28,362 bases of DNA, taken from positions 1 to 28,362 of the IMG/VR virus record IMGVR_UViG_3300042326_001267; one strand, 5' to 3'. The notes beneath the pieces were generated by a model, which was given only the letters and a program-made list of their open reading frames with translations, did no database searches and was not told where the DNA came from. The DNA comes from a virus. Of this stretch, positions 1-28,362 are shown in pieces. The position numbers were made by a program, and so were the translations under genes. Numbering within the stretch: position 1 is the stretch's first letter; every line of letters begins with the position of its first letter.

Positions 1-258
1 GCTTGCGGCTGCTTGCAGATTCGCCCGATAATGGTTGCCGAGTTTAACCGCATCGGCATACCGTTTACTTTAGATGATAGGTGGAACTGCGGCAAATCAA
101 TGAAAGCGTTTGATATGTGGGTACTTACCAACCGCTACGCAAACGCCGAGGTTATCGCCCGCAAATGGAACGGCGGGCCGAACGGACACAAAAAGGCATC
201 TACCCTTAAATACTGGAAAAAAGTAAAACAACAACTACAAACAAACAAACCAAGATGA
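1..258 (+). CDS. Lysozyme-like / lytic transglycosylase-like protein, C-terminal part
   Basis: The frame is open through the left edge, so the N-terminus is missing and no start can be chosen. The visible 86 residues begin with a GCLQIRPIMV segment followed by a conserved asparagine-arginine and end with a WNGGPNG motif and a YWKKV helix. This pattern resembles the lysozyme-fold proteins often found in Bacteroidota phages, where QIR and WNxGP lie around the sugar-binding cleft. If correct it would cut peptidoglycan glycan strands, either at entry or during lysis. The catalytic glutamate would lie upstream of the window and cannot be checked. The stop overlaps the next start as ATGA. Family assignment is from memory of the motif and is moderate. 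Confidence 0.6.
   Translation, partial: ACGCLQIRPIMVAEFNRIGIPFTLDDRWNCGKSMKAFDMWVLTNRYANAEVIARKWNGGPNGHKKASTLKYWKKVKQQLQTNKPR
243..258 (+). repeat. 16-bp direct repeat, left copy
   Basis: AAACAAACCAAGATGA is identical to 737-752. Both copies end with the ATGA stop/start overlap, so the pair exactly brackets the Imm5-like gene. Both encode the last residues NKPR of the preceding protein. Confidence 0.85.
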
Positions 259-752
259 AAACACTTACATGGGCGGACTTCGCCAAACACGAACCATGCG
301 ACAACCCCGCCGAAAAGTACGGCGATTGGGAGGGCACTATTTTAGACCTTATGCAACACCCTGAGATTCCAGCTAAAGACAAAGTTTGGGCATTTACAAG
401 GGAAGGCATTGTGAACGATAAAATCCTTCGTTTATTTGCTGTTGGCTGTGCAAGAAAGGTGCAACACCTTATGAAAGACCAACGAAGTATCGATGCCATT
501 AACGTTGCCGAAAGGTACGCAAATGGCAACGCAACAGAAGATGAACTGGCTGCGGCACGGAAAGTGGCATGGGCTGCGGCAGGGAAAGCGGCACGGGCTG
601 CGGCACGGGCAGCGGCATGGGGAGCGGCATGGGGAGCGGCAGAGGCAGCGGCAGATGCATCGGCATGGGAGGCGGCACGGGCAGCGGTAAGGGATGCGGC
701 ATGGGAAGCCCAAGTTGAAATTGCTATTGAACTTTTAAACAAACCAAGATGA
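255..752 (+). CDS. Imm5-like alanine-rich protein
   Basis: This 165-residue protein has two parts. Residues 1 to about 96 are mixed and include a segment around 65-92 (ARKVQHLM, DQRS, AERYANG) that I associate with the Imm5-like 'putative immunity protein' family common in phages and prophages. Residues 99-154 are an alanine array in four-residue steps, mostly of the form x-A-A-(W/R/E/D). The array should form a long helix with W and R on one face. The family has been named from polymorphic-toxin immunity contexts, but its role in phages is not established and no toxin gene is seen beside it. Start and stop both lie in ATGA overlaps, so translation is probably coupled on both sides. The gene is flanked by 16-bp direct repeats, suggesting insertion as a unit. 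Confidence 0.65.
   Translation: MKTLTWADFAKHEPCDNPAEKYGDWEGTILDLMQHPEIPAKDKVWAFTREGIVNDKILRLFAVGCARKVQHLMKDQRSIDAINVAERYANGNATEDELAAARKVAWAAAGKAARAAARAAAWGAAWGAAEAAADASAWEAARAAVRDAAWEAQVEIAIELLNKPR
549..716 (+). repeat. 12-bp degenerate tandem repeat coding alanine array
   Basis: About fourteen degenerate 12-base units built on GCGGCAYGG/GCGGCAGGG words encode four-residue steps such as AAAR, KAAR, GAAW and EAAR (residues 99-154 of the host gene). The low-complexity, purine-rich sequence also produces long open frames in other frames and on the other strand; these are artefacts. Confidence 0.8.
737..752 (+). repeat. 16-bp direct repeat, right copy
   Basis: Identical to 243-258. It contains the ATGA overlap between the Imm5-like gene and the following small gene. 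Confidence 0.85.
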
Positions 753-937
753 AGTACGAAATCAGAGAAAGTCCATCAACAGGCGGCGGCAAAATCCAAG
801 TAATTGCAAAGCCCGAAAAGGGCAAACCATTCATCGCCGCATCGCTTCGCTGGGTTAGTGGCATATTGCCCCAAGAAACCATAATGCGGCAAGCAGTCAA
901 AATCGTTGAAAACTTTGTAAACTTTAATAACCAATAA
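749..937 (+). CDS. Small protein of unknown function
   Basis: 62 residues, not recognised. The sequence suggests a short beta-hairpin half (IRESPSTGGGKIQVIAKPEKG) followed by an amphipathic helix ending in VKIVENFVNF. There is no signal peptide, membrane segment or cysteine pair. The start lies in an ATGA overlap with the previous gene. It sits 12 bases before the ERF gene and may belong to the same early transcript. It is supported as a gene mainly by its overlap and by filling an otherwise gene-tight region. Confidence 0.6.
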   Translation: MKYEIRESPSTGGGKIQVIAKPEKGKPFIAASLRWVSGILPQETIMRQAVKIVENFVNFNNQ

Positions 938-949
938 AACCAAACAACC

Positions 950-1597
950 ATGCAAATCTATCAAAGCATCGCCAACATTATGACCGAGGTTTCGGCCATT
1001 GGCAAGAACAACAAAAACGCCCAGCAGGGGTACAACTTTAGAGGCATCGATGACCTTTACAACGCTATTCACCCGCTATTCGCCCGCAACGGCGTATTCA
1101 TTACAAGCGATGTGGTCAGCAACAACCGGGAAGAACGCACAACGGCCAAAGGCGGCTTGCTACTTTACACCATTCTTCGGGTTAAGTTCACGTTCTACGC
1201 AATAGACGGCAGCAGCGTGTTTTCAATCGTTGAGGGCGAGGCCATGGACAGCGGCGACAAGTCAACCAACAAAGCCATGTCAGCAGCTTTAAAGTACGCA
1301 CTTATGCAAATGCTACTTATACCTACCGAGGAGTTGAAAGATGCGGATAAGGACACCTATTCAGTTGCCGCCAAGGTGCAGCAGCCTATTGCATTCTTAA
1401 GCCTGCCTACAAAGATGCAAGACCTTTGCAATCAGTTGTTCGACATTTCCGAACAACTGCCCGAAGTTAGCCGAGCCAAGGCAAACCCTTTCAACGATGG
1501 CGAGTGCATCAACGTAAAGGCGTGGGCAAACAGCCAAGCAACAGTTGAAAAGGCAATTGCAATCTATTCAAAACAAATCGGCAATGAAGGAGTTTAA
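950..1597 (+). CDS. erf: ERF-family single-strand annealing protein
   Basis: 215 residues. The N-terminal region contains the features I associate with the ERF superfamily: an N-terminal helix (IYQSIANIMTEVSAIGKN), the YNFRGIDD segment near residues 27-34, a NGVFITSD strand, and a GDKSTNKAMSAALKYALMQ helix near 103-121 followed by a (L/I)PTEE-type end. ERF proteins anneal complementary single strands in phage recombination, usually with an exonuclease and SSB; both are encoded just downstream, which supports the call. ATG at 950 follows an A-rich leader (ACCAAACAACC). The C-terminal third is less conserved. It overlaps the exonuclease gene by 14 bases. Confidence 0.88.
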   Translation: MQIYQSIANIMTEVSAIGKNNKNAQQGYNFRGIDDLYNAIHPLFARNGVFITSDVVSNNREERTTAKGGLLLYTILRVKFTFYAIDGSSVFSIVEGEAMDSGDKSTNKAMSAALKYALMQMLLIPTEELKDADKDTYSVAAKVQQPIAFLSLPTKMQDLCNQLFDISEQLPEVSRAKANPFNDGECINVKAWANSQATVEKAIAIYSKQIGNEGV

Positions 1598-2192
1598 AGC
1601 ACGCTGTTCTGCCATTGGTCAAATTATGGCCAATGGCAGGGGGAAGGATACGGCCGGGGCAACTTGCTACGGCTACCTTCAGGATTGGGTTGTCGAGCAA
1701 CTTTTCGGAGTACGCCGCCAACTTGACACAAAGCCGATGGCAAAGGGCCGGGCGGTTGAAGATGCCGCCATCGAGTTCGCTGGGGCCCACCTTGGCTGGT
1801 TCATGCCTGAAAAAAACGAGCGGTTCTTTGAAAATGATTGGCTAACTGGCACGCCCGACATCGTAGAGGGTACAAGCATAGTTGACATTAAAAGTAGCTG
1901 GGACGCTTTTACCTTCCCTTTGTGGGATTCTAAACCGCCGCTGGGGTATGTCTACCAGTTGCAAGGTTATATGGCCTTAACGGGCCTTAAAAACGCCCAA
2001 CTGGTTTACGTGCTTATGCCAACCCCTGAAGAAATATGCGGCGAGGTGCAAAGCTATGATCACGTGCCAGCAAAATACCGCATTAAGGCCTACGAAATAA
2101 AGCGGGACGATGTGCTAATCGAGGCCATTTACGACAGGGTACAAATGTGCCGCAATATTATTGAAGTTGAACTATTAACAAAACTGAAATGA
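1584..2192 (+). CDS. YqaJ-like / PD-(D/E)XK phage exonuclease
   Basis: 202 residues from the ATG at 1584. An upstream in-frame ATG at 1545 would overlap erf by 53 bases and adds a poor N-terminus, so the later start is preferred. Motifs of the PD-(D/E)XK fold appear in order: GRAVEDAAIEFA (first acidic residue), TGTPDI and VDIKSS (the D...(D/E)xK core), and a YQLQGYMALTG helix with the Q..(G)Y pair typical of YqaJ/lambda-exonuclease relatives. It would digest one strand of DNA ends to give ERF its substrate. The pairing ERF-exonuclease in overlapping genes is the usual layout of phage recombination modules. The stop overlaps the next start as ATGA. Confidence 0.85.
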   Translation: MKEFKARCSAIGQIMANGRGKDTAGATCYGYLQDWVVEQLFGVRRQLDTKPMAKGRAVEDAAIEFAGAHLGWFMPEKNERFFENDWLTGTPDIVEGTSIVDIKSSWDAFTFPLWDSKPPLGYVYQLQGYMALTGLKNAQLVYVLMPTPEEICGEVQSYDHVPAKYRIKAYEIKRDDVLIEAIYDRVQMCRNIIEVELLTKLK

Positions 2193-2668
2193 CACGACAT
2201 TTTAAACGCTATTTGAACCGCAAAGACGTTAATTTATTAGAAGTCAAGGCATACATTGACCGAATTTTATCTAAAAGAATTGTGGCTAATGTAAAATATC
2301 CCATCAAGCCCAAATACGAAGAAACCGTACTAAGGGAAATGGCCGCATATTGGGGAGTGCCGATCGAAACCGCACTTACAAAGCGAAGATTTACAGAACA
2401 AATAAATTGTAAACACGCTTTTCGGTTTGCTCTCAGGGCTGTTACTGGAATGAAAATGGAGAAAATTGGGGCTTTGCTTAACTGCGATCATGCCAGCGTT
2501 AGCCACAGCATAAAATTTGTAAACAATACAAAAATCGGGGACAAGGAGTATTATAGCAAATGTCTTCAACTTGCAGAGCATCTGCGTATGGTATTGATTG
2601 AGTTGGAATTAAACGAAAATCAGCCTACCTTGCACGAAATACCTTGCGACATTTTCTTTCACAATTAA
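2189..2668 (+). CDS. DnaA domain IV-like DNA-binding protein
   Basis: 159 residues. Residues about 44-112 follow the layout of the DnaA C-terminal DNA-binding domain: a YWGVP segment, a basic R/K stretch, an AFRFALRAVTGMKMEKIG helix pair, and LLNCDHASVSHSI, which matches the DnaA signature helix (consensus G-x-x-RDHSTVxHA). There is no AAA+ part, so it is not DnaA itself. Such stand-alone domains probably bind DnaA-box-like sites or act as regulators in phages. It is cytoplasmic, with the last 45 residues unassigned. It sits between the recombination genes and SSB, which fits a DNA metabolism role. A second protein of the same type lies at 26835-27194 on the other strand. Confidence 0.72.
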   Translation: MTRHFKRYLNRKDVNLLEVKAYIDRILSKRIVANVKYPIKPKYEETVLREMAAYWGVPIETALTKRRFTEQINCKHAFRFALRAVTGMKMEKIGALLNCDHASVSHSIKFVNNTKIGDKEYYSKCLQLAEHLRMVLIELELNENQPTLHEIPCDIFFHN

Positions 2669-2679
2669 CAACAAACACA

Positions 2680-2985
2680 ATGACAAAAACAGAATTAGAA
2701 AAACTTGGCTTTCAGCACCTAAACGGCGTGAACTGGGGCTTGCTTATCAAACCAATTTACCTTGGGGCCCCGCTTATTATTCGGGCATCAACTACGGGGG
2801 TTTTGGCCACCATTAGCCTTGCAATCAAGGAAGGGGATGAACCCAAAGAACTGCCCATCGGCAATTGTGCGAACCGATATGCCGATTTGAAACACCTGAT
2901 ATCTTGGTGCGGCATGTCGGGGGCCGACATCGGCACGTATATCGTGGAAAAGTTGATTACCGAACGCAAGCAAAAGAAAAAATAA
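2680..2985 (+). CDS. Hypothetical protein
   Basis: 101 residues from ATG 2680. The frame is open further upstream to 2644, but that would overlap the previous gene and the ATG at 2680 follows an A-rich leader (ACAACAAACACA) like its neighbours. The sequence predicts a small alpha/beta protein: helix, beta strands (LIIRASTTGVLATISL), then helices ending in a lysine-rich tail. No domain is recognised. It lies between the DnaA-like gene and SSB and is probably cotranscribed with them. Confidence 0.65.
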   Translation: MTKTELEKLGFQHLNGVNWGLLIKPIYLGAPLIIRASTTGVLATISLAIKEGDEPKELPIGNCANRYADLKHLISWCGMSGADIGTYIVEKLITERKQKKK

Positions 2986-3020
2986 GTACCTTTAACCCAT
3001 AACCATTTAACCATTTAACC

Positions 3021-3389
3021 ATGTTACAAATTCAATTGATTGGCCGTATTGGCAAAGACGCCGAGTTGGTCGGCAAAAACAAAGACATTGCAACCTTTTC
3101 GGTAGCGGTCGGCAAAGGCGAAGAAACCCAATGGTTTCGCTGTGCCCTGTTCGGCAAGAACAACCAGCCTGCTGGGGTTGCCAAGTTCTTGAGCAAAGGC
3201 ACTCAGGTGTACATTAGCGGCCGCCCTGTTCTTGACGTTTACAAAGACAAAGAGGGCAACGATAAAATTGGCACAGACATCAAGGTGCTGGTTAACCAAG
3301 TCGAACTGCTTGGCGGCACACGAACCGAATCAGGCGGTAACCATTTGCCACAAGTCGCAGAAATTGATGGCGATGCTTTGCCATTCTAA
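3021..3389 (+). CDS. ssb: Single-stranded DNA-binding protein
   Basis: 122 residues with an OB-fold of the bacterial SSB type: the start MLQIQLIGRIGKDAEL, the central ATFSVAV strand, the WFRCALFGK segment and the GTQVYISGRP strand are all typical. The C-terminus ends in DGDALPF, a match to the acidic tip (D-D-x-L/I-P-F) by which SSB recruits recombination and replication proteins. It is shorter than cellular SSB because the flexible linker is almost absent. It would coat single strands for the ERF/exonuclease pair and for replication. The leader contains a repeated AACCATTT unit just before the ATG, and a GTACCTTTAA box at 2986-2995 resembles the promoter element. A terminator follows at 3414. 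Confidence 0.95.
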   Translation: MLQIQLIGRIGKDAELVGKNKDIATFSVAVGKGEETQWFRCALFGKNNQPAGVAKFLSKGTQVYISGRPVLDVYKDKEGNDKIGTDIKVLVNQVELLGGTRTESGGNHLPQVAEIDGDALPF

Positions 3390-3413
3390 GATAGTGTGTT
3401 AGTGTTAAGGGAG

Positions 3414-3440
3414 GCCCAGCAGCGATGTTGGGCTTTTTTT
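3414..3440 (+). terminator. Rho-independent terminator after ssb
   Basis: GCCCAGCA (3414-3421) pairs with TGTTGGGC (3426-3433), eight pairs including one G-U, around a GCGA tetraloop, followed by seven T (3434-3440). It ends the recombination/ssb transcript. Confidence 0.9.
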
Positions 3441-3533
3441 ATGCCGCCGAATGTCGCCAAGTGTTAAAAAGTGTTAAAGCGAATTTTGGTATTGATATTC
3501 TTTTTACTATTGCAGTACACTAATTCAAATACC

Positions 3534-3764
3534 ATGATTTACGCAAACCACCTTTACAACTTGGCAAAAAGCGAACCAAGAATTTCAATGGCCGAAATCG
3601 AAGCCGCCTGCATTGACAAAGCCAAGCAAGGCGAAATGTACTGCTGGGTACGCAAACCAATTGCCAATGAAGATATTCAAAGGCTAAGAATGAACGGCTT
3701 TAAGGTCGTAATTTATGACAAAGCAATTTACCACATTGACTGGTCAAACCCTACTAACCTTTAA
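3534..3764 (+). CDS. Hypothetical protein
   Basis: 76 residues from ATG 3534. The frame is also open upstream to a GTG at 3471, which would add a hydrophobic leader (LVLIFFLLL), but that stretch is T-rich promoter-like DNA just after a terminator, so the ATG is preferred. The protein starts with a helical segment (YANHLYNLAK), contains two helices rich in charged residues, and ends with a beta hairpin (GFKVVIYD, YHIDW). This helix-helix-strand-strand order could be a small winged fold, but no family is recognised. First gene of a new transcript after the ssb terminator. Confidence 0.6.
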   Translation: MIYANHLYNLAKSEPRISMAEIEAACIDKAKQGEMYCWVRKPIANEDIQRLRMNGFKVVIYDKAIYHIDWSNPTNL

Positions 3765-3775
3765 TACCAAACATC

Positions 3776-4042
3776 ATGACAAACATCGTTCAATGCAAGG
3801 ATATACCAGATGAGCTAATATTGCAATTTTTGCTAAAGGCAAAAGGCAATCTTTGTAGCTGGTATTCTGTACGAAATTCAATGCCTGAAAACAAAGCAAT
3901 CTTTTTTGCACCTAAGAAATTAATTTTAGCTAAAATGAGCCAGCTTATTAAAAAGGGCTTAATAAATGGTTGCACTTGCGGTTGTAGGGGCGATTTTGAA
4001 ATAACACCCAAAGGCGAAGAATATCTATCCATTAACATTTAA
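3776..4042 (+). CDS. Small winged-helix-like phage protein
   Basis: 88 residues. It begins with an IPDELILQFL helix, has a KKLILAKMSQLIKKGLING segment that looks like a recognition helix, then a CTCGCRGDFEITPKGEEYL hairpin that resembles a wing. I recall this GC-x-CGCRGDFEIT-x-KG ending from uncharacterised proteins of many phages. The cysteines (CTCGC) could bind a metal, but this is only a guess. A DNA-binding or regulatory role is plausible, not shown. It follows the preceding gene by 11 bases and shares its leader word AACCTTTAATACCAAA with the leader of the gene at 16636. Confidence 0.7.
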   Translation: MTNIVQCKDIPDELILQFLLKAKGNLCSWYSVRNSMPENKAIFFAPKKLILAKMSQLIKKGLINGCTCGCRGDFEITPKGEEYLSINI

Positions 4043-4067
4043 TTTTTAACCCTTAATACACAAAACC

Positions 4068-4586
4068 ATGAAACATTACTTTACACTTGGCTACCGCTTT
4101 CAAGATGAATGCTTTGCTTTTTACGGCGAATGCACGAACGAAATGACCGTTGAAGAAACCGACCTACGCCGCAGATCAAACATCGCTGTGGTTGGCATTG
4201 ACTTTGACCTTATGCTGCATTTAACGAACCCTGACAAGGACAATGTGCGGCCAACCAAGGCAAGCATATCAAACCAACCGTACCTTGATAGCATTGAAGG
4301 TGGCAATACGTATTTTGCTTACCTGAACCGATACCTGAACGATGACAATGACTTTGTGATCAGCTGGGAATTTGAAAGCCCCAGCACCTTGCTTTTCATT
4401 TACAACGATGAATCGGGCTGGAGCGTAGAATACCAACACGATGAACCGCTATTTGCAATGGACGGCTTCTTGCACGAAATTGTGAACATCGCCAATACCC
4501 TTTCGTTCAAGGAGGGCTACGAGTACATTAAAACTTCACGCAGCGGCATTCATGTAATGGCTGAATTTCTTGCACCATTAATGTAA
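4068..4586 (+). CDS. Hypothetical acidic protein
   Basis: 172 residues, not recognised. It is acidic and rich in aromatic residues, with alternating strands (YFTLGYRFQDECFAFYGE, FVISWEFESPSTLLFIYN, WSVEY) and a C-terminal helical region (FLHEIVNIANTLSFKEGYEYI). No signal peptide or membrane segment. Small acidic early proteins of phages sometimes act as inhibitors or DNA mimics, but nothing here identifies that role. It is preceded by an A/T-rich 25-base leader and followed by the promoter and folded element at 4603-4745. Confidence 0.65.
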   Translation: MKHYFTLGYRFQDECFAFYGECTNEMTVEETDLRRRSNIAVVGIDFDLMLHLTNPDKDNVRPTKASISNQPYLDSIEGGNTYFAYLNRYLNDDNDFVISWEFESPSTLLFIYNDESGWSVEYQHDEPLFAMDGFLHEIVNIANTLSFKEGYEYIKTSRSGIHVMAEFLAPLM

Positions 4587-4602
4587 TGTTAGTTTTAATT
4601 TG

Positions 4603-4610
4603 TATTTTTG
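4603..4610 (+). promoter_or_regulatory. Promoter -7 box TATTTTTG
   Basis: TATTTTTG matches the Bacteroidota consensus TAnnTTTG exactly. A clear -33 TTTG at the right distance is not seen. Transcription would begin near 4615 and run into the folded element and the replication initiator gene. Confidence 0.55.
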
Positions 4611-4614
4611 TAAA

Positions 4615-4745
4615 GGCACTAACAAGCCGATGATAGGTAAAAACAAAATTTAACCGAGCCGTTTGTTCGGGGGTAGCGTGAGAAAGGAGGCCCACCTTGG
4701 CCAATTGTTAGCCTTACTTACCGCCCCCGCACAAATGGCTTTTTT
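4615..4745 (+). ncRNA. Structured RNA or attenuator before the replication gene
   Basis: The RNA strand can form one long branched hairpin. The outer helix 4657-4666/4731-4740 has ten pairs (one G-U). After one mismatch, 4668-4673 pairs with 4724-4729 (six pairs, five of them G-C runs). An inner helix 4678-4682/4713-4717 has five pairs, and GGCC 4689-4692 pairs with GGCC 4699-4702. Six T follow directly (4740-4745), as in an intrinsic terminator, and the next start codon is only eight bases further. It could be a small phage RNA with its own terminator or a leader that attenuates the initiator gene. It matches no RNA family I recognise, and no open frame of note lies in it. Confidence 0.6.
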
Positions 4746-4753
4746 ATTAAGAT

Positions 4754-5536
4754 ATGAAACAACTACCTTGGTTCAAATTTAGCCCAGCCGACTGGATGAT
4801 GGGCAGAATATCCCGCCAATCTTGCGAGGTTCAGGTGGCATTTTTGCGGCTATGCTGCATCTATTGGAATGCCGAATGCGAGATGACAGTTGAACACGCC
4901 GAGTTGGAATGCGATGGCTATTTCGACCGCCTTGTGGCCCTGAAAATGGTTGAGGTTATTGGCGATAAAATTGGCATTAAATTTCTTACCATTCAGTACA
5001 TTGAAGGTAGCGAAAAGCGGCAAAAAATGTCCAACGCTGGCAAGGCATCTGCCCAACAAAAGCTTAACGAACGTTCAACGAATGTTCAACAAACGTTCAA
5101 CGAATGTTCAATAGAGAAGAGTAAGAGTAGAGAAGAGAAGAGTAGAATAAGAGTAGATAAAGAGAGTAAGGGCACATACACACGTGAAAACTTTATTGAT
5201 GATTTACTGGGCGAATTCAAAACCGATGCCGATTTGCGAAGCGTAACGAAAACATGGCTTCAAAAGAAAAAGGTAATTACCGAAAAGTCGATGCAAATTT
5301 CAAAGGCCGAAATACAAGGGCATAACAAAAGCGAAATGTATGCAGCGATAATGGCCGCAGCCGACAAAGGTTGGGCACAGCTATACAGCCGAAAAGATAA
5401 GCAAGGCAAAGGCACATCAACAAGTTTACCTGCTGGTAAGCCTTGGTTAGACCCAGCAACCATAGCCGCAGCCAAGGCGAGTGCCGAGCGGCTTAAGAAA
5501 CTTGAAAACCGAAGCGAGGGCGTAACACAATTTTAA
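4754..5536 (+). CDS. Phage replication initiator / replisome organiser
   Basis: 260 residues. The N-terminal domain (1 to about 92: WFKFSPADWMMG, QVAFLRLCCIYWNAE, a winged-helix-like rest) resembles the N-terminal domain of phage replisome organisers of the Lin1244/Lin1753 type. A polar linker (about 93-145) is coded by iterons and a purine-rich tract. The C-terminal part (about 145-230: FIDDLLGEFKTDADLRSVTKTWLQKK) would contact the helicase loader. By analogy with lambda O, the protein would bind the repeats within its own gene and recruit the loader encoded at 6146. Its expression is probably controlled by the promoter and folded RNA upstream. No helicase or polymerase is encoded here, so host enzymes are presumably used. 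Confidence 0.78.
   Translation: MKQLPWFKFSPADWMMGRISRQSCEVQVAFLRLCCIYWNAECEMTVEHAELECDGYFDRLVALKMVEVIGDKIGIKFLTIQYIEGSEKRQKMSNAGKASAQQKLNERSTNVQQTFNECSIEKSKSREEKSRIRVDKESKGTYTRENFIDDLLGEFKTDADLRSVTKTWLQKKKVITEKSMQISKAEIQGHNKSEMYAAIMAAADKGWAQLYSRKDKQGKGTSTSLPAGKPWLDPATIAAAKASAERLKKLENRSEGVTQF
5066..5109 (+). repeat. Four tandem 11-bp iterons
   Basis: Four head-to-tail units: AACGAACGTTC (5066-5076), AACGAATGTTC (5077-5087), AACAAACGTTC (5088-5098), AACGAATGTTC (5099-5109). Units 1-2 and 3-4 form a 22-bp repeat with one mismatch. The first unit holds the palindrome GAACGTTC. The 11-base period does not fit codons, so the repetition is selected at the DNA level and not for protein. Likely binding sites of the initiator encoded by the same gene. 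Confidence 0.85.
5110..5172 (+). other. Probable origin unwinding tract
   Basis: A 63-base stretch next to the iterons contains no C on this strand; it is built of GAGAAGAG and GAGTA words. Iterons followed by a strand-asymmetric purine-rich tract inside the initiator gene is the layout of the lambda origin and several other phage origins. It encodes part of the charged linker of the initiator (EKSKSREEKSR). Confidence 0.7.
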
Positions 5537-5545
5537 GCAGCAAAA

Positions 5546-6130
5546 ATGGAACAGCATAAATTGAACCCAGCGTTAAAAACAGATAGCTTTTCTTTTCTTG
5601 AATGTTCTTGGGAAAGCGTAAAGCATTTGTTTCTTGCTTACCATTACCTTAAAACAATGCCAGCAGGAATAATGGCAGTTTATGGATTGTTCGATGAAAG
5701 GGAATTGGGCAAAGCGGTAGGAGGGGCTGTTTTTTGTAACGGCAGAATACAATACGATGGAAGGCTTTTAGAGTTTAGCAGAATGTGGATAAGCGACCAT
5801 TACGGCACAAATACAGAAAGTTGGTTTATGGCCAAATGCCTAAAAGCACTTAACAAGAAATTCCCAACTCATGAAGGAGTTGTAACATGGGCAGATTGCA
5901 ATATCGGGCATAACGGTACAATTTATTTGGCAGCAAATTTCGTATATGATGGGGAAAGCAGAACGGTTAAAAAGTTCTTAGGCAAAAACAAAAAGGTTAT
6001 TTACGAAAGAACATCAACTTCATCCGACATTTGCATTGGCAAAGAAATGCCCAAAAAAAGATTTATATACTATTTTGATTCTAAAATACGTGAACAAAAA
6101 AAGCAGCAACCTAAAACACAAAAACCTTAA
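5546..6130 (+). CDS. Mom-like DNA modification protein (GNAT fold)
   Basis: 194 residues. It shows the pattern I associate with phage Mom-family proteins: YHYLK at 32-36, a GGAVFCNG strand near 59-66, EFSRMWI at 76-82, an ESWF helix start at 91, and WADCNIGHNGTIY (115-127) followed by AANFVYDG. In phage Mu, Mom modifies adenine (described as methylcarbamoylation), protecting DNA from restriction. The same role is inferred here. The gene is visibly richer in A and T than its neighbours, which suggests separate acquisition. The basic C-terminal tail (KKRFIYY...REQKKQQPKTQKP) could help DNA binding. It lies between initiator and helicase loader. Confidence 0.7.
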   Translation: MEQHKLNPALKTDSFSFLECSWESVKHLFLAYHYLKTMPAGIMAVYGLFDERELGKAVGGAVFCNGRIQYDGRLLEFSRMWISDHYGTNTESWFMAKCLKALNKKFPTHEGVVTWADCNIGHNGTIYLAANFVYDGESRTVKKFLGKNKKVIYERTSTSSDICIGKEMPKKRFIYYFDSKIREQKKQQPKTQKP

Positions 6131-6145
6131 TTTTACTTTACCGCT

Positions 6146-6916
6146 ATGAAACTAACATTACACGAAACAACACTTGACCGCCGTGCAATTGAACTTGCAA
6201 ACGTGGTATTCAGCCCCGATAAAATGCGGCTAACGAAAGAACGTGCCGCCGCAGTTCGGCAGCTTTGCACCGCCTTTCAAAATGGCACACCGTTCTTCTT
6301 AACGGGCGATACAGGGACAGGTAAAACGATATACACCAAATTGTTTTTGGCCGCCCAGCCCGATAAGAAATTCGTTTACTACAATATGCGGCACTTGTTT
6401 CGGGAGTATGCGGCAATGAAAAACCCCGATGAATTCATCTTGGCGTTTATTCAAAAGACCCGGTACACGGCTTTAATTCTTGATGACGTGGGCAGCGACG
6501 AAGCGGTTGGTGCATACGGCAGGGCGAATACCATTCTTTACGATATTATCGAAAGCCGAATGGAAAGCAACCACCTGACAGGCATAATTTCAAACAACAC
6601 CTTGTCCCAAATTTTGGCAAGGTTCGGGACGGACGGCCAGCCCGATGCACGGTTAACTTCACGCCTTAAAAAATGGGAAACCATTATCATGCCCGGCGAT
6701 GACAACCGGGGCGTTTTCGATATATTGCCTTTTGCCCAATGGCCGCAAACCCAACTGCCAGCCGATGTCGAATTGCCAGCGATACCATGCCCTGAGCATC
6801 TTCGTGAAAGCATATACGAAAAGTTGGGCATCATTGCCAACAAGGTAGTTGATGCACCGCCCAGCAAAGCCGATGAACTTCGTAAAGCGTTTTGGGGCAA
6901 TTCGGTAAAGCCATAA
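6146..6916 (+). CDS. DnaC-like AAA+ helicase loader
   Basis: 256 residues with the AAA+ motifs of DnaC/IstB-type ATPases: Walker A GDTGTGKT at 54-61, Walker B ALILDDVG at 109-116, a sensor I serine-asparagine pair at 149-151 and an arginine pair in RLTSR (169-173) suited to an arginine finger. The protein is near the usual length for phage loaders. It would load the host replicative helicase at the origin marked by the iterons in the initiator gene two genes upstream. IstB proteins share this fold, but no transposase is nearby, so helicase loading is preferred. The C-terminal 50 residues are unassigned. Confidence 0.85.
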   Translation: MKLTLHETTLDRRAIELANVVFSPDKMRLTKERAAAVRQLCTAFQNGTPFFLTGDTGTGKTIYTKLFLAAQPDKKFVYYNMRHLFREYAAMKNPDEFILAFIQKTRYTALILDDVGSDEAVGAYGRANTILYDIIESRMESNHLTGIISNNTLSQILARFGTDGQPDARLTSRLKKWETIIMPGDDNRGVFDILPFAQWPQTQLPADVELPAIPCPEHLRESIYEKLGIIANKVVDAPPSKADELRKAFWGNSVKP

Positions 6917-7013
6917 CTTGACTGAACGACCTAAAAAGTAAAGTGATACCTTGACCAATAAACCATTCATTAACCCTACCTTGTAACTTTAATGACGCAA
7001 AAATGATGCAACT

Positions 7014-7244
7014 ATGAGCAAGCTATTTTTAAAATTCAACCTTCCCGAAGAAGAAGCCGAGGCTAACTTTGCCCTAAAAGGCGGGGAGTATTTCTTGATA
7101 CTGCATGACCTTTACCAAAAGCTGAGGGATATTACCAAGTACGGCAATAACCCTTTCATCGGCAGAACAGCAAGCGAGCAAGAAATGCTACTTGCCGAGC
7201 AGATACGGGAGTACCTTAACGAAAAAGATTTTAAGGATTTATGA
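7014..7244 (+). CDS. Conserved small phage protein
   Basis: 76 residues, acidic and mostly helical. It begins with a strand-like KLFLKFNLPEE and continues with a helix carrying YFLILHDLYQKLRDITKYGN, which I recall from uncharacterised proteins encoded after helicase loaders in other phages. The function is unknown. The 97-base gap upstream contains TACCTTGT (6977) and TAACTTTA (6984), each a near match to the TAnnTTTG box, so a transcript probably starts here. The stop overlaps the next start as ATGA. Confidence 0.7.
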   Translation: MSKLFLKFNLPEEEAEANFALKGGEYFLILHDLYQKLRDITKYGNNPFIGRTASEQEMLLAEQIREYLNEKDFKDL

Positions 7245-7498
7245 AAATGAATTCAAGTTGCCCTACGGGGGGACAAATTGTCCCTATGAATATCGATACC
7301 GTTGCCGAGTTTTGGGCTGGCTTCGATTTCGACACCGCCCAGCCGATTGCGTTCATTGATTCCCAAAAGATAAATTGCTTGCGTACCTTTGTGAATGCCC
7401 ACATTTTGTATTTAAAAGCAAACAAGGGCAAACCGCTTTACCTACCTTACTGGCTGCGGCTTGAAAAATTAACAAAGCATTATGCCGAAAAGCGTTGA
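7241..7498 (+). CDS. Hypothetical phage protein
   Basis: 85 residues, not assigned. The second half (INCLRTFVNAHILYLKANKGKPLYLPYWLRLEKL) has the feel of a helical segment seen in other Bacteroidota phage proteins. The N-terminal 25 residues may be unstructured. A second ATG at 7247 (two codons later) is possible as start. Start overlaps the previous stop (ATGA) and its end overlaps the VRR-NUC gene by 17 bases, so it belongs to a tightly coupled string. Confidence 0.65.
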   Translation: MKMNSSCPTGGQIVPMNIDTVAEFWAGFDFDTAQPIAFIDSQKINCLRTFVNAHILYLKANKGKPLYLPYWLRLEKLTKHYAEKR

Positions 7499-7826
7499 AC
7501 ATCAAATACAATTGGCTTGCGTAAAGTACTTCAGGGCTGCGTTTCCCGACCTTTATTGCAACCTTTGGCATACCAATGGCCGAGCGATTGACAAACGAAA
7601 CGGCGGCGTTCTAAAAGGCATGGGCGTTATTGCTGGCGTGCCCGACCTTTTGTTTTTTTACAAAGGCAAGCTACACGGCATCGAACTAAAGACCGCCAAG
7701 GGCACGCAAAGCGATGGGCAAAAAGAATGGCAAAAAATGGCATTGATGCACGGGGGCGAATACCACATTGTGAGAACCGTTGAACAATTCGTACTTTTGA
7801 TTCAGCAAACAATTCAAAATGGTTAA
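7482..7826 (+). CDS. VRR-NUC domain nuclease
   Basis: 114 residues covering a complete stand-alone VRR-NUC domain (PD-(D/E)XK fold): an N-terminal glutamate helix (SVEHQIQLACVKYFRA), WHTNGR, a glycine-rich turn with LKGMGVIAGVPDL (the catalytic D at 55), IELKT (E68, K70) and SDGQKEW (Q80). Such small nucleases in phages are thought to act on branched DNA, and often lie near terminase or replication genes, as here. The start overlaps the previous gene by 17 bases. The stop overlaps the TylF gene within a short direct repeat. Confidence 0.88.
   Translation: MPKSVEHQIQLACVKYFRAAFPDLYCNLWHTNGRAIDKRNGGVLKGMGVIAGVPDLLFFYKGKLHGIELKTAKGTQSDGQKEWQKMALMHGGEYHIVRTVEQFVLLIQQTIQNG
7816..7826 (+). repeat. 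11-bp direct repeat, left copy
   Basis: AAAATGGTTAA is identical to 8459-8469. It contains both the stop of VRR-NUC and the start of the TylF gene. The two copies bracket TylF precisely. Confidence 0.75.
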
Positions 7827-8469
7827 GAACACGTTTATTGAAATAGTATCGCCGTTCACAATGACCAGCGTTGAACGAATGGGTGCTTTGTACGATTCCC
7901 TTGAGTACATAAGGGCAAACAACATTCAGGGCGATTTTGTAGAATGTGGCGTTTGGAAAGGTGGCAACATTTTGGGAATCATGGAATACCTTGCATTTCA
8001 CAAAATGACCGACCGAAAGGTGTTTTTGTACGATACGTTTCAGGGCATGACACCGCCTGAAGATATTGACAAAGACCTAAACGGCAGAAAGGCAGAAAGC
8101 ATACTTGAAGACGTTATGTGCATTTCGCCAATTGATGAGGTTCGGGAAACGATAAGCCGTTCAAGTTTTCCATTGGTAAACGTAATTTTTGTTCAGGGCG
8201 ATGTTTGCGTTACCCTTAATGGTGCAAAGTACATACACGAAAACAACTTAGCACTACTTCGGCTTGATACGGATTGGTATGCGTCAACCAAAAAAGAAAT
8301 GGAGGTACTTTACCCTAAATTGAACTTTGGCGGAGTTTTGATTGTTGATGACTACGGGCATTGGAAAGGTTCGAAAACTGCGGTTGATGAATACTTTGAA
8401 GGGCAAGGCATATCGCCAAAAATTGAACAAATTGACTATACTGGAATCAAAATCATAAAAAATGGTTAA
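7819..8469 (+). CDS. TylF/MycF-family O-methyltransferase
   Basis: 216 residues, full family length. SAM-binding motif FVECGVWKGG at 40-49, YDTFQGM at 71-77, LRLDTDWY at 147-154 and VDDYGHWKG at 176-184 with the paired aspartates that hold the metal in MycF. Known members (TylF, MycF) methylate sugar hydroxyls in macrolide synthesis, and relatives occur in surface polysaccharide loci. The substrate here is unknown; a sugar on the host envelope, virion or modified DNA are options. It separates VRR-NUC from ParB/terminase genes with which it has no obvious functional link, and it is bracketed by AAAATGGTTAA repeats, so it looks like an inserted accessory gene. Confidence 0.88.
   Translation: MVKNTFIEIVSPFTMTSVERMGALYDSLEYIRANNIQGDFVECGVWKGGNILGIMEYLAFHKMTDRKVFLYDTFQGMTPPEDIDKDLNGRKAESILEDVMCISPIDEVRETISRSSFPLVNVIFVQGDVCVTLNGAKYIHENNLALLRLDTDWYASTKKEMEVLYPKLNFGGVLIVDDYGHWKGSKTAVDEYFEGQGISPKIEQIDYTGIKIIKNG
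8459..8469 (+). repeat. 11-bp direct repeat, right copy
   Basis: Identical to 7816-7826. It contains the stop of TylF and the start of the ParB-like gene. Confidence 0.75.
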
Positions 8470-8956
8470 ACTTGTAAAAATCGGTTCGGTTAAGGGAAAC
8501 AGCCGTAACCCAAGATTTATTCGGGATGAGAAATTCAAAAAGCTGGTGGCTTCGCTTGTGGAGTTTCCTGAAATGGCTACTCTTCGCCCTTTAGTGGTCG
8601 ATGAAAACATGACCGTACTTGGCGGCAATATGCGGCTAAAGGCGATGCAAGAACTGAAATGGAAGGAGGTTCCCATTGTAGTTGCCGAAAATTTGACCGA
8701 TGCACAGAAGGATGAATTTGTTATCAAAGACAATGTGGGGTTTGGCGATTGGAACTGGGAGCAGTTGGCAAACGAATGGGACGCAGAAGAACTGACAAGG
8801 TGGGGGCTTGATATACCGGGCTTTGATACCGAACTGCCAAACGATGAACCCGAAGAACAAGACGCAAACAGCCTGATAGTCGAGGCCGATATGATAACCT
8901 TGGAAGACCTTTTCGATGAACTGAAAAGCCGAGGGTTTAATGTTTCAATGAAATAA
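8462..8956 (+). CDS. ParB/Srx-fold nuclease-domain protein
   Basis: 164 residues. The N-terminal two thirds show the ParB/sulfiredoxin fold as used in phages: NPR near 16-18, a PLVVDENMTVLGGNMRLKAM segment (about 43-62), then a DEFVIKDN strand and the aromatic GFGDWNWEQL motif near 93-102. In phages this domain is often fused or next to DNA methyltransferases and placed just before terminase, as here; no methyltransferase of DNA is present in this gene. It may bind or nick DNA or control packaging. The last 40 residues are acidic. Start overlaps TylF by 8 bases. Confidence 0.82.
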   Translation: MVKLVKIGSVKGNSRNPRFIRDEKFKKLVASLVEFPEMATLRPLVVDENMTVLGGNMRLKAMQELKWKEVPIVVAENLTDAQKDEFVIKDNVGFGDWNWEQLANEWDAEELTRWGLDIPGFDTELPNDEPEEQDANSLIVEADMITLEDLFDELKSRGFNVSMK

Positions 8957-8960
8957 AACT

Positions 8961-9320
8961 ATGGCGAACAATACGAACGCTAAAAAAAAGCTGATGCTTG
9001 AAGCCCTTGAAAAATCATTGGGCATCGTTACAACGGCATGCAAGTCGGTCGGGGTTGCACGGGTAACGCATTACGAATGGGTAAAGCTGGATGAAGAATA
9101 CAAGTCAAAGGTTGATGAAATCATGGAGGTTCAACTTGACTTTGTCGAAAACAAGCTAATTGACCGCATCAACAAGGGCGATACTGTTGCGATAATTTTC
9201 TACCTAAACAGCAAAGGCAAGTCAAGGGGCTACAACAGGCCGCATGAAGAAAAGCGGGACAACGTGAAATGGCCGAGCAACTTTACTTTCAACATCGTGA
9301 AAAACGATGAAGAGGTATAA
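8961..9320 (+). CDS. terS: Terminase small subunit
   Basis: 119 residues. An N-terminal helix-turn-helix (LEKSLGIVTTACKSVGVARVTHYEWVK, about 14-41) is followed by coiled helices (DEEYKSKVDEIMEVQLDFVENKLIDRI) and the GDTVAIIFYLNSKGKSRGY segment near 73-91, which is typical of the phBC6A51-type small terminase family. It would recognise the packaging site and feed DNA to the large subunit, whose gene overlaps by 14 bases. Position and family match agree. Confidence 0.87.
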   Translation: MANNTNAKKKLMLEALEKSLGIVTTACKSVGVARVTHYEWVKLDEEYKSKVDEIMEVQLDFVENKLIDRINKGDTVAIIFYLNSKGKSRGYNRPHEEKRDNVKWPSNFTFNIVKNDEEV

Positions 9321-10626
9321 TTTAAACCCGAAGCAGCACCAAACATTAACCGCAAGCGAAACCGAACGGCTGTATGCTTATGTCGGTGGCATTCGGTCAG
9401 GCAAAACCATAACGGGGGCACATTGGGCCCTACACAACATCATTCATCAGCCCGAGATAAAGGGCGGCATCTTCAGTAACACCGTAAGCCAGTTAAACAC
9501 CGCCACGCTATCCGAGTTCATTGGCGTGCTTGAAGCGTATGGCCTTTTCAAGGGCGAACATTACGTGGCGAACAAAGACCCTGAAAGGTACTTCGGTTAT
9601 AAGTCAAAGTTCGAAAAGCACAACGGCGTTTGGTCGTTTATGAACGGGGCACAGGTAATCACGTTCAGCATCGAAACAATGATACGAGGCATTGAACTTG
9701 GTTGGTGCTGGGGCGATGAGGTGCAAGATGCGGCGATTGATAGCCTTAACATTGTCATGGGCCGTATGTCAGGAGCCAAGTTCCCACGCACGCTGTGGAC
9801 AATGACGCCGCCGATGGACAACCCTGATATCGATGAATTGATATGGGGCGAAAAGCAGATAGCACATACCATCGGCACAACGTATGACAACAGTGCGAAC
9901 CTACCCGAAGGCTACATTGAGCAGCTTGAAAAGACCTACGACAGCCTGACCTTCAAACGGGAGGTGCTGGCCAACCGGGTTACGATGTCGGGGCTGAATT
10001 GGCTGTATTCATTCGACAGGCAAAAGCACGTGGGCAGTAAAGCGGCATACGATATAACCATGCCCGTGTACGTTTCGATTGACTTCAACAACAACCCGTT
10101 TACGGCTATATTAGCACACAGGGGCAGGCATCAAGATGGCAAACAGTACATTCACTACTTCGATGAGATTGCGTTAACGGCAGATCACATACAGGGCAAG
10201 ACGTTTATCGAGGCGATGGTTGAAGAAATCTTCAGGCGAACCCCAGCACAGGTGCAGAACCGATTGTACTTTGTAACGGGCGATGCTTCGGGCCGTGCCC
10301 AGTCGGTCATTGCCAAGGTCGGGCAAAACATGTGGAGTGAAATCGTTGACCGCATGAGGGTATCGCCAAACAATTTACTTGTGCCGAGGTCGAACCCGCC
10401 GCATCAAGAATCAAGGCGGCTATGCAACAGTATCTTCAGCAACTACGATGAGGTGTTAATCAACCCGAAATGCAAGGTGCTTATCAGGGATTGCGAGTTC
10501 GTGAAAGCCCTACCCGATGGCGGTGTTGACAAAGGCAGCCGAACCAAGGTTGATAAACGTGCCGATGCCTTGGACTGCCTGCGGTACGATTTGCACGCCA
10601 ACAATCGGCAGTTCATTTTCAGGTAA
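9307..10626 (+). CDS. terL: Terminase large subunit
   Basis: 439 residues. ATPase: Walker A GGIRSGKT at 27-34 and Walker B LGWCWGDEV at 131-139 with the D-E pair. Nuclease (RNase H-like): VSIDFN with D259, TGDASG with D326, and the C-terminal ADALDCLRYD with D420/D423/D428. This is the motor and cutting enzyme that fills the procapsid. Length and motif order are those of complete phage terminases. No portal gene follows, which is unusual for the normal order terL-portal-capsid. A weak hairpin without T run lies just after the stop. Confidence 0.95.
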   Translation: MKRYNLNPKQHQTLTASETERLYAYVGGIRSGKTITGAHWALHNIIHQPEIKGGIFSNTVSQLNTATLSEFIGVLEAYGLFKGEHYVANKDPERYFGYKSKFEKHNGVWSFMNGAQVITFSIETMIRGIELGWCWGDEVQDAAIDSLNIVMGRMSGAKFPRTLWTMTPPMDNPDIDELIWGEKQIAHTIGTTYDNSANLPEGYIEQLEKTYDSLTFKREVLANRVTMSGLNWLYSFDRQKHVGSKAAYDITMPVYVSIDFNNNPFTAILAHRGRHQDGKQYIHYFDEIALTADHIQGKTFIEAMVEEIFRRTPAQVQNRLYFVTGDASGRAQSVIAKVGQNMWSEIVDRMRVSPNNLLVPRSNPPHQESRRLCNSIFSNYDEVLINPKCKVLIRDCEFVKALPDGGVDKGSRTKVDKRADALDCLRYDLHANNRQFIFR

Positions 10627-10707
10627 GTGGTTATAAAAAGGGCAAAACGTGGGGTGTTTGTGCCTTTAATGACAACAAAAAAAGCATGCACTTTAAAATC
10701 AATTGCA

Positions 10708-10715
10708 TATTTTTA
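10708..10715 (+). promoter_or_regulatory. Possible -7 box TATTTTTA next to a start codon
   Basis: One mismatch to TAnnTTTG (final A for G). It ends four bases before the ATG at 10720, the same spacing as at 23097, so the transcript would be leaderless. No clear -33 element. Confidence 0.35.
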
Positions 10716-10719
10716 ACAC

Positions 10720-10947
10720 ATGCAAGATCACGCTAAACAACTATTTGAGATTAACGATATATGGCCAGGCGATTTAACTTTTCACCGCTTAGAACCCGAA
10801 GTGCCGTTGATTTGCTTAACCGTATGTTACAACGGCAGCGATAAACTGGAGTACGGCATTAAACATCGAGACGGTGTTGAGAGTTGCAGCCGCCACGAAC
10901 TAATGACTGTGGTGGATGCCGAAATCAAACGTATCACAGGCAAATGA
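10720..10947 (+). CDS. Hypothetical protein
   Basis: 75 residues, not recognised. It looks like a small beta-rich domain: FHRLEPEVPLICLTVCYNG, LEYGIKHRDGVESC, then a C-terminal helix (SRHELMTVVDAEIKRIT). It starts a run of overlapping genes after a 93-base gap behind terL, and it may be driven by the TATTTTTA box at 10708. The stop overlaps the next start as ATGA. Confidence 0.62.
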   Translation: MQDHAKQLFEINDIWPGDLTFHRLEPEVPLICLTVCYNGSDKLEYGIKHRDGVESCSRHELMTVVDAEIKRITGK

Positions 10948-11447
10948 CAACCAAAGAATACATCGCAAAGCTGAACAAGGCTGAGCGGGGAATCAACGGC
11001 AAACGGTTTGTCGGCTTGTCTTCAAGTGTTGGCCGCATGCAGTTTAAACGGGTGTTTGCCGAGGGCTTAGACGCTGGAGGCGGGCCGATTAAACCCGACT
11101 ATTCAACCAAGCCTATAAGCATTGGCAAAAACCAAACGCCTGACAAATCAACGGCAAAGTTTTATGAAGGCGGCTATCGTGAGTTCAAACGTGAATTAGG
11201 CCGAGGCAAGATGGTATTGTTTCGGCTATTCAGCCAAATGTATTTGCAGTCCATTGTTAACCCTGAACTGAAAATTAGCAACACAGGGTTCGTTATAGCG
11301 ACAGGCATGACCTACAACGCTGGCAACCCGAAAGGTAAAGTTGATGGGCTTTTGGACAAATATGGCGATGCTTTTAAGTTTTCGGACGCTGAACGCAAAG
11401 AATTTACCGAAAGGGCCCAGCAAATTGTTGTAGATTTGTTCAAATGA
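10944..11447 (+). CDS. Putative tail or head-tail completion protein
   Basis: 167 residues from ATG 10944; an upstream in-frame start at 10884 would overlap the preceding gene by 64 bases. A central GGYREFKRELGRGKMVLFRLFSQMYLQSI segment followed by a variable stretch and a LLDKYGDAFKFSDAERKEF ending resembles the layout of tail completion/virion morphogenesis proteins (HK97 gp10 or Mu gpG types), where the protein ends with a KYG-x-x-F-x-L/F-S-x-x-E helix. The first 60 residues are basic. Identification is by pattern and position only. Overlaps on both sides are ATGA. Confidence 0.5.
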   Translation: MTTKEYIAKLNKAERGINGKRFVGLSSSVGRMQFKRVFAEGLDAGGGPIKPDYSTKPISIGKNQTPDKSTAKFYEGGYREFKRELGRGKMVLFRLFSQMYLQSIVNPELKISNTGFVIATGMTYNAGNPKGKVDGLLDKYGDAFKFSDAERKEFTERAQQIVVDLFK

Positions 11448-12091
11448 TAAGCGACATTCTATCTTATTTGAACGCACGACTGCCCAACATTTCGGCAGTT
11501 GCGAGGCCGTTATGCCAGCTTGTTGAAGAAACAGGCAAAGACGGCAACCTGCGCACCTTCCCAGTTGTGTATGACGGCAAAGGCAACCTTGACTACATTA
11601 CACGATTCGACTGGCGGACAGGCATGTCGTTTTGGTTGAAGAACGGGGCTGAAGATATTGAACTGCTGGATCGGGTTCGGGCCAACAAGGAACGGGTGCA
11701 GATTACCATACCCCTGAAGTTTCATTGGATTGGTACACGCAGCACATGGCAGAACGATACGCAGTATTTAGAACAATACATTTTGCTGGCCCTTCAAAAG
11801 GCTATCACGGTGGACAATATCCCAAGCCTACGGGCAACCCTTGGCCTTGACCGAATCAAAACGGTTGTCACCAATCGGGAGTACGGTGCTGAAACCCTTA
11901 ACGGCGTGTTTGACAACATCGACCTTCGGTTGCCGCTGGATATGGCCGCTGCGATGTTGGAGGTGGATTTGACCATTACTGGCGATTTGAACTGCATTGT
12001 AGGCGCATCTTGTCCTACCATTGCCGACCTTCTATTACTTGAAAGCGGTGATTTTATACTAACAGAAACAAACGACTTTATCGAAATCTAA
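11444..12091 (+). CDS. Putative tail-associated structural protein
   Basis: 215 residues, not securely recognised. It has an N-terminal helix (MISDILSYLNARLPNI), a RTFPVVYDGKGNLDYITRFDW segment, then predicted strands with a long helix (LEQYILLALQKAI), and a C-terminal part ending in TGDLNCIVGASCPTIADLLLLES. The ending, a short variable linker after a beta domain, resembles phage structural proteins with a ligand-like tail. It lies between the completion-like protein and the fibre gene, coupled by ATGA upstream and TAATG downstream, so a virion role is likely. Confidence 0.5.
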   Translation: MISDILSYLNARLPNISAVARPLCQLVEETGKDGNLRTFPVVYDGKGNLDYITRFDWRTGMSFWLKNGAEDIELLDRVRANKERVQITIPLKFHWIGTRSTWQNDTQYLEQYILLALQKAITVDNIPSLRATLGLDRIKTVVTNREYGAETLNGVFDNIDLRLPLDMAAAMLEVDLTITGDLNCIVGASCPTIADLLLLESGDFILTETNDFIEI

Positions 12092-12876
12092 TGGCGAACC
12101 AAAAAGTTACACAACTAACCGCTGCGACTACCAGCAACGATGCAGATGTTCTGTACGTGGTGCAGGCTGGTGTATCAAAGAAAACGACCAAGCAACTGCT
12201 AATGGCTTCGACCTTGGCGGTAGCAAACAGCGCAGCAAGTACGGCGGCATCTGCCAACACGAACGCAAACAACGCTATTGCAACGGCAAACAACGCTTTA
12301 AGCCAAGTTGGTACGGCGGTTCAAAAGACTGGCGATACCATGACTGGCGATTTGGATATGGGCGGCAACCAAATCGAAAACTTAGGTACACCGATTGCCA
12401 ACACCGATGCCGCTACCAAGGATTATGTGGACACCAATCTTGCTGGCAAGTTAGATACTTCAGGCGGCACGATGTCAGGGGATATTGACATGGGCGGCCA
12501 AATGGTAAACAACCTTGGCACACCCTTTGCAACCGATGACGCTGCTACCAAGGGCTACGTTGACACCGCATTGGCTGGCAAACAGAACACGGTTGCCACC
12601 ACTACGGGCACATCAATAACGCTTGACACACCAAAAGAATACGGCACGTATGCCGCACCAGCAACGGGCAACATAGCGGTTAGCCTGACAAATGCGGTTA
12701 GGGGTATTGACCAAATAGTTTACCACGATGATACGGTTGCCCCGACAATTGTGGTAACGGGCGGCACGGCAATCAAGTTCGGGCCGATTAACTATGACCT
12801 AACCAAAGTGAACCTAATTGTGTTCTTTTGGATGGGCGGCACAAATGTAGGGTACATCATAACACCAGCGGTTTAA
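12091..12876 (+). CDS. Tail fibre protein with two fibre repeats
   Basis: 261 residues. Residues about 38-78 are an alanine/asparagine-rich helical stretch, typical of trimeric fibre coiled coils. Two copies of the phage-fibre repeat follow, at 81-118 (GDTMTGDLDMGGNQIENLGT then DAATKDYVD) and 126-164 (GGTMSGDIDMGGQMVNNLGT then DAATKGYVD). These repeats occur in tail fibres of many phages and form a triple beta shaft. The C-terminal part (165-261) is beta-rich and ends in VGYIITPAV; similar ends occur in Bacteroidota phage fibre proteins. Start shares one base with the previous stop (TAATG). It probably forms the stalk for the next protein. Confidence 0.82.
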   Translation: MANQKVTQLTAATTSNDADVLYVVQAGVSKKTTKQLLMASTLAVANSAASTAASANTNANNAIATANNALSQVGTAVQKTGDTMTGDLDMGGNQIENLGTPIANTDAATKDYVDTNLAGKLDTSGGTMSGDIDMGGQMVNNLGTPFATDDAATKGYVDTALAGKQNTVATTTGTSITLDTPKEYGTYAAPATGNIAVSLTNAVRGIDQIVYHDDTVAPTIVVTGGTAIKFGPINYDLTKVNLIVFFWMGGTNVGYIITPAV

Positions 12877-13712
12877 TGAGAAGGTTGAGGTTACAAATGA
12901 TGGCTGGGGGGAATCTACTCCTTTTAGATTTATACCCTAATGCGGCAGCGGCTTATTCTTTGCGAAAATTACGAAATGCATATAGCGGTAGTGCAATTAG
13001 GGTAAGAAGGTCAAATGACAATACCGAACAAAACATTGGGTTTGATGCAAATGGCAATCTTGATACTGCTGCATTGACATCATTTTGCACAGGCACAAAT
13101 GGTTTTATTACAACTTGGTATGACCAAAGCACCATTGGAAGAAATGCAACGCAAACAACAGCAGTTAATCAGCCGCAAATTGTGGCGAGTGGAAACATAA
13201 CAACCGATGGAGGTAAACCAGCATTAACTTTTAATGGTAATTACTATTTAGAAATTGTCAATAGGCCATTAACGGCAGCAACCCAATATGCCTTTTTTGC
13301 TGTTGCTAATGCACAAACAAATACAACATTTGAAATGTTATTTACGCAATCAAATTCTGCCGCCAATTCTGGTTGTATTGAATTTAGGCGAAATTCAGGA
13401 GGAAACAATATTAACATTTTAGATAGTACAGCATCAGGTTTTGTGTCCGTTGGCTCAATAAACCAACGATTGCTTTATAGTATAATGAGAGATTCAACAA
13501 CAACTAAATTATTTTTTAACGGCGTTTTTGATTCTCAAAACATATCAGCAATAACTCCAGTTGGTAATTTTACATCCAATATTGGTGCAAGGGTAAATTC
13601 CCAATTTTTTTACAATGGATTGCAGCAAGAAATTATTGTTTACGCAAACGACCAAACGGCAAATCAAGCAAACATTGACAGCAACATCAAAACATATTTC
13701 GGGATACCATGA
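12876..13712 (+). CDS. Arabinofuranosidase/lectin-like receptor-binding protein
   Basis: 278 residues from ATG 12876, which overlaps the fibre stop (TAATG); a longer in-frame start inside the fibre gene is unlikely. Residues about 20-95 (AAYSLRKLRNAYSGSAIRV, IGFDANGNLDTAAL, FITTWYDQSTIGRNATQ) match the pattern of the AbfB-type arabinofuranosidase catalytic-like domain often found in Bacteroidota phage tails. Residues 100-278 look like a concanavalin-like (LamG) sandwich (FNGNYYLEI, FFAVANA, FFNGVFDSQ). It probably binds or trims host surface glycan. Base composition is markedly more A/T-rich than the fibre gene before it and the genes after it, which suggests exchange of this host-range module. 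Confidence 0.75.
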   Translation: MRRLRLQMMAGGNLLLLDLYPNAAAAYSLRKLRNAYSGSAIRVRRSNDNTEQNIGFDANGNLDTAALTSFCTGTNGFITTWYDQSTIGRNATQTTAVNQPQIVASGNITTDGGKPALTFNGNYYLEIVNRPLTAATQYAFFAVANAQTNTTFEMLFTQSNSAANSGCIEFRRNSGGNNINILDSTASGFVSVGSINQRLLYSIMRDSTTTKLFFNGVFDSQNISAITPVGNFTSNIGARVNSQFFYNGLQQEIIVYANDQTANQANIDSNIKTYFGIP

Positions 13713-13954
13713 TAGGTTATAAATTTGACACGATAGAACGTGCCGAAAAGGCGGTAAGCGACTGCGATAAGTACTACGGCATACCCGTTGCTCCCGATGA
13801 CGTTACCCAACATTGGGCTGAGTATAGTGAGGCCAGTTACAACAAGCCGTTGTTTTGGTACATGGCATTCGATGAAAGCCTGTTAGTTATCCTTGGAGAG
13901 CCTACCGAATTTGAAGTTATACAACCAACACCATCAAAAGATGCGACCAATTAA
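13709..13954 (+). CDS. Small protein following the receptor-binding gene
   Basis: 81 residues, unknown. It is acidic and aromatic (FDTIERAEKAVSDCDKYYGIP, HWAEYSEASYN, FWYMAFDESLLVILGEP). Proteins of this type after receptor-binding genes in Bacteroidota phages could be fibre chaperones or tail caps, but nothing in the sequence proves it. The start lies in an ATGA overlap, and its end overlaps the amidase by 14 bases. Confidence 0.62.
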   Translation: MIGYKFDTIERAEKAVSDCDKYYGIPVAPDDVTQHWAEYSEASYNKPLFWYMAFDESLLVILGEPTEFEVIQPTPSKDATN

Positions 13955-14360
13955 CCATATTGTTCTGCACACGACAGCCAGCGCAGTAACGGCAACGGCT
14001 GACAGCATTAACCGCTATCACAAAAAGGTGTTGAACTGGCGTTCGCCCGGCTACCATTTCATTATTGAACGTGATGGCAAAGTAGTTGACAACTGGCCAA
14101 TTGAAAAGACGACCAACGGGGTAAAGGGCCACAACCACGACAGCATTCATATTAGCTACATTGGCGGCATTGATGAAAAAGGCAAGCCTACCGACAACCG
14201 TACTAAAGAACAGAAGCAAGCAATGGCAGAACTGGTTACCAAGCTAACCGACAAGTTCCCAAACGCTAAGGTATTGGGGCATCGGGACTTTCCTAATGTG
14301 AACAAAGCCTGCCCATGTTTTGGTGCGGGGGCTTGGTGGGCATCCGTTAAGAAATGTTAA
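13941..14360 (+). CDS. N-acetylmuramoyl-L-alanine amidase (endolysin)
   Basis: 139 residues from ATG 13941; the frame is open to 13893 but the later ATG gives the usual N-terminus. The fold is amidase_2 / T7-lysozyme-like: IVLHTTAS (zinc H10), GYHFIIERDG (Y38/H39), GHNHDSIHISYIGG, GHRDFP (zinc H114) and KACPCF (K122 and zinc C124; the K-x-C spacing matches T7 lysozyme). It would cut the amide bond between muramic acid and L-alanine at lysis. There is no signal peptide, so it needs a holin or the membrane protein at 16636. No separate cell-wall binding domain. Confidence 0.92.
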   Translation: MRPINHIVLHTTASAVTATADSINRYHKKVLNWRSPGYHFIIERDGKVVDNWPIEKTTNGVKGHNHDSIHISYIGGIDEKGKPTDNRTKEQKQAMAELVTKLTDKFPNAKVLGHRDFPNVNKACPCFGAGAWWASVKKC

Positions 14361-14415
14361 AAAACCTTTTCGGTGTTGGGAAACACTTAATTTCATACAA
14401 ACAATTGGGGAACTT

Positions 14416-15453
14416 ATGACTGAACAACAAGTAAAAATCATAGACAGCTACGTTGATACCCAAGAGGCGGGCTTTTTTAAACGCACATTAGCCCGCAAAA
14501 TTGTAATGGAAAACCCCGGTGCGTTTGAGCAAACGAACAAAGAGGTTGATAGGGTGCGATGTTCAATCCGCTACCGAACGGGTGCGGCAGGCGACAGGCT
14601 AAAAGGCTTTGCAACAGTTAGCGGTTCGTTGCGGGAAAACCTATACAACCCTGAGCAAATGAAGCCCAGCGAGTACATGCAAGCGTTCATGGGCCGAGGG
14701 GAAAAGACCAGCAAAGAGGTATGGCATCTGCCCAAGAACATACGCAAGCCTTTGGTTTTGTCCGACCTTCACTTCCCGTACCACGAACTGCCAGCAATCG
14801 AAACGGCTATCGACTACGGGTTCAAAAACGGCGTTGATGCGATATACCTAAACGGCGATGTTATTGACTTCGCTAAGATTAGCCGATGGGAGAAAGACCC
14901 AGCGTTGATGTCGGCCCCCGTTGAGGTGCAAATGGTTCGGGACTTCTTGGCTGGCCTTGTAAGTCTTGGGCTGCCTGTTTTCTACAAGCTGGGCAACCAC
15001 GAAGACCGCTGGGATAGGTACATACTTCAAAACGCACCTGAGTTGATTACCCTGCCCGGGCTTCAACTTAAAGCCGCATTGGGACTTGATGAACTTGATA
15101 TTGAGTTAATCGACAGCCGCCAACACGCCAAGTTCGGCAAGCTAAGTGTACTGCATGGCCACGAATTTGGTGATAGCATATTCAGCCCGGTAAACCCAGC
15201 ACGGGGATTGTTTCTGCGGGGCAAGGCATCTGTATTGGCTGGCCACAACCACCAAACATCGGAGCATCACGAAAGCGACCTGAACAGCAAAGGAGTTGCT
15301 TGCTTTTCTACGGGTTGCCTTTGCGACTTGCAGCCAGCATACCGCCCATTTGCATACACGAAATGGAATCACGGGGCTGCAATTGTTGAGATTGATGAAG
15401 ATGGGGATTTCAGCGTTGAAAACTTTCGCATTGACAACCGCAAGGTTCGATGA
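14416..15453 (+). CDS. Calcineurin-like metallophosphoesterase with N-terminal helical domain
   Basis: 345 residues from ATG 14416; an earlier in-frame GTG inside the amidase gene gives a poor N-terminus. All metal motifs are present in order: SDLHFPYH (D117, H119), NGDVIDF (D148), GNHEDR (N194, H195), LHGHEFG (H247, H249) and AGHNHQ (H277, H279). Residues 1-65 (TLARKIV, RVRCSIRYRTGAAGD) look like a small helix-turn-helix-like domain that I recall in front of the phosphoesterase domain in Bacteroidota phage homologues. It may hydrolyse nucleic acid or nucleotide phosphoesters. Substrate unknown. Its place between endolysin and spanin-like genes is unusual. Confidence 0.88.
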   Translation: MTEQQVKIIDSYVDTQEAGFFKRTLARKIVMENPGAFEQTNKEVDRVRCSIRYRTGAAGDRLKGFATVSGSLRENLYNPEQMKPSEYMQAFMGRGEKTSKEVWHLPKNIRKPLVLSDLHFPYHELPAIETAIDYGFKNGVDAIYLNGDVIDFAKISRWEKDPALMSAPVEVQMVRDFLAGLVSLGLPVFYKLGNHEDRWDRYILQNAPELITLPGLQLKAALGLDELDIELIDSRQHAKFGKLSVLHGHEFGDSIFSPVNPARGLFLRGKASVLAGHNHQTSEHHESDLNSKGVACFSTGCLCDLQPAYRPFAYTKWNHGAAIVEIDEDGDFSVENFRIDNRKVR

Positions 15454-16028
15454 ACTGGCTTGGGTTTATATCAAGGCATTACGGCCTTATCGCAATTGCT
15501 GCCGCATTCATATTGGGCAAGCAATCATGCAACCACAGGGCCGAGGCCGAGCGGCATAAAAGCAATTATGAGGCAATCCAGCAAACAACGGGAAGCACAG
15601 CAAGGCGTTTGGACTTGACGGCTGAGCAATTAGCCGCAGAGAACAAACGTCTGCTGGATAGCCTTAAAATAAAAAGCGGCAAGGTTCAGTTCGTGTATCG
15701 CACCAAATGGCGAACAAAGACCGACACCTTTGAGGTTGATGTTGAACGCTGGCATATCGACTTGATACCATGCCCGATTCAATCTTTTACGGTTGACACC
15801 AACTGCATAAAGCTGACCGCATTATTGCACCCTGATTCGGCGGCCAAGGTAACGCTAACAACCGACTACGATTTGAGCGTTGTTGGCTATTGGCAGCGGC
15901 CCGGCAAATGGTTCGGTGCGAAACTTTGGAACGGATTGCTGGGCAAAAAAGAAGCCTACATAAAGATTGCATCGCCTTGTTTTAAAGATTCTGCCGTATA
16001 TTTGAACAAATTTAGCCAAGCACAATGA
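15450..16028 (+). CDS. Spanin-like membrane-anchored protein
   Basis: 192 residues. One N-terminal membrane segment (about 9-24, HYGLIAIAAAFILG) preceded by few charges is followed by a coiled-coil-prone region (30-72, EAERHKSNYEAIQ, LTAEQLAAENKRLLDSLKI) and a beta-rich C-terminal domain that would lie in the periplasm. A cysteine follows the membrane segment (KQSC) but the lipobox is not canonical. This arrangement and its place after the endolysin fit an inner-membrane spanin (Rz-like) that helps disrupt the outer membrane. It could also be a general envelope protein. ATGA overlaps on both sides. Confidence 0.6.
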   Translation: MNWLGFISRHYGLIAIAAAFILGKQSCNHRAEAERHKSNYEAIQQTTGSTARRLDLTAEQLAAENKRLLDSLKIKSGKVQFVYRTKWRTKTDTFEVDVERWHIDLIPCPIQSFTVDTNCIKLTALLHPDSAAKVTLTTDYDLSVVGYWQRPGKWFGAKLWNGLLGKKEAYIKIASPCFKDSAVYLNKFSQAQ

Positions 16029-16399
16029 ACCCAATTTGCATTCAAGACCTTACAACGGCCAAAGTATTAGCCGCACCGACAAGCTGCCAAGCAACCGCTA
16101 ACCTGAATATCGGCACATTGGCCCCTTCAACGGCTTATGATGTTTTCATTAGTAATATCGGCAGTCAAACTACTATTAAATACGACATCGTTACTGATGG
16201 TGCGGGCCTTGCAACCATATCCTTGCAAACCAACGCACTGTTCTTTAACGGCAACAATTTGTATTCTTTGCACGTTGTTGCGAACAACGATGACATTGCC
16301 GACTACGTGCTGATTGACAACCTATACGTTGGCTTCGTGCTGTACTTTTGGCGAAGCAATACATCCGCCCCGACCACGCAAAACATTCAGGTAGTTTAA
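16025..16399 (+). CDS. Beta-rich protein, possibly virion-associated
   Basis: 124 residues, unknown. It is rich in T, N, V and aromatic strands with few charges (NLNIGTLAPSTAYDVFISNIG, ATISLQTNALFF, NLYSLHVVANND, YVGFVLYFW), an immunoglobulin- or fibronectin-like pattern used in phage decoration or tail proteins. No signal peptide. Start overlaps the spanin-like stop (ATGA). The stop lies within a perfect palindrome that reaches into the next promoter. Confidence 0.6.
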   Translation: MNPICIQDLTTAKVLAAPTSCQATANLNIGTLAPSTAYDVFISNIGSQTTIKYDIVTDGAGLATISLQTNALFFNGNNLYSLHVVANNDDIADYVLIDNLYVGFVLYFWRSNTSAPTTQNIQVV

Positions 16400-16405
16400 C
16401 TACCT
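16389..16405. repeat. Perfect 17-bp palindrome (possible operator)
   Basis: AGGTAGTT-T-AACTACCT has eight-base arms around one base. It spans the stop of the preceding gene and the first five bases of the TACCTTTG box at 16401. No T run follows, so a terminator is unlikely; a protein-binding site over the promoter is possible. Confidence 0.55.
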
Positions 16406-16408
16406 TTG
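16401..16408 (+). promoter_or_regulatory. Promoter -7 box TACCTTTG
   Basis: Exact match to TAnnTTTG, 22 bases before the ATG at 16431. The ten-base context CTACCTTTGA is shared with the box at 27250. It probably drives the tail operon. No obvious -33 TTTG. Confidence 0.6.
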
Positions 16409-16430
16409 ACCATACCAAAACCAAAAAACC

Positions 16431-16643
16431 ATGACACCAAAACAAACAGCAGTAGAATGGTTGGAAGTGCAACTAAATGAAAATGGTAAACTTTCAGTAG
16501 TTGATTTTTATCAAGCCAAAGAAATGGAAAAGGAGCAGAGTAATGAGGCTTTTAAACACGGAGAATTTTGGATATTACAAACAATTGCAGAAGCCGTGAA
16601 CAATACTACAACGAAACCTTTAATACCAAAACCCCATGATTGA
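16431..16643 (+). CDS. Small conserved phage protein
   Basis: 70 residues, helical. The sequence TAVEWLEVQL followed by YQAKEMEKEQ and a charged helix is one I recall from small uncharacterised proteins in Bacteroidota genomes and phages (AVEWL...QAKEMEK pattern). Function unknown. It is the first gene behind the TACCTTTG box and palindrome. It overlaps the next gene by eight bases. Confidence 0.7.
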   Translation: MTPKQTAVEWLEVQLNENGKLSVVDFYQAKEMEKEQSNEAFKHGEFWILQTIAEAVNNTTTKPLIPKPHD

Positions 16644-16935
16644 AACATTGCTTTTTACTTCACTATTCATCTTCGGCGTATGGCTATCCACCGCCGAGGG
16701 CATGATTGGCGACCAACTTCGCTGGGAGTTTATTAGCCTATGGCCAAACCTTGCCAAGCCCGTAATTGATTGCCCGACATGCATGGCTTCGGTTTACGGC
16801 TCCTTGGCTTATTGGGGGCAGCACATGATCAGCGGCAACACTACCGACCTATTAACATTCATCGGCTGGCCTATCTTCGTTGTTTGCCTTGCTGGGCTGA
16901 ACGGCATCATCTTAAAACTTGCCAAATGGTCATAA
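16636..16935 (+). CDS. Membrane protein (DUF1360-like), possible holin
   Basis: 99 residues. Two clear hydrophobic segments, residues about 3-20 (TLLFTSLFIFGVWLS) and 73-95 (FIGWPIFVVCLAGLNGIIL), with a weaker middle one near 48-60. The KPVIDCPTCMASVYGS motif (about 41-56), with its CxxC, resembles the DUF1360 family of phage membrane proteins. Size and membrane segments allow a holin role for the endolysin at 13941, but the motif does not prove it. Its leader shares AACCTTTAATACCAAA with the leader of the gene at 3776. It overlaps the chaperone gene by ten bases. Confidence 0.65.
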   Translation: MIETLLFTSLFIFGVWLSTAEGMIGDQLRWEFISLWPNLAKPVIDCPTCMASVYGSLAYWGQHMISGNTTDLLTFIGWPIFVVCLAGLNGIILKLAKWS

Positions 16936-17579
16936 GTAAAGTTGCAAATTGGCTGGTTAAGAACTATCCCGATGCGGTGTTGGTTGCTTTAAAACCCGAT
17001 TCAAAGAACTGGAAAGCGGGCTGCGAATTCATGGTTGATATTGACGGCCACAAGTACTACAAGTTTCGGGACAGCGGCGATGTGCCATTGGTGCGTTACA
17101 AAGAGATTCAGGCTGTTTTAATTCAGTTAGATAATCGGTTAACATCCGATGAACTTATCAGCATTTTACAGATTGCACGTGAAAGCGTGGTTGCTGCCAT
17201 TGAAGGACAAAGCCGCAAGGATAGGGGTAAGGGCTTGCAACAATGCCTTTGGGCCATACAAGAAGCCGAAAGCCGCCACAAAGAACTGGGCTTGCATACC
17301 GACTTGATTGTAGAACTGGCAGCGTTGAACCTGATTAGGGACGATGAAAACCCATTCGAAATAAACGAAACGATTCAGGCTGAAAAGTTGCGGCTGTTTA
17401 AGCGTGAGTTTGTCAACCACGATTTTTTTTTGTCCGCTGGCATGAACGAATTCTTGCCCAATGCCGCTCAACTGGCAGACGTATGGCAGGGGCTATGGCA
17501 AGCCAGCGACCGATATCAAAGCAAAAAGAAGGACATACTAAAGTCAATTCTTGGCGAGATTCGGTCTACAATTGGCTAA
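16926..17579 (+). CDS. Tail assembly chaperone (short form)
   Basis: 217 residues from ATG 16926; the longer open frame upstream lies within the membrane protein gene and is not protein-like. It is helical and acidic/basic mixed, with a YYKFRDSGDVPLVRYKEIQAV segment (about 42-62) and an ENPFEINETIQAEKLRLFKREF segment that resemble tail assembly proteins encoded before tape measures in Bacteroidota phages. Position directly before the tape measure supports this. In most siphoviruses this gene makes a longer product by -1 frameshift; a suitable open frame follows (17528-17782) with a CAAAAAG site at 17522. Confidence 0.7.
   Translation: MVISKVANWLVKNYPDAVLVALKPDSKNWKAGCEFMVDIDGHKYYKFRDSGDVPLVRYKEIQAVLIQLDNRLTSDELISILQIARESVVAAIEGQSRKDRGKGLQQCLWAIQEAESRHKELGLHTDLIVELAALNLIRDDENPFEINETIQAEKLRLFKREFVNHDFFLSAGMNEFLPNAAQLADVWQGLWQASDRYQSKKKDILKSILGEIRSTIG
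17522..17528 (+). promoter_or_regulatory. Candidate -1 frameshift site C-AAA-AAG
   Basis: In the chaperone frame this reads C AAA AAG, an imperfect X XXY YYZ heptamer. After slipping back by one, reading continues in a frame that stays open to 17782. A run of nine T at 17423-17431 (T TTT TTT in frame) is a second candidate in the same open region. Confidence 0.45.
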
Positions 17580-17782
17580 GCGACTTTGACAGCGATTGCT
17601 TATTTTTGTGTAACGGTGAGCATTCGCAGTTCGTTGATTTGATGTCTTCAGGCACGATTAACGACTTCATCCGCTTGCTAAAACTTAAAACAAAAGAAGC
17701 CGATGGCCATCGACAAAATAATAGTGGAGTTTCAGGCGGAAACCACAAAGCTCAAAAAGGAATTAGACGACCTAAAAAGTAG
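17528..17782 (+). CDS. Frameshift extension of the tail assembly chaperone
   Basis: This frame is -1 relative to the chaperone and would add about 84 residues after the CAAAAAG site. The part SVYNWLSDFDSDCLFLCNGEHS through TINDFIRLLKLKTKE is clearly protein-like. The frame has no convincing own start: ATGs at 17483 and 17495 are followed by residues unlike a normal N-terminus. It overlaps the start of the tape measure gene by 80 bases, as is common for the G-T type extension. The alternative is an independent small gene starting at 17483 or 17495. Confidence 0.55.
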   Translation, partial: EGHTKVNSWRDSVYNWLSDFDSDCLFLCNGEHSQFVDLMSSGTINDFIRLLKLKTKEADGHRQNNSGVSGGNHKAQKGIRRPKK

Positions 17783-20700
17783 GTTAGGCAATGTCGAAAC
17801 TGCCGCCAAGGACGCTGGGAAGAATACTGGCAAGGCCCTTGATGACGTAGGCAAAAATGCCAACGGCTTAAAAGACACAATTAAAAACCTTGGCCAACAG
17901 ATAGCTGCGGCTTTCGCTGCACGTGAGATTATTCGGTTTACCAAGCAGACCATTGATGCGGCATCTGACCTGAACGAAACATTAAGCAAAAGCCAACAGA
18001 TATTCGGGGATGCAAGTAAGGCCGTTGAGGACTTTGCCAGCAATTCGGCCAAGCAGTTCGGCCAATCTAAACAACAGGCCATTGATGCTGCGGCTTCATT
18101 TGGTGTATTCGGCAAGGCTGCTGGATTAACGGGTGAAGATTTAAGTACGTTCAGCACAGACCTTGTGGCATTATCTGCCGACCTTGCATCATTCGGCAAC
18201 ACAACGCCCGAAGAGGCGGCATTGGCATTGGGGGCAGCATTAAGGGGCGAGGCCGAACCGATTCGTAGATTTGGGGTACTTCTTGATGACGCTACCTTGA
18301 AACAGGAGGCATTGGCAATGGGGATTATCAAAACAACCAAGGGGGCATTGACGCCGCAGCAAAAGGTGTTAGCGGCCAATGCGGTTATTTTGAAACAAAC
18401 GGCAGATGCCCAAGGCGATTTCGCAAGGACTTCGGATGGCGTTGCCAACCAGCAACGGATATTGGAGGCCACATTCAAAGACCTTCAAACCGAGATAGGA
18501 CAAAAGTTGCTGCCTACATTTAATTCGGCATTGACTTCTTTGAACGAATTTTTAGGCGACCTTGACGCTGAAGATGTAATGTCGTTCGCCAAGGCCATTG
18601 GCTTTGTAGCAACAGCGTTTGGTGCGTTTAAGTTAGGCAGCCTTATCAAAGATATGGGCGGCCTGACTGGCATGTTAAAGGCTACCACAGGCGGTGTTCA
18701 AGGATTAAGCAAGGCTGTAATGTCAAACCCATTCGGCTTATTGGCTACCGCAGCAGCAGCATTGATTGCATACGGGCCTGACATTTTGGACATGCTGAAT
18801 GGGGTGAACGAAGCCCAAAGGGAACTTGATGATATTGCATATAAAGCAACCGAGAACCTACGCAAAGAACAGGCCGAACTTAATTTGGTTGGCGAGGCAT
18901 TGGCCAAAACAAATCCCGGTAGCGAAGAAAGGGCAAGGCTGCTTCAGCGGTTTAACGAACTTTCGCCACAAGGTATTGCTGACCTAAAAGACACGTTTGA
19001 TTTAAATAATCAACTTGCTACTGCAATGGCGGGTGCGAATGCACAATATGACAACCGTATCAAGAAGATTGGCCTTGAAGCGGCAGCAACGGCAGCAGCA
19101 CAAAAGCAAATTGAATTAAAGGCCAAAATAACTGCCGAAGAAGATAGGCTGGTTCAAGAAACTGGAATGAGTTATGATGAAGTGCGAAAGTCGGTTGAGG
19201 ACTATATCGAATACCAAAAAACGGGGGCTTTCCCAGCACTTGCAAGGGCAAAGAACCTTCTTCGTGGAGGTGTTGGCGACCTTGCCCAATTGCAGTATGC
19301 ATATAGCCAAACAACACAGCAGACACAACGAATAAAGGCTGAAACAGACGCTTTTAATACTTCGATGAACAAGAATTCTGTAATGGCAAACAAGTCAGGT
19401 TCAGGATTCAGTTTCTTGTCGGGTACGCTTTCTAAATTCGGCCAAAAGGTTGAAGAAACAAAAGCAAAGTGGAGTATGTTTCAAGGGGCAGTTTCGGGAG
19501 GTGTTGGTGGTGATGAAGGTGGCGGCGACCCCGACCCCGACGCTGACGCTGCCGCTGCCGCCGCTACAGAACGTGCAAAGAAATTAAAAGAAATCAATGC
19601 CCAGTTCAACAAGGAAATGATGTCGCTGGCCGATGAACTTACCTTGATGATGATTGCCGATGAAGATGAAAGGGCACAAAAGCAACTTCAAATACAAAAG
19701 GCGGCAGAACTTGCATCGATTGATGCCAGCGAATTTACCGCAGACCAAAAGGGAAAATTAAAGGCTCAAATTGACGCAAAATATGACCAGTTAGAAATAA
19801 CAAGGCAGCAAACCCAAAACGAAAAATTAAAGAAAGGCGAAGAAGATTATCAGCGTTTTCTTGAAGAACAAGGACTTAAATCCGAAGAGGCGGCAAAGGA
19901 GGCGGAAGACCGTAAGTATTCTGCTTATCTTGAATTGTGGCAGATGCGACAAGAGAACGAACTGCTTGGCATTGAAAATGAAAAGGAACGCAAGCTAAAA
20001 GAACTTGAAATACACGAACAAAACGAGATTGCCAAGGTTGAGGCTTCGGAGTTTGCTGGCGAAATTATTGCAGAGATTCAAAAAAAGTATGCGGCATTAA
20101 GGGTTAAAAACGAAATAGAGACCCAAAAGGCAACCAACATAGCTATGGCCGATGGTTTTTCTCAGCTTTCAAGTGGTTTCGGCCAAATGGTTAGTTCATT
20201 CGCACAAATAAGCGGAGAGGGTGCAGAATACACTAAGGCGTTGGCGGTTATTGGCGTTCAAATACAGCTTGCAACTGCCCTTGCCGCCGCTATTGCTGGG
20301 GCTACTACTGCCGCTGCCGCAACAGGACCCGGTGCCCCTTTTGCATTGGCTGGCTACATTGCATCAATGGTTGGGGCTGTTATTGCTGCATTCGCCCAAA
20401 CAACCCAATTGCTAACTGCCGAGGTGCCAAAACCAGCGTTCTACGAAGGTACAGCATACCTTCAAAGGGGCGGCAACCCCAAAGGCAAGGACACTATTCC
20501 CGTAATGGCACACGAAGGGGAAGCGATTATACCAACCGGGAAGAACCTACAATACCCGGGCCTTGCCAAATCGTGGATTGATGGCAGCCTTGACGGATAC
20601 ATCAACAAAAACTTCGTGCGGCCCGCCTTGATGGAACAACAGCGGCAAGCCGAGGAAGATTTTGCCGACCGCTTGGCAAATTCAATGGCATTGCAAATGT

Positions 20701-20816
20701 CCAGCAACTTCGATGACTACCGCCTTTTTAGGGCAATCAAAGAACAAACGGCAGTCAACAGGACTGGCTTTGAAACCATGAAAATTAACCGCAAAAAAAT
20801 AAGAGGTGGACGGTAA
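17703..20816 (+). CDS. Tail tape measure protein
   Basis: 1,037 residues. N-terminal part (1 to about 60) is coiled coil (EFQAETTKLKKELDDLKSRLG), followed by the classical tape measure region rich in A, G, F and K (about 75-310, including FGDASKAVEDFA and TPEEAALALGAALRGEAEPIRRFG). A D/P/A-rich hinge lies near 600-620, then long charged coiled coils (620-810), and a hydrophobic region at about 841-903 (VIGVQIQLATALAAAIAG) that could cross the membrane during DNA entry. The YLQRGG and HEGEAIIP segments near 918-945 are typical C-terminal motifs. By the usual rule of about 0.15 nm per residue, the tail would be near 155 nm. ATG 17703 overlaps the chaperone extension. Confidence 0.93.
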   Translation: MAIDKIIVEFQAETTKLKKELDDLKSRLGNVETAAKDAGKNTGKALDDVGKNANGLKDTIKNLGQQIAAAFAAREIIRFTKQTIDAASDLNETLSKSQQIFGDASKAVEDFASNSAKQFGQSKQQAIDAAASFGVFGKAAGLTGEDLSTFSTDLVALSADLASFGNTTPEEAALALGAALRGEAEPIRRFGVLLDDATLKQEALAMGIIKTTKGALTPQQKVLAANAVILKQTADAQGDFARTSDGVANQQRILEATFKDLQTEIGQKLLPTFNSALTSLNEFLGDLDAEDVMSFAKAIGFVATAFGAFKLGSLIKDMGGLTGMLKATTGGVQGLSKAVMSNPFGLLATAAAALIAYGPDILDMLNGVNEAQRELDDIAYKATENLRKEQAELNLVGEALAKTNPGSEERARLLQRFNELSPQGIADLKDTFDLNNQLATAMAGANAQYDNRIKKIGLEAAATAAAQKQIELKAKITAEEDRLVQETGMSYDEVRKSVEDYIEYQKTGAFPALARAKNLLRGGVGDLAQLQYAYSQTTQQTQRIKAETDAFNTSMNKNSVMANKSGSGFSFLSGTLSKFGQKVEETKAKWSMFQGAVSGGVGGDEGGGDPDPDADAAAAAATERAKKLKEINAQFNKEMMSLADELTLMMIADEDERAQKQLQIQKAAELASIDASEFTADQKGKLKAQIDAKYDQLEITRQQTQNEKLKKGEEDYQRFLEEQGLKSEEAAKEAEDRKYSAYLELWQMRQENELLGIENEKERKLKELEIHEQNEIAKVEASEFAGEIIAEIQKKYAALRVKNEIETQKATNIAMADGFSQLSSGFGQMVSSFAQISGEGAEYTKALAVIGVQIQLATALAAAIAGATTAAAATGPGAPFALAGYIASMVGAVIAAFAQTTQLLTAEVPKPAFYEGTAYLQRGGNPKGKDTIPVMAHEGEAIIPTGKNLQYPGLAKSWIDGSLDGYINKNFVRPALMEQQRQAEEDFADRLANSMALQMSSNFDDYRLFRAIKEQTAVNRTGFETMKINRKKIRGGR

Positions 20817-23082
20817 CACAGCAATTGTAACACTAAACGGCATCAACGTAACTGGCGATGCTATCGGCGTTGAGGAAATCAAGGAACGCATCTATTGGGA
20901 TGAAGATGCCCGGGGCTTGCTGTTCGACTTCGAGGGCGAGATAACCTTTACAGGCAACACCTACCGTTTCCTTCAGCAGCGGTTTCGTGAGGACTATGAC
21001 AACCCCGTGCCGCTAAACATCGTAGCCTACAACCCACATTCGGGTGCATTTGAAGCCGTTGTTAATGGCTTGGTGTTTACCAGCGATTGCGAGTTCAACC
21101 TATACGAAAAGACCGTATCGTGCCAAATTGTTGATAGGGGTTTCTTTGCCAAGATTCGCAACAACGTAAACATTGGATTCAGCCTTGGTGCACCCGACAG
21201 CAAATTAGGGGTTGACATTAGTTCGCTTTTTTCCATTACGGATTTAAGGGCCGTTGTTTTTATGAATTCGCCCACCCCGGGCGTTGGTGTAACAGGGTTT
21301 CGCAAATCAATGACCGCATTTGATGCCCTTAGTTGCCTTGTGGCTACCATGAGCGACGGGGAGGTTGGGTTTGTGTCAAATTATTTAACCCCTGTTGTTG
21401 GTCAAGAAACCCCGCACATATTAAGCGGGCGGCAGCTAAGGGGCGATATTATTGACATCGGCCCTGTTGTTTCGTGGAATGAATTGTTCGGGGATTTGTC
21501 AAAGCTGTACAACTTGGCGTTTGCTGTTGAAGAATACAACGTGGGCCAATGGCGAATAAGAGTTGAACCTATAAATTACTTTCGGCAATCGCAAAGCATA
21601 CAGTTGTTTGATGTGGAGGCTGGGGTAACCGAAAACATTGACACATCAATGCTATACGCTTCGGCTATTGCTGGCAGTTCGGAAACAAGGGAGGATTTTG
21701 AAGACCCTACTGGACTGGCCGTTGTTTATTCAGGCGGGACTTGGAATTACATGCCCAAAACCCCATTTATCTTTCAATGGCAAGAGGATTATTATTTTCA
21801 GTACAAATCAAACGTAGATAGTGAATGGGATTTGCGGTGTTCGGTTTTAATAACGCATAGCAATATCATTTACTATGTGATGTCAATGTATTTTTTCACA
21901 GTTATACCAAACGACCCTAACTTTGATGACAGCTACGATGAAAAGGCCTTTTTGATTTCTGCCTTTTACAAAGATTTTACAGGCTTGGCAAGCACCCCTA
22001 ATTTAAACGGTGTTGGCAACCCAGTTCTTTTTAATGTATTCAACAACGCCATAAGCAACTACAACGTAATGGTTGCAAATGCAGAAGGGATACCAGCAAA
22101 TGCAGCCAGTCAGTTTGCAAGTTTTGGGCAGCAGTATTTTGATGCGTACTACGTGCCTGAAATTGCTAACATTCCATATTCACTTTTACTGGCAAGGGAT
22201 GAAATAAACCAATCGCCCGGGCCATTAAAAAGAATGTACCTTATTTACAATTACTTTTCAGGTTCCCCAATTGGGGATTGGGCTACAAATTTAACACTTG
22301 CTGGGCCTGTGTTTGACGATTTGGTTACCCCTGAGAACTTAAACTACTTGGCTGTTACTGGAGATTTTACCGACATAACAATAAACGGCAGCGACCCAAG
22401 TACGGGATATGTTACAACCAATTCAACATGGGTTTGTCAAGTGCCAGCGTTGTATTCTTTTAGGATTAAAGGGTCTATTTTTATTAAATGGCTTTCAAGC
22501 GTTGGATTTAGTTCCTACACTACTTTTCAATTTATTGTTGCACAATGGGATTCATCTTTAACTGGAGTTAAAACAATAAGAAAAACAAGCCCGTTTTTCT
22601 ACTTTAGCCAAATATCAGCCGAAAGATACAGGGATTTCGATTTGTTTTTCGGAATGTTCAACGCCGATTCTGGGGACATATTTCAAATTCAATTGGTTGC
22701 AACAGAAAATTTAGCGAATCAGTATTTTCGGGTTTACCTAAGTGCCGATACAGCATGGTCAATTTCAGGCAATTCACTTGAAGGGCAGGGGGGTACAATT
22801 CTAACCGCAGAAAAAGGTGCACCATTTATGCTAACTAACCAGCTTAAAGCAAACATAAATGCCGATTTGTGGAAGAGCATTAAAGCCAACCCATACCAAA
22901 AACTACTTTACCAAGTTACCGATGACGGGGAGGCAAGGTCAATGAACCTATACGATTTCAGTCGCAACATTATTTCAGGCGTTACCGAGGGCGAAACACG
23001 GGGCAGATTGGCAGCACCAGAACAGCCCGATGTTGACCCGGGCAACCCTGTTACACCTGAACCCGAAGAAGAACCCGAATAA
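20806..23082 (+). CDS. Large tail/baseplate protein (distal tail or hub type)
   Basis: 758 residues with a GTG start: the frame is closed by a stop at 20800-20802 and no ATG occurs for about 150 codons, so GTG 20806 is the only likely start. The N-terminal 120 residues are beta-rich (TAIVTLNG, IYWDEDARGLLFDFEGEITFTG, NPVPLNIVAYN), resembling the two-layer domains of tail hub proteins. A middle part (FGDLSKLYNLAFAVEEYN, WRIRVEPINYF) looks like a baseplate fold. The C-terminus ends in a P/E-rich tail. It overlaps the tape measure by 11 bases; the gene after a tape measure usually encodes distal tail or baseplate proteins. The later half is more A/T-rich. Confidence 0.72.
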   Translation: MDGNTAIVTLNGINVTGDAIGVEEIKERIYWDEDARGLLFDFEGEITFTGNTYRFLQQRFREDYDNPVPLNIVAYNPHSGAFEAVVNGLVFTSDCEFNLYEKTVSCQIVDRGFFAKIRNNVNIGFSLGAPDSKLGVDISSLFSITDLRAVVFMNSPTPGVGVTGFRKSMTAFDALSCLVATMSDGEVGFVSNYLTPVVGQETPHILSGRQLRGDIIDIGPVVSWNELFGDLSKLYNLAFAVEEYNVGQWRIRVEPINYFRQSQSIQLFDVEAGVTENIDTSMLYASAIAGSSETREDFEDPTGLAVVYSGGTWNYMPKTPFIFQWQEDYYFQYKSNVDSEWDLRCSVLITHSNIIYYVMSMYFFTVIPNDPNFDDSYDEKAFLISAFYKDFTGLASTPNLNGVGNPVLFNVFNNAISNYNVMVANAEGIPANAASQFASFGQQYFDAYYVPEIANIPYSLLLARDEINQSPGPLKRMYLIYNYFSGSPIGDWATNLTLAGPVFDDLVTPENLNYLAVTGDFTDITINGSDPSTGYVTTNSTWVCQVPALYSFRIKGSIFIKWLSSVGFSSYTTFQFIVAQWDSSLTGVKTIRKTSPFFYFSQISAERYRDFDLFFGMFNADSGDIFQIQLVATENLANQYFRVYLSADTAWSISGNSLEGQGGTILTAEKGAPFMLTNQLKANINADLWKSIKANPYQKLLYQVTDDGEARSMNLYDFSRNIISGVTEGETRGRLAAPEQPDVDPGNPVTPEPEEEPE

Positions 23083-23084
23083 CT

Positions 23085-23092
23085 TACCTTTG
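23085..23092 (+). promoter_or_regulatory. Promoter -7 box TACCTTTG, leaderless
   Basis: Exact TAnnTTTG match ending four bases before the ATG at 23097. With the usual distance from box to first base, the mRNA would begin at or next to the start codon. No -33 TTTG is evident. Confidence 0.6.
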
Positions 23093-23096
23093 TATT

Positions 23097-24845
23097 ATGG
23101 CAATTAGAAACGCACAACCGATACCTTATAGCAGCCCGATATTCTACGGGGAGGGCGAACTATCATTCAACGAACAGATAGCCCAAGAATGCGGCTTTTA
23201 CGCTTCCCCAATGTGCCTACCTTGGGATTCCAGCGAGGACTTTTGCTTCCAATTCAAGGCGGGAGAAACGGGCAACAATTTGCTTAGTTGCCTACCCGTA
23301 AAAACAGGCACGGCAACGGGCGGCACAGCTTCTACATTGGTTGATACAGGCGGCAACTTTATTGTTAACGGCATACTGCAATACCAGTTCGTTCGCAACG
23401 TGGTAACTGGCGATACCTTTGCGGTAAATACAGGCGGAGTGGCCGCTACCACGTTAACACTTGTTGGAACGCCAAGCGGGGCAAATGCTTTTATTGCTGG
23501 CCAAGGTTACGCAATTTACAGCGTTTTTCTTACCGTTGCATCAATTACAGAGATTAACAACGTGAGCATATTGGCCGACCATTCAATTTGCTTTAATAGG
23601 TTTGACGGCGAGGTGCAAATTAAATTTCCTGTGGGGGCGTCTGGCAATTGGTATCGTGGCACGTTTGAGGTTACTTCGTACAGCCAAGGCACGGCATCGC
23701 TAAACGCAGCATTGGGGCTTACCCTTTACACGCTGCCGATTGCATCGCCCGGCACATTTGATTGGTACTTTGGCGAGCCGTTAAACATTAACCGATTGCA
23801 GTTTTTGACAACGGGTGAGTTTACGGGCTGCATTTCGCTATGCAACAGCGAGGCATATTTGGTAAACAAAACCTACGCATACAGCGTAAACGGCGGGGCG
23901 TGGACGGCATTTACCTACACGGGCGGCGGCTTGCAGAACGGCATCATTGAAAAGTGTATTGAACTGCCTGAGGGCTGCGATGTTTCGGTATGCCTAAGCG
24001 AAGAGGCCGAATGTGCGGTATTCCAAACGATTGGGCAAGACGGCAATTGGAATACCAACATAGCCGCTGGCATTAGCATAGAGGGCAATCAGGTTTGTTT
24101 CAATGGCAGCAGAAAAGATGACTTTGCTTATGCCGAGGGAATTGACTGCGACATTAGCACGATTGTTACCAATGTACAATTTGAACTTACCATTAGCGGG
24201 CATGGCTCAGGCAATGTTCAGGTATGCATTCAAAACAATGACCTATCAGGGCAGGTTTGTTCAAGCCCGCACGGCAGCAACGGGGTTCATACCTTTACGC
24301 TAAGCAACTTCGGCATGGCCGCTGGGCCCAAACGCATTATCATTAAGGCCCACAACAACAATGCTACCCTTTGTGCTACGCTAAAATTCAAGATTCAAAA
24401 CTTCCAGCCCGAAACATTTGCCTGCAGCGAATGCTACCACGTTAAAGAACTGGACTGCGAAACCGAACTAACTTGGAACAACGATACCAATTCATTCGGC
24501 CATGCATACAATACTGGATATACAAATCGAATGTACGTTGAGGGGCGGCTATTGAACGGCAAGATTGTAAGCCTTGCCCACGATGAACGCAAAGGCGTTG
24601 ATTCTTACCAGCGTTCGTTTTTTAGCAACGGCCGAAAGGTAGAAGAACTTGCGATTGATGCGATATTTCCTGCCGCCCACCAAGCTATTGCGGTTGGGCT
24701 TATGCATCGCAACTTCTACGTGAACGGGGTGCAGTACGTTAAGATTGGGGAATACGAACCCGACTACGGGGACACCGCCGAGATTGCACCGTGCATTGTT
24801 GAGGTGGCCAAAAAAGACCAACGGTTTATCGTTAACCCGCTGTAA
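23097..24845 (+). CDS. Large structural protein, probably tail tip or fibre
   Basis: 582 residues. It starts with IRNAQPIPYSSPIFYGEGELSFNEQIAQECGFY and is rich in G, T, N and cysteine. The cysteine-bearing stretches (CISLCNSEAY, CDVSVCLSEEAEC, FACSECYHVKELDCE) resemble beta domains of tail-tip proteins. One segment (410-500 region) carries an HxxGNVQVCIQNND pattern of a jelly-roll carbohydrate-binding type. The last 100 residues (RMYVEGRLLNGKIVSL, QAIAVGLMHRNFYVNGVQYVKIGEY) form a separate domain. Position after the hub-like gene suggests tail tip or receptor binding. Stop overlaps the next start (TAATG). It has its own leaderless promoter box. Confidence 0.68.
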   Translation: MAIRNAQPIPYSSPIFYGEGELSFNEQIAQECGFYASPMCLPWDSSEDFCFQFKAGETGNNLLSCLPVKTGTATGGTASTLVDTGGNFIVNGILQYQFVRNVVTGDTFAVNTGGVAATTLTLVGTPSGANAFIAGQGYAIYSVFLTVASITEINNVSILADHSICFNRFDGEVQIKFPVGASGNWYRGTFEVTSYSQGTASLNAALGLTLYTLPIASPGTFDWYFGEPLNINRLQFLTTGEFTGCISLCNSEAYLVNKTYAYSVNGGAWTAFTYTGGGLQNGIIEKCIELPEGCDVSVCLSEEAECAVFQTIGQDGNWNTNIAAGISIEGNQVCFNGSRKDDFAYAEGIDCDISTIVTNVQFELTISGHGSGNVQVCIQNNDLSGQVCSSPHGSNGVHTFTLSNFGMAAGPKRIIIKAHNNNATLCATLKFKIQNFQPETFACSECYHVKELDCETELTWNNDTNSFGHAYNTGYTNRMYVEGRLLNGKIVSLAHDERKGVDSYQRSFFSNGRKVEELAIDAIFPAAHQAIAVGLMHRNFYVNGVQYVKIGEYEPDYGDTAEIAPCIVEVAKKDQRFIVNPL

Positions 24846-25726
24846 TGACCCGCAAGGAACGGCTTATAAAGAAAATCGCCCAAAGCATGGACGATGTGCC
24901 CGATGCGTTTTTTAGAGGCGTAAAGGCGGCACAGCGTGAGGCGTTTGCTTTAATGGTTTCGGAGTTAGCCGACCTTGCCCTTGATGAAGCTGGCAACGTG
25001 ATCATAAGCCAAGGCAACTTTGCAAAGGTGCAAACGCTTACTAACAAGATGAAGGCCGCATACAACAACCCTAAATACAGCGAGGCGTTGAGGGGCTTTG
25101 TTGATAGCATGACCGAGGGTGCAGAACTTTCGGCAAAGCTAATGGGGGTAATAACCGGGCAGGCATACACGCAAAGTGCCAAGGTTCAGGCCATATTGGG
25201 TAACGCTAAAAGCACAACCTTAGATTTACTATCTACCAACGCCCCAGCCGATGCCGCCGCCGCCTTTCGCAAGGTCATTGAAAACAGCGTGGCCACGGGC
25301 GAAAACTTTGGCCAAGTGCTGAGGAACGTGCGAAAGAACATTGAAGGTAGTGCGGACTTTCAGGGCCGAATGGAAAGGTACGCCAAGCAGAACGCCTACG
25401 ATTTCTATTCAATAAGCCAAGCCCAAGTCATTAACGAAATGACCGAAGAACTTGGCTTCGAGTTCTACGAATACATCGGTGTTGATGTGAAGGGTACGCG
25501 GAGTTTTTGCAGCCAGCGGAACAACCAAATATACCACAGCAAAGAGGTCGAGGCATGGGCTTCGCTTGATTGGGACGGCAAGAACAGGGCAACGAATTCA
25601 AGTACCATTTGGGCACTTCGTGGCGGTTACAATTGCGGGCATCAGTTAATTCCCGTGGCAACCGAAGATGTTCCGCAAAATGTTAAAGACCGGGCCGAGG
25701 CTGCTGGGTTTTATAAGCCTGAATAA
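24845..25726 (+). CDS. MuF-like minor head protein
   Basis: 293 residues. The last third shows the MuF pattern: a helical segment with FYSISQAQVINEMTEELG, then DVKGTRSFCSQRNNQIYHSKEVEAW, the LDWDGKN(R) stretch and GGYNCGHQLIPV near 258-269, equivalent to the GG-x-x-C-x-H ending of MuF. The N-terminal two thirds are helical. MuF proteins are minor head components usually encoded beside the portal, where they help head assembly. Here the gene is placed after tail genes and no portal lies beside it. It overlaps the convergent reverse-strand gene by 16 bases. Confidence 0.82.
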   Translation: MTRKERLIKKIAQSMDDVPDAFFRGVKAAQREAFALMVSELADLALDEAGNVIISQGNFAKVQTLTNKMKAAYNNPKYSEALRGFVDSMTEGAELSAKLMGVITGQAYTQSAKVQAILGNAKSTTLDLLSTNAPADAAAAFRKVIENSVATGENFGQVLRNVRKNIEGSADFQGRMERYAKQNAYDFYSISQAQVINEMTEELGFEFYEYIGVDVKGTRSFCSQRNNQIYHSKEVEAWASLDWDGKNRATNSSTIWALRGGYNCGHQLIPVATEDVPQNVKDRAEAAGFYKPE

Positions 25727-26838
25727 AAGCAGCCTAATTGTCGGCCCTTGCCATCGGTCGTAATTGTATGCCTTGGGTTACCAATTAAGCCAAGCAATTC
25801 GTTTACATCGAATGAATCCACATCGTGAACTATCAAAACGCCATTTTCGGCTACCTTTTTTTGGTAGTATTGCACCAATTCTTGAATAACGCTGGGCCCG
25901 TGATAGCTGTCGTGAAACACCACATCATATTTTTCATCGTTTTGCAGTTCTTTTTCGCCTGATGTTATGCGAAAATCAATTAAATATGGACTGCAAAACG
26001 CAATGTTTGCCTTTAAATGTTCATCGCTGATGTCGATTGTCTTTACCGACATGCCAGCCATTGCCATGGCCTTTGCCCCATGTGCCTTAAAAGTACCTAC
26101 TTCAAGGGCCTTGCCGCCTTTGTATTGCTTGGCCACGTTGTAAATTTCGGTTATGTGCATTTTGTCCGTTATCCACGTATGAGCAAAGTCCCAGTTTTCA
26201 ATTTGTGATTCGGGGTTCCCCCATTCAAAGTCATTGTTACCTTCGTAAATTGAGTAATTTGCTGATGAGTGAAAAGCCAACACTTCTTCATTGGGGATAT
26301 TTGTATTAACGTCCATCACGTTCAACCGCTTGTCGGCCAGCGTTACCAAGTTTTTGAAGACCTGATTTGAAACGCATTGGTCGCCCCATATGTTTTCGTA
26401 CCTGAAATAGTTGTTGTAGCAGAAATCAAATATCGGCTTGTGCTTGCGGTTGGCCACAAACCAACCAGCATTGAAATAGGTTGAGGGCTTTAATCGATAT
26501 TGCTGTTCAAGGCCACGGGTGTGATCATTGTCCCGGTCAAGGCAAAAGTAAACGTCTTTGAAATCGGGCAAATGATCTGCCAAATCGAAATCCCGAACGG
26601 GCCGCCAATCGCAGTCATGATACATTACCAAATCAAGGTCGGGCCAAATATCCCAAATCTTGTACTTCAATGTCCACACCATTTCTTTAAACTGATGCAA
26701 GTTTAATGCATGGTGCAAATGTTCATCCGTTATAATTCGGGTTTCAAGTCCAAGATGCTTACGGACAAGTTCTGCCGATTTTTCAGCGTGCTTCAGGTAA
26801 TCGCCAATGCCGATGGTTACCGCTACGGGTTTTTTCAT
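25711..26838 (-). CDS. Glycosyltransferase-methyltransferase fusion
   Basis: 375 residues. Residues 1 to about 230 look like a GT-A fold glycosyltransferase: VAVTIGIGDYLKHAEK start, MYHDCDWRP at 72-80 with a D-x-D metal motif, YFNAGWFVANR at 121-131 and WGDQCVSN at 151-158. Residues about 235-375 are a class I SAM methyltransferase: ALEVGTFKAHG (244-254), KTIDIS (266-271), VVFHDSYHG (286-294) and NGVLIVHDVDSFD (312-324). One protein may therefore transfer and then methylate a sugar, or decorate a polymer end. Its reverse orientation in a forward-strand region suggests a late-acquired accessory gene; it overlaps the DnaA-like gene by ATGA. Confidence 0.78.
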   Translation of the reverse strand: MKKPVAVTIGIGDYLKHAEKSAELVRKHLGLETRIITDEHLHHALNLHQFKEMVWTLKYKIWDIWPDLDLVMYHDCDWRPVRDFDLADHLPDFKDVYFCLDRDNDHTRGLEQQYRLKPSTYFNAGWFVANRKHKPIFDFCYNNYFRYENIWGDQCVSNQVFKNLVTLADKRLNVMDVNTNIPNEEVLAFHSSANYSIYEGNNDFEWGNPESQIENWDFAHTWITDKMHITEIYNVAKQYKGGKALEVGTFKAHGAKAMAMAGMSVKTIDISDEHLKANIAFCSPYLIDFRITSGEKELQNDEKYDVVFHDSYHGPSVIQELVQYYQKKVAENGVLIVHDVDSFDVNELLGLIGNPRHTITTDGKGRQLGCFYSGL

Positions 26839-27194
26839 TTTGTTGTAGATTGAATTATGTTGTAAATTTTAAACCATTTACCGGGCACGTTTTTTTTGAA
26901 AAACAAAACCCGTTGAACGTGCTGCCCAACCGTTACCCGATTGATGCCGATAAGTTCTGCCGCTTCGCCGCTTGACAACCCTTTCATGGCCACGAAATAA
27001 TAAGACGCAATTCGCTTAATGTCGGAATACTGCCGCCGTGTTGCACCCCGAAATGCGGCGTAATCAACCCCGTAGTATGCACAAAGCGACCAAAGAAAGT
27101 CATCGGCTGCCAGCGAAATGCGGCGATTCAGTTCGCTATTTACCGCAAATTTAAGGTCGAAAAGTTCGGCCAATGAAAGTTGTGCCACGTTCAT
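26835..27194 (-). CDS. DnaA domain IV-like protein
   Basis: 119 residues. Residues about 31-98 follow the DnaA C-terminal layout: DDFLWSLCAYYGVDYAAFRG, a basic RRQYSDIKRIASYYFVAM helix, LSSGEAAELIG and the recognition-type NRVTVGQHVQRV. The match resembles the protein at 2189 in order and spacing (YGV, R-rich helix, IG turn, V-x-H/V-x-x-V), though the RDHSTV core is replaced by NRVTVG. It probably binds DNA and could control its own divergent promoter region or the downstream fusion gene. Coupled to that gene by ATGA. Its promoter box (minus strand 27207-27200) lies five bases before the ATG. Confidence 0.65.
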   Translation of the reverse strand: MNVAQLSLAELFDLKFAVNSELNRRISLAADDFLWSLCAYYGVDYAAFRGATRRQYSDIKRIASYYFVAMKGLSSGEAAELIGINRVTVGQHVQRVLFFKKNVPGKWFKIYNIIQSTTK

Positions 27195-27199
27195 AACTA

Positions 27200-27207
27200 C
27201 AAATGTA
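27200..27207 (-). promoter_or_regulatory. Promoter -7 box TACATTTG (minus strand)
   Basis: Exact TAnnTTTG match on the minus strand ending five bases before the ATG at 27194, giving a nearly leaderless transcript for the DnaA-like/fusion gene pair. A TTTG at 27223-27220 lies only 12 bases upstream, shorter than usual. Confidence 0.6.
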
Positions 27208-27249
27208 CGATTATAGCGACAAATGGGCGAAGGTTTAAAACGGCCTTAC

Positions 27250-27257
27250 TACCTTTG
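27250..27257 (+). promoter_or_regulatory. Promoter -7 box TACCTTTG
   Basis: Exact TAnnTTTG match, 20 bases before the ATG at 27278. The context CTACCTTTGA equals that at 16400. It faces away from the minus-strand promoter at 27200 within an 83-base divergent region. Confidence 0.65.
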
Positions 27258-27277
27258 ATAAACTAAATTTTACAAAT

Positions 27278-27808
27278 ATGAGCTATTCTTGTTTTGACAA
27301 TTTGCCTGTTTACAGCGAAAACGTCTGCGAAATCAATCGGTTAACGGGCATTTCTGCCGTGGCCGTTATTGACAATGACTACACCTTTTTGGACTACACC
27401 GATGCTGCCGAGTGGACTGCCGCTATTGCCGCTGGCGATGTAGCAATCATCAAGGAAATCAAGGCGAACTATCCCGAAGCGGAAGAGGTAACCATTACCA
27501 ACCCACGCCGAGGCACGCCTGACATCCTAACCAAGTTCAACCATACCTTATCGGTAATGGATGCGAACGTGGACAGCAGCAACGATACGTTCTACGAAAC
27601 GCTGAACACCATTGGCAAGTACAAATTGGCTTGGTTCTACTACGAGGAAGATGAAATCCGAGTTGTTGAGCAGCCAGTACGTTGCATCGCAAAACCAGCC
27701 AAGGCTGATGAAAACGATGTGCAGCAATACATGGTTACCTTCGGCTGGCAGTCTGCACCCAATGAATTCCCCGTTCTATACAACGCCCCTGTTGGCGTAT
27801 TTGAATAA
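27278..27808 (+). CDS. Putative structural protein
   Basis: 176 residues, acidic, no signal or membrane segment. It has alternating helices and strands (YTDAAEWTAAIAAGDVAIIKEI; FNHTLSVMDANVDSSNDTFYETLN; YKLAWFYYEEDEIRVVEQPVRCIAKPAK; QQYMVTFGWQS). The compact size, strong own promoter and its own terminator suggest a highly made protein such as a tail tube, decoration or minor capsid protein. I do not recognise the family firmly. It is monocistronic as seen here, which is unusual in this genome. Confidence 0.6.
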   Translation: MSYSCFDNLPVYSENVCEINRLTGISAVAVIDNDYTFLDYTDAAEWTAAIAAGDVAIIKEIKANYPEAEEVTITNPRRGTPDILTKFNHTLSVMDANVDSSNDTFYETLNTIGKYKLAWFYYEEDEIRVVEQPVRCIAKPAKADENDVQQYMVTFGWQSAPNEFPVLYNAPVGVFE

Positions 27809-27832
27809 GCGTTTTTTGGTTTCATGGTATCG

Positions 27833-27861
27833 AAAAGCCCCGACATTTGTTGGGGCTTTTT
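27833..27861 (+). terminator. Rho-independent terminator
   Basis: AAAAGCCCCGAC (27833-27844) pairs with GTTGGGGCTTTT (27849-27860), twelve pairs including one G-U, loop ATTT, then T-rich TGTTTT. The A-T flanks could also work in reverse orientation. Confidence 0.92.
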
Positions 27862-27880
27862 GTTTTAACACTTATTAACA

Positions 27881-27909
27881 TTTGCGTGTTGGTTTTTTAT
27901 TTAGGTTTG
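27881..27909 (+). promoter_or_regulatory. Complete promoter: TTTG-N17-TAGGTTTG
   Basis: The -33 element TTTG (27881-27884) and the -7 box TAGGTTTG (27902-27909) are both perfect and 17 bases apart. This is the best promoter in the window, 16 bases before ATG 27926. Confidence 0.75.
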
Positions 27910-27925
27910 CAGAAACAAATAACCC

Positions 27926-28222
27926 ATGCAACAACCAATTAACTTTTGCGACATTATGGCCCTTGGCTTCAACATGGAAAGCGGGCACGATAGTGTGTTT
28001 GAAATGATGCACGGCTATCCGTACACAATCTTCACGAAGATGCTGGCCCCAACGCTAATGCTGGACTGGCAGCAAACAACACGCCTTTGCGAGGTGCTGG
28101 TAATTCGCCCCGAAGATGGGCATATCTATCAACGCATCCCTGTTACCGATACCAATTCTTTGCAAACGCTTGTTAATTCTTTCAAAAAACCCGAAGCCGA
28201 TACGTGCTATACGGCTTGCTAA
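27926..28222 (+). CDS. Hypothetical protein
   Basis: 98 residues, not recognised. A mixed helical protein with several methionines and aromatics (FCDIMALGFNMESGHDSVFEMMHGYPYTIFTKML), a central DWQQTTRLCEVLVIRPEDGHIYQRIP hairpin and a C-terminal helix. No membrane segment. It has its own strong promoter and follows a terminator, so it forms a separate transcription unit. The stop codon overlaps the first arm of an inverted repeat. Confidence 0.62.
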   Translation: MQQPINFCDIMALGFNMESGHDSVFEMMHGYPYTIFTKMLAPTLMLDWQQTTRLCEVLVIRPEDGHIYQRIPVTDTNSLQTLVNSFKKPEADTCYTAC

Positions 28223-28292
28223 CACGAAATTAAACTGAAACAAAATGTGCATAGAAAGAGCGCTCCGCCCCGCTTTTGTGTATGCAGTGTTA
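28220..28292 (+). repeat. Inverted repeat / hairpin between genes
   Basis: TAACAC (28220-28225) is complementary to GTGTTA (28287-28292). Inside, TGCATA (28248-28253) pairs with TATGCA (28281-28286) and AAGAGCG (28256-28262) pairs with CGCTTTT (28271-28277), loop CTCCGCCC. No T run follows. The 91-base gap 28223-28313 holds nothing else I can support. Confidence 0.45.
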
Positions 28293-28313
28293 TAGGGCGT
28301 TATTTTAAATGAT

Positions 28314-28362
28314 ATGAATGAATTAAAACTAAGAGATTTTTTTGCTTGTCAAGTTATAAGCG
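28314..28362 (+). CDS. Start of a small phage protein, cut by the window edge
   Basis: Sixteen residues are visible, MNELKLRDFFACQVIS, running off the right edge. The (L/I)RD(F/Y)FA motif near an N-terminus is one I recall from small uncharacterised phage proteins. The start follows an A/T-rich leader. Nothing can be said about the rest. Confidence 0.5.
   Translation, partial: MNELKLRDFFACQVIS

Follow-up and report, generated by a model that had tools for sequence, protein, structure and literature searches.

The CI RNA of phage P4 and the C4 antisense RNAs are small and stable; they originate in the leader of a phage replication operon, carry complementary segments and are linked to the termination of transcription. 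In the pistol ribozyme, the loop of a 5' hairpin pairs with a strand in the internal loop of the next hairpin, and an architecture of two pseudoknots and an A-rich linker is characteristic of ribozymes and riboswitches. In the plasmids of the I-complex, a pseudoknot in the rep leader, upstream of the initiator gene, is needed for translation and is blocked by an antisense RNA (PMC8383071), with differences in the loops setting the compatibility of these plasmids (PMC10724649). By comparison of mechanisms, this last leader (ColIb-P9/IncI-complex, with its repZ pseudoknot and the antisense RNAI) is the nearest case to the element described here. Structured regulatory RNAs have hardly been described in phages of the Bacteroidota, a phylum whose RNA biology is poorly known, and our search of the literature returned no such RNA from these phages.

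What we present here is a pseudoknotted RNA of ~131 nt, representing a new, previously uncatalogued RNA family of phages, found in a virus record of 28,362 bases (the window, meaning the whole stretch of DNA analysed). The host would belong to the Bacteroidota, judging from the promoter type and the protein relatives. The RNA has a knotted fold with strong comparative support, its predicted 5' end coincides with the first paired base, its place is fixed, and its alleles can be swapped. It offers a concrete candidate on which the control of phage replication by an RNA could be tested. We regard it as practically certain that a conserved RNA structure, kept by selection, is present at this site.

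Promoter, extent and fold of the RNA

The promoter, the helices (P1 to P5), the pseudoknots (PK1 and PK2) and the following gene occupy these positions of the window:

4603-4610, plus strand: Bacteroidetes-type -7 promoter box TATTTTTG, recognized from the sequence (consensus TANNTTTG/TAHHTTTG; PMC6847099)
4615-4745, plus strand: predicted RNA of ~131 nt, from the putative start to the end of the U-run (-7 rule, fold z-score and model match)
4615-4628, plus strand: P1 mini-hairpin, GGC 4615-4617 with GCC 4626-4628, loop 4618-4625 (covariation)
4619-4625, plus strand: PK1 5' strand CTAACAA, in the P1 loop (pairs with 4705-4711, in nine covarying versions)
4635-4638, plus strand: PK2 5' strand AGGT, after P1 (pairs with the P5 loop, 4694-4697)
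4658-4666 with 4731-4739, plus strand: P2, basal terminator stem (alignment comparison)
4669-4673 with 4724-4728, plus strand: P3, 5' strand GGGGG (alignment)
4678-4687 with 4712-4721, plus strand: P4, variable covarying stem (alignment)
4689-4702, plus strand: P5 hairpin, GGCC...GGCC, whose loop ACCT (4694-4697) is the PK2 3' strand (alignment, permutation)
4705-4711, plus strand: PK1 3' strand TTGTTAG, between P5 and P4 (100% paired in 16 of 16 rows)
4740-4745, plus strand: U-run T6, terminator-like end (in all common-form alleles, one of them C-interrupted; missing in variant C)
4754-5536, plus strand: downstream replication gene phrog_29280, with iteron-like repeats at 5066-5111

An earlier note on this DNA had reported a promoter box followed by a hairpin that ends eight bases before an initiator ATG, and this arrangement stands: the hairpin (4658-4739) closes directly onto T6, and exactly 8 bases lie between the end of T6 and the ATG at 4754. 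Across the common form, the distance from the U-run to the next start codon is 8-19 nt. Most relatives read TATATTTG at the -7 box in place of TATTTTTG. In Flavobacterium johnsoniae, the G of this box (consensus TAHHTTTG) lies at -5 (PMC6847099); the same rule places the predicted +1 at 4615, the first base of the P1 mini-hairpin. The gap between box and P1 is 3-5 nt across all alleles, with the predicted start at most one base away from the first base of P1. No good -33 TTTG box is evident in the window at the standard spacing from the -7 box. At the other end, the signature of an intrinsic terminator, a GC-rich stem (P2/P3) followed by T6, is present in the common form and absent from variant C, a strongly diverged form of the RNA. 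A covariance model matches 4611-4745 with 151 bits, the window sequence being among those on which the model was trained.

The RNA from 4610 to 4748 folds with -50.5 kcal/mol, compared to -33.65 +/- 3.88 kcal/mol for dinucleotide shuffles (z -4.34; 0 of 200 as good), and its reverse strand gives a z of -2.09. The multi-helix hairpin of the earlier note is thereby upheld, but its helix lengths (10 + 6 + 5 + 4) give way to the 9 + 5 + 10 + 3-4 pairs supported by the comparison. In two alignments (A5 and A7) of 16 distinct rows each, both including the strongly diverged variant, changes on both sides support P1, P2, P4 and P5. The outer pair of P1 swaps between G-C and A-U on both sides and is 100% paired, and 6 of the 10 pairs of P4 have changed on both sides, whereas P3 does not vary in the common form, where it is uninformative, and has lost part of its pairing in variant C. 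Alignment A7 was fitted to a model lacking PK1, and matches of the model to the antisense strand, a palindromic echo of the hairpin, were kept out of it. In A7, 94% of the cells are paired, as opposed to 38-51% for slid structures; the shuffle controls are uncorrected for kinship among the sequences, for which the slid-structure control and the count of changes on a tree correct in part.

The strongest comparative evidence for the fold comes from PK1, a 7-bp helix in which the P1 loop pairs with a strand of the long hairpin. Double changes affect 5 of its 7 pairs in A7, and on a tree built without the PK1 columns they amount to at least 17 independent double changes, with no pair-breaking ones. 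The loop occurs in nine versions (CTAACAA, TTAAGAC, TTAACAC, TTAGAAC, CTAAGAA, GTAAGAA, GTGAAAA, GTAGAGA and GTAGCAA), all fully complementary to the partner strand, GTAGAGA by means of one G-U pair. PK2 also varies in step (AAGGU/ACCUU, UGAGC/GCUCA, UGAAAG/CUUUCA and, in variant C, GCCA/UGGU), and shuffling its loops among the sequences, uncorrected for kinship, reached the observed score in 5 of 2000 trials; because it is short, we call it likely, not certain. The earlier note had missed the best-supported part of the structure, namely the mini-hairpin at the 5' end and the pseudoknots, and folding without pseudoknots misses PK1 as well.

Folding of the nascent prefix, through the PK1 3' strand, includes PK1 in the best fold of most alleles, whereas in the full-length RNA the P2-P5 hairpin is more stable than a nested PK1, by 8 kcal/mol or more and in most cases by 10-20 kcal/mol (row L009 was left out of this comparison). 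PK1 forms first in the fold of the nascent prefix, yet it is compatible with P4 as a pseudoknot. Either PK1 and P2-P5 can be present together, as a pseudoknot, or PK1 can come first and P2-P5 later, and each of these readings demands the observed covariation.

Distribution of the RNA and exchange of its alleles

A protein search found the replication gene on 34 IMG/VR contigs, and DNA pattern scans together with the covariance model located the RNA upstream of it in all of them, 29 times in the common form and 5 times as variant C. The site is constant: after the SSB operon, before the replication operon and directly ahead of a start codon. Ten long records, some of them possibly incomplete, carry one plus-strand copy each and gave no tyrosine integrase match, so that lysogenic immunity is not indicated.

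Variant C keeps the promoter, P1, PK1, P4, P5 and a long basal stem, and has no U-run. Its covariance-model score is 30-33 bits (E ~0.002-0.011, the E-values of a home-made model being rough), and its homology is convincing because of the synteny, the promoter spacing and the independently matching PK1. Since the fold is kept without the U-run, it would matter apart from termination, and a terminator function would not be essential; the attenuator proposed in the earlier note is, for this reason, not a general property of the RNA family. At L033:2454-2583 (also in L030 and L032), a short open frame starting ATGAATAGATTAACAAAAATTGCC spans the variant C element.

Pattern, descriptor and model searches found no relatives of the RNA beyond this clade, and pattern matches in the isolate-derived or bacterial contigs L074-L076, L188 and L190 were rejected as chance. 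Relatives of the exonuclease at 40-50% identity gave neither a match to model R2 nor a convincing descriptor match, and in four cultured flavophage relatives the replication genes overlap or abut the preceding gene, leaving no space for the RNA.

Near-identical phages carry different versions of the RNA. The window and L050 are 96.2% and 98.0% identical in the flanks and only 83.3% in the RNA core, with 92.5/98.3% and 76.7% for the window and L057, and 94.2/100% and 74.2% for L061 and L058. Conversely, copies of the TTAGAAC allele are 95-98% identical between phages that share only ~52% identity in their upstream flanks. Differing alleles in near-identical phages and shared ones in divergent phages indicate that alleles have been exchanged between lineages, and they track neither the replication-protein type nor the iteron type. 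L046 and L061, which come from the same metagenome (3300042319), both have the rare GTAAGAA allele although their upstream flanks are only ~46% identical, suggesting a recent exchange.

Comparison with known RNA families

At the gathering threshold, none of the 4227 families of Rfam 15 matches the window, L033, L058 or L046, and permissive scans gave nothing near threshold. The earlier note had called the element an unknown structured RNA, naming covariation analysis and a search against RNA family models as checks; both were run, and with compensatory changes abundant among the homologues and no Rfam match, this description is borne out. The only named bacterial family with any weak score is RAGATH-19 (RF03096), which we rejected: it reaches 25.9 bits (E 0.024-0.055) against a gathering score of 85.6, its match begins upstream of the promoter, and its stems are out of register and split covarying helices. 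The diverged relatives give no match to it.

Like the ColIb-P9 rep leader, the phage RNA lies ahead of a probable initiator gene and has a covarying pseudoknot between a loop and a downstream strand (PK1). In contrast to it, the partner strand lies inside a terminator-type hairpin and not beside the ribosome-binding site, the RNA has its own promoter, a U-run and a second pseudoknot, and the presumed host phylum of its phage does not rely on Shine-Dalgarno sequences. We identified no antisense RNA; one minus-strand TAAATTTG box lies at 4774-4781 and, by eye, is absent at the other downstream gene starts. Since no antisense RNA was found and the partner strand belongs to a terminator-type hairpin, we do not file the RNA as a member of the I-complex rep leaders. 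It may be compared with P4 CI and C4, which are likewise small leader RNAs of phage replication operons that contain complementary segments and bear on termination, but it has no Rfam match at E up to 10.

Possible roles at the head of the replication operon

To the left of the RNA lie genes for an Erf-type annealing protein, an exonuclease, a DnaA-C-like protein and SSB, and to the right the replication gene (phrog_29280), a Mom-like gene, a DnaC-like loader and the terminase. The replication gene has no confident Pfam domain; its context makes it a probable lambda-O-like initiator, and its distant relatives in cultured flavophages directly precede primase/helicase or DNA replication genes. 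Which gene follows the RNA directly differs among the relatives: it is one of two replication-protein types, a ParB-methyltransferase or an HNH-like gene, and in many cases extra genes, 1.6-2 kb in all, stand between the RNA and the replication gene. At L058:6908-8350, as in many relatives, a ParB-like/N6-N4 DNA methyltransferase fusion is encoded in this interval.

Given the 8-19 nt from the U-run to the ATG, the operon would have no promoter of its own there, and its expression would require read-through from the promoter of the RNA or from one further upstream; reached only by read-through, the operon would have in this element a gate by position. The reading that we favour, over a small RNA, an origin-linked transcript, a ribozyme or riboswitch and a bare terminator, is that of a pseudoknotted leader RNA with its own Bacteroidetes-type promoter, which would head and control the replication operon, perhaps with an allele-specific action in trans; we hold it tentatively, at somewhat less than an even chance. 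The nascent RNA of such a leader would form PK1 while the 3' strands of P4, P3 and P2 are still to be transcribed. The P2-P4 terminator hairpin would then be completed, most transcripts stopping as a stable RNA of ~131 nt, and regulated read-through would express the replication operon, while in variant C the RNA would act as a plain structured leader. The differing loop sequences of the exchanged alleles would set the specificity, each phage RNA acting on its own kind.

This leader reading is weakened by the varying first gene, by alleles that do not track the replication-protein type, by variant C without a U-run, by the lack of an identified antisense RNA, and by the failure to find, upstream, a conserved antiterminator strand complementary to P2/P3; the mosaic pattern of alleles would also be expected from recombination alone. 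A leader-peptide attenuator was rejected: a seven-codon reading frame (MIGKNKI at window 4630-4653, ending at a conserved TTAACC) is present in many alleles, and its ATG is lost in L041/L069, L046/L061 and L048. We consider unlikely an allelic system of RNA specificity, in which the 7-nt kissing sequence would determine whether a replication operon, of the phage itself or of related phages in the same cell, is silenced or licensed, as RNA-based incompatibility or superinfection control in phages for which no integrase was found.

A lesser but substantial share of our belief goes to an autonomous small RNA acting in trans on targets of the host or of other phages, for example in host takeover or against host defence, which would merely reside at the border of the module, read-through being incidental. 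The RNA forms a complete transcription unit: its predicted 5' end falls on the first paired base, and every common-form allele has a U-run. The flanking genes have been exchanged on both sides while the RNA stays, and its alleles shuffle between lineages. However, it always precedes the replication operon (34 of 34 contigs), variant C without the U-run would be part of the downstream mRNA unless processed, and a target is not known. From sequence, small RNA and leader or attenuator cannot be told apart. The pseudoknotted core would also suit a self-cleaving ribozyme or a ligand-sensing riboswitch, with the two pseudoknots and A-rich linker typical of them and a contact between the P1 loop and an internal loop that recalls pistol. 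Yet no ribozyme or riboswitch of Rfam matches, the pistol model included, the PK1 partner strand lies on the 3' side of the internal loop and not on the 5' side as in pistol, and no alternative expression platform is obvious, so we hold this to be very improbable. Even less credit is given to an ordinary intrinsic terminator that would serve the upstream operon, look bidirectional and have no function as an RNA. The GC-rich stem with its U-run and the stable reverse strand would fit it, but part of PK1 falls outside the hairpin, the pairs of PK1 have undergone at least 17 double changes, the fold persists in variant C, which has no U-run, and the promoter box stands at a fixed spacing; PK1 covariation and variant C led us to reject it, in agreement with the view of the earlier note that the element is more than a plain terminator.

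Transcription through the iteron-bearing gene could instead activate or prime an origin, with the structured terminator limiting this transcript, a role we find improbable, although slightly less so than a ribozyme or riboswitch. Some 450 bp downstream of the predicted RNA start, the replication gene contains four 11-bp iteron-like repeats (AACGAACGTTC) together with a purine-rich tract (window 5066-5168). Lambda-type initiator genes carry internal origins of such kind, which the repeats and the tract resemble. Against this role, 1.6-2 kb of extra genes intervene in many relatives, the RNA alleles do not track the iteron or initiator type, and the GC skew has no clear turning point at the RNA locus. 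DnaA boxes are no more frequent than by chance. In L028 and L033, which have the other replication-protein type, the same linker contains different repeats (around AAGGGCACATCA), and the initiator N-terminus and the iterons seem to swap together.

Other genes of the window were recorded in passing. The Mom-like DNA modification gene (Pfam Mom, 81.9 bits; 5546-6130) lies directly 3' of the replication gene, and some close relatives are without it. The DnaA C-terminal DNA-binding domain-like gene at 2189-2668 scores 30.1 bits with Pfam Bac_DnaA_C, just below the cut-off, and a second such gene was recognized by eye only at 26835-27194. The reading frame at 255-752 has a long alanine-rich repetitive stretch (AARAAARAAAWGAAWGAA...).

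What the first reader, a model, noticed from the sequence alone, without database searches (positions are those of the whole stretch)
5066..5172. Origin of replication inside the initiator gene
Four perfectly tandem 11-bp iterons (5066-5109) are followed at once by 63 bases without a C on this strand. Both lie within the linker-coding part of the replication initiator. The 11-base period is out of step with codons, so the repetition is kept for DNA reasons. The layout mirrors lambda O/ori but with different iteron sequence, length and alternation (units 1/3 and 2/4 differ).
Basis: partly seen in the sequence, partly recalled or inferred. Interest (0 to 1): 0.72.

Follow-up and report, generated by a model that had tools for sequence, protein, structure and literature searches.

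The report
Phage replication origin inside initiator gene
A phage gene for a replication-starting protein carries, inside its own coding sequence, the DNA repeats that this protein most likely binds to start copying the genome, and the same repeat recurs in the same kind of gene in many unrelated phages, which would let origins be found from sequence alone.

Summary
5066-5109 is four head-to-tail 11-bp units, plus a degenerate fifth upstream (5055-5065), and 5110-5172 is the longest C-free run in the window.

The repeats are kept as DNA. Across 17 relatives the AAC-n4-GTT core stays fixed in all three codon frames while the peptide changes. In 91 the array lies in an ORF with a DUF1376-like N-terminal domain; Pfam on 111 of the ORFs found 85 DUF1376 and 12 Lin1244_N. 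A half-site-swapped control gave 58 stretches and none in such ORFs. Related phages have exchanged the start-codon-to-tract segment as one cassette (flanks 91-99% identical), replacing N-domain, iterons and tract together, as in lambda O/ori.

Best reading: an in-gene origin. The wHTH-like N-domain binds the dyad iterons, the weak C-free tract opens, and the C-domain recruits the helicase with the nearby DnaC-like loader.

Binding and replication are untested. GC skew was uninformative. The units 1/3-2/4 alternation is only lineage-specific.

In-gene origins are known. The DUF1376/Lin1244 domain paired with a conserved AACn4GTT iteron was not found in the literature searched.

The parts
4754..5536 (+). 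replication initiator gene (260 aa): DUF1376-like wHTH N-domain, linker holding the origin, separate C-domain
4754..5080 (+). coding part of the N-terminal DUF1376-like domain (residues 1-109), predicted helices, two-strand wing and long helix
   Evidence: AlphaFold2 mean pLDDT 90.1; structural matches to DUF1376 and Lin1244 proteins of phages, query TM up to 0.95
5055..5065 (+). degenerate upstream iteron (unit 0), AACaaaaGcTt
   Evidence: alignment of 17 relatives; full AACn4GTT in some of them
5066..5076 (+). iteron 1, AACGAACGTTC
5077..5087 (+). iteron 2, AACGAATGTTC
5088..5098 (+). iteron 3, AACAAACGTTC
5099..5109 (+). iteron 4, AACGAATGTTC
5110..5172 (+). C-free tract with short-period AGAGTA/AGAGAA repeats; proposed duplex-unwinding element
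   Evidence: longest C-free run of the window; codon choice avoids C; 60 bp from 5110 are the least stable of the gene and at the 99.8th percentile of the window
4751..5156 (+). exchangeable cassette (start codon to end of tract) replaced by an unrelated N-domain, iteron and tract set in L028 while the flanks stay 91-99% identical
5157..5533 (+). coding part of the C-terminal domain, shared by both N-domain types; proposed helicase/loader contact
   Evidence: function inferred
6146..6916 (+). DnaC-like helicase loader (AAA ATPase)
   Evidence: PHROG 50 E=1.4e-14, PHROG 3277; AAA/IstB
3021..3389 (+). single-stranded DNA-binding protein
   Evidence: PF00436 E=4e-14

Best explanation
This is the phage's replication origin, embedded in the linker-coding part of its own initiator gene. 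The N-terminal wHTH-like (DUF1376-like) domain binds the AAC-n4-GTT units, which are dyad-symmetric and lie about one helical turn apart, so several copies stack on one face of the DNA. The resulting complex strains and opens the adjacent easily melted, C-free repeat tract (5110-5172). The C-terminal domain then brings in the replicative helicase with the DnaC-like loader encoded at 6146-6916, with SSB (3021-3389) holding the strands apart. Shown here: the repeats are constrained as DNA; they are coupled to this domain family across unrelated phages; domain, iterons and tract have been exchanged as one cassette; and the tract is weakly paired and C-depleted beyond what its peptide requires. 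Inferred: protein binding, strand opening, helicase recruitment, and that replication starts here.
For: (1) DNA-level constraint: in 17 aligned relatives variability follows position within the 11-bp unit, not codon position; third codon positions in the core have mean entropy 0.04, against 0.61 outside the core and 0.47 in the N-domain. More distant relatives (65-69% and 52% N-domain identity, different C-domains) keep AACn4GTT at 11 bp with different spacers and peptides. Pfam on 111 ORFs: 85 DUF1376, 12 Lin1244_N. (3) Same iteron in Sinorhizobium phage phiLM21 (27% identity, DnaB helicase gene adjacent), Moraxella Mcat18 and Methylophilaceae P19250A. (4) Cassette exchange: L028 is 99.3% identical to the window from 5157 to 8533 and 91-95% identical over long stretches upstream to 4750, but carries a different N-domain, 12-bp iterons and tract between; N types A and B occur with C subtypes c1 and c2 in all combinations; each genome type checked carries only its own iteron array. 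(5) Tract: C-depletion against peptide; least stable 60 bp of the gene; a short-period repeat tract follows the array generally (p<0.05 within its own ORF in 75% of 84 arrays). (6) Neighbours: DnaC-like loader, SSB, ERF annealase, exonuclease.
Against: No binding, melting or replication data. No complete genome; skew is monotonic with gene direction and cannot place an origin. Only about a third of 21 unselected DUF1376-type genes of named phages carry AACn4GTT units; others carry other repeats or none that I recognised. In 11 of 85 arrays the repeats lie within about the first 80 codons, and there the following tract is not repeat-like in the cases printed. A Walker-A ORF lies within 1.6 kb downstream in only 9 of 69 family members, so a DnaC-like loader next door is not the rule. 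The window also encodes a protein with a DnaA domain-IV-like HTH (2189-2668), which could serve another origin.
Confidence: 0.85

Rival explanations
1. The iterons are an operator: the initiator-like protein binds them only to repress its own expression, and replication starts elsewhere.
For: Iteron-binding initiators often autoregulate (general knowledge). The array is inside the protein's own gene, and nothing here shows replication initiation directly.
Against: The array is 300 bp into the gene, far from the promoter expected upstream. A C-free, weakly paired repeat tract follows and is exchanged together with the domain and iterons. The neighbours are replication genes.
Confidence: 0.07
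2. The repeats are only a low-complexity, charged or polar linker peptide; the DNA repetition is a by-product of linker evolution by slippage.
For: Linkers of such proteins are low in complexity, and array length varies between relatives.
Against: An 11-bp period shifts the codon frame at each unit. The core is conserved in all frames, including third positions, while residues change. The same DNA core occurs with unrelated peptides. The swapped-half control pattern is never found in these genes. Some arrays sit inside the folded domain's coding region.
Confidence: 0.03
3. The array is a partition or segregation (centromere-like) site, or another recognition site of a different phage protein.
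For: Tandem short repeats are typical of centromere-like sites, and a ParB-like protein is encoded at 8462-8956.
Against: The array travels with the DUF1376/Lin1244 N-domain. The start of the ParB-like gene lies in the stretch that is 99% identical between phages with different iteron types.
Confidence: 0.03

Closest known systems
Bacteriophage lambda O protein / ori-lambda (and Stx-phage O/ori)
   Same: Origin in the middle of the initiator gene; several iterons followed on one side by an easily melted tract; iterons with inverted-repeat symmetry (PMC5043065, PMC7466680); the part upstream of the tract is exchangeable with its iterons while the C-part is shared (shown here; in lambdoid phages from general knowledge).
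   Different: 11-bp units with AACn4GTT core instead of the longer lambda iterons (18-19 bp, from general knowledge); no detectable similarity of the window protein to phage O families in Pfam or PHROGs; different N-domain family; tract C-free rather than simply AT-rich; loader DnaC-like rather than P.
Iteron plasmid origins (P1, RK2, F)
   Same: Helically phased tandem initiator sites next to a melting region (PMC5043065).
   Different: [quoted passage not shown] here each unit has a dyad and lies inside the gene.
Rac prophage ydaU-ydaV of E. coli K-12
   Same: DUF1376 protein next to a DnaC-like ATPase; linker carries AACaggtGTT and AACagatGTT. Rac is reported to have an active origin, oriJ (PMC3945230).
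   Different: 12-bp spacing and only two good units; the position of oriJ relative to ydaU was not checked.
Bacillus subtilis basal unwinding system (DnaA boxes + DnaA-trios / DRE)
   Same: Double-stranded initiator sites followed at once by a strand-asymmetric short-motif repeat in the unwinding region (PMC10201434).
   Different: No DnaA-box cluster or AAA+ initiator; motif and period differ; single-strand binding here is a guess.

Membership tests
lambda-type in-gene origin (architecture) | iterons within the initiator's coding sequence, between DNA-binding N-part and C-part | tested here: met
   N-domain residues 1-109, iterons from residue 105, C-domain from about residue 135
lambda-type in-gene origin (architecture) | iterons under DNA-level constraint | tested here: met
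lambda-type in-gene origin (architecture) | units with dyad symmetry | tested here: met
   AACn4GTT is self-complementary; consensus of 291 units, selected for the core, also shows roughly symmetric G/A and C preferences next to it
lambda-type in-gene origin (architecture) | adjacent easily melted tract on one side | tested here: met
lambda-type in-gene origin (architecture) | N-domain and iterons exchange together, C-part shared | tested here: met
lambda-type in-gene origin (architecture) | initiator binds the iterons and replication starts there | not testable with these tools
   needs gel shift, footprint or marker-frequency data
phage lambda O protein family | sequence homology to O | tested here: not met
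   no Pfam family and only PHROG 29280 (unknown function) for the window protein
DUF1376 (PF07120) | Pfam match of the window protein | tested here: not met
   0 families at E<=0.1
DUF1376 (PF07120) | same fold and linkage by intermediates | tested here: met
   BFVD matches named DUF1376, query TM 0.82 for phi19:1 R9ZW52; local HMM linking it with phiLM21 gp32 and YdaU. Called DUF1376-like for this reason
DUF1376 (PF07120) | solved structure confirming wHTH | tested here: inconclusive
   no significant PDB fold or sequence match
Iteron plasmid origin | direct-repeat iterons outside the coding sequence | tested here: not met
   array is inside the ORF and units have dyads

The most novel reading that the evidence does not exclude
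DUF1376 and Lin1244_N, annotated as domains of unknown function or 'primosomal protein', are the DNA-binding domains of a widespread class of phage initiators whose origin sits in their own gene. The origin has two parts: dyad iterons with fixed geometry (AACn4GTT as the main class, TGCn4GCA as a second specificity) read as double-stranded DNA, and an adjacent short-period tract lacking one base, read as a single strand, comparable to DnaA boxes plus DnaA-trios. The origins of many phages could then be located from sequence alone.
Probability: 0.45. Interest if true: 0.78.

Novelty: new variant of a known kind. Interest (0 to 1): 0.62.

Why it matters
In-gene origins are known mainly from lambdoid and some Gram-positive phages. 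Here a domain of unknown function gains a testable DNA target, with the same 11-bp iteron in phages of Bacteroidota-like and Proteobacteria hosts that share little protein sequence. That gives a sequence rule for locating phage origins and their compatibility types. It also gives a natural experiment (near-identical phages that differ only in the N-domain-iteron-tract cassette) for asking how an initiator and its origin change specificity together.

Tried and rejected
GC skew as an origin locator: monotonic along the coding direction in all seven contigs, no information. First structure job on the full protein with 17 close relatives: poor (pLDDT 38.7), not used; repeated on the N-domain with 64 diverse sequences. 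PDB fold and sequence searches: nothing significant. The search for related loci in genome contigs: no relative; the pattern scan there gave many hits from a few MAG bins, 2 of 118 in DUF1376-like ORFs, so the pattern alone is not diagnostic in cellular genomes. C-domain profile scan: no further N-domain types. DnaA boxes: a single TTATnCACA at 5784 on the minus strand, inside the mom gene, not a cluster. Rfam: nothing. TGCn4GCA x3 at 21 bp: 10 of 120 in DUF1376-like ORFs, enriched but not dominated by them. Walker-A gene downstream as a general rule: 9 of 69, not the rule. Literature: no paper in the held library joins DUF1376 or Lin1244 with iterons or an origin.

Full report
WHAT IS THERE. 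The window is a 28,362-b IMG/VR record, without terminal repeats, probably a fragment. Gene 4754-5536 encodes 260 aa. It has no Pfam match and one PHROG of unknown function (29280, E=4e-13). Around it are an ERF annealase (950-1597), an exonuclease (1545-2192), a protein with a DnaA domain-IV-like HTH (2189-2668), SSB (3021-3389), a Mom-like protein (5546-6130) and a DnaC-like loader (6146-6916): a replication and recombination module. A degenerate fifth unit lies at 5055-5065.

MORE THAN CHANCE, AND FOR DNA REASONS. Holding the protein fixed and shuffling synonymous codons, 2 of 5000 shuffles reach the 11-bp periodicity and none the 22-bp one. In 17 distinct relatives aligned without gaps over the array, AAC at unit positions 1-3 and GTT at 8-10 are nearly invariant whatever the codon frame. 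Third codon positions in the core have mean entropy 0.04, against 0.61 outside the core and 0.47 across the N-domain. First codon positions outside the core vary freely (0.62). The encoded peptide meanwhile changes (ERSTNVQQTFNEC, TSSTNVKHTFNEC, KVSPNVEQTLNEC and others). Relatives with 65-69% identical N-domains and a different C-domain keep AACn4GTT-type units at 11 bp with other spacers (CTAT, CTGT) and another peptide (THVEPMLNLPSTEVEPVFN). The tract is C-free in all the sequences tested, with P <= 6e-4 each given its amino acids.

A BLIND REVERSE TEST. The self-complementary pattern AACn4GTTnAACn4GTTnAACn4GTT (18 fixed bases) was scanned over IMG/VR contigs. In 91 the match lies inside an ORF whose N-part matches a DUF1376-like HMM built here. 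Pfam-A on 111 of the ORFs gives 85 DUF1376 and 12 Lin1244_N. Two controls ran to completion: the same letters with half-sites swapped gave 58 stretches, 0 in such ORFs; the 12-bp period version gave 51, 6 in such ORFs. The HMM seed contains some window relatives that carry the iteron, but also DUF1376-type proteins without it; the independent Pfam count does not depend on it. 291 units from 85 non-redundant arrays give (C/G)AAC(G/A)(G/A)nCGTT(C/G)A, with 3-6 units per array; the AAC and GTT letters of this consensus are fixed by the way the units were selected, the others are not. The first unit starts in any codon frame (21/40/24). After the array comes, in three quarters of cases, a short-period tract such as TAACCAATAACCA, AACCAAG or GAGAAGAG, more repetitive than 95% of other windows of the same ORF. 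The same iteron is present in Sinorhizobium phage phiLM21 gp32 (27% identity to the window protein; DnaB helicase gene next door), Moraxella Mcat18 and Methylophilaceae P19250A. Of 21 DUF1376-type genes of named phages and YdaU looked at without regard to iterons, about a third carry AACn4GTT units. Several others carry a different dyad, such as ATGCGAACGCAT (reading of the printed sequences).

CASSETTE EXCHANGE. A relative found through the C-domain only (L028) is 99.3% identical to the window from 5157 to 8533 and 91-95% identical over long stretches upstream to 4750. Between the start codon and the end of the tract it has an unrelated N-domain (HTH_36/DnaD-like, PHROG 2514, tested on its near twin L027), 12-bp iterons with core GGGCAYAWCA and another A-rich, C-poor tract. 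N types A and B are found with both C-domain subtypes. The type-B contigs checked have no tandem A iterons and the type-A contigs no tandem B iterons. N-domain, iterons and tract thus behave as one unit of specificity.

THE PROTEIN. AlphaFold2 on the N-domain with 64 diverse sequences gives pLDDT 90.1: helices, a two-strand wing and a long helix that ends where the iterons begin. Foldseek finds phage DUF1376 and Lin1244 proteins and replisome organizers (query TM up to 0.95) but no significant solved structure.

MECHANISM. Shown: DNA-level constraint, coupling of iteron to domain family, cassette exchange, weak and C-depleted tract. The 60 bp from 5110 are the least stable of the gene and at the 99.8th percentile of the window. 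Inferred: the wHTH-like N-domain binds the dyad units; spacing of one turn puts copies on one face; the tract opens; the C-domain and loader bring the helicase. This follows the lambda O paradigm (PMC5043065, PMC7466680). An autoregulatory operator, a pure linker effect and a partition site are less likely for the reasons given under the rivals.

LIMITS. No experiment. The window is a fragment. Skew is uninformative. The C-domain's role is inferred from position only. The literature library holds only open-licence papers, so 'not found' is not 'not known'.

Noticed in passing
window 5546-6130: A Mom-like DNA-modification gene lies between initiator and loader; in L027 the alignment passes from the initiator end (window 5543) to window 6101 without it, so it looks like an insertable extra gene.
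   Followed up: partly
window 2189-2668 and 26835-27194 (-): The first protein carries a DnaA domain-IV-like HTH without an AAA+ domain (PF08299 E=5e-7); the second, on the other strand near the right end, looks similar by eye but has only weak hits. A DnaA-like small gene also follows the initiator in phiLM21.
   Followed up: no
window 548-709: 12-bp tandem repeats (13.5 copies, in frame) in gene 255-752 encode an alanine-rich repeat; unlike the iterons this period is a multiple of three.
   Followed up: no
window 4587-4753: 167-bp intergenic leader before the initiator with a TAttTTTG Bacteroidota-like -7 element (by eye) and a G/C-rich stretch; no Rfam match.
   Followed up: partly
L138, L145, L156, L160, L167, L181, L214: AACn4GTT arrays within roughly codons 40-90 of DUF1376-type ORFs, inside the folded domain's coding region rather than in the linker, without a repeat-like tract after them in the cases printed.
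   Followed up: partly
L472, L473, L464, L097, L098; L483, L501, L509, L525: DUF1376-type genes with a different dyad repeat (TGCn4GCA, e.g. ATGCGAACGCAT, often 21 bp apart), commonly followed by a similar short-period tract: a likely second iteron specificity of the same domain.
   Followed up: partly
L120, L203: Array AACn4GTT x3 inside an ORF that starts with a different protein (GKHTDANGNE..., 404-415 aa), with initiator-like linker sequence in the middle; possibly an independent use of the repeat.
   Followed up: no
L339:10539-10620 (NC_000913.3 about 1421538-1421619): E. coli K-12 ydaU linker holds two AACn4GTT units 12 bp apart; a candidate site for the Rac origin oriJ.
   Followed up: partly
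L027 vs L028: Type-B iteron array differs by one 12-bp unit between close relatives, so copy number changes readily.
   Followed up: no
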